A stretch of DNA of 64,000 nt, taken from assembly GCA_017433725.1 (NCBI GenBank), contig JAFRGQ010000052.1, positions 1-64,000 on the forward strand, in the 5' to 3' direction. The position numbers and the translations under genes were made by a program. Positions 1 through 64,000 of the stretch are shown here, in pieces. Numbering within the stretch: the first letter of the stretch is position 1; every line of letters begins with the position of its first letter. Source of the stretch: Lachnospiraceae bacterium. Its GTDB lineage: Bacteria > Bacillota > Clostridia > Lachnospirales > Lachnospiraceae. Under the pieces are notes generated by a model, which saw nothing but the letters and a program-made list of their open reading frames with translations, did no database searches and was not told the origin of the DNA.

Positions 1-1
1 C

Positions 2-235
2 ATTTCAATCCACGCACCCCGCAGGGGGTGCGACATAGATAATCTGCTATCCTTTCAATAACATCATAATTTCAATCCACGCACCCCGCAGGGGGTGCGA
101 CCGGGGTCAAAGATGATTTTTATTGTGGTCTCGCGATTTCAATCCACGCACCCCGCAGGGGGTGCGACCAACAACAGCAAGCGCACAACCGGGTACGGTT
201 CCATTTCAATCCACGCACCCCGCAGGGGGTGCGAC
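2..235 (-). CRISPR. Type I-C CRISPR array, leader-proximal end (partial)
   Basis: Four identical 33-bp repeats occupy 2-34, 69-101, 136-168 and 203-235, separated by three unique spacers of exactly 34 bp (35-68, 102-135, 169-202). Read on the minus strand, each repeat begins GTCGCACCCCCTGCGGGG and ends GCGTGGATTGAAAT, with an internal GCACCCC/GGGGTGC stem. That is the usual type I-C repeat form, with ATTGAAAT as the crRNA 5' handle. The cas genes lie to the right on the minus strand, so the leader is at 236-395 and the repeat at 203-235 is leader-proximal. The array runs off the left edge, so its total length is unknown. No spacer matches anything I noticed in the window. Confidence 0.97.
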
Positions 236-395
236 AGCAAATATTGACAAAAAATCCATCTACACTTTTGTCAATATCTACAAAACTAAGTAAAATATGA
301 TGCATTACATTTCGTAATCACGAACTAAATACTAATTAACACTTACAATTACTGCGCGAACCATTCAGATTTATCATGTTCACTTTATGTTCGCG
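236..395 (-). promoter_or_regulatory. CRISPR leader
   Basis: AT-rich non-coding stretch between the cas2 stop and the first repeat, in the place where the leader of a type I-C array lies. It contains a perfect 12-bp inverted repeat (241-252 and 266-277, ATATTGACAAAA and its complement, 13-bp spacing), 5 bp from the first repeat. One arm contains a TTGACA that could be a -35 box for pre-crRNA transcription, but no good -10 box follows at the right distance. Confidence 0.75.
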
Positions 396-686
396 TCACA
401 GTATTAATGCTTCTGTGGCATCATATCCTTTTTTTGCACCATAATGTTCGATTTTGTCCTTATATGATGTCCCTAATTTATAAAATCTTAAGCTGTCTTC
501 TTTAGGATCTATCAAATCACACAATGCTGCTTTTAAACTCCTATATTGTGCTGCATCTAAAGAACATTCAAACACTGAATTTTGGACCCTTTGGCCATAA
601 TCCAAACATTGCTTTGCAATTTTCCGCAGTCTTCTTTGCCCAGCTATTGTCTCAGTATTTACATCATACGCAACAACTACAAGCAT
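396..686 (-). CDS. cas2: CRISPR-associated endonuclease Cas2 (type I-C)
   Basis: Cas2 forms the spacer-integration complex with Cas1. The 96-residue product begins MLVVVAYDVNTET, a beta strand with the conserved Asp at about residue 8, followed by the RRLRKIAKQC and YGQRVQNSVFEC segments typical of I-C Cas2. I chose the ATG at 686 because it gives the family N-terminus; a GGAGGTGAT ribosome site lies at 697-705. An in-frame ATG at 698 and a GTG at 707 are possible but lie too close to that site or lack one. The start sits at the end of cas1 (stop at 698-700), so the two are probably translationally coupled. It is the last cas gene before the leader. Confidence 0.95.
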   Translation of the reverse strand: MLVVVAYDVNTETIAGQRRLRKIAKQCLDYGQRVQNSVFECSLDAAQYRSLKAALCDLIDPKEDSLRFYKLGTSYKDKIEHYGAKKGYDATEALIL

Positions 687-697
687 ATCTCTATTCA

Positions 698-1729
698 TCA
701 CCTCCACAAGAAAGGGGGATATCCATCCAAATCACCTCTAATATGCCTGGCAAGTAGCGTAGCCTGAATATACGGCACTAATCCCCATTCCATTTTTTCT
801 TTAAGATAAGGGTGTATTATTTTTTCTTTCTTTTTCGCTTGCCACTCTTTTTGTAACTTTTTCCGTCCATCATCAGTCAATAAAACAGCCCCGTTTTCCT
901 GACGAAGAAAGTCTTTTTTATCAACTACTTTATTATTTATCAATGTCAATACAAAACGGTCTGCCATACACGGTCTCAATTCCTCCATAAGATCTTGTGC
1001 CAATGAGGTTCTTCCCGGTCGATCGCGATGCATAAATCCTACATAAGAATCAAGACCAACTGTTTCTAACGCGGATGCACAACTGCTAGATAGCATAGTA
1101 TATGCATATGACAGAAGTGCATTGACATTGTCTAATGGTGGACGTCGATTCCTTCCATGAAAATAGAAATCATCTTTCGCTGTAAGTATTAAATCATCAA
1201 AGACAGCAAAATACGAAGACGCACTATTTCCTTCTAAGCCTCGTAGTTTTTCTAGTTCTGATGATTCTAAAACTTCCTCCATCTGTGCTTTTAAGTAAGC
1301 AGATGCTTTGGCAAGCTTTTCCACATCAACTACCAATGGATGATCTCTTCTTGCTCTTTCGATGACCTGTCTAGAATTCCTGATTTTTCCGAATATAAAA
1401 TTTCTTGCAATCTTGCAACTTTGCTCTTCTGAATCAGCAAGTCTATACTGTGTTCGTCGCAGAAGTACATTTCCTCGACTAATCCCACTGGTCCTTGCAA
1501 GAAATCTTCCGGTTGGTGAACAAAAGACCAAATCTATGCCGTAATCAGCACATTTACCCATTAATGATGGCGATGCACCCGCATATGTAAACATATAAAC
1601 TGCTTCCAATATATGCAGTGGAAATCTTGCTACAGTTTCTTCCTTCCGTTTAATAACGATATTTTCTCCATCCAACGATGCATATGCATCTTCTATCGTT
1701 ACAAACAATGTATTCAGCAGTACTTTCAT
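698..1729 (-). CDS. cas1: CRISPR-associated integrase Cas1 (type I-C)
   Basis: Cas1 is the metal-dependent integrase that inserts new spacers at the leader end. The 343-residue protein has the N-terminal beta domain (KVLLNTLFVTIEDAYASLDGE) and the helical catalytic domain. Visible catalytic residues are Glu166 in RGLEGNSA, His234 in GFMHRDRPGR, and the Asp246/Glu249 pair in QDLMEELRP. Length matches the family. It lies 15 bp after cas4 and overlaps the cas2 region at its end, so cas4-cas1-cas2 form the adaptation module of one operon transcribed from upstream of cas3. Confidence 0.97.
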   Translation of the reverse strand: MKVLLNTLFVTIEDAYASLDGENIVIKRKEETVARFPLHILEAVYMFTYAGASPSLMGKCADYGIDLVFCSPTGRFLARTSGISRGNVLLRRTQYRLADSEEQSCKIARNFIFGKIRNSRQVIERARRDHPLVVDVEKLAKASAYLKAQMEEVLESSELEKLRGLEGNSASSYFAVFDDLILTAKDDFYFHGRNRRPPLDNVNALLSYAYTMLSSSCASALETVGLDSYVGFMHRDRPGRTSLAQDLMEELRPCMADRFVLTLINNKVVDKKDFLRQENGAVLLTDDGRKKLQKEWQAKKKEKIIHPYLKEKMEWGLVPYIQATLLARHIRGDLDGYPPFLWR

Positions 1730-1744
1730 ATTTCAAATAACCGA

Positions 1745-2401
1745 CTACAGAAATGTTCTCATGTAGTCTTCAACAGATTGAATATTCATTAGTTCCGGCA
1801 AGCATTTATCGCTAAGTGAGCATGATTTGCAGGCTTTTTTAGGTGTCACTTTCGGAGTATATCCCTTTTTAAACAATTGATGCATTTCTGAAAATGCTTT
1901 TTCAACTTTATTTCTTAATTCTTCAGTAAACTTTATTATCTCTCGCCTTCGAGGCTCACCATAATATAAAGCCCCTTCCTTAACACTACAACAGAACATT
2001 TCTTCTAAGCACATAGCCTGAGCACATAACTGAGCTCTATCATAAATATCTTCTTTAGGTTTTCCTCGCTTATACTCAACCGGAAACGGTATCCAGGTTC
2101 CATTTGTTTTTGCCAATTTAATCCCACATGCATCAGCGTGAAACTCCACTGCATCACACTCGCCGGAAACACCTAATCTGTTGGAATGTACACGTAGAGC
2201 ACGAATTGTTATTACATCACCGCGAGTAGTTCTGAAACTACTATCATGAACATTTTCATGCATAATTCTGCCATCTACTGTCCAATAGTTTTCCTGCCAT
2301 TGCTGTTCAATATGTATGAGAGCCCATTGTCGTCGGCAAAACAGAAAATGTTGTATGCCGGACAACTGTAGAAAATCCTCTTCTTGATACTCATATTCCA
2401 T
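1745..2401 (-). CDS. cas4: CRISPR-associated Cas4, RecB-like nuclease (type I-C)
   Basis: Cas4 trims prespacers and selects those with a correct PAM for Cas1-Cas2. The 218-residue product has the four iron-sulfur cysteines of the family: Cys22 (FLFCRRQW) and Cys191, Cys194 and Cys200 (ACKSCSLSDKC). It also has the RecB nuclease residues Asp83 (GECDAVEF) and Glu109-x-Lys111 (PVEYKRGKP). The ATG at 2401 (MEYEYQEEDF) was chosen over an upstream in-frame ATG at 2434 because it gives the family N-terminus and has a GGAG upstream. It overlaps the cas7 stop by 11 bp, which suggests coupled translation. Confidence 0.95.
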   Translation of the reverse strand: MEYEYQEEDFLQLSGIQHFLFCRRQWALIHIEQQWQENYWTVDGRIMHENVHDSSFRTTRGDVITIRALRVHSNRLGVSGECDAVEFHADACGIKLAKTNGTWIPFPVEYKRGKPKEDIYDRAQLCAQAMCLEEMFCCSVKEGALYYGEPRRREIIKFTEELRNKVEKAFSEMHQLFKKGYTPKVTPKKACKSCSLSDKCLPELMNIQSVEDYMRTFL

Positions 2402-3233
2402 CGATGATTTCAGGCTCCAATCCCGGGAGTTCATTTACAATGAATTCATAATCATCAACGCTCTTTGGAATCTCATCTCCAATTTTGCTATGAACTTCTA
2501 CCGCACGATGAACTGTTGCAGATGAATACTGGCCATCCTTACAATTATGCTTATACCAATACAATTTTAGAACTTCCATAGATCCTTCGGGTCTAGCTGA
2601 AGATGAATCGTTTACAAAGAGCGTTCTAAGGCATTCTTTAACTATATCTGCATCTTCTTCTGTAAATCCTGTTTTCTCTGCAAGCTGTACATTTATAGAT
2701 CCCTTTATTTTATATATACCAAATCTGATATAGTGTTTCATTCCCATAGTATCAGAGGATCTTTTTTCGTTCGGTTCTCCGTTAACACTCTTTGTAATTT
2801 GTAATGATTCTATCTCTACCGGAGAAACACTGACTGCCTGATGGATGGAAACAGGTCCTCTGACTCCGACAGAAACCCCACCCTTATCTGCTTTAAATGC
2901 AAATACCTGTCCAAATGCTCGTACATCCAACCATGTTGAGCATGCAGTGCTTGCATACGTATCCTTATCTTTGATTTTACCTAATTTAGCAGATGCTCTT
3001 TCGCTCAAACTACCAAATTCATCACTACGTTTATCATCAGACTGTACGAAAATAGAATATCCCAAATCCTGCATCCTGTTGCGTATTTTTCTCTTTACAC
3101 ATACATCTGACATTTCCCCAAAACCATTATAATCCGTTCTGGGACGGTTTCCATTAAGAGGATCTCCGTTAGCGTTTGCCATATTCACTGATGCAAATGC
3201 AACAAAATCTATTTTATTCTGCAGCTGACTCAT
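2391..3233 (-). CDS. cas7: Cascade backbone protein Cas7 (Csd2, type I-C)
   Basis: Cas7 polymerises along the crRNA spacer to form the Cascade backbone. The 280-residue product begins MSQLQNKIDFVAFASVNMAN and continues ANGDPLNGNRPRTDYNGFG, the strongly conserved Csd2 N-terminus with its RRM-type fold and Gly-Asp-Pro loop. The ATG at 3233 is preceded by AAGGAGG at 9-bp spacing (3242-3248), whereas the longer frame to 3293 has no ribosome site. It overlaps the end of cas8c by 20 bp and the start of cas4 by 11 bp. Confidence 0.96.
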   Translation of the reverse strand: MSQLQNKIDFVAFASVNMANANGDPLNGNRPRTDYNGFGEMSDVCVKRKIRNRMQDLGYSIFVQSDDKRSDEFGSLSERASAKLGKIKDKDTYASTACSTWLDVRAFGQVFAFKADKGGVSVGVRGPVSIHQAVSVSPVEIESLQITKSVNGEPNEKRSSDTMGMKHYIRFGIYKIKGSINVQLAEKTGFTEEDADIVKECLRTLFVNDSSSARPEGSMEVLKLYWYKHNCKDGQYSSATVHRAVEVHSKIGDEIPKSVDDYEFIVNELPGLEPEIIDGI

Positions 3234-3612
3234 CTTCTGCTTCCTCCTTATTTTTTCTTGTGTATAATTCATTTCTTTGCAGGTAATAGCCAATCAGATA
3301 CGTATCGCCAAGAGGTTTATTCCAGTTACTCTCAGGCTCCTGGCTAATGATATCAAAAATCTGCCCAAGTGTTTTTTTGTAAAATCCTCTGGCTTTCGGT
3401 TTAAGCTTTGGTAGATATGCCTTTTCCATCTGCCTTTCAAGGATTTCTGCATAATGCATAGGTTCTCTGCAAAACACAGACTGCAAACGCATTGCATTTG
3501 TTACCCTCTTATCATCGATTTCAGAATAAGTATCCGTCTCTATCTTTTCCATCACAGCCAAAAGCCTGCCAAATTGATAACTGCGATCTTTCTTCTGTGG
3601 CTCTAACGCCAT
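3214..3612 (-). CDS. cas11c: Probable Cas11c small subunit by internal initiation in cas8c
   Basis: In type I-C systems the small Cascade subunit Cas11 is known to be made by independent translation of the 3' part of cas8c. Here an in-frame ATG at 3612 (Met472 of Cas8c, MALEPQKKDRSYQFGRL) is preceded by GGGAGG at about 7-bp spacing (3621-3626), a stronger site than many real starts in this window. It would yield a 132-residue helical protein ending with Cas8c, close to the usual Cas11c size. Seen: the ribosome site and frame. Inferred: that it is used. Confidence 0.72.
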   Translation of the reverse strand: MALEPQKKDRSYQFGRLLAVMEKIETDTYSEIDDKRVTNAMRLQSVFCREPMHYAEILERQMEKAYLPKLKPKARGFYKKTLGQIFDIISQEPESNWNKPLGDTYLIGYYLQRNELYTRKNKEEAEDESAAE

Positions 3613-5025
3613 TTCGATTTCCTCCCTTCTATAATCGTAATATACTTTTTTTATCACTGCACAGGCGGTTGATAAGACCCTTCTGAAATTTCTCTTATCG
3701 TTAAAGGCCTGAGGTGTTGAAGCTCTTTGTACAAGTTGTTGTAAAATATCCAAAGGAAATCTGGCACAGTCGACACGGCAGGATAACAAACGTTGTACAT
3801 GCTGTCTCAAGATTCTATCATCAACTACTAACCGAGCAACACCCTTCTCCTCCCTCTCAATTCCATAAGCGCACTCAATTATTTGTCTTAGCGATGGTGC
3901 CTGTTGAAGATTTTGGAAAGTATAAAACCATTGGCAATGCTCATCCCATTTGTATAGCCTGTCCAAAAAATCTGATGACAACAATTCGTTATAATAGGTA
4001 ATTGCTAATCTACCGGTAGTCGCAGCATCAAAGACAGCAATAACTGTTACTCCAGAAGCATTCTCACTGAGTTGCTCTTTCCATCCAATCATCGTTTTAT
4101 ACAATTCTTTACGATAACTGACATGTTTTACTTCGGATTCCCTGGGCTGAATTGTGAACAATGGCTTAAGTGGAGAAGGTGCTTTTAGCCCTTCCGGATT
4201 CCAACACAAAAACGTCCTTCCGCCTATTATTACCCCTTGATTTGCAGCAAGCCAACGCAACGCACTATGCGCTTCCTGCGATTGCTCATATCCGATCGTT
4301 GCAGCCTGCCAATCCTGTTCAAATCTTCCCCGGAATGTAAATCCGGATTTATCATTTGCAGAGATAAGCTTAGCATTCCCATTCATTGATATAATACCTT
4401 TTGGATGTTGCTTAGCCAAAGTCGTTTTATCACCGGATATCATGCAAATATTTTCTTCAGTACTATTTTTTGCTCTGTAAAAGCCTATATAGTCACTAAA
4501 TAATTGTTTATCCGTCCAGCATGGTCCACTACTCTCACCCACTCCATTGACAATCCATCTCACTAAGGCCTTCTCATCCTTTATTTGTCCTTTTGTATTA
4601 AGAGATACCACCTTACTTCTAACTAAATCATCAATGATTGTTCCATTAGAGACATACTTATAAACTGGCAATAGTTTTACATTGGAATAATCGGAGTCTT
4701 TCCATTCACCGAGCTGGTTTAGGTACATCTCTCTCTTTACACTATTATAAGGCACCAAATATGAAAGCTGCTCATCTAACGGATGCGGACACGGAGCAGA
4801 TGTTCTGCCAGATGATTCTTCTGTAACAGGGACTATGATTTTCTCTACATCTTTGCCTAACAACGAAGCAGAGACAAACTCACCTTTTTGATTAACAGTG
4901 ATCTCAATTTGTGCCCTTGTTATCATATGTGAAACCGGGGCTAATGGTTCCTGTCCCTGTTTTGTTGTTCCAATCTCGCTCTTATGCGATTCATATGTTT
5001 TATAAGCCTGTTGAAGTAATCCCAT
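3214..5025 (-). CDS. cas8c: Cascade large subunit Cas8c (Csd1)
   Basis: Cas8c recognises the PAM and helps open the target DNA in the type I-C Cascade. The 603-residue protein starts MGLLQQAYKTYESHKSEIG, the standard Csd1 N-terminus, and carries the Csd1 features CPHPLDEQLSYLVPY near residue 78 and LRWLAANQGV near residue 257. The C-terminal 130 residues are predicted mostly helical and correspond to the Cas11 region. GAGGTGA precedes the ATG at 6-bp spacing. It starts 1 bp after the cas5 stop and overlaps cas7, in line with a tightly coupled operon. Confidence 0.95.
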   Translation of the reverse strand: MGLLQQAYKTYESHKSEIGTTKQGQEPLAPVSHMITRAQIEITVNQKGEFVSASLLGKDVEKIIVPVTEESSGRTSAPCPHPLDEQLSYLVPYNSVKREMYLNQLGEWKDSDYSNVKLLPVYKYVSNGTIIDDLVRSKVVSLNTKGQIKDEKALVRWIVNGVGESSGPCWTDKQLFSDYIGFYRAKNSTEENICMISGDKTTLAKQHPKGIISMNGNAKLISANDKSGFTFRGRFEQDWQAATIGYEQSQEAHSALRWLAANQGVIIGGRTFLCWNPEGLKAPSPLKPLFTIQPRESEVKHVSYRKELYKTMIGWKEQLSENASGVTVIAVFDAATTGRLAITYYNELLSSDFLDRLYKWDEHCQWFYTFQNLQQAPSLRQIIECAYGIEREEKGVARLVVDDRILRQHVQRLLSCRVDCARFPLDILQQLVQRASTPQAFNDKRNFRRVLSTACAVIKKVYYDYRREEIEMALEPQKKDRSYQFGRLLAVMEKIETDTYSEIDDKRVTNAMRLQSVFCREPMHYAEILERQMEKAYLPKLKPKARGFYKKTLGQIFDIISQEPESNWNKPLGDTYLIGYYLQRNELYTRKNKEEAEDESAAE

Positions 5026-5026
5026 A

Positions 5027-5758
5027 TTATGTCACCTCACCAAATTCTCTCAGACCAAGGAAATTATTGCATTCCTCTCCAAACCTTTTCATCGGCATTT
5101 CTTTCAAGGTCTTGTGAATAGGACAGTTCTTAGGAGGCAAGAAATCAATTACTCCGTTTCGCATCACCGGATACCAGAAGTTTGCTGTCATATGCTTTTC
5201 TGTCTCCGAAGAATATGCTTCATCTGCATAAGTTATCCCATGATACATCAATCCAAAACTTAGCTCCGGTATATCATCATATGCCCCTTCTCCACTTCCA
5301 AATACACAGGGTTCTACATAACCTTGACATTCACGTGTTCCCAGAAAAATATCTCTCCTTCCACCTTTTGCAATACATCGTTTTGCAATCTCATGATGCT
5401 TATTCTCATCCCTGTCTTTTTCAAGTTCCGGTCTATTCTCATTCCAGATAAAATGTGCTCTGACTTGATAACAGCAATCCTTAAGATATGTATAATAAGA
5501 GAGATCGTTACCACCATGGTATTTTATCGGTCGAATTCCCTTCACTTCAGTCTGGATTGGATTCATAACTCTAACCTTGTCAATGATCCATATCAGTGTC
5601 GGCTTCCAGTATACAGACGCCATAATTCCCTTAAGCGCCTCATAAGTTGGTACTTGGTAACTAAACTTCTCACCCCCAACTCGCATTACCGGATCTGAAA
5701 ACAGTGCATAATCACCGCTGACTTGAAACTCTACAATATTCGGATACCTCGTTTTCAT
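5027..5758 (-). CDS. cas5c: Cas5c, crRNA-processing endoribonuclease of type I-C
   Basis: Type I-C lacks Cas6; Cas5c (Cas5d) cuts the repeat of the pre-crRNA and stays bound to the 5' handle. The 243-residue protein has the family N-terminus (MKTRYPNIVEFQVSGDYALFSDP), the KGIRPIKYHGGNDLSYYTYLKD block and a Lys120-His121-His122 cluster. That cluster matches the Lys-His catalytic pair known in Bacillus halodurans Cas5d; Tyr50 could be the partner tyrosine. The start codon overlaps the cas3 stop as ATGA. No separate cas6 is present, as expected. Confidence 0.95.
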   Translation of the reverse strand: MKTRYPNIVEFQVSGDYALFSDPVMRVGGEKFSYQVPTYEALKGIMASVYWKPTLIWIIDKVRVMNPIQTEVKGIRPIKYHGGNDLSYYTYLKDCCYQVRAHFIWNENRPELEKDRDENKHHEIAKRCIAKGGRRDIFLGTRECQGYVEPCVFGSGEGAYDDIPELSFGLMYHGITYADEAYSSETEKHMTANFWYPVMRNGVIDFLPPKNCPIHKTLKEMPMKRFGEECNNFLGLREFGEVT

Positions 5759-8184
5759 AAGCTCACCTCCAAATATCCGTTGTTCTGATCTTCATCCTTC
5801 ACTCCCACATAATCATTATAAAAACCCGGCTGTAGAATTGTTACTCTTCCTTCATGAATCTCATATAATGCGCCCATCTGATTCAACTTTTTTATTTGAT
5901 AGGAATACAGAGCCACTGTATATTCTCTGGCTTTATCCAGAACACTTTCCATATAGCTGATATCCCACATAGCTTTCTCGGAGTTCAAATCGTCGATTAG
6001 CCCTTTACCTCTTCCATATGGAACAAGAACATCTATGCTATCCGAATCAAATACTTTAAATTCTTTTCCTGCAGTAGCAAATGCCTGGCGTAGATAAAAT
6101 CTGTTTCTCTCCGAATGTGCACCGACATAATTTGTATTCACAGACATCAAATTATAAATTGTTTCACCATCTCTCAATGCATAATCCTGATAGTCATCAA
6201 GAAAACTTTTATAGTAATTAGTATAGTAATACTCTATTGCTTTCTGCGAATCCAAACTGCCCTGAAATAAATCTTGATTCTGTGAGTATTCCATAAGGAG
6301 ATTTTCGGTAGACATCTTAGCCCTCTTCATTTCTTCAAGCCTATTTAAGTTTTCATCAATGCAGGACAAGACATATACGTCTCCTCTCCCCTTTATCTCG
6401 CCACTCCTGTTGCATCTACCGGCCGTTTGAATGATGCTGTCCATTCCTGCCGTAAACCGAATTGCCTTTTCAAAAGATATATCAACCCCTGCCTCAATGA
6501 CTTGTGTCGAAACACATACTACTTTTCTGTTCGATCTATTTGAGTCTGCCAGAGCAGACTTAATCAATTCCAAGGTGTCTTTTCGATGTCGTATACACAT
6601 GGCAGCTGATAAATGAAAAGCAGTAACATCATTGACTCTGAGTTGTTCATATATGTATCTGGCTTCATCTTTTTTATTGCATACAATCAAAAGGCTTTTG
6701 CATGCATGCAAAATGTTCTGTATCGTTAATACCGCCTCTTCCAACGTACATCTATCCAACTGAGAAATATGTGTACGCTTGAAAATCTCATATATATCAT
6801 CATCAAAGTGAACCAGATCACCTTTAACATTTCTGAGAGGATACCGAACATTTTCAAAACAAGGTTGTGTTGCAGACGACATAATAATCGTAGCCTTACA
6901 TACTGACTGAAGAAAACCCATAGCTGAATTAAACATAGATATCATCTTCACTGGCACCGTCTGTACTTCATCAATTACAATTATGCTTTCACATAACGCC
7001 TGCATCCTACGCACACATCCCATTTTTCCCGAAAACAGCGTATTCAAAAACTGCACCATCGTAGTTATGATAATTGGTGAATGCCATGTCTGCGTGTGAT
7101 ACTCCCATCGATCATATTCATCAGTTCCTTCTTTCGGTCGTATGATATTAGAATGATGCTCCAATATAATTTCATCGTCTTCTATAAAATCGCGAATTAT
7201 CGTAGCATTCTGATCTAGTATACTAAGCAATGGAGTTACAAAAACGATTCGTTTCTTTCCCCATCTTGCAGCATGTGCCAAAGAATATCTTAATGAGCTC
7301 AATGTTTTACCTGATCCTGTAGGCATATTAAGCCGATATATGCCAGGTGCCATATAAGATGCTTCCTTACAGAGATCTGATAATCGCATCCTTGTCCTGG
7401 ATATAAGAGTGGATTGATCAAACATCGACAGCTTTGTCTCAACTCTACTAAGCAGCTTATCCCAAAGTGCTTTAGTTGCATTGTATTCAGAATGCTCTAT
7501 TCCGGAAAAAAAAGTAGCTGTATCATCTCTGTCGCCTTCCACAACCGCAGATAAAACAAGCCTTGTCAGCATTCCTATATAGAAGAATAATTCGCACTCA
7601 ATATTTTCAGCATCATTTTTCCCTTTCTGGATGTGTCCCGAAATAATGCCTTGAATCAGCGCTAAACAGTTATTCATCTCATCAGCAGCCTGAAGAAAAG
7701 TATAGTCAAGTGATTCTTCTGATATATAACACCGAAAAAAATTATTTAAGGCTTCTTTATATGATATGCCTTCCTTTGTTAGCCTATGTTCAAAACCACT
7801 TTTATGCTCTTCCGATATGCAATCAAAAAGACCATGGTGGGATCCAATTGCATAAGCTATTACTTCACTGGTAATCATGGACAATACATCTTCAGAATTA
7901 TTGTGATATTTCTCAAGAATACATCTCACACCTGCGAATGTGTGATTAACGCTCCCTCTTCTGGCACCGTTTCCTTTCGTTGCATCTTTAAGATAGTTTT
8001 GAAAATCATCTGTGAATTTACCACAATCATGTAAAATTCCGGAAATTAATGCAGTATTGCCTAATCCAATAGCAGAAAGAGCTTTCTGTGCACGTCTTGC
8101 AGTGCCATCACAATGATCTTGACATGTCTGAAAGATAGTTTTTCCTGTATCGTCTACTTTAATATGTGCCCAAAAGTCATCCAT
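5755..8184 (-). CDS. cas3: Cas3 helicase-nuclease (HD plus DExD/H, type I-C)
   Basis: Cas3 is recruited to target-bound Cascade and unwinds and degrades the target DNA. The 809-residue protein has an N-terminal HD nuclease domain (His52-Asp53 in GILHDCGKF, His116-His117 in GSHHGLF). A superfamily 2 helicase follows: Walker A PTGSGKT at 288-294, DEVQ at 405-408, SAT at 437-439, and QTAGRCNRSGE at 586-596. All nuclease and helicase motifs look intact, so the effector should be functional. AAGGAGG precedes the ATG. It is the first gene of the cas operon; its ATGA overlap couples it to cas5c. Confidence 0.97.
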   Translation of the reverse strand: MDDFWAHIKVDDTGKTIFQTCQDHCDGTARRAQKALSAIGLGNTALISGILHDCGKFTDDFQNYLKDATKGNGARRGSVNHTFAGVRCILEKYHNNSEDVLSMITSEVIAYAIGSHHGLFDCISEEHKSGFEHRLTKEGISYKEALNNFFRCYISEESLDYTFLQAADEMNNCLALIQGIISGHIQKGKNDAENIECELFFYIGMLTRLVLSAVVEGDRDDTATFFSGIEHSEYNATKALWDKLLSRVETKLSMFDQSTLISRTRMRLSDLCKEASYMAPGIYRLNMPTGSGKTLSSLRYSLAHAARWGKKRIVFVTPLLSILDQNATIIRDFIEDDEIILEHHSNIIRPKEGTDEYDRWEYHTQTWHSPIIITTMVQFLNTLFSGKMGCVRRMQALCESIIVIDEVQTVPVKMISMFNSAMGFLQSVCKATIIMSSATQPCFENVRYPLRNVKGDLVHFDDDIYEIFKRTHISQLDRCTLEEAVLTIQNILHACKSLLIVCNKKDEARYIYEQLRVNDVTAFHLSAAMCIRHRKDTLELIKSALADSNRSNRKVVCVSTQVIEAGVDISFEKAIRFTAGMDSIIQTAGRCNRSGEIKGRGDVYVLSCIDENLNRLEEMKRAKMSTENLLMEYSQNQDLFQGSLDSQKAIEYYYTNYYKSFLDDYQDYALRDGETIYNLMSVNTNYVGAHSERNRFYLRQAFATAGKEFKVFDSDSIDVLVPYGRGKGLIDDLNSEKAMWDISYMESVLDKAREYTVALYSYQIKKLNQMGALYEIHEGRVTILQPGFYNDYVGVKDEDQNNGYLEVSL

Positions 8185-8220
8185 AAGGTCCTCCTTGAAG
8201 AAAATATGGTTGATACTTTT

Positions 8221-8299
8221 CTATTATGTATTAAAATAAAACAGTCAACATTTTTAAATTATATACCTTTGTTGTGGATTTAAATGTTGTGGATTTAAA
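8221..8299 (-). promoter_or_regulatory. Probable cas operon promoter with a 15-bp tandem repeat
   Basis: On the minus strand, TTGACT (8243-8248) and TAATAG (8221-8226) are 16 bp apart, about 37 bp before the cas3 start. A second possible -10 box (TATAAT, 8258-8263) lies just upstream, preceded by two perfect tandem copies of a 15-bp unit (8270-8284 and 8285-8299, TTTAAATCCACAACA on the minus strand). The tandem copies sit where a -35 box or operator would be and may bind a regulator. Confidence 0.5.
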
Positions 8300-8633
8300 A
8301 GTTAATGTTTACAGTGGAATGCAAGAAACATCTTCTTAAAGAGAAGATGTTTTTTGTTTTAGATAAGTTGTATTTCCCTCATACAGACATAATAATAGAA
8401 ATCTTCAAAATTGTCAATTCATTTTTCGTTAATGTTTAATAGTGGAATGCTAATTTGCCATATATAAGTAAGAGGCATCTACACCACAAAACCGCGCAAA
8501 GCCCAAGCTATGCACGGTTCATCATGTCTTATAGATTTTTGTTTTGCTAATCCAGAATCCTCTCACTGTGTACGCGCACTGTTCACCACCATACCAGTCA
8601 GCACAAAAAGTACACTCGCTTTCGACACAACCA
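8300..8633. other. Non-coding spacer with direct repeats and a hairpin
   Basis: No gene is seen. Two near-identical copies of a 22-23-bp sequence (GTTAATGTTTA then AGTGGAATGC) lie at 8301-8322 and 8428-8450, 127 bp apart. Between them a perfect 10-bp stem (8327-8336 with 8342-8351, loop TAAAG) is followed by TTTTTGTTTT on the plus strand, so it would terminate plus-strand transcription, although no plus-strand gene precedes it. The rest, up to the rmuC stop, has no recognisable structure. Confidence 0.7.
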
Positions 8634-9893
8634 TCAGCTATTCAACTCCCCTATTTCAAGCAACTCCTCCGCCTCCGGCACCTCCATCTCCGCAATATTG
8701 CGCATCCTCTTCTGGATAATGCGTGTGCGATGATGCAGTTGGTCGTTGGCAGCCTGTGCCTCATGCAGCTTCTTCTGTGTGCGTGTGACCTCCTCGTCCA
8801 TTCGGACAAATTGAGCCTTAACCGCTTCCAGCAGCTTCATTACCTCTACTGATTTCTTAGATAGCGCGATATTACGGAAACCGGCTTGAAGCGAGTTGAG
8901 GATTGCCGTGATTGTTGTCGGTCCTGCGACGATAATGCCCATAGCCTGACATTTTTCTGTCAGTCCGTCTATACGCAGCACTTCCGCGTACAGGCCTTCC
9001 GTCGGCAGAAACATGACCGCATAGTTCGTAGTGTGCGGCGGATTCAAATATTTATCCCGGATTGTCCGCGCCTCCGTCAGAATCCGCTGCCGGAGCTCTG
9101 CCGTGACAGCCGACATTCTTTTTGCATCACCGGATTCAGACGCATCCACTATCTTATTGTAGATATCCGACGGAAATTTCGCATCTATAGGCAGGTACAC
9201 GGTTTCGTCCGTGCCGTCCTGCGCAGGGAACTTGATGGCAAACTCCACGCGATCATCGGAGTTGCGGCGCGTAGCTACATTTGTCTCATATTGACTGCGG
9301 GTCATCGTCTGCTCCAGGATTCGGCCGAGCTGGACCTCGCCCCAGACGCCGCGTGTCTTGACGTTGGAGAGGGTGCGGCTGAGATCTGTCACTCCATTTG
9401 ACAGGTTCTGAAGCTCTCCGAGCGTCTTGTAAAGCTGACCGAGTTGATCTCCCACTGCCTTAAAATTCGCATCCAACCGTTCATTCAGAGTCTTATCAAG
9501 CTTCTCATCTACCACGCCCTGGATACGATCAAGTCTTGCTTCGTTGGAAGCCTGCAGGCGGTCCATGCTATCGGAAAGAGTCGAGACGATGCTGTCCTTC
9601 ATGTTAATCAGAGTCTCTGTCTGCAGCTTTGAAGAGGAAAAGAGCTGCTCACGCTGCTCCTGCCGGCCGTCTCTGAGGCTGCCGGAGATTTCTGCCCTCA
9701 GTTGTGTATTGAACTCAGCGTTGGTTTTCGCGGTGGATTCGACCTGCTCGGCGAGGCGTACAAGCTCGTCCTGCAATTCTTCAAAATCATCAGAATTCTT
9801 ATCGCTATTATTGGCTCTTAAAAGTACAAGAGCCAGCAAAACAACTATTGCTATGAGTAGTCCCGCCAGTAATAAAAATTGCCATGTAGTCAT
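8634..9893 (-). CDS. rmuC: DNA recombination protein RmuC
   Basis: RmuC proteins are membrane-anchored, coiled-coil, restriction-fold proteins that limit inversions at inverted repeats; the exact reaction is not established. The 419-residue product has one N-terminal membrane segment (residues about 4-26, QFLLLAGLLIAIVVLLALVL), a long coiled coil to about 140, and the RmuC domain (GVWGEVQLGRILEQ, FAIKFPAQDG, LPIDAKFPSDIY, NYAVMFLPTEGLYAEVL). The ATG at 9893 has GGGGAG at 10-bp spacing; the frame is open upstream to 9938 without a better site. It stands alone between two non-coding spacers. Confidence 0.93.
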   Translation of the reverse strand: MTTWQFLLLAGLLIAIVVLLALVLLRANNSDKNSDDFEELQDELVRLAEQVESTAKTNAEFNTQLRAEISGSLRDGRQEQREQLFSSSKLQTETLINMKDSIVSTLSDSMDRLQASNEARLDRIQGVVDEKLDKTLNERLDANFKAVGDQLGQLYKTLGELQNLSNGVTDLSRTLSNVKTRGVWGEVQLGRILEQTMTRSQYETNVATRRNSDDRVEFAIKFPAQDGTDETVYLPIDAKFPSDIYNKIVDASESGDAKRMSAVTAELRQRILTEARTIRDKYLNPPHTTNYAVMFLPTEGLYAEVLRIDGLTEKCQAMGIIVAGPTTITAILNSLQAGFRNIALSKKSVEVMKLLEAVKAQFVRMDEEVTRTQKKLHEAQAANDQLHHRTRIIQKRMRNIAEMEVPEAEELLEIGELNS

Positions 9894-9920
9894 AGATATC
9901 ACTCCCCATTTAACAGTGCA

Positions 9921-9960
9921 AAAAAATCGAACGGACATTCTAATTATAGAACGTCCGTTC
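9921..9960 (-). terminator. Rho-independent terminator
   Basis: A perfect 8-bp stem (GAACGGAC, 9929-9936, with GTCCGTTC, 9953-9960) is followed on the minus strand by GATTTTTTTGC. It lies 3' of the CYTH gene and ends transcription before rmuC. Confidence 0.8.
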
Positions 9961-10026
9961 CTGCTTGTAAAGTAGTATGCTTAGCCGGAAAGCCTGCTAC
10001 TTGAGTATATATGCACGAATTATTTG

Positions 10027-10584
10027 TCAGAAATTTCTCCCCAGCAGCTGTCCCAGATAGGAGACTCTTGTAGTATCTTTCATCGTATACCCCAGCTTCT
10101 CCAATATCTCTTCAATCCTTCCGAGAGCCTCCGGTCTGTTTCCCTCATCCTCCACCATGATTTCCAACTCCAGGAATGAACCCAGCCCTTCTACCTCATC
10201 AAGGCACGCATGCATGTCATCGCGTGACATCAGCCATCTCTCTTTAATGACACGGGGCTCTGCCTGATGAAATCCTATAGCCTCCAGTATTTTCATAACA
10301 ACCTCGCCATCTCGGATCTCAGTTTCAAGCTCCTGTCTTGCCATAGAGATGTTATCAATTTTTGCTCCTTTGAAATTCAATTCCGACTTTTCGGCTCCTG
10401 TCATATAATCCACGGTTTTCCTGACACGCAGAGCCTGACCACTCTTCTTAATGCCATATAAGCCGCCGTCAAAATAAGTGTCCGTCTCTTTTACCCTTTT
10501 TTGCAAGCAAAAGCCCTGATCCCTGAGCTGCACCTCGACGCTGTTCCTGTTATCAATCTTGAGTTTCACTTCGACTTCTATCAT
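10027..10584 (-). CDS. CYTH domain protein (class IV adenylate cyclase / triphosphatase family)
   Basis: CYTH tunnel-fold enzymes act on triphosphates: CyaB-type adenylate cyclases, thiamine triphosphatases and inorganic triphosphatases. The 185-residue product opens with the signature EVEVKLKI and shows the alternating charged strands of the tunnel (LRVRKTVDYMTGAEKSELNFKG, RQELETEI, VIKERWLMSRDDMHACLDEVEGLGSFLELEIMVED order). The ATG at 10584 is preceded by GGAG at 9 bp, better than upstream in-frame starts. The substrate cannot be told from sequence. It is a single-gene unit closed by the terminator at 9921-9960. Confidence 0.88.
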   Translation of the reverse strand: MIEVEVKLKIDNRNSVEVQLRDQGFCLQKRVKETDTYFDGGLYGIKKSGQALRVRKTVDYMTGAEKSELNFKGAKIDNISMARQELETEIRDGEVVMKILEAIGFHQAEPRVIKERWLMSRDDMHACLDEVEGLGSFLELEIMVEDEGNRPEALGRIEEILEKLGYTMKDTTRVSYLGQLLGRNF

Positions 10585-10663
10585 TTTGTAATACTCCATA
10601 ATCACCAGATATTATTCCACGCCTAATTTTCTTATTTATTATCTTATAAGCACTATACAAATT

Positions 10664-10739
10664 CAAGAACGCCAAGGCGTGGTTGACGCGACATGCGTGG
10701 CGCGTAAGCGCTTTTCACTGCGCATGTCTGCGATCTGCC
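10664..10739 (+). repeat. Interspersed structured repeat R1, copy A
   Basis: Member of a repeat family also found at 14999-15070, 20508-20592 and, as a half element, 43497-43518. The first hairpin arm is CAAGAACGCC (10664-10673) with GGCGT downstream. The second hairpin is a perfect 8-bp stem GACATGCG (10690-10697) with CGCATGTC (10721-10728), enclosing an inner GCGC-GTAA-GCGC stem-loop. The conserved tail TGCGATCTGCC follows. Not coding. The rest of the 10585-10951 spacer holds only the promoter and operator at 10859-10904. Confidence 0.8.
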
Positions 10740-10858
10740 GGGGGCTTTTATTTTTCATATCAGCTACTATGGTCTCTCTAAATAGTTACGTTGCAGCAGC
10801 AAAAACCCTTTTGCAATCCCAGAGTACAATATGAATTATTCATTTATCACATGCTTTT

Positions 10859-10904
10859 TGTCAAATATACTTGACATTTAAATCGAAATAGTTTACATTA
10901 TAAT
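10859..10904 (+). promoter_or_regulatory. Promoter and possible operator of the membrane protein/HTH pair
   Basis: A consensus TTGACA (10871-10876) is followed at 17 bp by TACATT (10894-10899), with TATAAT overlapping at 10899-10904. The -35 box is one arm of an inverted repeat TGTCAA-ATATAC-TTGACA (10859-10876), suited to a small HTH repressor such as the one encoded downstream. Confidence 0.6.
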
Positions 10905-10951
10905 CACAACAAAGATATTTCTTTCAACCCTAAATCACGGAGGTAATCATT

Positions 10952-11467
10952 ATGTCTGGAGGTTTTTATATAGGATTATTCGCAGTTCTCTTTTTAGCTA
11001 TCGCAATCTGGTCCTCAATGAGGCAAGCCGGAAAAAAGCAGCACTACGACGAAATGCAGCTGAAGATCCGCGCTGACGGATACAGGCTCGGCTATTTCGT
11101 AACGATTGCGCTCCTGCTCGTATTGCTCATGGTTCTCGACTCGAATCTGATAACATTTGTTTCACCTTCATTTTCCATCTTTGTTGTTATGATGATCGGC
11201 ATCGTGACATTTGTCGTATACTGCATTTTCAAAGAGGCCTTTTTCCAAATCGGTCAGAACGGAACATACTACATTGCTCTCTGTGCATTTATCGGACTGT
11301 TAAATACAGGCATGGGTATCCTTCGGCTCGTTGACGGCTCACTCTTTGAAAATGGCGTCATCACGTTCTCAAGCGGAGCAAGCTTCATATGCGGTCTCAG
11401 TTTTCTTGCAATCCTCATAGCTCTCGTCATAAAGAAAGTCAGTATGGGAAGCGAGGTGACAGAATGA
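10952..11467 (+). CDS. Four- to five-segment membrane protein of unknown function
   Basis: I do not recognise a named family. The 171-residue protein has a hydrophobic N-terminal segment (residues 4-20), a short charged cytoplasmic stretch with KKQHYDEMQLKIRADG, and four further hydrophobic segments (about 48-64, 71-91, 107-125 and 143-160). The DEMQxxIRxxGYRxGY pattern resembles small membrane proteins often paired with a YozG-like HTH regulator in Firmicutes. ACGGAGG precedes the ATG. Its stop overlaps the start of the HTH gene (ATGA), so the two are coupled; the protein may be the target or partner of the regulator. Confidence 0.8.
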   Translation: MSGGFYIGLFAVLFLAIAIWSSMRQAGKKQHYDEMQLKIRADGYRLGYFVTIALLLVLLMVLDSNLITFVSPSFSIFVVMMIGIVTFVVYCIFKEAFFQIGQNGTYYIALCAFIGLLNTGMGILRLVDGSLFENGVITFSSGASFICGLSFLAILIALVIKKVSMGSEVTE

Positions 11468-11658
11468 AAAATCTGAAAATGAAGTCCGCTCGCGCGGCAA
11501 AAGATCTGTCCCAGGAGCAGCTTGCCAAAATGTGCGATGTTTCAAGGCAGACGATAAGCGCGATAGAAAAGGGGGATTACAATCCCACGATAAATCTGTG
11601 CATTGCGATCTGTAAGGCACTGGATAAGACTTTGGATGAATTGTTCTGGATTGAATAA
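11464..11658 (+). CDS. Small XRE-family HTH transcriptional regulator
   Basis: The 64-residue protein is a single Cro/C1-type helix-turn-helix domain: RAAKDLSQEQLAKMCDVSRQ forms helices 1-3, followed by TISAIEKGDYNPTINLCIAI and LDKTLDELFW. This short form without an extra domain is the YozG-like type. The ATG at 11464 overlaps the stop of the upstream membrane-protein gene and has GAGGTGACAGA as ribosome site. Probably autoregulates through the inverted repeat at 10859-10876 (inference). Confidence 0.93.
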   Translation: MKNLKMKSARAAKDLSQEQLAKMCDVSRQTISAIEKGDYNPTINLCIAICKALDKTLDELFWIE

Positions 11659-11723
11659 GCTCCAATTTGCGAAGTGACTTAGCATCGAGGCAAACAGTTT
11701 ACAAGCAGCAACTATCTTGAACT

Positions 11724-11762
11724 AAAAAGCGGTGTCTTCCGCATTAAATCGGAAGGCACCGC
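11724..11762 (-). terminator. Terminator of asnS
   Basis: A 13-bp stem with one mismatch (11729-11741 with 11750-11762, 8-nt loop) is followed on the minus strand by CTTTTTAGT. It begins 8 bp after the asnS stop. Its plus-strand side lacks a clear T-run, so it mainly serves asnS. Confidence 0.85.
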
Positions 11763-11769
11763 CATATTA

Positions 11770-13164
11770 TTACTGCTCGCAGTTCTTCACCGTTCTCGGA
11801 TACGGCAGCACATCTCTGATATTTGCCATACCTGTCAGATACATAACGCAGCGCTCAAAGCCGAGGCCGAATCCGGAATGTCTGACTGTGCCGTATTTGC
11901 GAAGGTCAAGATAGAACTGATACTGCTTGAGATCCATGTCGAGCTCCTTCATACGGCCGATGAGCTTGTCATAGTCCTCCTCACGCTGAGAACCGCCGAT
12001 GATCTCTCCGATGCCCGGAACAAGGCAGTCCATAGCCGCAACGGTCTTTCCGTCCGGATTGAGCTTCATGTAGAAAGCCTTGATTTCCTTCGGATAATCC
12101 GTGACGAAGACCGGTCTCTTGAAGACCTCCTCTGTCAGGTAGCGCTCGTGCTCAGTCTGAAGATCGACGCCCCACTTGACCGGATAGTCGAACTGCTTGC
12201 CGGACTTCAGAAGAATATCGATTGCTTCCGTGTAAGTCACATGACCGAATTCAGCGCTCGCTACGCCCTTAAGACGATCAATGAGACCCTTGTCGATGAA
12301 CTGATTGAAGAAAGCCATCTCTTCCGGAGCATTCTCAAGAACATAGTTAATGATGTACTTGATCATTGCTTCCGCGACTTCCATGTTGTCTTCGAGGTCT
12401 GCAAATGCCATCTCCGGCTCAATCATCCAGAACTCCGCTGCATGGCGCGCGGTGTTGGAATTCTCGGCACGGAATGTCGGTCCGAATGTGTACACGTTGC
12501 GGAATGACATCGCAAACGGCTCCACGTTCAGCTGACCGGAAACCGTCATGTTGGTCATCTTGCCGAAGAAGTCCTTGCTGTAATCGATCTGGCCGCCCTC
12601 CGTCATCGGAAGCTTGTCGAGCGGCAGTGTCGTTACCTGGAACATCTCGCCGGCACCTTCAGCGTCAGACGCCGTGATGATCGGAGTATGTACATATACA
12701 AAGTCGCGCTCCATAAAGAATTTATGGATTGCGTATGCAATCAGGGAGCGTACGCGGAAGACTGCCTGGAATGTGTTCGTGCGCGGACGAAGATGCGGCA
12801 TCGTGCGCAGATAATCAAGCGTGTGGCGCTTCTTCTGCATCGGGTAATCCGGCGTGGATGCTCCTTCGATCTCTACAGTATCCGCCTGGATCTCGAACGG
12901 CTGCTTTGCCTCAGGTGTGGCAACCAGGGTACCTGTAACGATAACCGCGGAACCTACATTCAGCTTGCTGACTTCCGTGAAATTGTCCATCTTGTCATGG
13001 AAGACGATCTGTAATGTGTTGTAGAAGGAACCGTCGCTCAGGACCATGAAACCAAATGCCTTCGATCCGCGGATGGAGCGTACCCAGCCGCCCACCTTGA
13101 CGGTCGTGTCAATATACTTCTCGGTCTCTTTGAATAACTCTCTGACTGTAACTAGCTTTTCCAT
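11770..13164 (-). CDS. asnS: Asparaginyl-tRNA synthetase
   Basis: Charges tRNA-Asn with asparagine in the cytoplasm. The 464-residue class IIb synthetase has an N-terminal OB-fold anticodon-binding domain ([22 protein letters not shown]), motif 2 ([22 protein letters not shown]), the [13 protein letters not shown] block and motif 3 ([15 protein letters not shown]). The ending LPYPRT matches AsnRS rather than AspRS. The ATG at 13164 follows GGAG at 8 bp; the open frame upstream has no support. Single gene with its own terminator; no T-box fits in the short upstream gap. Confidence 0.97.
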
Positions 13165-13298
13165 TTTTATTCTCCAGTGTGCCGCACGGCGCGGCGTTAT
13201 TGTATTTTGCGGACATCCGCTCTGACACCTGTTTTTCACTCAGGTGTACTATCCGTAGATTGTAGACCATTCTGCGGGAAAATGCAACCTTCGCTCTC

Positions 13299-14093
13299 TC
13301 ACAGGAAACTCTTAAGCACCTTCAGCACGCCGTCCTGTTTATAAGATGCTACGACGATATCTGCCTCATGCTGCACTTCCGACCTTGCATTTGCAACGGT
13401 ATAACTCGTTCCCGTCTCTTCAAATGCCGTCAGGTCGTTCATATTATCTCCAAAATATATGGTCTCCTCTTTCGGAATATCCAGATACTCCTGAAGGAGA
13501 GCGTAAGCCTCGCCCTTACCTGCGTTCATGGCACAGATGTCTACCCAATTCGCGCCGGAACAGACAATTTTGAACTTATTATTCCAGAAAGATTTGAAAA
13601 GCCACTCACAACTCTTTTCGGCATCCTTCGGATGATACAGAGAGAACTTCAAAACACCGACTTTGCTCAGATAATCGAGGCTGTAGATATCTTCGACAGC
13701 GTATTTGTAAGCATCTCTCAGATAGACGTACGGATCCCTGTGCGTTCCGCATTCCGTATAGGAACACTCAGCTTTGCTGACCGTAATGTCGGCGTCCGTT
13801 TCTCGGCGGATGTCGGCGATAAGGGGATGGATATATTTCTCCTCAATAGCCCACTGGAACAGTATCTCGTTTTTCGTGCGCAGGAGACCGCCGTTCTCCG
13901 CGATAAAATAGATGTCATCGGCGACCGGCTTGAACAGCTCGAGAATACTCTTATACTGTCTTCCGCTGCATGCACAGAAGCGAATACCCTTCGCCTTGAG
14001 TGCACGAATCACGTCAAAATACTCGGGATTAATGTGATGTGAGCTCTCTCTTACCAGTGTTCCGTCGATGTCACTTGCAATCAATCTGATCAT
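13299..14093 (-). CDS. Cof-type HAD-IIB phosphatase
   Basis: Members dephosphorylate sugar phosphates, nucleotides or cofactors; the substrate here is unknown. The 264-residue protein has HAD motif I ASDIDGTLV (nucleophile Asp7, Asp9), motif II CACSGRQ, and motif IV YFGDNMNDLTAFE, with the Cof-type cap between motifs II and III (TADI to KSCEWL region). GGAGG lies 8 bp before the ATG at 14093; the open frame continues upstream without a start context. It lies 3' of the long non-coding element that ends near 14180, and is separated from it by stem-loops. Confidence 0.92.
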   Translation of the reverse strand: MIRLIASDIDGTLVRESSHHINPEYFDVIRALKAKGIRFCACSGRQYKSILELFKPVADDIYFIAENGGLLRTKNEILFQWAIEEKYIHPLIADIRRETDADITVSKAECSYTECGTHRDPYVYLRDAYKYAVEDIYSLDYLSKVGVLKFSLYHPKDAEKSCEWLFKSFWNNKFKIVCSGANWVDICAMNAGKGEAYALLQEYLDIPKEETIYFGDNMNDLTAFEETGTSYTVANARSEVQHEADIVVASYKQDGVLKVLKSFL

Positions 14094-14179
14094 AACTTTT
14101 TCCTCCAATGAGACTGATCCGGAGTCTACCGCCTCAGTGGGCGGGGGCATCTTCCTCTATTTTAAGACACAAAAATAAA

Positions 14180-14201
14180 TCAGGCAATACGATATGCCTG
14201 A
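14180..14201 (-). terminator. Terminator between X1 and the HAD gene
   Basis: A 7-bp stem TCAGGCA/TGCCTGA (14195-14201 with 14180-14186, 8-nt loop) is followed on the minus strand by TTTATTTTTGTG. Confidence 0.6.
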
Positions 14202-14240
14202 CACCATGAATAAATAAATATAAAAATAAGCAAATTTTAA

Positions 14241-14286
14241 GGGCTATCCAAATGCTTTCTCTAATCAACTGCCATTCGGATAGCCC
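14241..14286 (-). terminator. Stem-loop at the 3' end of X1
   Basis: A 9-bp perfect stem GGGCTATCC (minus-strand 5' arm at 14278-14286) pairs with GGATAGCCC (14241-14249), extended by AATG/CATT with one mismatch, then TTAAAATTTGC. The T-run is interrupted, so this may be a structural domain, with the next hairpin being the real terminator. Confidence 0.5.
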
Positions 14287-14813
14287 CATTAATGAATATT
14301 TAGAAGTTTCACTGTATAACCTCCTCTCGCTTATTTAAGGTACCTTTATTGATTAAGTCCATAAGGACGTCAACCGTTCATTGGATTGTCCTCCAGATTA
14401 TCTTGATCAGCCGTTAGTTTCTTCTCAAATCTTAAACAGGTTTTGGTTTTATTCTTAGGTTTAGGTAATGTTGTTATTAATCACTCAGGATTCGGAATGT
14501 TGGACGTAATGGTTAATACATATTCTGTATTTAAACTTACTACTAAATCTGAAAAACTTGATTTTTAATTGAGAAACTAAAAAATTTTCTGGAATTCAAT
14601 TCTTAAAAGAGTATCCATGTACTTCTGTTATAAAAACCTTTCAGGAACTCCTGGCTCCTTGTGAAGATCCTTCCTCATAAGAATGATCTTTGATTTTTAA
14701 ATCTGATAGAACTGGACTTTTCTTAAGATGAAAAGGAATTACCAAGAACTTAAACTTCCAATGGACTGTCCTCCTTTGTTAAATTTTTGTAATTTGTTTT
14801 TGTTGATGATGTT

Positions 14814-14842
14814 ATTTTACATTTAGTTCTCTGTTTTGTCAA
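14814..14842 (-). promoter_or_regulatory. Sigma-A promoter of X1
   Basis: On the minus strand, TTGACA (14837-14842), a 17-bp spacer and TAAAAT (14814-14819). One mismatch from consensus. It points into a region with no gene for over 700 bp, and transcription would start near 14807. Confidence 0.8.
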
Positions 14843-14998
14843 CAGTTTTTTATCATTTTTCTATTTTAATTTTAATATTCGGAATATTCATGTCGGCACA
14901 TACTATTCGGTCTAAAATATGTATTTATCGTTTATTTATCTGAATTCTCTATCATTTTCTGCTCACATTACTTTCTCCGCTTCTCTACACTCACTAAT

Positions 14999-15070
14999 CA
15001 AGAACACCTCGTCGTTCTTGCCGCGCCACGCATGGTGCGAAGCACCTTCCTTAATGCGCGGCTGCGATCC
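14999..15070 (+). repeat. Interspersed structured repeat R1, copy C
   Basis: First hairpin CAAGAAC/GTTCTTG (14999-15005 with 15014-15020). Second hairpin outer stem GCCACGCAT/ATGCGCGGC (15025-15033 with 15054-15062, one A-C mismatch) and inner stem GGTGC-GAA-GCACC (15034-15046). The inner stem differs from copy B (GGCGC/GCGCC) by a paired change. The tail TGCGATCC is conserved. The 14843-14998 stretch between X1 and this repeat shows nothing recognisable. Confidence 0.8.
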
Positions 15071-15200
15071 TCAATCCCAGAAATCGTGATAATACAGCGG
15101 TCGTTATTCATATTCCTCCGACTCTTTTTTGCATTGCTCGACCCGCATCGCATTCATCTTCTATAAGGATGTCTTTCCTTAAGTACATGCACGAGGTCCC

Positions 15201-15229
15201 TTGACGTAGTGCCGCAACTGCACTATAGT
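15201..15229 (+). promoter_or_regulatory. Promoter of the TPP riboswitch/thiT transcript
   Basis: TTGACG (15201-15206), 17-bp spacer, TATAGT (15224-15229). The predicted start near 15236 coincides with the first bases of the riboswitch. Confidence 0.75.
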
Positions 15230-15235
15230 TATTAT

Positions 15236-15314
15236 GTTGCTGGGGGCGCATCAGGCTGAGAGTGCATCTGCACGACCCCTATTACTTGATCCGGATAATA
15301 CCGGCGTAAGGAGG
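15236..15314 (+). ncRNA. TPP riboswitch (THI element)
   Basis: Shows the conserved aptamer: GGGGGCGCATCAGGCTGAGA, then GACCC, then ACTTGATCCGGATAATACCG and GCGTAAGGAGG. GGCTGAGA and the GATCCGGATAATACCGGCGTA segment are the two pyrimidine- and pyrophosphate-binding elements. The aptamer ends in AAGGAGG, which is the ribosome site of thiT, with no room for a separate terminator. Thiamine pyrophosphate should therefore block translation by hiding the ribosome site (inference). Confidence 0.96.
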
Positions 15315-15321
15315 CATCTAT

Positions 15322-15963
15322 ATGTTTTTTGTCACGCAAGACGGCGGACTCACCGCCGCCGGCTACACGTTAGTTGCTGTAGCCGTATTCCTTTTACTGA
15401 TTGTCATATCTGTTTTTGCAGGCGGCCGCAAAAAGATTGGAGCAAAGCAGCTCGCTTACTGTTCCATGGCGCTCGCACTCGCAGTTGTGTGCAGTCAGAT
15501 CAAACTCTTCAGGTTGCCGACCGGAGGCTCCATCACCTTATTTTCCATGCTTTTCGTAGTTCTGATCGGCTACTGGTACGGTCCGGTCGTCGGACTTCTG
15601 GCAAGCGTAACTTACGGGCTTCTTCGTTTGATCTTAGGTCCGTACATCGTCTCTCTGCCACAGATGCTTGTGGACTACCCGCTCGCATTCGGTGCTCTCG
15701 GAATTTCCGGTTTCTTCTCTGACAAGAAGAACGGTCTGCTGATCGGATACATTGCCGCAGTCCTCGGCCGCTTCTTTTTCGCTGTCCTTTCGGGCGTCAT
15801 ATTCTTCGGTATGTACGCACCGGAGGGAATGAATCCGCTTCTTTATTCCATCAGCTATAATGGCTTCTATCTCTGTGCGGAAGGTCTGCTTACATTGATT
15901 CTCTTTGCAGTCCCGGCGGTCAGAAAAGCCATGATGAGCGTGAAATTGCAGGCGACGACATAA
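15322..15963 (+). CDS. thiT: Thiamine ECF transporter substrate-binding subunit ThiT
   Basis: ThiT is the S component that binds thiamine and works with a shared ECF module (EcfA, EcfA', EcfT) encoded elsewhere. The 213-residue protein has an extra N-terminal membrane segment (about 13-32) followed by the six-helix S-component core. That core shows the ThiT-like pattern LPQMLVDYPLAFGALGISGFF, GRFFFAVLSGVIFF and YSISYNGFYLCAEGLLT. AAGGAGG precedes the ATG at 7 bp and belongs to the TPP riboswitch, which supports thiamine as substrate. The gene is monocistronic, closed by a terminator at 16020-16067. Confidence 0.93.
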   Translation: MFFVTQDGGLTAAGYTLVAVAVFLLLIVISVFAGGRKKIGAKQLAYCSMALALAVVCSQIKLFRLPTGGSITLFSMLFVVLIGYWYGPVVGLLASVTYGLLRLILGPYIVSLPQMLVDYPLAFGALGISGFFSDKKNGLLIGYIAAVLGRFFFAVLSGVIFFGMYAPEGMNPLLYSISYNGFYLCAEGLLTLILFAVPAVRKAMMSVKLQATT

Positions 15964-16019
15964 AGTATCTATAAAACGTTTATCTCAGCAAACATTTAAT
16001 ATCGTGTAGACATAACCAG

Positions 16020-16067
16020 CACAAAAGGCTCTGACGCTGCATATTTCGGCAGCTCAGAGCCTTTTTT
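16020..16067 (+). terminator. Terminator of thiT (probably bidirectional)
   Basis: GGCTCTGA pairs with TCAGAGCC, with an inner GCTGC/GCAGC stem, followed by TTTTTT on the plus strand. The minus-strand side ends CCTTTTGT and may also end the convergent kinase-like gene. Confidence 0.9.
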
Positions 16068-16088
16068 CGATAATTATTTACTTATGAA

Positions 16089-16727
16089 TCAGAACTCCAG
16101 TCCTTCAAACTTGAGCTTCATATATCCTTTGATCAGCTCGGCACATTTTTCAAATCCGATTTTGGATGTATCCAGACTCAGATCAAAATGGCGTACATCC
16201 GTCCACTCGCGGCCGGTGTAGTACTTATAGTACTCGGCGCGGGAAGCATTTTCCTTCTCCACCCATTTCTGAAGCTTGTCAGGCGGCAGACTCATTCTCA
16301 GAGCAGCCTGTTCAAGGCGGAATGATTCCGGTGCATGCAGGAATATGCGAATAACATTGTCATAATCCTTCAGGATAAAGTCCGCGCAGCGGCCGACAAT
16401 GATGCAGGCCTCTGCATCGGCGAGATTCCGAATGACTTTCGCCTGATAGTTGAAAAGATTTTCCTTGGACGTGAAATCATTGTCTTCCGGGCTGAGCAGT
16501 TCACCCTTGTATATTGATTTCATGATCTTATGAAGAAGATTGGAGCCGGTGAATTTTGTATCCGCCTTGTTGAAAAGCGCCTCGTTGATTCCGGATTCCT
16601 CCGAAGCAAGTTTCAGGAGCTCTTTATCATAATAATGAATTCCCAGATCTTCCGAGAGCATTTCACCAATCGTTTTTCCGCCGGCACCGTATTCACGGCT
16701 GATTGCTATAACGATTTTTTTATTCAT
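16089..16727 (-). CDS. Cytidylate kinase-like family protein
   Basis: The 212-residue protein belongs to the cytidylate-kinase-like P-loop family widespread in Clostridia. It starts KKIVIAISREYGAGGKTIGE, a P-loop variant (SREYGAGGKT) that replaces the classic GxxxxGKS, followed by LGIHYYDKELL, IIVGRCADFIL and the lid-like region EKENASRAEYYKYYTGREW. The real substrate of this family is not well established; a CMP kinase role should not be assumed. GAGGAG lies 7 bp before the ATG. It is convergent with thiT and follows the repeats behind livF. Confidence 0.88.
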   Translation of the reverse strand: MNKKIVIAISREYGAGGKTIGEMLSEDLGIHYYDKELLKLASEESGINEALFNKADTKFTGSNLLHKIMKSIYKGELLSPEDNDFTSKENLFNYQAKVIRNLADAEACIIVGRCADFILKDYDNVIRIFLHAPESFRLEQAALRMSLPPDKLQKWVEKENASRAEYYKYYTGREWTDVRHFDLSLDTSKIGFEKCAELIKGYMKLKFEGLEF

Positions 16728-16772
16728 TGTTTTCTCCTCTATTTCCAGTCAGTTAGGTTCTGCGGCAGATGT

Positions 16773-16955
16773 CTGTACATCAGAACCCTTTCACTCTCCG
16801 AGATATGCTTTGCGGATCGCATCGTCGTAAAGCCTGTACATCAGAACTCTTTTACTCTCCGAGATATGCTTTGCGGATCGCATCGTCGTGAAGCCTGTAC
16901 ATCAGAACTCTTTTACTCTCCGAGATATGCTTTGCGGATCGCATCGTCGTGAAGC
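16773..16955. repeat. Three tandem copies of a 61-bp unit including the livF 3' end
   Basis: Exact period of 61 bp: 16773-16833, 16834-16894 and 16895-16955. The third copy contains the last 14 codons and stop of livF; the two others are copies of that gene end placed downstream. Copies two and three are nearly identical, and copy one differs by about three bases, so copy one is the oldest or most diverged. The unit is not a multiple of three but lies past the stop, so LivF is unaffected. Confidence 0.95.
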
Positions 16956-17623
16956 AGGTCATCCGCAACGCCTGTTGTTGTTATGCTTCCGGTCTCCAGA
17001 ACGTACGCACGGTCAGCAATGGAGAGCGCTTTTTTAGCGTTCTGCTCAACGAGCAGGACAGTTGTTCCCTGAGAGGAAACGGTCTCAATGATGGTAAAGA
17101 TCTCATTCACATAAATCGGTGACAGACCCATGGACGGCTCATCCATCAGGATGATCTTGGGATGTGACATCAGAGCGCGGCCCATGGCCAGCATCTGCTG
17201 CTCACCGCCGGAGAGCGTACCTGCCATCTGCTTAGCACGCTCCTTAAGCCGCGGGAAGCACTCGTACACCCACGCAAGGGACGCAGCCTTCTCCGCAGGA
17301 TCGTTTCGAGTATACGCACCCAGCATAAGATTCTGGTAGACGGTCATGTCGGGAAAAACACGGCGTCCTTCGGGAACGTGTGCCATACCCATGGCCACGA
17401 TCTTATGAGGCGGTGTATGCGTGATGTCTTTTCCTTCAAATTCTATTTTGCCTGAAGCAGCTGTAATAAGCCCCGTTACGGTATGCAGAGTCGTGGTCTT
17501 GCCGGCACCGTTTGCACCGATCAGTGCAATGACCTCTCCCTGGTTAACTTCAAATGAGATCCCCTTCAGCGCCGGGATTACGCCGTAGTTGACGCGGAGA
17601 TCCGTGACTTTAAGCATTGCCAT
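16913..17623 (-). CDS. livF: Branched-chain amino-acid ABC transporter ATP-binding protein LivF
   Basis: One of the two ATPases driving branched-chain amino-acid import at the inner face of the membrane. The 236-residue protein has Walker A GANGAGKTT (about 36-44), the signature LSGGEQQM, Walker B and D-loop ILMDEPSMGLSP, and the H-loop region ending VLLVEQNA, typical of LivF. GGAGG precedes the ATG. It starts 12 bp after livG and is the last gene of the livHMGF unit. Its last 14 codons have been tandemly copied twice downstream. Confidence 0.96.
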   Translation of the reverse strand: MAMLKVTDLRVNYGVIPALKGISFEVNQGEVIALIGANGAGKTTTLHTVTGLITAASGKIEFEGKDITHTPPHKIVAMGMAHVPEGRRVFPDMTVYQNLMLGAYTRNDPAEKAASLAWVYECFPRLKERAKQMAGTLSGGEQQMLAMGRALMSHPKIILMDEPSMGLSPIYVNEIFTIIETVSSQGTTVLLVEQNAKKALSIADRAYVLETGSITTTGVADDLLHDDAIRKAYLGE

Positions 17624-17635
17624 TTCCTAACCTCC

Positions 17636-18400
17636 TTAATCATCCCCGAGATACGCCTTAATGACTTCCGGATTCGCCAGAACTGTCTTCGTATCGCCCT
17701 GTGTCAGGATACGACCGAAATTCAGCACTGTCAGCTTCTCACAGATACCGGAAACGAGCTTCATATCGTGCTCAATCAGAAGGATCGTCATATCAAAATG
17801 CTTCTGAATATACTTGATCGTATCCATGAGTTCCTGCGTCTCATTCGGGTTCATGCCCGCAGCCGGCTCGTCGAGAAGCAAAAGCTTCGGGTTCGTAGCC
17901 AGCGCACGCGCAATCTCCAGTTTTCTCTGCTGTCCGTACGGAAGATTGGAAGCGAGGATCTTATCCGCATCCGTATCAAGACCGAAAACCTTCAGAAGCT
18001 CCATCGCCCTTTCATTCATCGCCTTCTCTACCTGATAGTACTTGGGCAGACGAAGAATAGATACGGCCGTTGAGTAATGATACTGATTGTGAAGACCTAC
18101 TTTTACATTGTCCAGAACGGTAAGTTTCTTGAACAGTCTGATGTTCTGGAATGTTCGGGCAATGCCTGCCCTGTTGATATCGATCGGACGCTTTCCGGTA
18201 ATATCCTGCCCGTCCAGCTTGATAACGCCTTCGTTCGGCTTGTACTCACCGGTAAGGAGATTAAAGACTGTCGTCTTGCCCGCACCGTTCGGACCGATCA
18301 GACCGTATAGTTCACCTTTTTCTATTGTGAGCTTGAAATCATCGACAGCCCTCAGACCGCCGAACTGAATACCGAGGTTATTTATTTCGAGGAGTGCCAT
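17636..18400 (-). CDS. livG: Branched-chain amino-acid ABC transporter ATP-binding protein LivG
   Basis: Partner ATPase of LivF. The 254-residue protein carries Walker A GPNGAGKTT (about 36-44), the LivG-type insertion with GIARTFQNIRLFKKLTVLDN, signature LPYGQQRKLEIARAL, Walker B LLLLDEPAAGMNP and the switch histidine in LLIEHDMKLV. Length fits LivG. AAAGGAGGG lies upstream of the ATG, within the livM end; the gap to livM is only 2 bp, so translation is coupled. Confidence 0.96.
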   Translation of the reverse strand: MALLEINNLGIQFGGLRAVDDFKLTIEKGELYGLIGPNGAGKTTVFNLLTGEYKPNEGVIKLDGQDITGKRPIDINRAGIARTFQNIRLFKKLTVLDNVKVGLHNQYHYSTAVSILRLPKYYQVEKAMNERAMELLKVFGLDTDADKILASNLPYGQQRKLEIARALATNPKLLLLDEPAAGMNPNETQELMDTIKYIQKHFDMTILLIEHDMKLVSGICEKLTVLNFGRILTQGDTKTVLANPEVIKAYLGDD

Positions 18401-18402
18401 CC

Positions 18403-19488
18403 TTAATTGCCCTCCTTTGCTCTTATTTTCGAAAGAAACGGAATATTGCTGTATACGTGCTTGTCAAGCCATCCCTTGACTGACGGACTCCAGTTGATCA
18501 GCATGATGACGATCAGAACAATGGAGTAAATCAGCATACGGTAGTTTGCCATGAAGCGGAGAACTTCCGGGATCAGGGTAAGTACTACAGCCGCGATGAT
18601 GGAACCGCGTGTGCTTCCGATACCGCCGAGGACCACGAATACGAGGAACATGATTGACATGTTATATCCGAATCTTGCAGGCGTTGCGATGAGAGTCGCC
18701 AGGTTGTGAGCATACAGTGCACCGGCAAATCCCGCGATGACGGCAGAAATCGTGAAAGCGATAAGCTTGTACTTTGTAATGTTGATACCGACAGATTCCG
18801 CAGCGATTGCATTATCTCGAACGGACATGATTGCGCGTCCGTCCCTAGAATGAATCAGGTTCAGAACAACGATCAGCGCAATCATCAGTACGATGAACGC
18901 AATAGCAAATGTTGAATCCTTAGGTGTTCCCGTGATTCCCTGAGGACCGTTTATTATGATTTCGCCGGTAGTCAGATCCATACCGAGATCGTTTGCGCTC
19001 GTGATGGAGAAATGGAAGCCGTTTGCATCCCTGCCGACATAGAGAACATTGATGATATTCTTGATGATCTCACCGAAAGCCAGCGTGACGATTGCAAGAT
19101 AGTCGCCTCGCAGACGAAGTACCGGAATGCCGATCAGGAATCCGAAGATGCCCGCCACAATACCGCCGATAATGATTGCAATGATAAATCTGAGCAGGTC
19201 CGGCATTGATCCCACTGTAACTTTTGAGAAAAATGCACTTGCAAATGCGCCCACGCACATAAAGCCCGCATGTCCGATGGACAGCTCGCCTAAAATGCCG
19301 ACGACCAGATTCAGCGAAATCGCCATGATCGCATAGACACACAGCGGAACCAGCAGACCTTTCATCTGGCTGTTCAGCATTCCTGCCACAGACAGGATTG
19401 ATACGAGGATGAATACGAGGATGAGACCTCCATACGTCTTGAAGTCGTCTCTGGAGGTTGCATCCATCATCGAGAATTTTTGTTTCAT
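18403..19488 (-). CDS. livM: Branched-chain amino-acid ABC transporter permease LivM
   Basis: The larger of the two membrane permeases forming the translocation path with LivH. The 361-residue product has about ten membrane segments and the LivM-type blocks SLNLVVGILGELSIGHAGFMCVGA (split over residues about 60-84), LRLRGDYLAIVTLAFGEI and the EAA-like loop GRAIMSVRDNAIAAESVGIN. The ATG at 19488 has GGAGG at 8 bp; the GTG at 19497 overlaps that site and is less likely. It begins 13 bp after the livH stop. Confidence 0.95.
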   Translation of the reverse strand: MKQKFSMMDATSRDDFKTYGGLILVFILVSILSVAGMLNSQMKGLLVPLCVYAIMAISLNLVVGILGELSIGHAGFMCVGAFASAFFSKVTVGSMPDLLRFIIAIIIGGIVAGIFGFLIGIPVLRLRGDYLAIVTLAFGEIIKNIINVLYVGRDANGFHFSITSANDLGMDLTTGEIIINGPQGITGTPKDSTFAIAFIVLMIALIVVLNLIHSRDGRAIMSVRDNAIAAESVGINITKYKLIAFTISAVIAGFAGALYAHNLATLIATPARFGYNMSIMFLVFVVLGGIGSTRGSIIAAVVLTLIPEVLRFMANYRMLIYSIVLIVIMLINWSPSVKGWLDKHVYSNIPFLSKIRAKEGN

Positions 19489-19501
19489 ACCGGACACCTC
19501 C

Positions 19502-20383
19502 TCAGACTTTTTCCTGAATAACCTTGCCGAAAAGTCCGGTAGGTTTCACAAGAAGAACTATGATAAGCACGGAAAATACAATCGCATCCGAGAGCTGTGA
19601 TGAGATGTAAGCACGGCTCAGGATTTCGATCACGCCGAGCACAAGTCCACCGATCATCGCACCGGGTATGGAACCGATTCCGCCGAAAACAGCCGCAACG
19701 AAAGCCTTAATACCGGGCATAGCACCGGTCGTCGGGCTCAGTGTCGGATATGCGGAGCACAGGAGAACACCCGCAATCGCTGCCATGGCGGAGCCTATTG
19801 CGAAGGTGAGGGTGATCGTTCCATTGACAGATATACCCATGAGAGAAGCCGCATCGCGGTCCTGTGAACATGCGAGCATAGCCTGACCGGGTTTTGTCTT
19901 ATTGATGAAAGTCTGCAGAGCAGCAACCAGAATGATGCTTACGGTTATGCTGACGATAGTCGTTCCGGGAATCGAGAAAGACCCTATCGTTACAGACTGG
20001 AACGGCACGACCGAAGTGAACATTTTCGGGTCGGAACCGAAGATCAAAAGTGCGGAATTCTGAAGGAAATAGCTGACACCGATCGCCGTGATAAGAACAG
20101 CGAGCGGGGAGGCTGCTTTGCGCAGCGGCTTGTAAGCTATCTTCTCGATGACGATTCCGAGACATGTGCAGATGACGATTGCACCGATGATACCGAGCGG
20201 CGTCGGGAGTCCCATGGTGCTGATGATCGTGTAAGCCATGAAGGCACCTATCATGATGACATCGCCGTGGGCAAAGTTGAGCATCTTGGCAATACCATAG
20301 ACCATGGTGTAGCCGATGGCTATGATAGCGTAGATGCTGCCCAGACTGAGGCCGTTGATGAGGTGTGTGAAGAAACTAACCAT
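19502..20383 (-). CDS. livH: Branched-chain amino-acid ABC transporter permease LivH
   Basis: Second permease of the transporter. The 293-residue protein starts with a membrane segment (FFTHLINGLSLGSIYAIIAI) and shows the LivH pattern GYTMVYGIAKMLNFAHGDVIMIGAF and the loop GQAMLACSQDRDAASLMGI. About eight membrane segments. The ribosome site (GAGAGGG) is weaker than for the downstream genes. It is separated from livJ by 536 bp of repeats and a terminator, so permease and ATPase genes may be expressed at a lower level than the binding protein. Confidence 0.95.
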   Translation of the reverse strand: MVSFFTHLINGLSLGSIYAIIAIGYTMVYGIAKMLNFAHGDVIMIGAFMAYTIISTMGLPTPLGIIGAIVICTCLGIVIEKIAYKPLRKAASPLAVLITAIGVSYFLQNSALLIFGSDPKMFTSVVPFQSVTIGSFSIPGTTIVSITVSIILVAALQTFINKTKPGQAMLACSQDRDAASLMGISVNGTITLTFAIGSAMAAIAGVLLCSAYPTLSPTTGAMPGIKAFVAAVFGGIGSIPGAMIGGLVLGVIEILSRAYISSQLSDAIVFSVLIIVLLVKPTGLFGKVIQEKV

Positions 20384-20507
20384 TTTGATACCCTCTCATC
20401 TTAGATTAATAGTAAACAATAATGGACTATTATAGCATTCTATTAAATTTCCGTAAAGTGAAAGTGAGGGGAGGTGCGGCGTCGCCTGGCGGCCGGCACT
20501 GTAAAAA

Positions 20508-20592
20508 TTCGAGCCTTGGCGTTCTTGCCGCGACGTGCGCGGCGCCAAAGCGCCTTCCACTGCGCACGTCTGCGATCCGCCGTGCCTAAGCA
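20508..20592 (+). repeat. Interspersed structured repeat R1, copy B
   Basis: A half first hairpin (CCTTGGCGTTCTTG, 20514-20527), then a perfect second hairpin: outer stem GACGTGCGC (20532-20540) with GCGCACGTC (20572-20580), inner stem GGCGC-CAAA-GCGCC (20541-20554), tail TGCGATCCGCC. Compared with copy A (GACATGCG/CGCATGTC), the outer stem shows an A-T to G-C paired change. Confidence 0.8.
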
Positions 20593-20648
20593 TGCGTAAC
20601 CAATGCTCCAGTGGAGCATTGTGTAGCTGAGGCTTTTATTCTTCATCT

Positions 20649-20728
20649 CGAGATTGTACTCACGATGAAGCCAGATTTCACTTTGCGCGCGTATCTCATG
20701 ACTCAAATCACGAGTATTGCGCAATGAA
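20649..20728 (+). repeat. Interspersed repeat R2, copy a
   Basis: 80-bp element starting CGAGATTGTACTCACGATGA and ending AAATCACGAGTATTGCGCAA. Related copies lie at 34623-34698 (opposite strand), 43878-43940 and 47030-47106. It contains TTTGCGC and GCGCAA arms that could pair. Confidence 0.75.
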
Positions 20729-20732
20729 GAAT

Positions 20733-20778
20733 AAAAAACAGCTGCATCTGTCAACACATGTGCCGGCAGATGCAACTG
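20733..20778 (-). terminator. Terminator of livJ, upstream of livHMGF
   Basis: A 12-bp stem with one mismatch (20739-20750 with 20767-20778) is followed on the minus strand by TTTTTTAT. Placed between livJ and livH, it can let livJ be made in excess over the other transporter parts. Confidence 0.85.
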
Positions 20779-20819
20779 TCTTATTCATGTATTCAAGTCT
20801 CACGAATCCTATTTATGCA

Positions 20820-20878
20820 TTCAGTTCTCGTGAGCAGGACTTGGTGCGGAACTCAAGGTCAGCGTTTGCTGACATAAG
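20820..20878 (+). repeat. Interspersed repeat R3, copy 1
   Basis: Shares with 47204-47258 and 33283-33332 a block of about 55 bp ending in a small hairpin (TCAGC-GTTT-GCTGA, here near 20859-20872) followed by CATAAGT. Similarity is moderate and was judged by eye. Confidence 0.5.
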
Positions 20879-20919
20879 TATTATGCATGACATTGTCTGT
20901 CAACGGCAAAACTCTCCGA

Positions 20920-22104
20920 TTAGTCCTCAATAGATACGTAAACGCCGTCCTGGATAACAACAGCCTTCGGCTCTTTGTCCGGCTCGCCTGTTGCGGACCA
21001 TGTAATAGTACCTGTAAGACCTTCAACCTCGATCTCTGTGATAGCTGTCTTAAGACCTTCGCAGATATCGGATACGCTCATATCCGGTTTAAGGTCAGCC
21101 TTCTCGATTGCAGCCTTAATTGCATAGAATGCGTCATACTCGTCTGCACCGAACTGATTCGGAGTTCTCTTGTAAGCTTCCTCGAACTTCTTTACGAAAT
21201 TAACTGTCAGCTCATCTGTAGCGTCTGCCGCAAACGGTGTAAGAAGCATAAGGCCTTCAGCGAGAGATGTATCAAAGTTCTCCATGCTGAGGATACCGTC
21301 CATACCGTCGCATCCGAAGAATGTCGGGGTATAACCGATGTTGTTGCTCTGTGTCAGAATTGTCGCAGCATTGCTGTAGTAGATCGGAAGGAATACGAGG
21401 TCAGCGCCTGCGTCCTTCATCTTCTGAAGCTGTGCGGAGAAATCTGTAGCAGTATCCTGTGTGAAAGCTTCTGTAGCTACGATCTCAAGTCCAAGCTCTT
21501 TAGCTTTTGCTTCGAAGTTCGTCTCGATACCGGATGAATAGATGTCGGAGCTGTCATAGATGGCTGCGATCTTCTTGTCTGCAAAATGCGCTGCAAGATA
21601 TTCAGCAGATTTTGTTCCCTGCTGCGGGTCATTGAAGCATACGGCAAATGCATTGTCCTGCGCGATGCAGTCCTTGGAAGAACCTGACGGTGTAAGCTGG
21701 AACATGTTATCTTCAGCTGTGACAGCCTCAACTGCTGTACACGGACCGGAAGTAACTGTGCCGAGAAGGATCTGCATACCTTTATCCTTCAGAGAATTGT
21801 AAGCGTTGACAGCCTTCTCCGGATCATGCTCATCATCAGCTGTAACATACTCGATCTGATAGCCGTTGATACCGCCGGCAGCATTGATCTCGTCGACTGC
21901 GATCTGACCTGCATCGGCAACGTCCTGTCCGTAAACGGCGACAGGGCCGGTGACCGGTCCGATTTCTCCGATGACCCACTTGAGTTCGCCATCATCGGAA
22001 GCTGCGCCTGATGCGCCCGAACCTGAACCGCCGCATCCTGCGAGAAGACCGGCTGCCATAACACCTGCCAGTGCGAGGCCCATGAATTTCTTCATCTTTG
22101 TCAT
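20920..22104 (-). CDS. livJ: Branched-chain amino-acid ABC transporter substrate-binding lipoprotein
   Basis: Extracellular receptor of the LivHMGF transporter. The 394-residue product has a lipoprotein signal (MTKMKKFMGLALAGVMAAG) with lipobox LLAGC, so it is anchored to the membrane. The periplasmic-binding fold of the LivJ type shows WVIGEIGPVTGPVAVYGQD, AVDEINAAGGINGYQIEY and LGTVTSGPCTAVE. The ATG at 22104 has AAGGAGG at 9 bp. A good promoter lies at 22165-22194 and a terminator follows the gene, so it forms its own transcription unit at the head of the liv cluster. Which amino acid it binds cannot be read. Confidence 0.94.
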   Translation of the reverse strand: MTKMKKFMGLALAGVMAAGLLAGCGGSGSGASGAASDDGELKWVIGEIGPVTGPVAVYGQDVADAGQIAVDEINAAGGINGYQIEYVTADDEHDPEKAVNAYNSLKDKGMQILLGTVTSGPCTAVEAVTAEDNMFQLTPSGSSKDCIAQDNAFAVCFNDPQQGTKSAEYLAAHFADKKIAAIYDSSDIYSSGIETNFEAKAKELGLEIVATEAFTQDTATDFSAQLQKMKDAGADLVFLPIYYSNAATILTQSNNIGYTPTFFGCDGMDGILSMENFDTSLAEGLMLLTPFAADATDELTVNFVKKFEEAYKRTPNQFGADEYDAFYAIKAAIEKADLKPDMSVSDICEGLKTAITEIEVEGLTGTITWSATGEPDKEPKAVVIQDGVYVSIED

Positions 22105-22164
22105 TTTGAAATCCTCCTTCATATTCAGGGGTGTTGATTATTACTCCCTGAGAAATTAAACACA

Positions 22165-22194
22165 ATAGTACACCAAAGCGGTGCAGTATGTCAA
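22165..22194 (-). promoter_or_regulatory. Promoter of livJ
   Basis: TTGACA (22189-22194), 18-bp spacer, TACTAT (22165-22170) on the minus strand, about 60 bp before the livJ start. Confidence 0.6.
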
Positions 22195-22216
22195 TCTTGG
22201 AAATAATTATAACAAA

Positions 22217-22285
22217 GCAGAGACCGACAATATCCTAAGCAAAACATTGCGAAGCAGTTTTGCGTGGATATTCGTCGGTCTCTGC
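22217..22285 (-). terminator. Long hairpin closing the V-ATPase operon
   Basis: A 69-nt palindrome with a perfect 12-bp outer stem (GCAGAGACCGAC, 22217-22228, with 22274-22285), then ATATCC/GGATAT and GCAAAAC/GTTTTGC stems. On the minus strand it is followed by TTTGTTATAATTATTT. It begins 28 bp past the stop of the last gene in the operon. Confidence 0.75.
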
Positions 22286-22312
22286 GTAACTTTTTGTAAT
22301 CCTTATGAATAA

Positions 22313-24784
22313 TTAGCTTTTAACTGTCTTCTGCGGCTCCACATAACTCACAAACACATTTCCCCCGGCCTCAAACGCCGCCGTACTGTCATTTATACCC
22401 ATATAATAATGCGATCCATCCGCAAAATTATACAGCAGCGTATTGTAGCGGTCATAGCCTACGATCACAGTCGTAGCCCCGTCGGCAAGCCTTGTAACGA
22501 CCGCCCGGCCCATCGACACCTCGTAGAGCACCTGAGAAAGCGTACAGCCGCTCAGATTCATGATGACAGCCTCGTCTCCGACCGCCTTCTGCAACTCATC
22601 CGCAACGATCGTGCCGGAGAAAATGCCCTGCGGAACATCCTCGTTGTAGAGCTCGTTCTCGACATCCTTGTTACCGCGCTCATACACGTACTGTCCCTCA
22701 CGGTTGACCACAACACCGACCAGCTCGTCGGCATCGCGGATCGCCTTTCCGGGATCCGTCACGATCTCCTGAAGCTTGCCGTAAGCATAAACATAAAAGA
22801 GCTGATACGGATCTTCCGGATCAATTCCCAGTTCCAAATCCGCCTCATTTACAGACGGACGAAGCACAAAGTTCGTCACGACCGGATTGATATTCCGCTT
22901 TTGATCCGACATGCCGAGAGTAAGGATCTGGCCCTGCCGTCCGGTCACGGCTATGTCAATGTGAATCGTCGAAGAGGACACCTGACGCGTATTCATTATG
23001 TTATCTGTCGAGGCCACAGTGTAGCCGGCCTCAGTCTTGGTGACGCGTGACAGCTCGACAAGGCCTTCGGTAATTGTTATACCTGAAACCCAGCAATTAT
23101 CCGGATTGTAGTCCTTGACCAATGTGCCGTCAAAAGATTCTATCTTCAGCTCCTTCATCGCAAATATCACATCGCCCGCAGGCTGAACTGCTATATCCTC
23201 AGTATTTGCGAGACCGTAAATCAGGTCATCATTGATGAAGCCGAGGGCCTTCAGATACTGACCCTTTCCGGCGCTTATTTCACGCGATTTTCCGTTGTCC
23301 AGATCCATGACCGTGATGTGTGTGGAGGTATTTGTCTCCATCTCCTGCATCCATGCGATCTGACTGTTACTTCCGGAAGAAACGAAGCAGTCCGGATTGA
23401 TATCCGATATGATTTCCGTGAACTCTCCCGTCTCCGGTTCGATCTTATAGACCGTACGGTTCAGGTAGAAGTATGCGGTACCGGATGAATTGACATAGCA
23501 CAGCCTTCCGAGATTGTTCTGCAGGGTCTGATACGACATCCTGTAAGGGATAAAGACCTGCTCCTCGACCGCAGTGCCCTCGCCGTGATAGTGGCATATC
23601 GAAATTCCGCAGCGACCCTCATGCTTTCCGCGGTTCATATATCCATAGACAATAAAATCTATGTCTCCGGACTCCTGAACACGGATGATCTTGATACCGT
23701 ACTCGTCATGATCATATCGCTCGTCCGCGTTGACTGACGTGTCATGGAACGAGAAGACTTTAACGAGTTTCTGGGCGTTCTCGTTGTACTCCCAGAGCGT
23801 ATCGTCGTTGACAAATGCGACTATGCTGGAGTCAGCATTTGTCTGATATTGAATGCCTCTCGTCTCAACCCCAAGGAAGACGCCGTTTGCGGAAATGGAA
23901 CCCGTCGATCCGTCATAGACCTGGATAGCCTTCCTGTTGAAATCCAGAAGCATGATTCTGTCATTGTAATAGCGCATGCGGTAGAACTCTTCCACATGGT
24001 AGAACTCCGTATCACCGTCCCTGTCCGTAGCGCTGATCAGATAATCTGTCGTGATGGAGCACGTTTCCTTATTGATCTCGCAGATCGTGGGCACGGCTTT
24101 TCGGTAGACCTGAGGTCCCAGGGATCCCCATGTCACCTGGTCGAATGTAGATTTCAGATTGACCTCCGTGAAGGAGTTGTAGGTGACCGTATCATCCGTC
24201 TCGAGATACGTATTTAATTCACCCGCCCCGTTCTTATTCGTGCACGTCTCGTAGAAGTCATAGACGAACTGCACATACTTTTCGGTCAGCAGGTCCGCTC
24301 TCTGCAGAAGGCGGGAGTAGTAATAGACACTTCCCGACGATGTCTGCAGGGTAAATTTGATCGGATACTCGCGGTTCATGAGAATCGGCTCGGACAGCGT
24401 AAACGTTGCCGTGCGGTACTCACCGTCCTGCTTGAAGTTTCCGATCTTGGCATTTTCGATGACTGTTCCGGTATCCGGCGCAGTGACCTCATACGTAACA
24501 GACGAAACTCCCAGATCGAAGGATCTGTAGGAGACCGTCAGGGTCCTGTCCGTGGTCATTGGGATTACGGAATCTCTCAGATGTGCAGAGGCCATCTCCT
24601 CCCGATATCCGAACATTCTGTTAACACGGTTGCCGCCTATATCTACACACATGACAGGAAGCGTCGAATCTGAAAGATCCGACGCGCTCTCTGTCACCTG
24701 TGTATTCATAAATAATGAAAAGAATATTACTCCGACTACAAATACGGCAAATAATACTACCGACTTAAGAACTCTATTTCTCAC
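22313..24784 (-). CDS. Large exported or membrane-anchored protein of unknown function, coupled to the V-ATPase operon
   Basis: I do not recognise the family. The 823-residue protein has a single N-terminal membrane segment (about residues 8-28, SVVLFAVFVVGVIFFSLFM), so the rest is probably outside the cell. The long middle part has repeated short beta strands with Asp, Tyr and Trp turns, consistent with a beta-propeller-like fold. The C-terminal 100 residues (NLSGCTLSQVLYEVSMGRAV to NVFVSYV) resemble the outline of C39-like peptidase domains, with one Cys but no obvious catalytic His. The GTG start overlaps the ntpD stop by 11 bp, so it is read as part of the V-ATPase operon. Confidence 0.85.
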   Translation of the reverse strand: MRNRVLKSVVLFAVFVVGVIFFSLFMNTQVTESASDLSDSTLPVMCVDIGGNRVNRMFGYREEMASAHLRDSVIPMTTDRTLTVSYRSFDLGVSSVTYEVTAPDTGTVIENAKIGNFKQDGEYRTATFTLSEPILMNREYPIKFTLQTSSGSVYYYSRLLQRADLLTEKYVQFVYDFYETCTNKNGAGELNTYLETDDTVTYNSFTEVNLKSTFDQVTWGSLGPQVYRKAVPTICEINKETCSITTDYLISATDRDGDTEFYHVEEFYRMRYYNDRIMLLDFNRKAIQVYDGSTGSISANGVFLGVETRGIQYQTNADSSIVAFVNDDTLWEYNENAQKLVKVFSFHDTSVNADERYDHDEYGIKIIRVQESGDIDFIVYGYMNRGKHEGRCGISICHYHGEGTAVEEQVFIPYRMSYQTLQNNLGRLCYVNSSGTAYFYLNRTVYKIEPETGEFTEIISDINPDCFVSSGSNSQIAWMQEMETNTSTHITVMDLDNGKSREISAGKGQYLKALGFINDDLIYGLANTEDIAVQPAGDVIFAMKELKIESFDGTLVKDYNPDNCWVSGITITEGLVELSRVTKTEAGYTVASTDNIMNTRQVSSSTIHIDIAVTGRQGQILTLGMSDQKRNINPVVTNFVLRPSVNEADLELGIDPEDPYQLFYVYAYGKLQEIVTDPGKAIRDADELVGVVVNREGQYVYERGNKDVENELYNEDVPQGIFSGTIVADELQKAVGDEAVIMNLSGCTLSQVLYEVSMGRAVVTRLADGATTVIVGYDRYNTLLYNFADGSHYYMGINDSTAAFEAGGNVFVSYVEPQKTVKS

Positions 24785-25430
24785 TGTACCCGTGTGCTTC
24801 CTCCAGCATCATGTCCTTGACTTTCATCAGCCTGATCTGAGTACTTCTCTCATTCTCATCAAGCTTCATAGTGATGTACTTTATTCCTGCCTGTGTTTCG
24901 GGAATTGTGACATGCTCCAGAGCATTAACACGTCTGCGAGTCTTCTCGATTTCTGCCGCCATCAGCTGACAGGATTTCTCCACCTCAGCCAGTCTCAGCA
25001 TATCGGGCAGTATATCCGCAAGCGATTTTACCGCTCCGTCCAGATCACTGGACGTGAATGCGAAACCATAGGAATATATGTCATTGGGATCCGATGTCCT
25101 TGTCTTATAGTCAAAAACCGGAATATTTACACTCATGACGTTCTTCACGTCTTCCATCAGTGTGACTTCCTGTTTCGGTGCCATCAGAGCCTCGCGCAGA
25201 GCCTCCTGGGACATACCGGCCTTGGCAATGACAAAGTTGACATTGGCCTGTCTGATCCCTTCTTCCACTTTCAGCCGGAGTGCCATGTTTTCGCGGACAA
25301 GATCCAGGAATTCGCGCATAAGCTCATCGCGCTTATCCTTCAGAAGTCTGTGGCCCTTGACGGCCGTGACCAGCTTGGATTTAAGCCGCGTCAGCTCCAT
25401 TCGGGTTGGATTTACCTGTTTGGATGCCAA
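24774..25430 (-). CDS. ntpD: V-type ATPase subunit D (central stalk)
   Basis: Subunit D forms the rotating coiled-coil shaft inside the A3B3 head. The 218-residue protein starts with the family hallmark VNPTRMELTRLKSKL, followed by long helices and the C-terminal ALEHVTIPETQAGIKYITMKLDENER segment. The start is a TTG at 25430 (MASKQVNPTR), required by the family N-terminus and preceded by AAAGGAG at about 9 bp. A 121-bp gap separates it from ntpB, and its end overlaps the unknown 823-residue gene. Confidence 0.96.
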   Translation of the reverse strand: MASKQVNPTRMELTRLKSKLVTAVKGHRLLKDKRDELMREFLDLVRENMALRLKVEEGIRQANVNFVIAKAGMSQEALREALMAPKQEVTLMEDVKNVMSVNIPVFDYKTRTSDPNDIYSYGFAFTSSDLDGAVKSLADILPDMLRLAEVEKSCQLMAAEIEKTRRRVNALEHVTIPETQAGIKYITMKLDENERSTQIRLMKVKDMMLEEAHGYSEK

Positions 25431-25551
25431 GTGTCCTCACTCCTTTCTTAAATCTCATGCCCTCCATAAAGGGCATGAGACGGATGGCCTAACTCTGTGT
25501 ACGCAGCTGTCTTAAGCCGCGGCATCTCACATCGAGATAGTTTAATAGCCA

Positions 25552-26916
25552 TCAATAGTACTTGTCAAGCATCTTATCATTGATACGTTTCAGCTCGGAC
25601 CTCGGCAGCATGCGGAGCAGCTCCCAGCCGATATCGAGAGTTTCCTGAATCGTACGGTCTGTGAAGTAGCCCTGAGAGATATACTTCTCTTCAAACGCAT
25701 CCGAGAACTTAGCGTACAGAAGGTCGATATCCGAAAGCGCTGCCTCACCGAGGATGATCATGAGTTCCTTGGCATCCTTGCCGCGGGAATAAGCCGCGAA
25801 CAGCTGGTTCATTGTGGAAGCGTGGTCTTCACGGGTCTTGCCGACACCGATACCCTTATCCTTCAGACGGGAAAGAGACGGAAGAACATTGATCGGAGGC
25901 GTGATGCCCTTTCTGTAAAGCTCACGGCTCAGGATGATCTGTCCCTCTGTGATGTATCCTGTCAGGTCAGGAATCGGATGTGTGATATCATCTTCCGGCA
26001 TGGAGAGGATTGGGATCATCGTGATGGAGCCCTTCTTGCCTCTCTGACGTCCTGCTCTTTCATACATCTGAGCAAGGTCGGTATACATGTAACCCGGATA
26101 ACCGCGGCGTCCCGGAACTTCCTTACGGGCTGCGGAGACCTCGCGGAGAGCGTCGGCATAGTTCGTGATATCCGTAAGGATTACGAGAACGTGCATATCT
26201 TTTTCAAATGCAAGATACTCAGCCGCAGTCAGCGCCATACGCGGTGTGGAAATACGCTCAACAGCCGGGTCGTTTGCCAGATTGATGAACAGGACCGTAC
26301 GGTCGATCGCGCCGGTCTCACGGAAAGACTGAATGAAGAAGTTCGCTTCCTCAAATGTGATACCCATCGCTGCAAATACAACGGCGAACGGCTCGTCCGT
26401 TCCGACAACTTTTGCCTGACGTGCGATCTGAGCACCCAGATTGGCATGCGGAAGACCGGATGCCGAGAAGATCGGGAGCTTCTGGCCACGAACCAGTGTG
26501 TTCAGACCGTCGATAGCGGAAACACCTGTCTGAATGAACTCGGACGGATACTCGCGGGCTGCCGGATTCATCGGAAGACCGTTGATGTCGCGTCTTTCAT
26601 CCGGAAGGATTTCAGGGCCGTCGTCGATTGTACGTCCCAGACCGTCGAAGACGCGTCCGAGCATATCCTCGGAAACACCGAGTTCCATGGAGCGGCCGAG
26701 GAAACGTACTTTACTGTTGCTGAGGTTGATACCTGTGGAAGCTTCAAAGAGCTGTACCAGGGCATCGGAGCCGTTGATTTCGAGGACCTTGCAGCGACGT
26801 GTCTCGCCATTTGCAAGCTCAATCTCACCGAGCTCGTCATACTTTACATTTTCAACGCTCTTTACGAGCATCAGAGGTCCGGCGACCTCCTGAATCGTGC
26901 GATATTCCTTCGGCAT
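25552..26916 (-). CDS. ntpB: V-type ATPase subunit B (regulatory, non-catalytic)
   Basis: The B subunit alternates with A in the soluble head and completes the nucleotide sites without its own Walker A. The 454-residue protein shows [20 protein letters not shown], the [18 protein letters not shown] loop in place of a P-loop, [15 protein letters not shown] and the signature [15 protein letters not shown]. Length fits NtpB. GGAGG precedes the ATG at 6 bp, and it starts 1 bp after ntpA. Confidence 0.97.
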
Positions 26917-26917
26917 T

Positions 26918-28684
26918 TTAGTCCTCCTTTCCGATCAGGCCGGAGATTTCAGAAAGCAGCTCTCTGCCGATTTTCTCATATTCTTCCTGAATATTCTCTT
27001 CTCTGGTGTACTTATAACGGCCGATTCGCTCACGGACTTCCATCTTGACGAGGTTGTTGATCGTAGCGCCCTGCTCAAGAGCTTTAACACCCTCTGAATA
27101 GAACGAGTAAACAAGTCTCATCATATTGTACTGTTTAGCCAGTGATGTGTATGTATCGACCTCGTCGAAGGAGTTCTGATGCAGGAAGTCCTCACGGATG
27201 GAACGCGCAGCTTCCATCTTCAGGCGATCCTGCGGAGAGAGAGCATCCATACCTACCATCTTTACGATTTCATTCAGGGAGTCCTCATCCTGAAGCAGAG
27301 ACATAAGCTTCTGGCGTGTGGACATCCAATCAGGTCCTACATTCTCATCGAACCACGGTCCCATGCTGTCAAGATACAGGCTGTAGGATGTCAGCCAGTT
27401 GATAGCCGGGAAGTGTCTCTGGTGAGCAAGGTCCGCATCAAGACCCCAGAATACCTTGACGATACGCAGTGTAGCCTGGGATACCGGCTCGGAAATATCA
27501 CCGCCGGGCGGTGAAACGGCGCCGATCGCGGACAGCTGTCCCTCGCGGCCTTCCTTGCCGAGAGAGATAACATGACCTGCGCGCTCGTAGAACTGTGCAA
27601 GGCGGGATGCAAGGTAAGCGGGATAACCTTCTTCACCTGGCATCTCTTCCAGACGGCCGGACATCTCGCGGAGAGCCTCAGCCCAGCGGGACGTGGAGTC
27701 AGCCATAAGTGCCACGGAATAGCCCATGTCACGGAAATACTCTGCCATTGTAATACCGGTGTAGATAGACGCTTCACGAGCGGCAACCGGCATATCGGAT
27801 GTATTTGCAATAAGCACGGTCCTCTTCATCAGGGACTCGCCTGTACGCGGGTCGACCAGTTCGGGGAACTCGTTCAGAACGTCTGTCATCTCGTTTCCGC
27901 GCTCGCCGCAGCCGATGTAGACGACGATATCAGCCTCAGACCACTTTGCAAGCTGATGCTGCGTGACTGTCTTTCCGGAACCGAACGGTCCGGGGATAGC
28001 AGCGACGCCGCCCTTTGCAATTGGGAAGAAAGCATCGACTACGCGCTGACCTGTGATGAGCGGCTTGACCGGCGGAACTTTTTCCTTGTAAGGACGTCCG
28101 CGGCGTACCGGCCACTTCTGCATCATGGTAAGCTCTTTGTCTCCGTCTTCCGTCTCAACAACATAGACAACTTCATCGACAGTAAAAGAACCGCCCTTAA
28201 TGGATTTGATTTTGCCCTTTACGCCATACGGTACCATAATCTTCTGAAGTACGACCGGCGTCTCCTGAACCGTGCCGACAATATCTCCGGCCTCGACCTC
28301 GTCGCCGGCCTTGGCAGTCGGAACGAACTCCCACTTTGCGTTTCTGTCCAGAGCGTCGACCTCAACGCCTCGTGACAGGTTGTTCGTACCGGTCTTTTTC
28401 ATGATTCCGTTAAGCGGACGCTGAATACCATCGTATATTGACCCAATGAGTCCCGGTCCGAGTTCTACGGAAAGCGGAGCATTTGTGGACTCTACCGGCT
28501 CTCCGGGACCGAGTCCCGACGTCTCTTCATAAACCTGAACAGAAGCCTGATCTCCGTGCATTTCGATGATTTCACCGATCAGACGCTGCTTGCTTACACG
28601 AACGACGTCGAACATGTTTGCATCACGCATGCCTTCCGCGATGACCAGCGGTCCGGCTACTTTTAAAATCGTGCCTGTGCTCAA
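26918..28684 (-). CDS. ntpA: V-type ATPase catalytic subunit A
   Basis: Catalytic ATPase subunit. The 588-residue protein has the beta barrel ([18 protein letters not shown]), the V-type non-homologous insertion (about 115-190), Walker [14 protein letters not shown] (about 231-238), the catalytic Glu segment [18 protein letters not shown], and [20 protein letters not shown]. The start is a TTG at 28684: it gives the family N-terminus and has AGGAGA at 8 bp. A longer frame from an ATG at 28726 has no ribosome site and adds a foreign N-terminus. Confidence 0.96.
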
Positions 28685-28734
28685 TTTGTATCTCCTCTCT
28701 TCGCGGCAGATCATAAGACCTGCCACAGATATTT

Positions 28735-29058
28735 CTATTTCATATCTCCGAATAAAATATCGGATCCGACAGCCTGTTCCACTGATCCCTTGACACGCTG
28801 AACTCCTTCACCCGTGTTTCCGGATACGCCCGGTATCAGGATAATAGCCGGTGTGATTCTGTCCTCATACTTTGCTCTTTCCTTTTTGAGCAGCTCACCC
28901 AGCTGTTCCGTCATGTAGACGACACCGTACTCGCCCTCTGCGAGTTTCTTCAGGAGCGCCGCTCCCTCCTCAGCATCCGTCACACGATAGATATCCAGTC
29001 CCAGGGCACCGAAACCGTAAACGCTGTCGTAATCTCCCATGACTGCTATCTTAGACAT
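28735..29058 (-). CDS. ntpG: V-type ATPase subunit F
   Basis: Subunit F (NtpG in Enterococcus naming) binds the D shaft and tunes rotation. The 107-residue protein is a Rossmann-like fold: [50 protein letters not shown]. The ATG at 29058 overlaps the end of subunit C by 8 bp. An open frame to 29289 lies inside subunit C and is not real coding. The order E-C-F-A-B-D matches other bacterial V-ATPase operons. Confidence 0.94.
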
Positions 29059-30025
29059 ACATCTCCCTCGTTCTTTCCCGGATATCTTCCTCAGAAAGGT
29101 CATTCTCCTTACCTGAAAGGACGATCCGTGCCGTCTTGATCTCATTCTGTCTTGCAAGAACATAGGCAACGAGCGGTCCGACCGAGCAGACTTCGTATTT
29201 CTGCGGTTTGACCGCACGGATCTGCATGTTGTCACACCAGCGTTCAAATGCCGACGGACTCTTCTCCAGAGCCTCCGCCGCCTCGGCAAATCCTTCCGAT
29301 GAAAGGAAATCCATCAGGGAATCCTCTCCCGTGAATGCCGCCTGAGCAAGCTGACGAACGTCAAATGACCTGCACGGCGCCAGTGCACGATGGAGGAAAT
29401 CGAGGGATTTCTTCGTTTTGGCAGATCGAACGGCTATCTTAATGTTCGTGACAGCGACCTGTGATTCGGCGTAGTCCCGGATGACCTTGGCTTTGGACTT
29501 CTGTCCCGCCGCCTCGATAGCATCCAGGCATGCTCTGTCGACGATGATGTCGGCCAGCTGTCCGTCACGACTGTGCAGCATTGCCTCATATGCTTCCTGT
29601 GCCGCGGCACGCATATGCTCGGGCAATGCAGAATAATCTTTTTCGCGCATGATACGAAGCATTTCCTCTCGACCGAATCGGTCATCCGGATAAAACACTC
29701 CGTGATGCACTCCCGAAAGACACGTTTCCTTCACTGCAGCTTTCAGATTGTGGTAGATCTGCGGGAGAGAGAGAACGTCGAATACCGAGAAATCCACGCG
29801 AAGTTCGCGCATGGTATCCCAGATCTTCTTCTCTTCGATCTCGAGGATCTCCTCCGCATCATCCTTGCCGGAAGCGTCTCCCCATCCTTTATCTTTCAGA
29901 TATGTCAGGGCGGCTTTCATATCCTTCGACGCGACCATGGCATTCACATCACTGTCACTCAGGAGATGTGTCTCAAGGACTCGTATTCTTGCTACCGCAT
30001 AGGTATAATCCCAATCTGATGCCAT
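29051..30025 (-). CDS. ntpC: V-type ATPase subunit C (rotor-to-stalk adaptor)
   Basis: Subunit C is the funnel-shaped adaptor that links the central shaft to the membrane ring of K subunits. The 324-residue, mostly helical protein shows YTYAVARIRVLETHLLSDSD at the start, and AYVLARQNEIKTARIVLSGK with [15 protein letters not shown] at the end, as in other C/d subunits. AAGGAG precedes the ATG at 6 bp, 10 bp after the E subunit stop. Confidence 0.94.
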   Translation of the reverse strand: MASDWDYTYAVARIRVLETHLLSDSDVNAMVASKDMKAALTYLKDKGWGDASGKDDAEEILEIEEKKIWDTMRELRVDFSVFDVLSLPQIYHNLKAAVKETCLSGVHHGVFYPDDRFGREEMLRIMREKDYSALPEHMRAAAQEAYEAMLHSRDGQLADIIVDRACLDAIEAAGQKSKAKVIRDYAESQVAVTNIKIAVRSAKTKKSLDFLHRALAPCRSFDVRQLAQAAFTGEDSLMDFLSSEGFAEAAEALEKSPSAFERWCDNMQIRAVKPQKYEVCSVGPLVAYVLARQNEIKTARIVLSGKENDLSEEDIRERTREMYV

Positions 30026-30035
30026 TTAATACTCC

Positions 30036-30629
30036 TTAAGAGAACAGGACCTTGCAGATCGTGTCCTGAATCTGATCTCTGTTAGCTGCAAATATAGAGC
30101 GAAGCGAACAGTTCTCCTCGATACCGCCGTATGAGAGAACGAAACCGCTGTCGATCTTTGCCGGTTCCTTTGCAAATGTAAGCTCGCCTCCCTTATCGCC
30201 GGCGATCTTACTGACTGCTTTCTTAAAGGAATCCGGAACTCTTGCGAGGTCCGCAGCCGGAAGGGCGATCGTTCCCTTCTCCGGGCGTACCGCTTTCGCA
30301 AGGATCTTCTGCATCATATCGAAATAAGATGCATCATCCTGATTGATTAATTTGTTATAGGCCTGATCAATGACACTGTCAATAATCTCCTGCTTCGCCG
30401 AAAGAAGTGCCTTTTTTCTGGTGCTTTCCGCCGATGACTTGACCCGTGCAGCATACAGCTTCGTCTGCTGCTCCGATCTCGCCGCCGCTGCTCTGGTGAC
30501 GGCTTGTGCCTCCACGCCGGCCTTATCGACGATTTCCTGAGCCTGACTTGCGGCATTTTCCAGAATTTTATCCACTTCTCCCTGCGCTTCCTGCAGGATA
30601 CGGCCGGTAATATTATCAATGCCTGCCAT
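30036..30629 (-). CDS. ntpE: V-type ATPase subunit E (peripheral stalk)
   Basis: E pairs with H/G as the peripheral stalk that holds the head against rotation. The 197-residue protein has a long N-terminal coiled coil (ILQEAQGEVDKILENAASQA, rich in Ala, Glu and Lys) and a globular C-terminus (YFDMMQKILAKAV, ENCSLRSIFAANRDQIQDTI). GGAGAAG precedes the ATG. It is followed by C at 10 bp and preceded by K at 29 bp. Confidence 0.93.
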   Translation of the reverse strand: MAGIDNITGRILQEAQGEVDKILENAASQAQEIVDKAGVEAQAVTRAAAARSEQQTKLYAARVKSSAESTRKKALLSAKQEIIDSVIDQAYNKLINQDDASYFDMMQKILAKAVRPEKGTIALPAADLARVPDSFKKAVSKIAGDKGGELTFAKEPAKIDSGFVLSYGGIEENCSLRSIFAANRDQIQDTICKVLFS

Positions 30630-30658
30630 ATAACTTCTCCTTTAAGTAATTACGCCGA

Positions 30659-33161
<2,503 letters not shown>

Positions 33162-33187
33162 GCAAAATTCCCGCCTTTCTTTACTGC

Positions 33188-33256
33188 GTTATAAGTTACA
33201 CGGAAGCAGCTCGTCACTGCTCCCCGGAAGCCGCTTTCGCTGCTTCCGTTATAAGT
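33188..33256. repeat. Hairpin element flanked by 9-bp direct repeats
   Basis: A perfect 11-bp inverted repeat ACGGAAGCAGC (33200-33210) and GCTGCTTCCGT (33239-33249) is flanked by direct repeats GTTATAAGT at 33188-33196 and 33248-33256. The layout resembles a tiny non-autonomous element with target-site duplication, or an intercistronic stem-loop between ntpH and ntpI. Confidence 0.6.
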
Positions 33257-33282
33257 ACGTTCTCAGACCGGAGATTTAAGTT

Positions 33283-33332
33283 TCGCTCACAAGTCCCGCA
33301 TATGACTTAAGTTCAGCATCAGCTGACGTAAA
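33283..33332 (+). repeat. Interspersed repeat R3, copy 3
   Basis: Block ending CTTAAGTTCAGCATCAGCTG with the hairpin TCAGC-ATCA-GCTGA. Related by eye to 20820-20878 and 47204-47258. Confidence 0.45.
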
Positions 33333-33374
33333 TCCGATACGGATTCCTCCCGGGCCGGAACGCAATTACCGGTC

Positions 33375-33683
33375 CTAAATCAGGTCGTTGATCACTGCAG
33401 TGATAGCGTCGCTGACTTTCCCTTCCGTGACGGCCTTGAGTGCTTCTACATCTTTCGCCGCCTCTTTTTCAGCTTCCGCCAGGACAGCCTCTCCGGCGAT
33501 CCGGGCTCTCTCCATCTCTTCGGCAGCGGAAGTCTTACCGTTCTCACCGGCATCCTTTACCAACTGCTCGGCGTCTGCTTTTGCCTTCACTATGATGGCA
33601 TCAGCCTCTTTCCTTGCATCGGCAAGCATAGCTTCGGCTTTTTCTTCTGCCGCTTTGACAGCCTTAATGCTCTCTTCAATCAA
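33375..33683 (-). CDS. ntpF: V-type ATPase subunit H/G (peripheral stalk)
   Basis: First gene of the V-ATPase operon. The 102-residue product is almost entirely an Ala-, Glu- and Lys-rich coiled coil (AAEEKAEAMLADARKEADAI, EQLVKDAGENGKTSAAEEME), as in the NtpF/AhaH stalk subunit that pairs with E. The start is a TTG at 33683 (MIEESIKAVKAAEEK), preceded by AAAGGTGG. Position ahead of I-K-E-C-F-A-B-D supports the call, since the coiled coil alone is not specific. Confidence 0.88.
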   Translation of the reverse strand: MIEESIKAVKAAEEKAEAMLADARKEADAIIVKAKADAEQLVKDAGENGKTSAAEEMERARIAGEAVLAEAEKEAAKDVEALKAVTEGKVSDAITAVINDLI

Positions 33684-33735
33684 GAATTATCACCACCTTT
33701 AAATATATGGATTTGTGTAAATGCTTATCTATAAA

Positions 33736-33763
33736 ATTCTACCATATAACCGCGACTTTACAA
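33736..33763 (-). promoter_or_regulatory. Possible promoter of the V-ATPase operon
   Basis: TTGTAA (33758-33763), 16-bp spacer, TAGAAT (33736-33741) on the minus strand, about 50 bp before the first gene. The 303-bp gap 33684-33986 otherwise holds only this and the rluA-type promoter. Confidence 0.45.
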
Positions 33764-33926
33764 CATAAATTTTGAATAACATGTACAAATAAGTCAGAAG
33801 TTCTACAGTCTTTCTTTACTTCAAATACATCTACACGTTGCAATTTTAGCATGATAAAGCATACGTTGCAAGTGAAGGTATTCTCCTTAACTCGTATCTC
33901 GCATTTTATGACATAGTAGGATATAC

Positions 33927-33955
33927 TTGGAACATACAAATTCTTAGTTTAATAT
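33927..33955 (+). promoter_or_regulatory. Promoter of the RluA-family gene
   Basis: TTGGAA (33927-33932), 17-bp spacer, TAATAT (33950-33955), about 30 bp before the start codon. Confidence 0.6.
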
Positions 33956-33986
33956 CTAACACAGAATAGAAGGGAGAACCGCCCTG

Positions 33987-34604
33987 ATGAAAATAATTTA
34001 TGAGGACAACGATATTATAGTTGTGCACAAGGAAGCAGGCTTTCCTGTTCAGAGTCGCAGCCCTCTCGTGCAGGATCTTGAGAGCATGCTTCTGACAGAT
34101 CTTATGATGAAGAACAAAGACGGACGTAAGCCGAAGCTTCATGTCATTAACCGACTGGATCAGCCGGTCGAAGGGCTTGTACTTTTTGCCAAAAATAAAA
34201 AGACCGCGGCCGATCTTACCCGCCAGCTCACGGAAGGGAAAATCGAAAAGATATACAGGGCAGAAGTTACCGGACAGATACCCAAAGAGGAAGATATTCT
34301 GACAGACTATCTTCTGAAAGACGGACGTACCAATACGAGCAGAGTCGTCGCGCAAGGAACTCCCGGGTCAAAGCAAGCTGTGCTTTCCTATAAAAAGCTG
34401 TCCGACAATGAATTGGAAATACGGCTGATGACCGGTCGGCACCACCAGATCCGAGTCCAGTTCTCGAACGCCGGCATACCGATAAAGGGCGACAGGAAAT
34501 ACGGCAGGCCGGATCCTGATTATCACGGAAGACTAATGCTGACTGCGTGCCGACTTGCGTTCATTCATCCGGTCACCGGAAAGCATATGGACCTTTCGAT
34601 CTGA
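33987..34604 (+). CDS. RluA-family RNA pseudouridine synthase
   Basis: Converts uridine to pseudouridine in rRNA or tRNA; the target base cannot be told. The 205-residue protein is the short form without an S4 domain. It has KIIYEDNDIIVVHKEAGFPV, the catalytic motif HVINRLDQPVEGLVLFAKNK (Asp in RLDQ), and the C-terminal MTGRHHQIRVQFSNAGIPIKGDRKYG block (given in parts: GRHHQIR, GDRKYG). GGGAG lies about 10 bp before the ATG. Single gene, converging on the long non-coding element X2. Confidence 0.93.
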   Translation: MKIIYEDNDIIVVHKEAGFPVQSRSPLVQDLESMLLTDLMMKNKDGRKPKLHVINRLDQPVEGLVLFAKNKKTAADLTRQLTEGKIEKIYRAEVTGQIPKEEDILTDYLLKDGRTNTSRVVAQGTPGSKQAVLSYKKLSDNELEIRLMTGRHHQIRVQFSNAGIPIKGDRKYGRPDPDYHGRLMLTACRLAFIHPVTGKHMDLSI

Positions 34605-34622
34605 AACCAAACGACTAATTTT

Positions 34623-34698
34623 TCATTGCACAATACTCGTGTTTTATTCAAGGGTTACGCTCCAGATGACACTCGTCTTCATCGTGATTGCGATTTCG
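34623..34698 (-). repeat. Interspersed repeat R2, copy c (minus orientation)
   Basis: On the minus strand it contains CACGATGAAG and, at its end, AAAACACGAGTATTGTGCAA, matching copy a at 20649-20728 closely at both ends and loosely in the middle. It lies just past the RluA-type gene. Confidence 0.7.
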
Positions 34699-34724
34699 CG
34701 AGCGGAATCTCAACTGAGCATACG

Positions 34725-34766
34725 AAAAGGGCCGCTACCACGTGTACTTTGCAATAGCGGCCCTTT
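34725..34766 (-). terminator. Stem-loop at the 3' end of X2
   Basis: A perfect 12-bp stem AAAGGGCCGCTA/TAGCGGCCCTTT (34755-34766 with 34726-34737) is followed on the minus strand by T then CGTATG. The plus-strand copy ends CCCTTTAG and may serve the convergent RluA-type gene. Confidence 0.6.
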
Positions 34767-35631
34767 AGAATTCTACATCCAAGGGATTTATCTCCTTAAA
34801 ATATCATTATTCAGTTGTCAAGTTCCATATGATGTTTTTCTTTTGATATTTGATAAACCTTCAAATATTTATATAAAATCTTATTTTTATTCCCAACTCG
34901 TCAAGTGACTTAGAAAATACTATCTTAATTTTTAGGATTCTTCAGTTTCATCGAAATCATCTAACCACGACAACCCCAATTACTTATGATCAGACTCCTT
35001 ATAAATGTCAGTTACCTCTTTAGAACTTTCTTTACAATCCTGAAGTTTCGCTGACCGGCAGTTGTCTCAATATGCAAGCAAGCTAAGATAAACCTGATTT
35101 CCGAGTTTTATCTCCTACGAGATCTTTAATCATTTTTCATTCAATTCATGGAAATGGTCTTCTGGTGTTGGGAACTGCTATGCTCTGCCTTTATCATATT
35201 GAGGAGATACGAGGATCGGCTCGTCTAATGTGTTCATGGGAAACACCCTCCATATGGCTCTGATCTTCCTGTGCTGTTAAAAGAAAAATAAAATCAATTT
35301 TTCATATTAACGTTATTCAGATAAATTGTTCTTCCTATATATGCCATATTCAAATACTTCAAAATGGAAGGTTTCCTTGTTATAAACACGAAACAAATGT
35401 TTAAAAGGTTTTCCTTCGGAGAAGCTTTACTGAAAAAGGTTTTCCCATCCGGCTGATCTATATGGGTTGTCCTTAAACAGCTTCGTCAGGACTTATTTTT
35501 AAAGTGGAAGAAGTTTTCTATCCTGAATACTCTTTTCGGATTTCTCGTCTCCGAAAAATTCTTAAGAAGAATCAGAAATTGTTAACTTGTTAAGTACTAT
35601 CTTTTCTGTAAAAAGTATGTTGTCTTGTGAT
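34725..35631 (-). ncRNA. Candidate long structured non-coding RNA X2 (about 0.9 kb)
   Basis: About 900 bp without any gene, but with a near-consensus promoter at one end and a strong stem-loop at the other. Near the 5' end three hairpins follow one another (minus-strand order): TTTTCGGA/TCCGAAAA (35533-35557), GTCCT/AGGAC (35469-35492) and CCCAT/ATGGG (35444-35466). The only possible peptide I found with a ribosome site (GGAGGG) is 17 codons near 35240-35170. The region resembles X1 in composition, promoter and ending, with little direct identity. Large ornate RNA families such as ROOL or GOLLD are candidates, which I cannot confirm. Confidence 0.65.
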
Positions 35632-35637
35632 GTAAGT

Positions 35638-35666
35638 ATATTAACAAATCATTCTAGAATTGTCAA
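35638..35666 (-). promoter_or_regulatory. Sigma-A promoter of X2
   Basis: TTGACA (35661-35666), 17-bp spacer, TAATAT (35638-35643) on the minus strand: one mismatch from consensus, with AT-rich sequence upstream. Start expected near 35631. No gene lies downstream on this strand within 900 bp. Confidence 0.85.
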
Positions 35667-35795
35667 CACTTTTTTGGTAAAAAAGTATAATTTTTTCCAT
35701 ATATAGTAGCTAATTTTGCAAATTGTCTACACAAATATATTCTTTTCATGTAGTTTGAAATATTCTGCGTATTCTATACAATTGAAACAAAGTAT

Positions 35796-35835
35796 AAAAA
35801 ACGCCCTGCATTGGGTAATCCCTGCAGAGCGTTTT
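35796..35835 (-). terminator. Terminator of the aconitase-family gene
   Basis: Stem AACGCTCTGCA with TGCAGGGCGTT (minus-strand order, one bulge), then TTTTTATAC. Begins 66 bp past the stop of the gene at 35901. Confidence 0.85.
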
Positions 35836-35900
35836 CTCAGTTATTATGTCAGTTGCTAAATTTATGTTCGCCTCAGTAAGGCAGCAAACAGGATATTTTG

Positions 35901-38189
35901 TCAGTTGGTTTTGTGGCTGCGATAATAGTTAATCAGACACCCGTCCTCAATTATTTCTCTCTCATCGTCGGTCAAATCACCGAGCTTCATGGAGAATTTC
36001 ACCAGGCCCTCCGCCTTTACAGCGTAGGCTTCAATCACTTCCGCCTTCTCCCGGACTTCATTCTGGATATTCGGGAGGAAGATATAATCGCCGTTTGCAA
36101 ACGGCAGTTCACCCTCATCGATAAGCAGCGGCAGCATGCCCCAATTTATCAGATTGGAGCGATAGCGCTTGGTGGCATACTCATTTGCTATATTGGCCCA
36201 TCCGCCAAGTACCTTCTGACAGGACGCCGCCTGCTCGCGGGCCGAACCATCGCCCGGCTTGACCGCAAAAATAGTCGATCCTATGCCGGTATTGTCATAC
36301 TCGGCATCCGGGAAAACTTCCCGTACCCGGCTCATCACCCCGGCCGTCTCCTCATATGCAGCTTTTACGACCGTCTCCAGAGCCTCCTCACTCTCTCCAA
36401 GCGATTCCTCACGAGCGATTTCCGCCTTCTGGACCTCTTTCGCACGGCCGACATACGCCGGATCCTTTCTGGATAGTGCAAAACTAGCCAGCTTGAGCGG
36501 ATTCGAGCGGTAAGAAGATGTTTCACCGGAGGGGATCAGCTCGTCCGTTGTCGTTACCGGATCATGAATTTCGCTGACAACTTTAAGAAGAAGGTTGTCC
36601 GTAAGCGCCGGCATGGACGGCCAATCCTTAATGTTCGGGCCGAACTGAAGCTCAGCGGACGGATCCGGCTCACCCTTGCTGTTGAACACGCGGTTCCTGT
36701 AAATCCTGTCATCGAAGAAGTACTTCGGCTTCGAATATTCACCGGTAAAGTACTCGGCTGAAGTCAGGATTCCCTTATTGGCAGCCGTAGCTGCGATTGA
36801 TCTTGCATCCATCAGTGCCACGGAAGAAATCTGTCCTTCCTGGACCTTCGAACCCTCGCGGTTCGGGAAATTGCGTGTCGAATGACGGATCGAGAACGCG
36901 TTATTGGCAGGTGTATCGCCGGCGCCGAAGCAAGGTCCGCAGAATGCAGGCTTAATAACCGCACCTGTCTCGAGCAGATCTGCAAATACTCCGTTTTTCA
37001 CAAGTTCCATGTACACAGGCATGGAAGCCGGATAAATATTCAGAGAGAACCGGTCGTCACCGATGCTCTTATTACGCAGTATGTCGGCTGCATCACAGAT
37101 ATTTTCAAATCCGCCGCCCGCGCAGCCTGCGATGATACCCTGGTCGACCATTATTTTCCCATCTACCAGCTTGCTCATAAGGTCGACATGAACCTTGTCG
37201 CCGAAAGATATCTTCGCGCGTTCCTCGGTCTCATGAAGTATGTCGGCCGGATTAGCAAGAACTTCATCGATAGTGTATGTGCAGCTCGGATGATACGGCA
37301 TGGCGATCATCGGCTTGATTTCGGAAAGATCGATCTCCATCAGTGAATCATAGTACGCTACGGAAGCCGGTGCAAGAGCCTTGAAATCCTGTTCTCTCTT
37401 ATGCGTCGCGTAATATTCACGTGTCAGATCATCTGTCTGCCAGATTGAAGAAAGACATGTCGTCTCAGTGGTCATGACGTCCACGCCGATTCGGTAGTCC
37501 ATGGAAAGATTTGCAACGCCGGGTCCAACAAATTCCATAACTTTATTTTTGACAAAACCATTCTTGAATACTGCGCCAATGATAGCAAGCGCGATATCCT
37601 GCGGTCCGACACCCGGCCGCGGCTCGCCGGTCAGATAAATTGCGACGATTTCCGGCATCTTGATATCATATGTGCGTGAGAGGAGCTGCTTGACAAGTTC
37701 CGGACCGCCTTCGCCCATAGCCATGGTTCCGAGCGCACCGTAACGAGTGTGGCTGTCGCTGCCGAGAATCATTTTTCCGCCGCCGGAAAGCATTTCACGG
37801 GCATACTGGTGGATAACGGCCTGCATAGGCGGAACATATACTCCGCCGTATTTCTGTGCAGCTGTAAGTCCGAAGACATGATCGTCTTCATTGATTGTAC
37901 CGCCGACCGCACAGAGTGAATTATGACAGTTCGTCAGAACATACGGAATCGGGAATTTCTCAAGCCCCGATGCGCGGGCTGTCTGGATAATACCAACGTA
38001 AGTGATGTCATGGGAAGTCAAGGCATCAAATCTGATCTGAAGCTGTTCCATGTTGCCGGAGATGTTGTGCTGCTTGAGAATACCGTATGCGATAGTTCCT
38101 TCTTTCGCAGCCTGAAGATTTCCGCTGTAGGATTCACTGATTTCCGTACCATGGAACAGATACACCCCGCCTTCATGCAATTTGATCAT
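35901..38189 (-). CDS. Aconitase-family hydratase (YbhJ-like)
   Basis: Iron-sulfur hydro-lyase family protein of 762 residues. The three cluster cysteines of aconitases are present: Cys356 (IIAGCAGGG) and Cys417/Cys420 ([10 protein letters not shown]). [20 protein letters not shown] (143-162) is the substrate-loop histidine region, and NREGSKVQ with a GNREGN-like Arg lies at about 444. Overall length and the [20 protein letters not shown] block resemble E. coli YbhJ more than citrate-cycle AcnA or AcnB. The substrate is therefore open. GAGGAGG precedes the ATG. Single gene with its own terminator. Confidence 0.85.
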
Positions 38190-38313
38190 AATTAGTCCTC
38201 CTCGTGATTGTTAGTTACTAAAACTTCCATATCTCAGCGCTTTAATACGCCTCATCGAAATATTGCTTGCAATAAAGAGACAAGTGGGAAGTTTTAGTTA
38301 AGTTACTTATTTA

Positions 38314-39222
38314 TCATCGCTCCGGTCCGCTCTTCAGATATCCTCTCACCATCGATGCCACTTTGTATGTCATGGCATCCTCAAAGAGGCGGATATCCAG
38401 TCCGGTCAGCTGATGAAGCTTTTCAAGCCGGTAGACCAGCGTATTCCTGTGCAGATAAAGCTGTCTGGCCGTTTCCGATATATTAAGATTGTTGCTGAAA
38501 AAGGTATCGATCGTAGTCTGGGTCTCCTCGTCAAACTCGTCAGGGATATTGTCTCCGTAGACTTCTTTCAGGAACTGCTCACACACCTTGACCGGGAGTT
38601 CATTGATCAGCCTGCCGATACCGAGTCTGCTGAAATTGATGACTGTGTCATAGGAATAGAAGATCCGTCCGATCGTCAGGGCTGTCAATGCATCCTGATA
38701 TGCGCCGGGAAGTCCTTCCAGCGTTTCTGCGGGTTCTGCAAATGCAACTCTCGCTCTCACCATCGCTTCAACGTTCAGCATATCCACCGTCATTCGGGCC
38801 GTCTCTTCCGCGCTTCCGCTTTTTCGATCTCTTGAAACCAGACGAATCAGCGCTATGCGCTTACCGCCCAGTCTGACGATCCAATCTCCGGAAGAAGTGA
38901 ACATCTGCTTAAGAACTTTATAGACCATATCCGACGATTCATCATCGGTTTCTATGATAAAGAGATTCCTCGGTTCTGCTGAGACCAGATGGAATCTTGC
39001 AGCTCTCGAAGCTATTTCGGCCTCGCTGAGTTCGCCGCGAAGAAGTTCTGTCAGAAATGTCGTTTTGCTGTTCTTCTCCCTCCATGCCATTGAGATCTGC
39101 TTGATTTTCTCTATCATCTCAGACGCATCAGCATGTTCATCCGGTTCCAGAGTCAGATTCAGGCCGGTGAGACGGTTCAATTCCTCCATGGACTGTCTCA
39201 GCTTTTCCTCTTCGTTTACCAT
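38314..39222 (-). CDS. CdaR/PucR-type transcriptional regulator
   Basis: The 302-residue protein ends with the PucR C-terminal HTH: DTFFSNNLNISETARQLYLH followed by RNTLVYRLEKLHQLTGLDIR, the typical HTH_30 domain of CdaR-like sugar diacid or purine regulators. The middle part (about 100-200) fits the GGDEF-like CdaR domain (VRARVAFAEPAETLEGLPGA). GGAGG precedes the ATG. It overlaps the lipoprotein gene by 7 bp, so it is made from the same transcript and may control it or sense its cargo (inference). The ligand is unknown. Confidence 0.85.
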   Translation of the reverse strand: MVNEEEKLRQSMEELNRLTGLNLTLEPDEHADASEMIEKIKQISMAWREKNSKTTFLTELLRGELSEAEIASRAARFHLVSAEPRNLFIIETDDESSDMVYKVLKQMFTSSGDWIVRLGGKRIALIRLVSRDRKSGSAEETARMTVDMLNVEAMVRARVAFAEPAETLEGLPGAYQDALTALTIGRIFYSYDTVINFSRLGIGRLINELPVKVCEQFLKEVYGDNIPDEFDEETQTTIDTFFSNNLNISETARQLYLHRNTLVYRLEKLHQLTGLDIRLFEDAMTYKVASMVRGYLKSGPER

Positions 39223-40970
39223 TCCTCATCCTCCGTGATAAGCATTTCCTTGGCATTCTGATAGAATGAAGCGAGAGAATCGTTCAGACTGCACTCCCCC
39301 CTGAAATACGGGTAGTAGGCTTCCTGGAACATATCATCCAGGGTCCATCTCTCCCAGTCTGCGACCGGATTCTGCACCGCATTGGCCGCTTTATCATACA
39401 CGGGGCCTGTCTGCTGACCTCCGAAAAACGGGTCACTGAATGCATCTCCCGCAAACTCTTCTGTACCGCGTACAATGCCCGATGCTGTTTGTGAAGAATC
39501 ATCTGCGGATACCCCGAAGCTTTCGGACGTTGCAGTATCCGTCTCGGATTTTCCATGGCTGCCGGATGATGTGTCTTCTCTATCGGACTCCTCATTGCTG
39601 CCGGATGTTATAGACTCATCCACAGATTCACTGAGGCTGTCTGAAAGCGATCTTTCTCCGATCATATTCCCGTGTTCCGCAAATCCGAGAAGCACATTCC
39701 TGTTATTCACGGTGATACCGGTCTTCTCGTAAATGTCCTGCATCACCTGCTCATTGCATGTCAGATTCCTGATGATTTCCGCAGAAAATTTCGGATTCGG
39801 TGTTCCGACCGCCGCGCACAGCCAACTGCCGCCTCTGTACCATCCGGCAGGTCCGGGAGCAATCCCCCAGTCGCCGAAACTATCTGTATTGCTCTCGTCG
39901 ATTTCCTCCTTGAGAAGCCCGATTTCTTCGGCAGACAGGAAATATCCGAAGACATCACCCTTTCCCGTAAAACCGGCCATCCATTCATCGGAACCTATCT
40001 CGGCATCGCCGCAGATTCCTTTCTTTACAAAGTCGTCTGTAGTCTCTACCCACTGCATCAGATGTTCATCGATTTGAAGGCTGCCGTCATCCGACTGCCA
40101 GTCATGACCGACTGCCTGTGAATAAACGTCAAAAGCCGCATCATATCCGGCCAGCATCTTGTATCCTGCTTCACCGGTCTTTTCGGCAGTCATCCGGAAT
40201 GTATCCCAATCCTTGACGGAATCACTGACAACGCCGGGATCATCAGTGCCGAGAACGGCTTTTGCGACCGATCGTCTGTAGAGGAAGACACCCGGAGAAA
40301 CATCGAAAGATGCTCCGAGCACCTGCAGACCGTCAGTGGCGAGTGTGCGGGTGTAAGAGAACTGCTGCCTCATTTCCCGATTCCGAATACCGATGCTTCT
40401 TAAGTCCAGAGCAACGTCCACTCCGTCAGCGATATATTTTTCAATATTGACCTCATCGATCACAAAAAGATCGACCCAGTCATATTCCGAAGCACCTTCC
40501 TCCTGCTGTCCTACGAGGAGCTCATCAAGGTGCCCTGCTTTCTCGTCATCTGACAGGTAATCCGTGATGACCCAGTGGATCTTCATATCCCCGATCACGC
40601 CTTCCGCAGTCCTGACGCCCTCTTCGTCACCGGTCGGTTCCGAGATAACTTCGTATCCGGGATAACAAGTCACAAAAATATCCGGCAGAGTCTCGTCCGG
40701 ACAGTAAATTACATATTCTTTTCTCTGGTCGGATGCTTCGTCTGATACCATCAAGTCCGCAAGAGAGCTGTCGGTAGCATAATCTCCGGAAATATCTCTA
40801 TCGCCCGCAGGCTGTCCTGCCGTATCTTCCGATTCCGAAAGGTCCACATCCGTACCTGACATATCCCCCGGATGTTCATTTCCCGGCCGGTCATCCGCCT
40901 TGCTGCCACAACCGGTGGCCGAGCCGATTACGAGGATAGCCAGTATACCTGCTATGATTCTCTTTTTCAT
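39216..40970 (-). CDS. Extracellular solute-binding lipoprotein (sugar-type ABC receptor)
   Basis: The 584-residue protein starts MKKRIIAGILAILVIGSATG with Cys21 as lipid anchor (GSATGC). A Ser-, Asp- and Glu-rich linker follows, then a binding-protein fold of the family 1 type (VIYCPDETLPDIFVTCYPGY, WDTFRMTAEKTGEAGYKMLA, WGIAPGPAGWYRGGSWLCAA). A second low-complexity Ser/Asp/Glu linker (about 480-550) splits the C-terminal helices. The ATG at 40970 has GGAGG; the longer open frame to 41096 runs through a terminator and is not real. No permease gene is adjacent, so the transporter partner lies elsewhere. Confidence 0.82.
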   Translation of the reverse strand: MKKRIIAGILAILVIGSATGCGSKADDRPGNEHPGDMSGTDVDLSESEDTAGQPAGDRDISGDYATDSSLADLMVSDEASDQRKEYVIYCPDETLPDIFVTCYPGYEVISEPTGDEEGVRTAEGVIGDMKIHWVITDYLSDDEKAGHLDELLVGQQEEGASEYDWVDLFVIDEVNIEKYIADGVDVALDLRSIGIRNREMRQQFSYTRTLATDGLQVLGASFDVSPGVFLYRRSVAKAVLGTDDPGVVSDSVKDWDTFRMTAEKTGEAGYKMLAGYDAAFDVYSQAVGHDWQSDDGSLQIDEHLMQWVETTDDFVKKGICGDAEIGSDEWMAGFTGKGDVFGYFLSAEEIGLLKEEIDESNTDSFGDWGIAPGPAGWYRGGSWLCAAVGTPNPKFSAEIIRNLTCNEQVMQDIYEKTGITVNNRNVLLGFAEHGNMIGERSLSDSLSESVDESITSGSNEESDREDTSSGSHGKSETDTATSESFGVSADDSSQTASGIVRGTEEFAGDAFSDPFFGGQQTGPVYDKAANAVQNPVADWERWTLDDMFQEAYYPYFRGECSLNDSLASFYQNAKEMLITEDEEW

Positions 40971-41069
40971 TATTCTAAAGCCCTCCGCCCGTGAAACGCG
41001 GATCGATCTCATAATTATCTGTAACGGACAATCAGACATATTATACATTAGACACTTCGTCAAATAAAG

Positions 41070-41114
41070 CAAAAAAATCCACGAAATATAGTCCATGGAC
41101 CATATTTCGTGGAT
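41070..41114 (-). terminator. Terminator of the sugar ATPase gene
   Basis: An almost perfect hairpin: ATCCACGAAATAT pairs with ATATTTCGTGGAT around GTCCATGGAC (41077-41114), followed on the minus strand by TTTTTTTGC. Confidence 0.93.
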
Positions 41115-41163
41115 ACTTTGTCTCTTATGTGGATTTATTCAAATCCTACGAATACATTTCGTA

Positions 41164-42264
41164 TCAGTCAACGATTGTCATCTCTGTCTCTTTGTCGAAG
41201 AAGTGAGCCTTCTCCATATCAAGAGCGAACTTAACTGTATCGCCTGTACGAGCTGTTGTACGCGGATTTACACGAGCTGTCATCTGGCTGCCTGCGAAAT
41301 CGAAATACAGGAATACTTCTGCGCCGAGAAGTTCGTAAACCTTGATCTGTGCATTGATGACTGCTTCCGGATGCTTAGCAAGGAAATCAGGCTCATCATG
41401 TACATCTTCCGGACGGATGCCGAGAACGACTGTCTTGCCATCATATGCAGCGAGCTTAGCTGCTCTTTCACCGGAAAGTGCAAGCTTGAATCCGCCAACC
41501 TCAACTGTCTTGCCCTTGTTGGAGATCTTAGCATCCATGAAGTTCATCTGCGGAGATCCGATGAATCCTGCTACGAACTCATTTACCGGATGATCATACA
41601 GCATCTGCGGTGTGTCGATCTGCTGAACGATACCGTCCTTCATAACAACGATTCTTGTTCCCAGAGTCATAGCCTCTGTCTGGTCATGTGTAACGTAGAT
41701 AATCGTTGCGCCAAGTCTGTCATGAAGTTTGGAGATCTCTGTTCTCATCTGAACACGAAGCTTAGCATCAAGGTTGGAAAGCGGCTCGTCCATAAGGAAT
41801 ACCTTCGGGTTACGAACGATAGCACGTCCCATAGCAACACGCTGTCTCTGACCACCGGAAAGAGCCTTCGGCTTACGGTCAAGAAGCTTGTCCAGGTCGA
41901 GGATCTTAGCTGCCTCTTCAACCTGCTTCTTGATCTGTTCCTTCGGAACCTTGCGGAGCTTAAGGCCGAATGCCATGTTATCGAAAACTGTCATATGCGG
42001 ATACAGAGCGTAGTTCTGGAAAACCATCGCGATGTCACGATCCTTCGGCTCAACGTCATTCATGACCTTGCCGTCGATTGTGAATGTACCGCCTGTGATG
42101 TCCTCAAGACCGGCGATCATACGAAGTGTTGTTGACTTTCCACATCCGGACGGACCTACGAAGATGATGAATTCCTTGTCAGCGATTTCAAGGTTGAAAT
42201 CCTTAACAGCCTTGTAACCGTTCGGGTATGTCTTATCAATGTGCTGAAGAGAAAGAGCTGCCAT
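41164..42264 (-). CDS. msmX: Carbohydrate ABC transporter ATPase, MsmX/UgpC type
   Basis: Shared ATPase that energises several sugar ABC importers, which fits its place away from any permease gene. The 366-residue protein has Walker A GPSGCGKST (about 37-45), FQNYALYPHMTVFDN, signature LSGGQRQRVAMGRAI, Walker B LMDEPLSNLDAKLR and switch VTHDQTEAMT. A C-terminal TOBE/MalK-like regulatory domain follows (LGIRPEDVHDEP, YFDFAGSQMTARVNP). AAGGAGG precedes the ATG. The symbol is by family resemblance; UgpC or MalK are alternatives. The 229-bp gap upstream shows no clear promoter. Confidence 0.92.
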   Translation of the reverse strand: MAALSLQHIDKTYPNGYKAVKDFNLEIADKEFIIFVGPSGCGKSTTLRMIAGLEDITGGTFTIDGKVMNDVEPKDRDIAMVFQNYALYPHMTVFDNMAFGLKLRKVPKEQIKKQVEEAAKILDLDKLLDRKPKALSGGQRQRVAMGRAIVRNPKVFLMDEPLSNLDAKLRVQMRTEISKLHDRLGATIIYVTHDQTEAMTLGTRIVVMKDGIVQQIDTPQMLYDHPVNEFVAGFIGSPQMNFMDAKISNKGKTVEVGGFKLALSGERAAKLAAYDGKTVVLGIRPEDVHDEPDFLAKHPEAVINAQIKVYELLGAEVFLYFDFAGSQMTARVNPRTTARTGDTVKFALDMEKAHFFDKETEMTIVD

Positions 42265-42493
42265 TTTTTATATCCTCCTTAATTACTGCTTTTCGCAGTT
42301 GCGATTGCTGATACCAGCAAATTGCTTTTGTTTTTCTTAACTGTTGACAGTATACCCAAAACCGGCGGTCCGTTCTATGGTCAACCTGACAAATTAAAAA
42401 TGGTATTTCCGTCAAATTGCTACTAAAGACTCGTCAGATTGACACGAATGACCCGTAACTTATGTTAAAACTGACATAAAACCGGTATTCTGA

Positions 42494-42997
42494 TCAGAAA
42501 CTGCGGATCTCGTCCTCCGATTCATCGGTCAGATCACCGATACTCCTTATGATTACATCGTATCCCGCTGTCTCATTGATTTTGACGCGCACACGGTCTC
42601 CCACCCGGTGATGCAGGAGTGCTTTTCCCAGAGGTGAGTCGATAGAAATCAGGTTCTTCAACGAATTACCCCTGATTGTTGTCACGATGCGGAAAATCTC
42701 GGTCTCATCGTCCTCCGGAAAATAGATCTCCACCGATTTATTCATGGTCACCTGATCGTCACCTGCATGATCTTCCACTATGACCGCGGTCTTGATCATA
42801 TTTTCGAGATAGCGTATACGGCTCTCGTTCTGATTCTTCTCACGTTTTGCCGCATAGTATTCGAAATTTTCGGAGAGATCTCCCTGAGCCCTGGCTTCCT
42901 TGACCGCCTCGATGAGCTCCGGCCGTTTTACCAGTTTTCTCTCCTCGATCTCCTTCTCCATTTTTTCTATATCACTTCTGGTTAATCTGTCATGCAT
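42494..42997 (-). CDS. greA: Transcription elongation factor GreA
   Basis: Binds the RNA polymerase secondary channel and stimulates cleavage of backtracked RNA. The 167-residue protein has the N-terminal coiled coil with the acidic tip (EARAQGDLSENFEYYAAKRE) and the C-terminal FKBP-like domain (SLKNLISIDSPLGKALLHHR, VGDRVRVKIN). A ribosome site, GGAGG, lies about 15 bp before the ATG, longer than usual. It follows a short unknown gene by 69 bp on the same strand. Confidence 0.93.
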   Translation of the reverse strand: MHDRLTRSDIEKMEKEIEERKLVKRPELIEAVKEARAQGDLSENFEYYAAKREKNQNESRIRYLENMIKTAVIVEDHAGDDQVTMNKSVEIYFPEDDETEIFRIVTTIRGNSLKNLISIDSPLGKALLHHRVGDRVRVKINETAGYDVIIRSIGDLTDESEDEIRSF

Positions 42998-43066
42998 ATT
43001 TTGCGTTCTATCCTCCGTATTGTGGCGCTATGTGTCTTCTCCGGGATCCTCTTGCAGCATAGTCCG

Positions 43067-43387
43067 TTAATCCTCTTCGATTATCTGCAGCTCCAGATAA
43101 TCGAAATCTATCGTCTCTATAAAGCTGTCCTGCCGGAACCGTGCTTTCGATGTTCGTTTAAATTCGCTGATATTGCTGTCCAGCCATATCGGTTTTCCCA
43201 AATCGAATTCAACGCAGATCTCATACAGGGCGTTGAAAACTTTATGGGTACGCGTTTCGTCGCTGAAGTCCTCGATCACGGTATCCTTCAGCATGTGGTT
43301 ATCTTTCCAGAGTTTTCCCCAGATTCTCATATAGCTCTCCTGTCTGTCCGTACTGACCAAAAGGAACATTTGCAAAGTGTTTCCCAT
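43067..43387 (-). CDS. Conserved-looking small protein of unknown function
   Basis: I do not recognise this 106-residue protein. It has mixed alpha/beta character with many charged and aromatic residues (ESYMRIWGKLWKDNHMLKDT, LGKPIWLDSNISEFKRTSKA, FDYLELQIIEED) and no membrane segment or signal peptide, so it is cytoplasmic. The ribosome site is poor; an in-frame ATG at 43369 is an alternative start. It is upstream of greA on the same strand and may share its transcript. Confidence 0.7.
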   Translation of the reverse strand: MGNTLQMFLLVSTDRQESYMRIWGKLWKDNHMLKDTVIEDFSDETRTHKVFNALYEICVEFDLGKPIWLDSNISEFKRTSKARFRQDSFIETIDFDYLELQIIEED

Positions 43388-43452
43388 GATAGCACTTTTT
43401 CTTCTGTATTGTAAGGGGGTTATCTTACACTGCGTTTTGTAGCTCTTACCTG

Positions 43453-43481
43453 TTGCCGCCCTCCGCGTGAACTGCTATAAT
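43453..43481 (+). promoter_or_regulatory. Promoter of the TSCPD gene
   Basis: TTGCCG (43453-43458), 17-bp spacer, consensus TATAAT (43476-43481). Transcription should start near 43488, just before the R1 half element. Confidence 0.7.
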
Positions 43482-43496
43482 CAATATTTACAAATT

Positions 43497-43518
43497 CAAG
43501 AATGCTCCGGCGTTCTTG
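43497..43518 (+). repeat. R1 half element (copy D), first hairpin only
   Basis: CAAGAATGC-TCCG-GCGTTCTTG forms a 9-bp stem with one G-T pair and a 4-nt loop. The preceding TACAAATT is shared with copy A. It would sit at the very 5' end of the TSCPD mRNA, about 30 nt before the start codon. Confidence 0.75.
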
Positions 43519-43548
43519 CATCATTCAGCACATGTAAAGGAGTTGTAT

Positions 43549-43797
43549 ATGCATTATGAATATAGGCCCCGAGGGGTATGTTCAAGAAAGATTACATTTG
43601 ACATTGAGGACGGTAAAGTCAGCAATGTCGCCTATGAAGGCGGCTGCAACGGAAATCTGAAAGGTATCGGACGCCTTGTAGAAGGCATGGACGTGGAAGA
43701 ATGCATCAGCAAGATAGAGGGAATTCAGTGCGGTTTCAAAAATACCTCCTGCCCCGATCAGCTGGCTAAAGCGCTTCGCGCCGCTGTAAACAGTTGA
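43549..43797 (+). CDS. TSCPD domain protein (TIGR03905 type)
   Basis: The 82-residue protein is a complete member of the short TSCPD family of Clostridia: YRPRGVCSRKITFDIEDGKV, YEGGCNGNLKGIGRLVEGM, GIQCGFKNTSCPDQLAKAL. The TSCPD motif that names the family is present together with three other cysteines (RGVCS, GGCNGN, IQCGF), which may bind a metal; a similar domain is found at the C-terminus of B12-dependent ribonucleotide reductases. The precise role is unknown. AAAGGAG precedes the ATG at 7 bp. Single-gene unit. Confidence 0.92.
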   Translation: MHYEYRPRGVCSRKITFDIEDGKVSNVAYEGGCNGNLKGIGRLVEGMDVEECISKIEGIQCGFKNTSCPDQLAKALRAAVNS

Positions 43798-43806
43798 AAC
43801 GCAAAG

Positions 43807-43866
43807 CTGCCGTGCCCCGGCATAACACAGCAAAAGCTGGACTACTGCAGGGGTACGGCAGTTTTT
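43807..43866 (+). terminator. Terminator of the TSCPD gene
   Basis: CTGCCGTGCCCC pairs with GGGGTACGGCAG (one bulge), followed by TTTTT at 43862-43866. Confidence 0.85.
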
Positions 43867-43877
43867 CACTACCATGT

Positions 43878-43940
43878 CAGAGATAAGTTTCATTTTGCGC
43901 ATTCATCCCACGACAAAATCACGAGTATTTTGCGGCATAG
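43878..43940 (+). repeat. Interspersed repeat R2, copy b
   Basis: TTTCATTTTGCGC and AAAATCACGAGTATTTTGCG match copy a in order and spacing. The first 20 bp of the element are missing or diverged. A small GCTGCC/GGCAGC hairpin follows before the beta-CASP gene. Confidence 0.7.
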
Positions 43941-44041
43941 ATTTAAGTGTCCACTCCGTATATTGCGAACGTTATTCTCAGATGTCTGCACTATACGGCT
44001 GCGACGCTGCCTTAATGCGGCAGCCTCTTCGACTTTGCTTA

Positions 44042-45661
44042 TCACCTGTCCCACTTATCGCACAGAGCATTCAACTGATCTGCAAACTTCGCAATATCCT
44101 TATTTGCCAATCCCCTGTTGGCATGAATAATCGCCAGCAGGCGCTCAGCCGTCTTCTCAAGCCGCAGATAGGGCGTAGAGACGCGCTCCTTCGAAACGAC
44201 AGGATTGCCCTCTGTATCCCTCTTTACGAACGGAATACCCGTCGTCTCCTTTACACAGACATTGGCGGCGAGATCATACACAGTCCCCGAATAGGGAGCC
44301 ATGGTGTCCCATCCAAGCTGTTCCTTAAGCACACCTGCGAAAATATCTGTTACCGTATCCTCGCCGTGCACAACAAAACACCTGAGCGGTTTCGCATGAA
44401 ATCCTCTCGCCCACTCTACAAGCCCTTCCCGGTCGGCATGTCCCGAAACGCCCGGCAGCTGACATATTTCCGCTGCCACAACGATCGGCTCATGGAACAG
44501 ATTTATTTCCTTTGCACCATCAACAAGTTTTCTTCCAAGCGTGCCCTCCGCCTGATATCCCACGAAAAGAATTGTGGAATCCGATCTCCAGAGATTATGC
44601 TTCAGGTGATGCTTGATTCGTCCGGCTTCACACATACCGGATGCGGAAATAATGATCTTCGGTCTATTGTCAAAGTTGATTTCTTTGGATTCGTCCGAAG
44701 TTGTTGCATGACGCAGTCCCGGAAATGCGATCGGGTTGACGCCGGCCTTAATGAGCTTCTGCGCTTCCTCATCAAAACAGTCCGCGGTGTGCTCATTGAA
44801 TATGCCGGTCGCTTTCAGCGCGAGCGGGCTGTCCATGTACACTTCAAAATCCTCATGCCCTCGAATCAGTCCCTGCTCTTTGATCTGCCTGAAAAAGTAC
44901 AGCATTTCCTGGGTCCTGCCTACGGCAAAAGAAGGAATAACAACATTTCCGCCGCGGTCAAATGTTCTCTGGATCACTTCTGCAAGCTGAGACACATAAT
45001 CCGTTCTCGGCGGATGGCTCCTGTCACCGTATGTCGACTCGATAATGACATAATCAGCGTCTTCGATCATCGTAGGGTCTTTCACGAGCGGCTGATTCGA
45101 ATTTCCCACGTCTCCGGAGAATACCAGCTTGCGCCTTATACCTTCCTCCTCCACCCATATTTCAATGGCAGCAGAGCCCAGCAAATGGCCGACATCGTTG
45201 AACCTGATTTTTATCCCCGGGCATACTTCCTGAACAATCCCGTACGGCACTTCCACAAAATGCTGAAGGATCCGCTCCGCATCCGCCGTCGTATAGTACG
45301 GAATATAAGGGGCGTCGCCCTTCCTCTTGCCTTTTCTGTTCCGCCATTCTGCTTCAAATTCCTGAATGCCTGCCGAATCGAGGAGCATTATGTCACATAA
45401 ATCACAGGTCGCCGGCGTTGCAAAAATCTGACCCGTGAATCCGCCGATTGCAAGAAGCGGAAGATTTCCGGAATGATCGATATGTGCATGCGTCAGAAAT
45501 ACATAATCGATGTCTGACGGCCTGACCGGGAGCGGCATATTTTCATATATGTTTTTCCCCTGCTCCATGCCGTAATCAATTAAAATATTCATGCCTGCCG
45601 CTTCAAGAAAATGGCAGCTGCCAGTTACTTCATGATCGGCGCCGATAAATGTTAGTTTCAA
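44042..45661 (-). CDS. Metallo-beta-lactamase fold, beta-CASP RNA-processing hydrolase
   Basis: Predicted zinc-dependent nuclease of the RNA-processing type. The 539-residue protein has the metal motif FLTHAHIDHSG (about 55-65), FNDVGHLLGSAAIEIW, and FSGDVGN, then the beta-CASP domain with SGMCEAGRIKHHL (motif B) and SGHADREGL (motif C). The first 440 residues match the YsH1/CPSF-like bacterial subfamily; the last 90 are a helical extension. The start is a TTG at 45661 (MKLTFIGADHEVTGS) preceded by GAGGTGAGG; no ATG fits the N-terminus. Natural substrate is not known. Confidence 0.93.
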   Translation of the reverse strand: MKLTFIGADHEVTGSCHFLEAAGMNILIDYGMEQGKNIYENMPLPVRPSDIDYVFLTHAHIDHSGNLPLLAIGGFTGQIFATPATCDLCDIMLLDSAGIQEFEAEWRNRKGKRKGDAPYIPYYTTADAERILQHFVEVPYGIVQEVCPGIKIRFNDVGHLLGSAAIEIWVEEEGIRRKLVFSGDVGNSNQPLVKDPTMIEDADYVIIESTYGDRSHPPRTDYVSQLAEVIQRTFDRGGNVVIPSFAVGRTQEMLYFFRQIKEQGLIRGHEDFEVYMDSPLALKATGIFNEHTADCFDEEAQKLIKAGVNPIAFPGLRHATTSDESKEINFDNRPKIIISASGMCEAGRIKHHLKHNLWRSDSTILFVGYQAEGTLGRKLVDGAKEINLFHEPIVVAAEICQLPGVSGHADREGLVEWARGFHAKPLRCFVVHGEDTVTDIFAGVLKEQLGWDTMAPYSGTVYDLAANVCVKETTGIPFVKRDTEGNPVVSKERVSTPYLRLEKTAERLLAIIHANRGLANKDIAKFADQLNALCDKWDR

Positions 45662-45948
45662 AGTGCCTCACCTCTCATTCAAACCGAAAACACAACCCTG
45701 CCGATATCTATATTTCTGGAAATATGAACCGGTCTATTGTATAATCACTTAGTGGTGGCCATATGCTGACGGACATATTCTCAGGTCCGTTATTTGCGGG
45801 CCCTATTATATTTACTGACACTTCCCACGTGCTGTTAGTCTTTGAGGTCACGAGGATCCCGCGGCAAAGGCTAAAAGAAGCTGCATCTGTCGTGTTCGGG
45901 AAGTATTCGTATACATTATATCATGAATTGTCAGAAAAGAGGCATACT

Positions 45949-47016
45949 ATGAAAAAAATTGTACTTACAGGCGGAGGTACTGCGGGCCATGTAACCCCGA
46001 ACATCGCTTTGATTCCCAAACTGCGTGAGCATGGCTATGAAATCAGCTACATCGGTTCCTATGAGGGGATGGAGAAAAAGCTGATTGAGGATTATGATAT
46101 CCCATATTACGGAATCGCTACCGGAAAATTCAGGCGCTACTTTGACCTGAAGAATTTTACCGATCCCTTCCGTGTCCTGAAAGGTGTGTTCGAAGCAAAA
46201 AAATATCTGAAACAGATCTCACCGGATATCGTCTTTTCCAAGGGCGGCTTTGTTGCTGTTCCCGTCGTCCGCGCCGCCAAGAGCCTCAACATTCCGGTCA
46301 TCACACACGAGTCGGATATGACGCCGGGACTGGCAAACAGGCTTTGTCTCCCCGCTGCGTCCGTGATATGCTGCAACTTTCCCGAGACGATGAAAACCCT
46401 TCCGGCTGAAAAAGCAGTCCTCACGGGTACCCCGATCCGCGAAGAGCTTAAATCCGGCTCCCGCGAAGCAGGTCTCGCTTTCACCGGTTTCTCGGGTGAG
46501 AAACCGATCATCATGGTGACGGGAGGATCGCTCGGTGCCGTGGCAGTGAATAATGCCGTGCGCGATGCGCTTCCGGAGCTACTGACACGCTATGATATCG
46601 TTCACCTCTGTGGTCGCGGCAAGCTCGATGAACGCCTCGTCGGGACCGACGGATATATCCAATATGAGTATATAAAAGACGAACTTCCGGATCTCTTCGC
46701 CATGGCGGACCTTATCATCTCCAGAGCCGGAGCAAATGCGATCTGTGAGATAGCCACCTTGAACAAACCGAACCTTCTGATTCCCCTGCCGTCCAAAGCG
46801 AGCCGCGGCGACCAGATTCTTAACGCTCACAGTTTTGAGAGCCAGGGCTTTTCCATGGTCATTGACGAGGAGAACCTCACGACCAAAACACTGATCGACG
46901 GAGTGGACGAACTCTATGCCGACAGGCAGAAATATATAGACGCCATGGCCGCTTCTGAGCAGAGCGATGCGGTCGCGGTCATTATTGACCTGATAGAGAA
47001 GAACCGCAGAAAGTAA
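45949..47016 (+). CDS. murG: UDP-GlcNAc:lipid I N-acetylglucosaminyltransferase MurG
   Basis: Adds GlcNAc to lipid I to make lipid II at the inner membrane face in peptidoglycan synthesis. The 355-residue protein starts MKKIVLTGGGTAGHVTPNIA, with the glycine-rich donor loop GGSLGAVAVN and the ending SKASRGDQILNAHSFESQG region of GT28 enzymes. The ATG at 45949 has AGAGG at 7 bp; the upstream open frame to 45763 has no family similarity. It lies outside the usual dcw cluster, next to unrelated genes. A TATAAT at 45740-45745 may be its -10 box. Confidence 0.94.
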   Translation: MKKIVLTGGGTAGHVTPNIALIPKLREHGYEISYIGSYEGMEKKLIEDYDIPYYGIATGKFRRYFDLKNFTDPFRVLKGVFEAKKYLKQISPDIVFSKGGFVAVPVVRAAKSLNIPVITHESDMTPGLANRLCLPAASVICCNFPETMKTLPAEKAVLTGTPIREELKSGSREAGLAFTGFSGEKPIIMVTGGSLGAVAVNNAVRDALPELLTRYDIVHLCGRGKLDERLVGTDGYIQYEYIKDELPDLFAMADLIISRAGANAICEIATLNKPNLLIPLPSKASRGDQILNAHSFESQGFSMVIDEENLTTKTLIDGVDELYADRQKYIDAMAASEQSDAVAVIIDLIEKNRRK

Positions 47017-47029
47017 ATGTGTCTCATTA

Positions 47030-47106
47030 CGAGATTGCAAACAAGATGATGACTATTATCACCTTGCACATATCTCATATCTACAATCACGAGAATTGCT
47101 CCACAA
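47030..47106 (+). repeat. Interspersed repeat R2, copy d
   Basis: CGAGATTG at the start, GATGATGAC, CACCTTGCAC and ATCTCATATCTACAATCACG at the end align with copy a at about three of four bases over 75 bp. Confidence 0.75.
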
Positions 47107-47132
47107 ATTTTGCGTAAGAATAGAAGTAAAGA

Positions 47133-47183
47133 ACCGCTGTATATGCGCTGTCTATCGGACATCACACATATACTGCGGTTTTT
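47133..47183 (+). terminator. Terminator of murG
   Basis: ACCGCTGTATATG pairs with CATATACTGCGGT (47133-47145 with 47167-47179), followed by TTTT. Confidence 0.85.
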
Positions 47184-47203
47184 ACGTCGAACACACTTTC
47201 AAG

Positions 47204-47258
47204 TCTCTCTCACGAGATTTAGCGCGGAGCTTAAAATCAGCGTCAGTTGGCATTTTCC
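47204..47258 (+). repeat. Interspersed repeat R3, copy 2
   Basis: Block with AGCGCGGAGCTTAAAATCAG, then the hairpin TCAGC-GTCA-GTTGG, in which two G-T pairs keep the stem seen in the other copies. Confidence 0.5.
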
Positions 47259-47286
47259 GCTCATACAAACTGCGCATTCGGCAGAA

Positions 47287-47700
47287 TCAGTCCAATACAG
47301 CTGCATATGCCGCCAGGATTTCATCCCTCGCCTCAGCAGTAAGTTCACCCGGTTTCCAGAGAATATGCTGTTTGTCATCAATATATCTCGGAATCAGGTG
47401 TATATGAAAATGGAATACGGTCTGACCTGCAGCCGGCTTATTATTCTGTACGACATTAAGCCCGTCGCAGTGAAAAGCCTTTGTGAGTTTGACCGTCATT
47501 TTTTTAGCAAGAACAGCAGCCTTCTGAAGAAGCTCATCCGGAATCTCATAGAGGTCCGCATAGTGCTCTTTCGGCAGAATGAGGCAATGTCCTTTTGTTG
47601 CCGGACCCGCATCCAGAATCACACGGAAATCATCATCCTCGTATAATGTAGCGGTCGGAATCTCGCCGTTCGCAAGTTTACAGAAAATACAGTCTGACAT
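47287..47700 (-). CDS. hinT: HIT family protein (HinT-like)
   Basis: Purine nucleoside phosphoramidase or related nucleotide hydrolase. The 137-residue protein has the Zn-binding start CIFCKLANGEIP and the histidine triad HFHIHLIPR at about residues 97-105, the defining motif HxHxHxx. VILDAGPATKGHCLILPKEH and GLNVVQNNKPAAGQTV complete the family pattern. AAGGAGGG precedes the ATG. It is convergent with murG and not linked to another gene by function. Confidence 0.95.
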   Translation of the reverse strand: MSDCIFCKLANGEIPTATLYEDDDFRVILDAGPATKGHCLILPKEHYADLYEIPDELLQKAAVLAKKMTVKLTKAFHCDGLNVVQNNKPAAGQTVFHFHIHLIPRYIDDKQHILWKPGELTAEARDEILAAYAAVLD

Positions 47701-47853
47701 CTAAGTACCCTCCTTAGGATTTATTGACATTCATTTTACACCTGTCAGGCTCAAAGTGAAAGTGCTATTGCAAACCGAATCGCATGCTCATCTCCCAGAC
47801 CGCGTGTCTATGTATGTGTAACATGTCCGGTAGGACAATGTACTGCAGGGCTT

Positions 47854-50800
47854 TTATCCGACTTTCTTCTTTCTTCGGACCAAAGCTGCGCCCCCAAGTG
47901 TTACCGCGGCAACAGCCAGAAGGATCCAGAGCTCTGCATGTGTTTCGTCCCCGGTTTTAACATCGCGGGTTTTAGCGGTTGTCACAGTTCCCCCTCCCTG
48001 TGCCGGGGATGAACCGTTGACGGTTCTGCTGTTCGTCGTTACAGTCTGAGGGGTCGTGTTGCCCGGATTACCGGAGTTACCGTTTACTCTTACGGGAGTC
48101 GGGGTCGGGGTCGGCTGCCGTTTCAGAGTTGTCGTGACTTTTGCTTCCCGCTCCGACGTCTGGCCGTCAGGAGTCTTAGCAGTCATCATGACAGTATTCT
48201 CACGCCGTCCGTTACTGATATCCGCCTGCGTCACACTATATGTGCATGTTGCCGTCACGCTCTCCCCCGGAAGAAGTATGCCTTCTCCGGCAGATGCATC
48301 TTTCCAGTCGTAAGTGAGTGCAGTAGCGCCTTTCAGAGTATCTCTGAGTGTAACGTCGCTGAGCGTCACGCTTCCGGTGTTGGTTCCGACGATGGTATAC
48401 GTGAGAACATCTCCGACGACAGCATTTGTAATAGTCGTCTTATCCACTGTCTTACTCAGCGTGAACGATGCTTTTCCTCCCAGTTTCGTCTCCGCGCTGT
48501 CCTCTGCCGGACCGACCGGTTCGTCTTTTCCGTTTTCGGATGTAACGACCGCAGTATTAAGGACCTGCCCGTTGTCGATATCCGTCTGCACAATGTCATA
48601 AAAGGCTTTCATTGTCATACTCTCTCCCGGAAGCAGGATTCCTTCTCCCTGAGAGGCTTCTGACCAGTCATACTCCGGTTTTGAAAGCCCTGTCAGCTCA
48701 TCACGCAAGTCGATTTCATGAAGAATCGTATTCCCTGTATTGGAAACTCTGACTATGTAATTGATTCGGTCTCCGACATGAGCGTTCGAAAGCAGTGCTA
48801 CGTCCGCGTTCTTCTCAATCTTGATTCCGTCTTTTCTCTCAACCGGCGTCGTCACCGTAGCTTCCGCCGGCGTGATTTCCTTTTTATCGGGAGTCCTTCC
48901 CGTCACGTCGACAGTATTATCCGTCTTTTCCTGTTCAATGTCTTCCTGCGTTATCTTATAAGATGCTTGGACCGTCACGCGCTCACCGGGTTCGAGAAGA
49001 TGCTCTCCGGAAGCCTCCTTCCAATCATATATAAGTTCACCGAGGCCTTCTTTGTCATCATGGACTTCAACGTTGGAGACCGTGATATTCCCGGTATTCT
49101 CCGCGACAATGGTGTAAGTGATCTCATCACCCGGACGGGCATCGGTCACTTTGACGACATCTGCAGTCTTCGTTACACTGATCGTACCGTTCTGTTGAAG
49201 CGCTGTCTGTGCGGAAGATTCTGCCGTCACCGGGGTTTTATCCGGGGCATAGCCAACCGTTTTGGCCGGATTTGTCACGGAGCCACGATTGATATCATCC
49301 TGCGTAATTGTGTAGACCGCAGATGCTCTCATGATTTCTCCCGGTTTTAATATACCCTCGCCTTCCGACGCTCCGCTCCAGTCATACTTAAGCTCCCCGA
49401 TTCCTTCAAGTTCATCGAGAACGGAGACTTTCACAAGTGTGCATTTTCCTGTATTTGCCACAGTGAATGTGTAATTCAGTGTATCTCCGGCTTTCACATT
49501 CTCGTACGTCTGTCTGTCGACTTCCTTCACGATACTGATTCCCGGTATATACGGGATCTCTTTCAAGTCATCATCACTCGCAGTAACATCTTTTCCGGAA
49601 GGCGTTTTTCCGACAGCGGTAGCCCTGTTCAGGATTCGGCCTTCATCCACATCATCCTGTCCGAGCGTGTAATCGGCTGAGGCCGTCAAAACTTCTCCCG
49701 GTGCGAGCGTACCCTGGGGTGTACCGGCGTCACTAGTGCCGTCCCAGTCATACTGAATCGTTCCCAGCCCTTCCAGCTTATCGAGGATCGAGACTTCGGT
49801 CAGAGTCACATTGCCGGTATTTGTCACCGTAAATATATAATGGACCGGATCGCCGATCTGCATTTCATCCGTAATTTTCCCTTCCGAGACCTTCTCTATT
49901 GTGATTTCTCCGTTCTCGGGAAGAAGGACTTCCGCATCATCCCGGCTGCTCACGATATTGCCTGTCGTATCCGTACCGGTCACTGCAGCCTGATTCAGGA
50001 TGCTTCCCCGGTCAATATCTGCCTGTGTCAGCGTGTAAAAGGCTCCGCCCGATACCGCTTCCCCCGCGGCGAGCGTTCCCTCTCCGGTAGATGTATCCCT
50101 TGAATTTTCCCAGTCGATCACGACACCGCTGATTCCCGGCAGATCGTCTTCGAGCGATATGTCGTTCAGGCTGCAATTACCGGTATTGGTGATGACAAAT
50201 GTGAAAGGCACCGTATCTCCCGCATGCGCATCTGTTCTTATTGCAGGATCAGTCGACTTTTCGAGCAGAATCGAGGATCTGACAATAATCTTCGTCTTTG
50301 CCTCATCGCTGTCTGTTACCTCGGATCCGTCAGGCGTCCTGCCGGTCACGTTCGCAGTGTTTATAATCTCGCCGGCATCGACATCCGCCTGTGTAAGCAC
50401 ATAAGACGCTGTACCGGAAGCCTTTTCACCGGGCTGCAGTGTTGCGTATTCTCTGTCCCACTTCAGATCCTGCAGCTCGTGATCATCAGCAAACGTCACA
50501 TCCGTAATTGTCAAATTGCCTGTATTTTTTATTTCAAATCTGTATGAGACGGAGTCACCGACGCCGGCTCCCTCCTTGAGTTGCAAAGCATCTTTCGTCA
50601 GATCAATTCCCGCAGTAGACCCAAGCATCGTATCCGCATCATCTTCCGACAAATGTTCGCCCCCCAGTACATCTATGCCGACTGCTTGCGCTGTGTTGTG
50701 AATAAGACCGCTGTCAATATCAGCCTGCAATATTTTGTATGTTGCCGTCCCTTTCACTGTCTCGTTCGGAGAAAGTGTTCCGCTTCCTGTGGCGGGATCT

Positions 50801-52329
50801 GAACTTCCTTCCCAGTCAATTGTGAGATTCTCCACATTCAGACTGTCCGTGAGTTTGATTTTCTCGAGAGACACTAAGCCTGTATTTTCGATTGTAAACG
50901 AATATTTCAGGCTGTCACCGGCATGTGCATTTTCAAGCTTTGTATGATCGACATCTTTTATGAGCGTGAGGTCTGCGACCGGTATGACCGTCTGAACCGG
51001 CTTTGTCGGATAAACTTTGATCTTTTCACCGTTATGGTCAGTGATTTCTATGCTGTCCTGATTCGGTATCTTGTATACAGTTGTACCGTCGTTATCTATA
51101 TAAAGTTCTCCCCTGTGATCCAATACCATATCGTCTCTGATCTTTACATCGATTGTGAAACGATAACTCCCCTTGACCTGCTCCGGATTTTTTGCGGTCC
51201 ACATGATTGTCTGACCGTCACAAGTCGCATTCCATGCACCGTCATCATCCGTGCTGCCCTTATATGCGTGTGTGACGGCTCCTGCCGCATCCAAAATATC
51301 ATTCAGTTCATCTGTTACGCATATGGAACGCGCTGCATTGTCATTTGAAACGACAGGGAACTCCGCTTCTATCGTGTATCGGAGGGATTCCCCCGCTTTC
51401 GCGATTGTGCGGTCCACCTTCTTTGTATTGGTCGGCACCGGATATCCTGTAAGCGAAGTCGGTGTGATATACGTACCGCACCCAACTCCCCGCCATTTCA
51501 GGGTCGCTTCCGGTTTATTCATCGTCGTAAGCACCATAGCGTTGTCGTCATTCGTTTCACCCGTCTTATTCCCTGCAAAGAGCGAATTATTCTCCGATAC
51601 AATAAGACTCGAATTATTACTGATATAGATATTCTCGTCAAACCCCGATATAACCTGAACGGATTCTCTGACTATCTGACCGTCTACATCAGCTGCTATG
51701 TCAATATCCCGAAAAAGCATAGCAATCGGCGGAATGCTCATTGTTTTTCCGCTCGTATCGGTCACTCTGATTTTCCAGGTAGACTCAACAATCGGCGTGA
51801 TCCCGGTATAAAAGTCGATAAATTCACCGCTGTTGACCGTGCCGTAAGCAGCCCTTGCAAGGAGTCCTTTTTCAGTGACATCTGCGATAGAAATTTTACT
51901 TGAGGCCGGAACCGCCGGTTCTTGCGTGCCTGTCATCTTCAGATTTGTGAGAGTACACTCCAAATTTATGAACTCACCCTTCGAAGTATAGCCGGCTTTC
52001 TTAAACGTTATGGTGCACACATTTTGCCAGCTTGCTGTTTTGCCTTTGACCGGTACGACAGGATTATTCGGGCTTATACATGTACGTCCATACCCCGGCA
52101 TATTAACAGCGCGGAAATCATTATTATGCACGACAGCTTCCCCGTTTTTGAAGTTCGTGATATAAGTCATTTCATTGGTTTCATTACGTTTTGTCTGTTC
52201 TTCGAGGCTTGCGACCTTATGAAGTGTATAGGACGCTCCGTATACGGCAATTCCGGTGGCCGGAAACGATCCCAGCACAGTCAGGAGCGCAATTGCCATT
52301 GAAAGTATTTTCTTCCATATTTTTTTCAT
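47854..52329 (-). CDS. Giant cell-wall anchored protein with eight DUF11/DUF7507-like repeats
   Basis: The 1491-residue protein has a signal peptide (MKKIWKKILSMAIALLTVLG), an N-terminal region of about 400 residues, then eight repeats of about 115 residues (from about 455 to 1370). Each has AGD-x(4)-YTF-x(3)-NTG, the PGE turn, YTLTQADID and NTA-VTG-TPDG; this is the DUF11/DUF7507 beta-sandwich typical of long stalk proteins. A Pro/Thr/Asn-rich linker (TPTPTPVRV) precedes DVKTGDETHAELW, a variant KTGD sortase signal, then a membrane segment and RRKKK. The ATG at 52329 was chosen over the in-frame GTG at 52335. It follows the FHA gene of the pilus locus by 38 bp. Confidence 0.9.
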   Translation of the reverse strand: MKKIWKKILSMAIALLTVLGSFPATGIAVYGASYTLHKVASLEEQTKRNETNEMTYITNFKNGEAVVHNNDFRAVNMPGYGRTCISPNNPVVPVKGKTASWQNVCTITFKKAGYTSKGEFINLECTLTNLKMTGTQEPAVPASSKISIADVTEKGLLARAAYGTVNSGEFIDFYTGITPIVESTWKIRVTDTSGKTMSIPPIAMLFRDIDIAADVDGQIVRESVQVISGFDENIYISNNSSLIVSENNSLFAGNKTGETNDDNAMVLTTMNKPEATLKWRGVGCGTYITPTSLTGYPVPTNTKKVDRTIAKAGESLRYTIEAEFPVVSNDNAARSICVTDELNDILDAAGAVTHAYKGSTDDDGAWNATCDGQTIMWTAKNPEQVKGSYRFTIDVKIRDDMVLDHRGELYIDNDGTTVYKIPNQDSIEITDHNGEKIKVYPTKPVQTVIPVADLTLIKDVDHTKLENAHAGDSLKYSFTIENTGLVSLEKIKLTDSLNVENLTIDWEGSSDPATGSGTLSPNETVKGTATYKILQADIDSGLIHNTAQAVGIDVLGGEHLSEDDADTMLGSTAGIDLTKDALQLKEGAGVGDSVSYRFEIKNTGNLTITDVTFADDHELQDLKWDREYATLQPGEKASGTASYVLTQADVDAGEIINTANVTGRTPDGSEVTDSDEAKTKIIVRSSILLEKSTDPAIRTDAHAGDTVPFTFVITNTGNCSLNDISLEDDLPGISGVVIDWENSRDTSTGEGTLAAGEAVSGGAFYTLTQADIDRGSILNQAAVTGTDTTGNIVSSRDDAEVLLPENGEITIEKVSEGKITDEMQIGDPVHYIFTVTNTGNVTLTEVSILDKLEGLGTIQYDWDGTSDAGTPQGTLAPGEVLTASADYTLGQDDVDEGRILNRATAVGKTPSGKDVTASDDDLKEIPYIPGISIVKEVDRQTYENVKAGDTLNYTFTVANTGKCTLVKVSVLDELEGIGELKYDWSGASEGEGILKPGEIMRASAVYTITQDDINRGSVTNPAKTVGYAPDKTPVTAESSAQTALQQNGTISVTKTADVVKVTDARPGDEITYTIVAENTGNITVSNVEVHDDKEGLGELIYDWKEASGEHLLEPGERVTVQASYKITQEDIEQEKTDNTVDVTGRTPDKKEITPAEATVTTPVERKDGIKIEKNADVALLSNAHVGDRINYIVRVSNTGNTILHEIDLRDELTGLSKPEYDWSEASQGEGILLPGESMTMKAFYDIVQTDIDNGQVLNTAVVTSENGKDEPVGPAEDSAETKLGGKASFTLSKTVDKTTITNAVVGDVLTYTIVGTNTGSVTLSDVTLRDTLKGATALTYDWKDASAGEGILLPGESVTATCTYSVTQADISNGRRENTVMMTAKTPDGQTSEREAKVTTTLKRQPTPTPTPVRVNGNSGNPGNTTPQTVTTNSRTVNGSSPAQGGGTVTTAKTRDVKTGDETHAELWILLAVAAVTLGGAALVRRKKKVG

Positions 52330-52367
52330 GCTCACCTTTTCCTTTCTTTACTGTCTCATTTTGATTC

Positions 52368-53930
52368 CTATTTCATGATATACACGATATCAGCTATCGC
52401 TATGTGATCGCCGGGGCAGAGACGGACCTCCTCATCGCCGAATATCATCTCCCCGTTCACGCTTGTCCCGTTCGTACTATTCAGGTCCCGCAGATAATAG
52501 CCGTCCACGCCGCGACGTATTCTCGCGTGGATCCTGCTCACCTGGGGTGAATTAATCACACAGGAGACAAGCTCCTTCTGCTTCCCGATCAGCACTTCTC
52601 TGTCAGAAAGCGGGATCATGGGATAGTCCGCCTGAGAATTCTCAGGTATGAGAAATGCAGCTGTCGCTTCCCCCTGCGGACCGCCTGTAAGAAGAGCAGT
52701 CACTTCTGTACCCTTCCCTTCTGCATTCCAGTCTGTTTCCTCGACTCGCAGCCCGTCCGTATACTTTTCACCCGTTTCCCGATCAGGATTCTGCATCTGT
52801 GTGAGTGTTTCGAATTCATTTCGAATATTGGAGAGCGACATGTCCTCCGACAGTTCGTTACCGGGATTGCTGTCATAGTCCTCCGAATCGGATAATTCCG
52901 AATACAAAACGCCTGACTCTTTTTCAGACAAAGATGTATACTCTTTTCGGCGGTCTCTGCCCGCTTTATCCCTGCGTCTGATAAATATGCCTGCCCCAAC
53001 GGCTGCTGTTATGACGAGTCCCGCTGCAAGAATTCTGACCATGAATCCTGTGTTATTAAGAACTGCCGGAAACAGATAGTGAAGACCCATAAAAAGTCCC
53101 GCCGCTGCGAGAAGACCGATAGCGACAATACAAAATGCTTTTTTTGCGATTCTTTGTTTCTTAGTCTCCTTTTTCTCCTTCCTATCCGGCCCGGCACGCG
53201 GATTATCCGGTATTCTTTTATGTACAGGACTTCCTGCCACGGTACCGGACATCCGGTCGTTCTCCGTTTCCGGCAGTCCCGCTCTTTTGCTCTCCCGGAA
53301 CGGTTCCGTGTCGAAAACCGGCCCTTCGCCTATGTCCCTCTGAGAATTCTCATAAAATGCTGTAACACCGACTCCCTTCTCCGCACTCTTTTTTTCGTAC
53401 AGTATGTCGAGAAGTTCTGCTACGCCCGCGCTATTCTCCGTAAGCTCATGCGAAATCCGGTATCCGAGAACGATTCCCTGCTGGTCGTCGTGTGCGACAA
53501 AGGTCAGCAGGTATTCCGTCAATTCCTTCAGGGAATTTCTGATATCCTTTCTGAAGAAAGGCGCAAATGCCAGCACCGCCTCCTGTGTCTCAAACTTCAT
53601 CAGAACGAGCTGCGGATCCAGAATCAGATGATCCGGACTCAAAAGATATTCTTCCATGACTTTAATCGTCTCCAGTATGCTCCCCAGAATATTTCTGATT
53701 TCTTTCCTGCCCGGTTTTCTGCTTTCACAGAATACCGTGAGGCTCTGTCTGCAAGTCACGTCATATCCCAGATATGTCCTCCCGTCTATATAACGGATAT
53801 GGCAGGGAAGGAGACCGGGGATTTTATTTGCAAATATCATTCTCGTCTCATAGGATTCCTCACGGAGGTCGTCCTCGCATTTTAAAATCATATAATTGTG
53901 ATTCATATCACGCTGGTAGTTTACTTCCAT
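52368..53930 (-). CDS. DUF6382 and FHA domain protein of the Tad locus
   Basis: The 520-residue protein has an N-terminal DUF6382-type domain (about 1-180, IPGLLPCHIRYIDGRTYLGY, ILETIKVMEEYLLSPDHLIL) and two membrane segments at about 258-310 (AFCIVAIGLLAAAGLFMGLH, GFMVRILAAGLVITAAVGAG). A C-terminal FHA domain (about 430-520) has SRIHARI and DLNSTNGTSVNG, the phosphothreonine-binding loops. This architecture is usual at the end of Tad pilus loci in Lachnospiraceae. AGGAGA precedes the ATG. It probably scaffolds pilus assembly at the membrane (inference). Confidence 0.88.
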   Translation of the reverse strand: MEVNYQRDMNHNYMILKCEDDLREESYETRMIFANKIPGLLPCHIRYIDGRTYLGYDVTCRQSLTVFCESRKPGRKEIRNILGSILETIKVMEEYLLSPDHLILDPQLVLMKFETQEAVLAFAPFFRKDIRNSLKELTEYLLTFVAHDDQQGIVLGYRISHELTENSAGVAELLDILYEKKSAEKGVGVTAFYENSQRDIGEGPVFDTEPFRESKRAGLPETENDRMSGTVAGSPVHKRIPDNPRAGPDRKEKKETKKQRIAKKAFCIVAIGLLAAAGLFMGLHYLFPAVLNNTGFMVRILAAGLVITAAVGAGIFIRRRDKAGRDRRKEYTSLSEKESGVLYSELSDSEDYDSNPGNELSEDMSLSNIRNEFETLTQMQNPDRETGEKYTDGLRVEETDWNAEGKGTEVTALLTGGPQGEATAAFLIPENSQADYPMIPLSDREVLIGKQKELVSCVINSPQVSRIHARIRRGVDGYYLRDLNSTNGTSVNGEMIFGDEEVRLCPGDHIAIADIVYIMK

Positions 53931-53933
53931 CAC

Positions 53934-54443
53934 TTATTCTCCTGTCGCAAGTTTTCCTGCTCCTCTGATTTTTCTGAGATACGTCACAGGATAATATTTT
54001 TTATATGTGCGCTTCGATGAATCCTGCCATAAGAATTGCCCGGAAAAATAAAAGGTCGCACTGCTCATGGAGATCGTCCTCTGCGAAGAGGATTCCTCCT
54101 CGCCGCGTTCTACATTCCCTGAGAAAAAGAGTACCGGGTTATTTTGCTGTCGTCCGCTGATTGCCTGCTCAATACAACTGGCCGTCATGCAGGTTCCGTT
54201 ATGCACGTGCATAGTCAGATAGAGCGAGGATAGAATCACGAGCAGTATGACAGACATGATGAGCGATGTCTCAACTGTCACGGATCCGCATGTGAGAGGA
54301 CCTTGCTGTATCCTGCTCCACGGTGTATCACTGTTGTTCCTGCCGGACTTCTTTCTATCCCTGTAGTATCTCTTCTGTACTGTTCTGTGATTTTTCTTCC
54401 TGCTGATTTCTTTCTGCCACATAGTGCGTTCTATACGTTCCAT
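53934..54443 (-). CDS. TadE-like minor pseudopilin
   Basis: The 169-residue protein has a basic N-terminus (many Arg and Lys, to about 50), then SVTVETSLIMSVILLVILSS, a TadE-like hydrophobic helix with the conserved Glu of pseudopilins, and a Ser-rich extracellular part with Cys at CMTASC. TadE/F proteins are minor pilins of Flp pili. The ATG at 54443 with AAGGAAG upstream is preferred; a GTG at 54503 is possible. It ends 3 bp before the FHA gene start, on the same transcript. Confidence 0.8.
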   Translation of the reverse strand: MERIERTMWQKEISRKKNHRTVQKRYYRDRKKSGRNNSDTPWSRIQQGPLTCGSVTVETSLIMSVILLVILSSLYLTMHVHNGTCMTASCIEQAISGRQQNNPVLFFSGNVERGEEESSSQRTISMSSATFYFSGQFLWQDSSKRTYKKYYPVTYLRKIRGAGKLATGE

Positions 54444-54522
54444 AGTTTCTTCCTTCTTTTCGCAGCATATTGCTTCCTGAATTCTCAAATGTTGCTTTTT
54501 CACCGGCTCGTCCCCGATTTCA

Positions 54523-54963
54523 TCACGGCACCGTTATCCGTTCCATCACAATCATCAGAACGTTGCCCGCAAAAAGGAACGGTACAAAAGCATACGACTC
54601 TTCCCTTCGGTGACGCCGCACCAAGAGAATGCCGCTGTAGACAGCTGCCGAAAAAAGTGCAATAAAAAGGATTTCACACACATTCTCCGAGGGATAGAGG
54701 ACACCGATGAGAAACAGTATGATCCCATCACCTGCACCGATCTGGCCGCCTGTAAACCAGGTCAATATAAAACTGATGCATCCGGGAAGGACAGAATAGA
54801 GAAGGCCGATCGGAAAATCGTCCCTCGAGAGACAAGCGCAGAGAAGCGCCGGGGGAAAACATGCCAGAGTAAGCGGAAGGCTGATTTTATGTTCCCGGAC
54901 ATCCTTCCACGAATTTCCGGCAAGGACAAGAATTGAAATAAGACCGCGAATGTATGCAATCAA
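54523..54963 (-). CDS. tadV: Prepilin peptidase, TadV/CpaA type (A24)
   Basis: Membrane aspartic protease that cuts prepilin leaders. The 146-residue protein has about five to six membrane segments and both catalytic Asp motifs: SWKDVREHKI and TGGQIGAGDGI (GxGD). I chose the TTG at 54963 because its first bases overlap the TGA of the upstream TadE-like gene (TTGA), a coupled start, and because the next residues form the first membrane helix. No clear ribosome site is present. The frame extends to 55023 within the upstream gene, which is unlikely to be coding. Gene start is the least certain in this locus. Confidence 0.82.
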   Translation of the reverse strand: MIAYIRGLISILVLAGNSWKDVREHKISLPLTLACFPPALLCACLSRDDFPIGLLYSVLPGCISFILTWFTGGQIGAGDGIILFLIGVLYPSENVCEILFIALFSAAVYSGILLVRRHRREESYAFVPFLFAGNVLMIVMERITVP

Positions 54964-55697
54964 GACGCTGCGGATGCGGCATCCATAGCCGCACACCTTT
55001 CGCAGATATGGAGTTCCGGGCACTCCGATTTGCTGACCATACGTACATGCCTTGTCAGGGAATTGTAATCCGTCGACGGATAGTAATACTCCCCCTTGGC
55101 AGTCACGTACACGGGACCGTCATAGTTCTTCGGAAAAGCCTCACACGGTCTGTAGCGGCTCCCGTATTCGTTTCTCAGATTTTTAACATTCCCCATCGAC
55201 GTCCGCATGATGGTCAGATCAAGATGCGTACAGTCCGCATGGGTGTGATAGACCTCTGCATTATCGGTCAGATACACGGTTTCAGATCCGTGCGGAGCCC
55301 CGGTCTCATTATTTCCTGCAGCCTCTCCTCCGTAGCCGATCCAGGGATATACCCTGGCTCTGAGCGCTATTCTGAGAGGAGCTATAGCGCCGAGCGCTCC
55401 CGGATACTGAAAGGTATACACCTGCGGAATATCCACCCAGACTCCATCTCCTTCCGTCTTGATCACGCCGCTGTACATAGCTGCCTGCCTTGCACGGTTG
55501 CTGAGTTCAAGATTCTTTACATTCTGTATCCTGACAGCCTGCATGACTGAAATCAGCGTTATGACCGCAAAGAACCACAGAGGCAGTGCTAACGCGCATT
55601 CCACAGTGACAGAGGCAGACAGGAATGCCTTTTCCTTCACATCTGTCCGTGGCTGACCGGATTTTTTTATTTTGTTTCTGTTCATCGGAAAAGGCAT
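54960..55697 (-). CDS. TadE/TadG-like pseudopilin-related protein
   Basis: The 245-residue protein has a basic N-terminal stretch, then the pseudopilin-type helix ASVTVECALALPLWFFAVIT, as in TadE family members, and a large extracellular part. That part ends with a Cys-rich tail including YHTHADCTHLDLTIM, RYRPCEAF and CPELHICERCAAM, which could bind metal or form disulfides. GGAGG at 10 bp precedes the ATG at 55697. It overlaps the start of the prepilin peptidase gene. Confidence 0.82.
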   Translation of the reverse strand: MPFPMNRNKIKKSGQPRTDVKEKAFLSASVTVECALALPLWFFAVITLISVMQAVRIQNVKNLELSNRARQAAMYSGVIKTEGDGVWVDIPQVYTFQYPGALGAIAPLRIALRARVYPWIGYGGEAAGNNETGAPHGSETVYLTDNAEVYHTHADCTHLDLTIMRTSMGNVKNLRNEYGSRYRPCEAFPKNYDGPVYVTAKGEYYYPSTDYNSLTRHVRMVSKSECPELHICERCAAMDAASAAS

Positions 55698-55751
55698 TCC
55701 TCCCCGCCTCCTTTAGATACTTGTTTTTGACGAACCCTGATTTCCTGTACG

Positions 55752-57281
55752 CTACGATTTTGCAAAATCCCGGTATCTCACGGTCTGTTCTTCCGTGAGC
55801 GTCACTCGTCTCTCGGACCTGACCGACACCTGCACGGTAAGAGCTTCCATGCAGCAGTCAATTCTGAAATTCGGTCTGCCCCCTGTGCGAATATTCTGTT
55901 CCACCATATCCAGAGTCCTGGTGATCTGCGTCTGCCCGTCTGCTATAGCAAGCATAACGCGCAGATAATCCTGGTAACTCATTCCCTCTCCGACATCACC
56001 CGCAGCCATATCAAGACCTCCCTCCGTAAGGAGCTCCGGGATGCCGGACAGTGAGACCTGCCAGTTAGAGTCTGATTTCATGAGCGGGACCCGCTTGCCG
56101 GTCAAAAGAGCACGAACATCCACTACGCTCTCACAGAAAGCCCACCCGGCAGCGAGAATCGCTTTTATCACAGGTTCTGCAAACGGAATAAAGAGCAATG
56201 CTGCAATTGCTGCGGATGCTGCGGTCAGCTCTTCCGAGCGGACAGCGCTGGAATAGAGAAATACAATATTTGCAGCTTCTCGAACGGCAAGAAGCTTCGT
56301 GACCATAGCTTCAATATTCTCCCTGTCTGAACCCATGCCCTGTAAAATGTATTCGGCCTGATAGGCAAGAGGACCGTTGGCATCAGGTGACGTATAGCAG
56401 CCAAAATGTGTCATGATATATTCATCGAATATAAGATGCGATTCAAATGTTCCAATCCCCTCCGGAACATCAATCACGCCTACTCCCCGGTCATACCCTC
56501 TGGAGCTGGCAAGCACTGCTCCGTTCAGCGACTTGTCCGAAATATTCTCTGAGCCTCCGGTCACCAGATCAAGTAAGGCTCTCGATCGCAGTTCGTCAAT
56601 GAACGGAAGCGGATTTACGAAATCATCCGGTACAGCTTCAGCCCTTGCCTCCGCTTCCGTCGGCTCGAAAATTCCCGCTTCTGCACGCTCGGCTGCCTCC
56701 TCGGCATCTGCCCTCACAGCCTCAGCAGACTGTGCCTCGATATCCGTATAAGACGCGCCTCCGGATAGCTCCTGCAGAGAACTTCCCTGCGCTGTCTGTA
56801 TTTCTGTGTGATCCGCAGCCTGTCCGTATTTCCCGAGCAGGAGAGAGATTCCCTGGATACCGGCCGTCTCCTTCATATATTCCACAGCCTGCGATGCGTA
56901 TATACCTCCGTTCACATCGGTCGCCAGAGTATACCCTGTAATCGCCCCTTCCGTCAGAGACAGATCCAGCAGATTTCTGCCTCCGAAAACATTTCCTTTA
57001 TTGGGTTCAAGGATGTACCCCATCGCGCCGGTGAATCTCTCGTAGATGCTCCCGATCTGCATATTGCCGCTTCCCACAGCTCCGTCGATGAAGAATACAT
57101 CATACTTTGACAGAAGATCCCTGTCATACTGAGCAAACAGGGAGAACATTGCCTGATCCACACTGTTGGCGACCCTGCTTCGTCCCGCCTGAACCTTTAC
57201 CGAGACAATTGATGCGGATATAACAGATACGATAAGCACCAGCATCAGACTGAGATAAATCGTGATACTTGCTTTCTTCAC
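55752..57281 (-). CDS. DUF5702-type protein of the Tad pilus locus
   Basis: The 509-residue protein starts with KKASITIYLSLMLVLIVSVI, a membrane helix like those of TadG/TadE proteins, followed by SIVSVKVQAGRSRVANSVDQ and FAQYDRDLLSKYDVFFIDGA, the blocks I associate with DUF5702 proteins. A second pair of hydrophobic segments near 355-395 and an Ala/Glu-rich stretch near 190-220 follow. AGGAGGG precedes a GTG start at 57281. It lies between the Flp pilin and the TadE-like genes, its usual place; its role is not established. Confidence 0.82.
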   Translation of the reverse strand: MKKASITIYLSLMLVLIVSVISASIVSVKVQAGRSRVANSVDQAMFSLFAQYDRDLLSKYDVFFIDGAVGSGNMQIGSIYERFTGAMGYILEPNKGNVFGGRNLLDLSLTEGAITGYTLATDVNGGIYASQAVEYMKETAGIQGISLLLGKYGQAADHTEIQTAQGSSLQELSGGASYTDIEAQSAEAVRADAEEAAERAEAGIFEPTEAEARAEAVPDDFVNPLPFIDELRSRALLDLVTGGSENISDKSLNGAVLASSRGYDRGVGVIDVPEGIGTFESHLIFDEYIMTHFGCYTSPDANGPLAYQAEYILQGMGSDRENIEAMVTKLLAVREAANIVFLYSSAVRSEELTAASAAIAALLFIPFAEPVIKAILAAGWAFCESVVDVRALLTGKRVPLMKSDSNWQVSLSGIPELLTEGGLDMAAGDVGEGMSYQDYLRVMLAIADGQTQITRTLDMVEQNIRTGGRPNFRIDCCMEALTVQVSVRSERRVTLTEEQTVRYRDFAKS

Positions 57282-57463
57282 GGTAATCCCTCCTGCATTG
57301 CGGACGCAGACCGACTTCCGACAGCCAGCCGGATCTGCGGTTTACAGTTACATGTATCAGAATCCGAGATTATTTTTTCTTATTCGGAGAATGCAGAACA
57401 TGCCCGGTCCCGCCTTCTCCCTGACCCTGATATCAGATCAAAATGGGAATTAGATAGTAAGTT

Positions 57464-57631
57464 TCAGATCTTTCCGGCATTCGTGGTCACTTTGCCCAGA
57501 ATGCTGTTCACAAGACTGGTGAGCTGTGTCTTGAAAAGTGCCACAAGGGCAATAAGGACCAGTAATACAAGAATAATTTCAACAACTGTCACACCTTCTT
57601 CCTCTTCCAGAAAAAGATACAGTTCATCCAT
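57464..57631 (-). CDS. flp: Flp-type major pilin (Flp1 family)
   Basis: The 55-residue pilin has a short leader MDELYLFLEEEEGVTVVEII with the Glu of the mature N-terminus in VVEIILVLLVL, then a helix KTQLTSLVNSILGKVTTNA. The cleavage site is after Gly in EEGVTVVE, similar to other Clostridia Flp1 pilins. AAGGAGG lies 8 bp before the ATG at 57631. It is the first gene of this locus. The ATPase and secretion genes usually before it are missing from the window. Confidence 0.9.
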   Translation of the reverse strand: MDELYLFLEEEEGVTVVEIILVLLVLIALVALFKTQLTSLVNSILGKVTTNAGKI

Positions 57632-57794
57632 ACATACACCTCCTTTTTCATTATAAAGACAGATCTGCAGTGACAATTGCTCAGTATGTCGGTTTGGGAA
57701 TTCAAGAAGCGGAACCGCTTCGTTTTCGACCCTGAACGGGCCGGTCGGATTAGGTAGAAAAAGAATAACAATAAAGCCATCGCATCCGCAAGAC

Positions 57795-57832
57795 GCAAAA
57801 ATGCACGAAGTTTCCTAAAAAACTTCGTGCAT
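57795..57832 (-). terminator. Terminator of the alpha-galactosidase gene
   Basis: A 12-bp stem TGCACGAAGTTT/AAACTTCGTGCA around a short loop (57802-57831), followed on the minus strand by TTTTTGCGTC. Confidence 0.9.
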
Positions 57833-57883
57833 TAATTATTTGCCGAATTATTAATCCTCTTTTCGTCAGCATCTTCCGATACG

Positions 57884-60067
57884 TCAGACTCTTACAAGAT
57901 GCAGTCTGTAGGCATGATACTCGCCGAGCACTGCAGGAAGCGGCCAGCCGATCTGCATGAGAACATCCGCCGGGTATTCTCTGCCGCTCTCCTCGTCCCG
58001 ATACATCCGGCCTGTTTCAAGCCCCTTCATGCGCACATACCGTATCGGCATATTGCCGTGAATTTCTGTTGTAACCGCTGTGACAAGAGCCTCGCTTCCG
58101 TCTCTTGCGACCATCTCCCATGCCGTGAAAGCATCCTTCAACGGGACGGAAAGGCGATAGTAGCGACCGTTCATCATGAGAGGCGCGAACCTCTTATACG
58201 TCTCAATGTCCGCACGGATCGTATCTCTGTCAGACTGCGGGATCTTCGTAAAACTGAATTCGTAGCCGAAGCTTCCCGCCATGGCCACTGCAGATCTGAC
58301 ACTGATATCGGTCACGCGGCCGACCTGCTCGTTCGGCACCACAGAAACATGAGACCCGACTGCAGATATAGGATACGCAAAGGATGTACCGTACTGAATG
58401 CTCAGTCTGTCGATTGCATCCGTGTTGTCACTGCACCAGATCTGCGGAGTGTAATAGAGCATACCGGCGTCAAACCTTCCGCCGCCACCGCTGCAACCCT
58501 CGATCATGACATTCGGGAAATCCCGATTCATTCTCTCGAGAAAGTCATACAGACCGAGAACATAATCATACATTACAGCCCCCTGCTCCTTCGCAGATGC
58601 AGAGTATACGTCGAATATGGAGCGATTAAAGTCCCATTTTACATATTCGATGTTCGCTGAGCGCAGGATATTGCTGATACGCTCATAGATGCAGTCCACG
58701 ACTTCCTTTCTGGAGAAGTCGAGAATCAGCTGATATCTCGAGCGATTCGGTTTTCTTCCCGGAATGACCAGAGCCCAATCCGGATGCTCTTTATAAAGTT
58801 TACTGCTCTCATTGACGCCTTCCGGCTCGATCCAGATACCGAACTTCAAACCGATATCATTCACGCGATCCACCAGTTGCTTCAGAGTTCCATCGAGCTT
58901 ATGCTCATTGACGAACCAGTCGCCGAGCGCATGGCGATCGTCGTCGCGGTCAGAGAACCACCCATCGTCCATGACCAGCATTTCCACGCCGTTCTCTTTA
59001 GCCTGCATTGCCAGTTCAAAGAGAAGCTCACCGGTGAAATTGAAATAGGATGCCTCCCAGCTGTTAATCAGGACCGGGCGGACTGCATCTCTGAATTTAC
59101 CGCGGCATACATGGTTGCGGATACAGTCGTGCATGTTGTGCGAAAGACGCGCGAAGCCCTCCGCCGAATACGTCATGATTACTTCCGGACATATAAATTC
59201 CTGCCCGCTCTGGAGCGGGTATCTGAACTTTTCATCCATGAGACCCATCTGGAGTCTAGTCTGGTCATACTGGTCTTTCTCGCATTCTGCCTTGAAGCCT
59301 CCGCTGTACACAAATGCCATAGACCAGCAGTCCCCTGCATCTTCGTCGGCACGCCGATCTGCAAGGATAACAAATGGGTTGTACTGGTGGGACGACATCC
59401 CTCGCCGGCTGCATATAGACTGATTCGTGTGTTCGACAGGCGTCCTGTCAGGGACTCTCTCCATCGTATGTCGTCCATGAAAAGTGATCAGATCATATTC
59501 ACCGGTCACAAAGTCCAGCACTGCACCCTGAACTTTTTCCAGATATATCTTACCTTCTCCACCGTTGTGAATAATCAGAGCGCGGGTGATGATATCAATA
59601 TCCGGGAGTACACCGTAAAGAAGTTCCGCCTTAACATGCGTGCAGGGATCTTCCATATAAATGCGAAGCGTCTTGGCGTTTTCCGAGCCTTCGGTATATA
59701 CCGCCGGAAGTCCGGATAAACCGTATTTTCCGTCTTCTATCGAATATCCCGTATATCTGAAGTCAACTGCCTCGGTACCGTCCGTGTTCTCAATGATTAC
59801 AGCCGGACTCCTGTAATCTCCGGTACCGTTCGTCGGTAATTCCTGCGGAAAGGTATCCAGTGAATATGTCTTATCGGTCCCGGCTTCATACGGGTTTCCG
59901 GAAAAACCCCGATCCACAGGTACAATCAGAAAATCCGCAGATCCCTGCATGGATCTTCCGTAATACAGATGAAGGAGATGACCGTATCGGCCGACTTTGA
60001 ACTGATACGTACTGTTTTTTGTGTTTAATGAAAAAGTCCTGCTCTCTTCGTGAAATACTACCGACAT
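57884..60067 (-). CDS. galA: Alpha-galactosidase, GH36
   Basis: Hydrolyses terminal alpha-1,6-galactose, for example in raffinose, stachyose and melibiose. The 727-residue protein has the N-terminal beta-sandwich, the barrel with VLINSWEASYFNFTGELLFE and MLVMDDGWFSDRDDD, the nucleophile motif YVKWDFNRSIFD (Asp about 479), and the acid/base motif IWCSDNTDAIDRL (Asp about 548), with CSGGGGRFDAGML between. No signal peptide, so it is cytoplasmic and depends on oligosaccharide uptake. AGGAG precedes the ATG. A possible operator lies at 60133-60151. Confidence 0.95.
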   Translation of the reverse strand: MSVVFHEESRTFSLNTKNSTYQFKVGRYGHLLHLYYGRSMQGSADFLIVPVDRGFSGNPYEAGTDKTYSLDTFPQELPTNGTGDYRSPAVIIENTDGTEAVDFRYTGYSIEDGKYGLSGLPAVYTEGSENAKTLRIYMEDPCTHVKAELLYGVLPDIDIITRALIIHNGGEGKIYLEKVQGAVLDFVTGEYDLITFHGRHTMERVPDRTPVEHTNQSICSRRGMSSHQYNPFVILADRRADEDAGDCWSMAFVYSGGFKAECEKDQYDQTRLQMGLMDEKFRYPLQSGQEFICPEVIMTYSAEGFARLSHNMHDCIRNHVCRGKFRDAVRPVLINSWEASYFNFTGELLFELAMQAKENGVEMLVMDDGWFSDRDDDRHALGDWFVNEHKLDGTLKQLVDRVNDIGLKFGIWIEPEGVNESSKLYKEHPDWALVIPGRKPNRSRYQLILDFSRKEVVDCIYERISNILRSANIEYVKWDFNRSIFDVYSASAKEQGAVMYDYVLGLYDFLERMNRDFPNVMIEGCSGGGGRFDAGMLYYTPQIWCSDNTDAIDRLSIQYGTSFAYPISAVGSHVSVVPNEQVGRVTDISVRSAVAMAGSFGYEFSFTKIPQSDRDTIRADIETYKRFAPLMMNGRYYRLSVPLKDAFTAWEMVARDGSEALVTAVTTEIHGNMPIRYVRMKGLETGRMYRDEESGREYPADVLMQIGWPLPAVLGEYHAYRLHLVRV

Positions 60068-60132
60068 AAAAAACTCCTGTGCCTATTAACTATGTGTTAG
60101 ATCAAACAGCAATGCTATCTGCCTATTTGTCA

Positions 60133-60151
60133 GTATTCTAAACGAGAATAC
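60133..60151. promoter_or_regulatory. Operator-like palindrome upstream of galA
   Basis: GTATTCT-AAACG-AGAATAC, a perfect 7-bp inverted repeat with 5-bp centre, 66 bp before the galA start. Suited to a dimeric repressor or activator; the regulator is not in the window. Confidence 0.45.
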
Positions 60152-60217
60152 CATAATATTTGTCACATAGCTATCATTTTTGTCGCATCTTTCTTGCATT
60201 CTGTAATGTATATATCA

Positions 60218-61558
60218 TCAATCCCTGTTATTGTCCGCTATGACCCAGATCCCGTTTTTTCTGTAAAGATCCGTTTCAAAAAAGGATTTTGCAAATGCAG
60301 TCATGTACCACACATCACGCACCCCCATCGTCTCATACGGAGAATGCATTGCAAGTTGCGCAAGCCCTATGTCCACCGTGTCGCAGGAGACATGTGAACC
60401 GGATATATTTCCGAGAGTAGAACCTCCCGGTATATCCGAACGGTTCGTATAATACTGCACCGGAATGTCTGCCCGTCCGGCGATCTCCGCGCACACAGCC
60501 TTTGACACAGCATCGGTGGTATACTTCTGGTTCGCCGCCTCCTTGATCACAATCCCGCCGTTCATCCTCGGGCGATTCACAGGATCCGCTTTCTCCATGT
60601 AGCTCGGATGCAGGGCATGGCCGTTATCTGCGGAGACCATGAAACTCTGGGCAATTGCTCTTGCAAGTTCCTCCCTTCCGCCGGCGATCCTTTCGAGTGT
60701 TTCATAGAGAAAAGTAGAATTTGCCCCCTGTTTGGTGCCCGAACCGACCTCTTCATTGTCAAATGCCGCATGGACCGGGATCCGGCTGCATCCGTCGGCA
60801 GCAAGAAAACCTTTCAGTGTTGCGTAGCAGCATGAGAGGTCATCCAGTCTTGAAGCCGAAAGGTATTCTTCGGAAGCGCCCCAGATGCTTGCGCGATCAC
60901 GGTTATACAGAAACAGATCATAGCTGAGAAGATCCGGCTCCGGAACACCGGCGTTTGCAGCTATGATCTCCCTGAACTTTCCCGAAGCGCTCTCGTCACC
61001 GAAGATCGGGCACAGCTCGGTCTGTACACTATAGGAGTGGCCGGTATTTACCTCCCTGTCCATATGGATAGCCAGAGAGGGAATCATGAGCAGGTCCCTG
61101 TCGATATTCACAAGCCTTTCCTCCAGACGGCACGCACCGTCCTCATCCTTATTCCGGACAACTGCCCTTCCTGCAGCTGAGAGCGGTCTGTCGAACCAGG
61201 GAGCCATCAGCATACCGCCGTACCTCTCCACATTGAGCTTGATGAAGTATTCTCCGGTTTTCATTTCCGGATTTTCCTTGATCTTCAAAGACGGTGAATC
61301 CGCATGCGATGCGGTGATCAAAAAGCCTGTATTCTTCTGAGGTCTTTCGGGAATTCTGAATGATATAACGGACGAATGATTCCTCATGACAAAATATCTG
61401 CCACCGGGTGTGAGTTTCCATCGATCAGTCTCATAAAGCTCCGTAAATCCTTCTTCCAGAAGAATCTCCCTTATACTGTAAGCAACGTGGAAACAGCTAG
61501 GGCATTTTCCGAGAAATGTGATGAGCCCTTCCGCAGTTTTTCTGAAACAATCTGTCAT
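60218..61558 (-). CDS. M18 family aspartyl-type aminopeptidase
   Basis: Zinc aminopeptidase that removes N-terminal residues, with preference for acidic ones in the family. The 446-residue protein has the M18 metal ligands in order: ITASHADSPSLKIK (His), RLDDLSCCYA (bridging Asp), AAFDNEEVGSGTKQG (Glu-Glu), MVSADNGHALHP (Asp) and the final GSHVSCDTVDIGLAQLAMHS (His). GGGAG lies 8 bp before the ATG at 61558. No signal peptide. Single gene between galA and the SH3 protein, without a functional link I can see. Confidence 0.94.
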   Translation of the reverse strand: MTDCFRKTAEGLITFLGKCPSCFHVAYSIREILLEEGFTELYETDRWKLTPGGRYFVMRNHSSVISFRIPERPQKNTGFLITASHADSPSLKIKENPEMKTGEYFIKLNVERYGGMLMAPWFDRPLSAAGRAVVRNKDEDGACRLEERLVNIDRDLLMIPSLAIHMDREVNTGHSYSVQTELCPIFGDESASGKFREIIAANAGVPEPDLLSYDLFLYNRDRASIWGASEEYLSASRLDDLSCCYATLKGFLAADGCSRIPVHAAFDNEEVGSGTKQGANSTFLYETLERIAGGREELARAIAQSFMVSADNGHALHPSYMEKADPVNRPRMNGGIVIKEAANQKYTTDAVSKAVCAEIAGRADIPVQYYTNRSDIPGGSTLGNISGSHVSCDTVDIGLAQLAMHSPYETMGVRDVWYMTAFAKSFFETDLYRKNGIWVIADNNRD

Positions 61559-61691
61559 ATTCAAGTCTCCCTCTCATGCGCTTTTTAGATTAGACATATT
61601 AGATTTGATATATTTGTGTAGATGCAGCATCCGGTCGAGCAGGAGGGATGATTGACTCCCGTCCTCTCACACCACTGTGCGCACTAGATAA

Positions 61692-61720
61692 GAGGCTGCC
61701 GCACGCTGTGCAGCAGCCTC
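61692..61720 (-). terminator. Terminator of the SH3-repeat gene
   Basis: GAGGCTGC (61692-61699) pairs with GCAGCCTC (61713-61720), followed on the minus strand by TTATCTAG. The T-run is short. Confidence 0.65.
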
Positions 61721-61743
61721 ACTCTTCTCATCTGCAGATCACG

Positions 61744-64000
61744 TTATGCTCTCTCGATTTTACTTGCCTTGAACACATTCTGATCCTGTGAAGCAGAATT
61801 CATATCTGCGGTGACTTTAACATTTTCACCCTCTGCAAGGTTAAGATCAGAGAGTGAATCATAGCTGAAAATCATGGATACATCGTCGTTGGTCATAATC
61901 GTGACCGTATTGGCTGTTGCTGATACAACATGGCCCCGGAAGACGGAGCTTGATGCAGACGATTCTGAATCCGTGTCGGAAACATTTGTCGCCTGTACGG
62001 AATCCATATCATCAAGATCGCCTGTGTAGCTGACTGTCACTTCATTGCCCTCGTTGATACCGTCGGCATAGTCCTGAGAAGCATCTGTGATATCAAATGT
62101 GATATAGGTGCTCTCTTCACCCTCAGCCTCGTCATACGTAATCGACGGATATTCATCTTCGGTGCCTTCCGGCTGTTCAACCTTCGGCTCCTCCTCAACT
62201 GTGTCATCGCCCTGAGATTCAGATCCGTCGTTTTCGACCTGAATAGTGACAGTATCAATGTCATAACCTACTACTGTACCTGTGATCTGTTCGGTATCCT
62301 TATCATCTTTCGGTTCATCCGTTGCAGAGCTGTCATCAGGCACAGGAGCTACGGAGCTCTCTTCCGGAATCGGAGGCACAGAGCTTTCATCGATCACAGA
62401 ACTGTCATCGGCCGGCTCTTCGGTAGGTTCAGCAGTCGGCTCTACAGTCGGTTCTACAGTCGGCTCCACGGTCGGTTCTACAGTCGGCTCCACGGTCGGT
62501 TCTACAGTCGGCTCCACGGTCGGTTCTGCAGTCGGAGCCTTTGTCGGAGCTTTGGTCGGAGCCTTCGTAGGCGCTTTAGTCGGAGCCTTCGTAGGCGCTT
62601 TAGTCGGGGCCTTCGTCGGCGCTTTGGTCGGGGCCTTCGTCGGCGCCGGCGGATTCGGATTGGTGCTCGTAAGCAGGTCGACATGGATATATCCAACCTG
62701 CCCGTTGTAGTTCACACGCGTCCAGTTATTGTCTGTAACGCCCGTTACTTCAATGCCTTCACCTTGTTTCAGAAGACCTATGGCTTTCGACTCAACATTG
62801 AAGGACTCGCGGACATTTGCGTCCGTGACAGCCCATGCATATCCCTTCGTCACATATATTTTAACGACTTTAACTTCCACAGGGTTCGTCTTGGAGATCA
62901 GATCGCTGTTAACGTATGCATCCTTATTATTGTAGATGATGCGAGACCAACCGTTGCTGCAGATACCGGTGCGCACAACATTTTCTCCGAAGCGCAGAGC
63001 ACCCACAGCCTTGGAGTCAACGGAGAAAGACTCACGGACATTTGCGTCTGTGACCGCGTAGACAGTCTCATTCACGGCTGTGATCGTTACTCCCTGAACT
63101 TCCGAGTTCGGGTTTTTCTTTGTCAGCAGGTCACTGTAGACATATGCGTCTCTTCCGTTGTAGTCAATGCGGGACCAACCGTTGTCACAGATACCGGTTC
63201 GAGTAACGGAAGATCCTGCCTTCAGGGCGCCGATGGATTTAGATGCTGTGGAATATCCCTCGCGTACGTTGGCATCCGCCTTCGCGTAGACCGTCTCGGA
63301 AAGCGACTTGATGTTGACTTTCTGGGACAGGGACGAATAGGATCCTTTCATGCCGACTTCATTCGGGTTCGTTGTGAGAAGACGTCCGTAAACATATGCA
63401 TCCTTCCCATCATAAATGATACGGTCCCAACCATTGTTGCAGTGTCCTGTCCGCTGTACCTGCTGTCCCGCTTCAAGGGATCCGACGACCTCGGAAGCCA
63501 TCATGTAGGAAGATCTCACATAAGTATACTCAAGAGCATAGACCGTATCGTTCACGTCTTCGATCGTCGTCTGAGCCTTGACCTGTTTTACATGCTCTGT
63601 GTCCTCGTCGTGGATCTTAGTAACAGCCAGATTGGTCGTATCCGTTCCGTTTAGCTGACCGTCATAAATGACCGTCACCCAGTTTCCTTCATTCACGCCG
63701 TAGCTGAAAGAATGCTCGGCATTGTTGGCATTGAATGTGATCACACGACCGTCATTCGTGCGGATCGTAATAGAGTTCATGGTAATCTCTTCGAGCGTTC
63801 CGACAATCTCATTGCTGTCTTTAACCTCTGCACTTGTGTTCTCAACTGAAATGACCGTGAACTTGCTCGTGTCATCGCTCAGTTCCCCGTCATAATAGAT
63901 AATCAGCTTGTCACCGGATTGCATGACGTTTGTGTTGATGATCGCTTTTGAAATGTCGAGAGTATATTCTTTTCCCTCGTAATCCACTGTAAGCATCTTT
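61744..64000 (-). CDS. SH3-repeat cell-wall protein, partial (5' end outside the window)
   Basis: At least 751 residues are in the window; the frame is open at the right edge, so signal peptide and true start are missing. From the edge: a beta-rich module (about 1-140, repeated in altered form at the C-terminus as VVGYDIDTVTIQVENDG and HVVSATANTVTIMTNDD). Four bacterial SH3 modules follow (about 150-455, DANVREGYSTASKSIGALKA, ANVRESFSVDSKAVGALRFG and relatives), each with ANVRE and GWSRI. Then come about nine KAPT and seven EPTV units and an acidic linker. SH3_3 modules bind peptidoglycan. A wall-associated protein of unknown task. Confidence 0.88.
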   Translation of the reverse strand, partial: KMLTVDYEGKEYTLDISKAIINTNVMQSGDKLIIYYDGELSDDTSKFTVISVENTSAEVKDSNEIVGTLEEITMNSITIRTNDGRVITFNANNAEHSFSYGVNEGNWVTVIYDGQLNGTDTTNLAVTKIHDEDTEHVKQVKAQTTIEDVNDTVYALEYTYVRSSYMMASEVVGSLEAGQQVQRTGHCNNGWDRIIYDGKDAYVYGRLLTTNPNEVGMKGSYSSLSQKVNIKSLSETVYAKADANVREGYSTASKSIGALKAGSSVTRTGICDNGWSRIDYNGRDAYVYSDLLTKKNPNSEVQGVTITAVNETVYAVTDANVRESFSVDSKAVGALRFGENVVRTGICSNGWSRIIYNNKDAYVNSDLISKTNPVEVKVVKIYVTKGYAWAVTDANVRESFNVESKAIGLLKQGEGIEVTGVTDNNWTRVNYNGQVGYIHVDLLTSTNPNPPAPTKAPTKAPTKAPTKAPTKAPTKAPTKAPTKAPTKAPTAEPTVEPTVEPTVEPTVEPTVEPTVEPTVEPTAEPTEEPADDSSVIDESSVPPIPEESSVAPVPDDSSATDEPKDDKDTEQITGTVVGYDIDTVTIQVENDGSESQGDDTVEEEPKVEQPEGTEDEYPSITYDEAEGEESTYITFDITDASQDYADGINEGNEVTVSYTGDLDDMDSVQATNVSDTDSESSASSSVFRGHVVSATANTVTIMTNDDVSMIFSYDSLSDLNLAEGENVKVTADMNSASQDQNVFKASKIERA
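62420..62645. repeat. Minisatellite coding KAPT and EPTV repeats
   Basis: Two adjacent arrays of 12-bp units within the SH3-protein gene. At about 62420-62529 GGTTCTACAGTC and GGCTCCACGGTC alternate as a 24-bp higher-order unit (EPTV). At about 62530-62645 GGAGCCTTCGTA and GGCGCTTTAGTC alternate (KAPT). The 24-bp period shows recent in-frame duplication and is likely to vary between strains. Confidence 0.9.

Follow-up and report, generated by a model that had tools for sequence, protein, structure and literature searches.

Does a stretch of about 0.9 kb that carries a strong promoter but no evident gene encode an RNA, and if so, of what kind? The stretch, termed X2, lies on the minus strand of the window, by which we mean the whole 64,000 nucleotides of DNA analysed. 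It had originally been predicted to be a large structured RNA on account of a TTGACA-17-TAATAT promoter, three consecutive hairpins near the 5' end, a 12-bp terminator-like stem at the 3' end and the lack of a usable frame. All X2 features described below are located on the minus strand.

Promoter, terminator and extent of X2

Sequence scanning and homologue comparison placed the promoter, TTGACA-N17-TAATAT with an extended -10 TG, at 35638..35666. At the other end, an exact 12-bp stem (AAAGGGCCGCTA/TAGCGGCCCTTT) followed by a T run forms a terminator-like hairpin (34725..34766), and alignments inspected by eye contained a conserved TTGAATA-like stretch ahead of it (34768..34785). Both elements of the original prediction were thereby recovered. 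Together they delimit a putative transcript of ~0.9 kb (34725..35631), the start of which was set ~7 nt past the -10 region. According to the ORF list, the X2 region is free of minus-strand ORFs that reach 40 aa. The fold of X2 was more stable than that of shuffled sequences (z -3.79, 20 shuffles).

Counted by itself, the promoter stands out only slightly (10 promoter-like sites in the X2 region against 4.4 expected, sd 2.0), and the case for X2 was therefore made by comparison. Homologous loci were collected and, after removal of identical cores from 98 alignment entries, 75 were retained. Upstream of the core, all 75 carried TTGACA-N17-TAnnnT, compared to 6 of 222 control segments, and the extended TG was present in 67 of 75 loci and in none of the 222 controls. 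The distance from promoter to core ranged from 46 to 454 nt. Terminator-like sites were not in excess in the X2 region (2 versus 2.0 expected); the scan misses the X2 terminator itself, the loop of which is too long. A loose script found terminator-like hairpins 3' of the core in 56/75 loci, some of them plainly within the RNA, as is the case in the window. From these signals X2 looks like an independently transcribed structured RNA gene, its transcription being predicted.

The pseudoknot core and flanking hairpins

Covariation indicates that the core of X2 is a three-helix pseudoknot in which P1 crosses P2. The 5' strand of P1, CTCAATATG (35195..35203), pairs with CATATTGAG (35066..35074), and the 5' strand of P2, GGCAG (35185..35189), with CTGCC (35057..35061). 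The strands follow each other in the interleaved order P1a, P2a, P1b, P2b. P3 is nested and joins ATTTCC (35150..35155) to GGAAAT (35097..35102), its register in the window being read from the window's own sequence. Pairing was quantified in 60 sequences, a chosen subset of the loci from which repeat fetches of the same genomes and some other loci (e.g. L076, L082, L083 and L109) had been left out. When these were aligned to the covariance model R2, 93.3% of the cells of P1, P2 and P3 jointly were paired, compared to 34-46% with the partner strands slid. Changes on both sides were observed in 17 of the 20 core pairs, and cells with double changes numbered 153 versus 46.5 in shuffles, both counts being uncorrected for phylogeny. 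Individually, P1 was paired in 98.9% of cells (both-side changes in 6/9 pairs), P2 in 94.7% (5/5 pairs) and P3 in 83.6% (6/6 pairs). The aligning model contained P1 and P3 but not P2, and the covariation of P2 is therefore not a product of fitting. Two further candidates in the core, a GGGAAC/GTTCCC helix and a hairpin CCGATCTACGG, were dropped since by eye several members break them.

The core is flanked by two hairpins which, judged by comparison, covary in their stems and are conserved in their loops. H1 (35534..35556) has a 7-bp stem and a 9-nt loop, GACGAGAAA. The loop motif [GA]ACGAGAAA was present in 37 of the 75 non-redundant loci (exact loop word in 33) and was not found in the other 38; 86.1% of stem cells were paired versus 47.8% in shuffles, again without correction for phylogeny. 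H2 (35022..35041) carries the loop GTAAAGAA, and the word TGT[AG]AAGAAA was found in 44/75 loci. Its stem was paired in 85.0% of cells versus 55.5% in shuffles (phylogeny uncorrected), counted over the 43 aligned sequences that remained when L088 and L105 were removed from 45 motif matches. The reversed loop words of H1 and H2 occurred in 0/75 loci, and the loop words themselves occurred farther downstream in none of the 72 loci holding such a stretch. L176 and L179 gave no model match (72 of 74 sources matched) and are outside the later counts. Towards the 3' end, a motif scan of the 75 loci defined an element, E3, of the form TTTCTAA-hairpin-GAG(C/T)nGG(G/A)A (34890..34917). It was present in 26 loci, where complementary stems of 2-6 bp show 10 different starts, and was not found in 49. 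Its TTTCT might conceivably form a kissing contact with the H1 loop.

With P1, P2, P3, H1 and H2 all covarying beyond their controls (phylogeny uncorrected), the homologue alignment bears out the large structured RNA that had been predicted; the covariation is strong and extends over many genera. Of the three consecutive hairpins, H1 is backed by comparison, and the other two belong to the fold of a single sequence.

The mini-ORF and its reading frame

The core also holds a short frame. A Shine-Dalgarno-like GGAGG (35246..35253), conserved ahead of the start codon, precedes a mini-ORF of 19 codons (35178..35237) that encodes MNTLDEPILVSPQYDKGRA followed by a stop, recognized by its conserved start and its frame pattern. 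A start codon was present in 74 of the 75 loci (ATG in 36, TTG in 32, GTG in 6; context CCxNTG); only in L135 was no such start found. GGAGG stood before the start in 65/74 loci, and some Shine-Dalgarno-like word in 72/74. Inspection of the alignments by eye suggested that CC and GG on either side of the start codon could often pair into a short hairpin. Translation thus quite probably starts at the mini-ORF, to judge from this conserved start signal. Hence the original description of X2 as lacking a usable frame holds for ORFs of 40 aa and more and fails for this one, and the RNA would be large and structured as predicted but not purely non-coding, its short ORF being probably translated.

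In the window and in most members the P1 and P2 5' strands lie within the codons of the mini-ORF, and we compared the frame of the start codon with P1. Among the 47 loci of other genera, 38 had the frame of P1 and continued through it and 4 had this frame and an early stop; the 5 out-of-frame members all stopped within 2-3 codons, so that not one out-of-frame readthrough was seen. Frame and early stop were thus associated (Fisher p 8e-5, without correction for relatedness). In-frame members of these other genera start 24, 27, 30, 33 or 36 nt ahead of P1; over all in-frame members, those of the genus included, 39 nt occurs as well. Within the genus (27 loci), no association was observed (p 1.0): 18 members were in frame and read through, 2 were in frame with an early stop, 6 were out of frame and read through and 1 was out of frame with an early stop. 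A stop ahead of P1 occurred in 9/47 other-genus and 3/27 genus members, and passage of the ribosome through P1 is therefore not universal.

The encoded peptide is poorly conserved, and in 10/74 loci the mini-ORF comprises only 2-5 codons. Members which we take to be Blautia-like share a common peptide of ~30 aa with QYVSGMA...RRISLNHR. Peptides of 30-33 aa from other members matched no NCBIfam family (5 tested) and no Pfam family (3 tested). A conserved C-terminal peptide was considered and rejected by eye, as the nucleotide motif AGTTCCCG is kept in differing reading frames. We conclude from this pattern that the act of translation, and not the peptide, would be what is kept. Conservation looks to be at the RNA level, with constraint limited to the start signal and, in the other genera, to the frame of the mini-ORF. 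A conserved protein-coding pattern in homologues, named beforehand as an outcome that would speak against an RNA, was consequently not found in the intended sense, because what is conserved appears to be RNA.

Distribution, gene neighbourhood and relation to known RNAs

A nucleotide search of 99 related genomes returned one long copy, in the sister genome G021 (94% identity over 1123 aligned nt; 1 difference in 197 nt of the core), and, in several further genomes, partial matches clustering about a single segment. Just past the X2 terminator lies an interspersed repeat of ~85 bp (34618-34701, and again at 20646-20732), which matches more than 20 additional places in the genome in full or in part and has copies in the sister species; it is unrelated to X2 and accounts for some of the nucleotide-search matches. 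An alignment of 17 sequences, window included, resolved the promoter, the 5' hairpin, a core of ~200 nt, the 3' element and, in some, the terminator as conserved blocks. An exact core pattern was found in 15 records of a named genome collection (11 Lachnospiraceae and 4 Clostridiales or Clostridia).

Two covariance models were used, R1 built from 19 sequences and R2 from 26 and rebuilt with other genera. Counting the genome of the window itself, R1 matched 30/42 genus genomes and 46/397 family genomes at E <= 0.01, and R2 matched 74/397 family genomes (61/334 genera) at E <= 0.001. Each of these had one R2 match except G161, the sole genome with two at this threshold; its second core (G161:C7:23818-24006) scored E 5.3e-10. 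In the order sample 10/295 genomes matched at E <= 0.01, of which nine, counting the own genome, belong to the family and one, a marginal match, lies outside it (E 0.0038, 67 nt), and in the class sample 3/341, every one of the same family and the own genome included; both samples contain family members, so that the genomes outside are fewer than these totals. So far, to judge from these searches, the RNA appears in one bacterial family, Lachnospiraceae.

No R2 match at E <= 0.001 was obtained in 323 of the 397 family genomes. Twelve of the 42 genus genomes, four of them at least 90% complete, also remained without a match under laxer filters, which added 3 weak matches (E 0.024-0.065) among 23 other match-less family genomes (3/35 of all genomes given to this search). 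X2 may be dispensable or may have diverged past the reach of the model, and assembly gaps may lie behind some of the absences. In viral contigs, three exact-pattern scans gave one match at a contig edge, the one with the initial core pattern giving none. The match (L207:28-48, viral-collection contig IMGVR_UViG_2585427817_000006) is a Blautia-like core motif at the very edge, perhaps the host flank of a predicted provirus.

In the window, X2 is preceded by an aconitase gene (35901..38189, minus strand; Pfam Aconitase, E 2.7e-90) and faces a convergent gene which we read as an RluA-type pseudouridine synthase (33987..34604, plus strand; Pfam PseudoU_synth_2, E 3.8e-30). The neighbour context was compared in 38 other-genus loci, out of 74 matching family genomes. 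Eighteen had an aconitase gene upstream. BLAST placed a same-strand RluA-like gene downstream in 6, as the immediate neighbour in 5; at least 6 had a downstream gene with the start DKYEYRVKTEQM, which we interpret as encoding a TPR protein. In 15 genus loci inspected by eye, the gene directly upstream was aconitase in 7 and PucR-like in 4, and at least 8 had a same-strand RluA-like gene following X2. In the window and in G021 this gene is convergent, with the X2 core intact; its flip relative to those genus loci is likely a local inversion that spared the core. Thus, a conserved same-strand downstream gene, as expected for a cis-regulatory leader or riboswitch, was not seen in these loci, where downstream genes vary. 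We take the aconitase linkage to reflect old synteny and X2 to be probably an independent RNA, because its downstream neighbour changes from genus to genus and, in the window, converges on it.

A scan with the 4227 Rfam families gave no match at gathering score on X2 or on the scanned homologue loci. ROOL, GOLLD, OLE, HEARO and raiA, all of which belong to these families and had been put forward for checking, were absent from the matches at gathering and also at E-values up to 5, 2 and 0.5. Sub-threshold matches (SR1, mir, plastid, snoRNA, Clostridiales-1) were scattered and different at each locus. On X2 a weak SR1 match covers the 3' end (34724-34895; 22 bits, gathering 45) and does not reach the core. 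A Clostridiales-1 match in genome G019 (L011:2118-2278; 41.2 bits, gathering 48) lies a little upstream of the X2 promoter on the opposite strand. The only match at gathering in the window is a TPP riboswitch (15232-15329). A divergent 6S RNA was rejected, since a separate 6S match exists in 5/5 genomes, above cut-off in 3. A divergent tmRNA was likewise rejected: a separate tmRNA scored above cut-off in 5/5 genomes, and the X2 places were not among the matches.

X2 nevertheless shares features with described RNAs. A tmRNA holds a short ORF inside a pseudoknotted RNA, as X2 does, but unlike tmRNA, X2 has a Shine-Dalgarno sequence. RNAIII is a dual-function RNA. So is SR1/SR1P, a structured RNA which, according to PMC8501984, also holds a short translated frame. 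X2 resembles such RNAs in the short frame within a structured RNA, its translation being predicted; it differs from the SR1 type in having ORF codons that themselves serve as pseudoknot strands and a peptide that lacks conservation. Cis-regulators containing a uORF, such as the uORF motifs of PMC8632094, combine a short ORF with an overlapping conserved structure and possible ribosome-dependent switching, whereas X2 has no constant downstream gene and, in the window, a terminator-like hairpin of its own. Nearest in kind are OLE, ROOL and GOLLD, characterized in PMC12286853 as RNAs of hundreds of nucleotides with a complex fold and a function unknown or partly known, the ROOL fold holding multiple pseudoknots. 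X2 is like them in its large size and complex fold; what sets it apart is the mini-ORF, with its ribosome-binding site, inside the RNA. ROOL and GOLLD adjoin tRNAs, whereas the 64-kb window contains no tRNA genes and X2 has chromosomal neighbours such as aconitase. Among the literature matches listed no description of an X2 RNA was present, and the RNA is apparently undescribed so far; subscription papers and supplements were outside the reach of this search and may hold a prior mention.

A proposed translation-gated RNA and its alternatives

We consider it on balance likely that X2 represents a new family of structured RNAs, independent and acting in trans, that combine promoter, pseudoknot, hairpins and mini-ORF and would be gated by translation. 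Ribosomes would load on the X2 RNA at the mini-ORF and, while there, would hold P1 and P2 open, because P1a and P2a lie in the ORF and P1b and P2b more than 100 nt downstream. When initiation or elongation becomes limiting, or the ribosome is gone, the pseudoknot would close and the RNA adopt its active shape. The fold, and binding through the H1 and H2 loops, would thereby be coupled to translation, with gating exposing or hiding the two loops or the pseudoknot. A bolder reading, which we rate as less likely than not, is that the pseudoknot built from the RNA's own mini-ORF codons is the active form of a stand-alone, trans-acting RNA that ribosome loading and release would switch, and that this RNA would serve many Lachnospiraceae as a translation-state sensor acting via its two loops.

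The ribosome-binding site and start codon might instead only dock the 30S subunit, or be structural, with no meaningful ORF behind them. Such a role would account for the conservation of GGAGG and NTG alongside a peptide that is not conserved, for the members that stop after 2-5 codons, for the unconstrained frame within the genus and for the CC/GG hairpin that by eye is often possible at the start codon. It would leave unexplained why the start-P1 spacing of in-frame other-genus members shifts by multiples of three and why all 5 out-of-frame members there stop early. We regard it as unlikely, yet as the most serious of the alternatives. Far less room is left for an mRNA encoding a functional micropeptide and carrying a long structured 3' region: the start signal is good and the Blautia-like members do share a peptide of ~30 aa, but the peptide diverges strongly, shrinking to 2-5 codons in 10/74 loci, and the RNA helices persist all the same. 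This makes a micropeptide mRNA very improbable.

A leader peptide followed by a terminator also looks like attenuation, and X2 could in principle be a cis-acting leader or attenuator of the downstream gene, which in many genomes is the RluA-type synthase (seen by eye on the same strand in 8 or more of the 15 genus loci, and by BLAST in 6 of the 38 other-genus loci). This idea is weakened because the downstream genes are variable: in the majority of the 38 other-genus loci different genes lie there, such as the TPR-like protein in at least 6, and in both the window and G021 the RluA-like gene runs convergently although the X2 core is intact. We rate a cis-acting role as improbable. A divergent ROOL, GOLLD, OLE, raiA or HEARO RNA would fit in size and ornate look, but none of the five families appeared in the Rfam scans of X2 and its homologue loci, and three exact-pattern scans of viral contigs gave a single match, at a contig edge. 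The helices, conserved with compensatory changes, speak against a decayed gene. Either identity is scarcely credible.

In the human gut and the rumen, Lachnospiraceae rank with the dominant bacteria. Under the preferred reading of X2 as an independent, translation-gated RNA, the locus gives them a conserved RNA gene, ~0.4-0.9 kb in length and led by a near-consensus promoter, which lies outside Rfam. It yields a ready covariance model and a testable pseudoknot. Whether translating the tiny ORF affects how the RNA folds can likewise be tested; such a design is unmatched by the large RNAs compared here. Should the bolder reading be true, X2 would open a new category of regulatory RNA, that of a sensor of translation state at work in many Lachnospiraceae.
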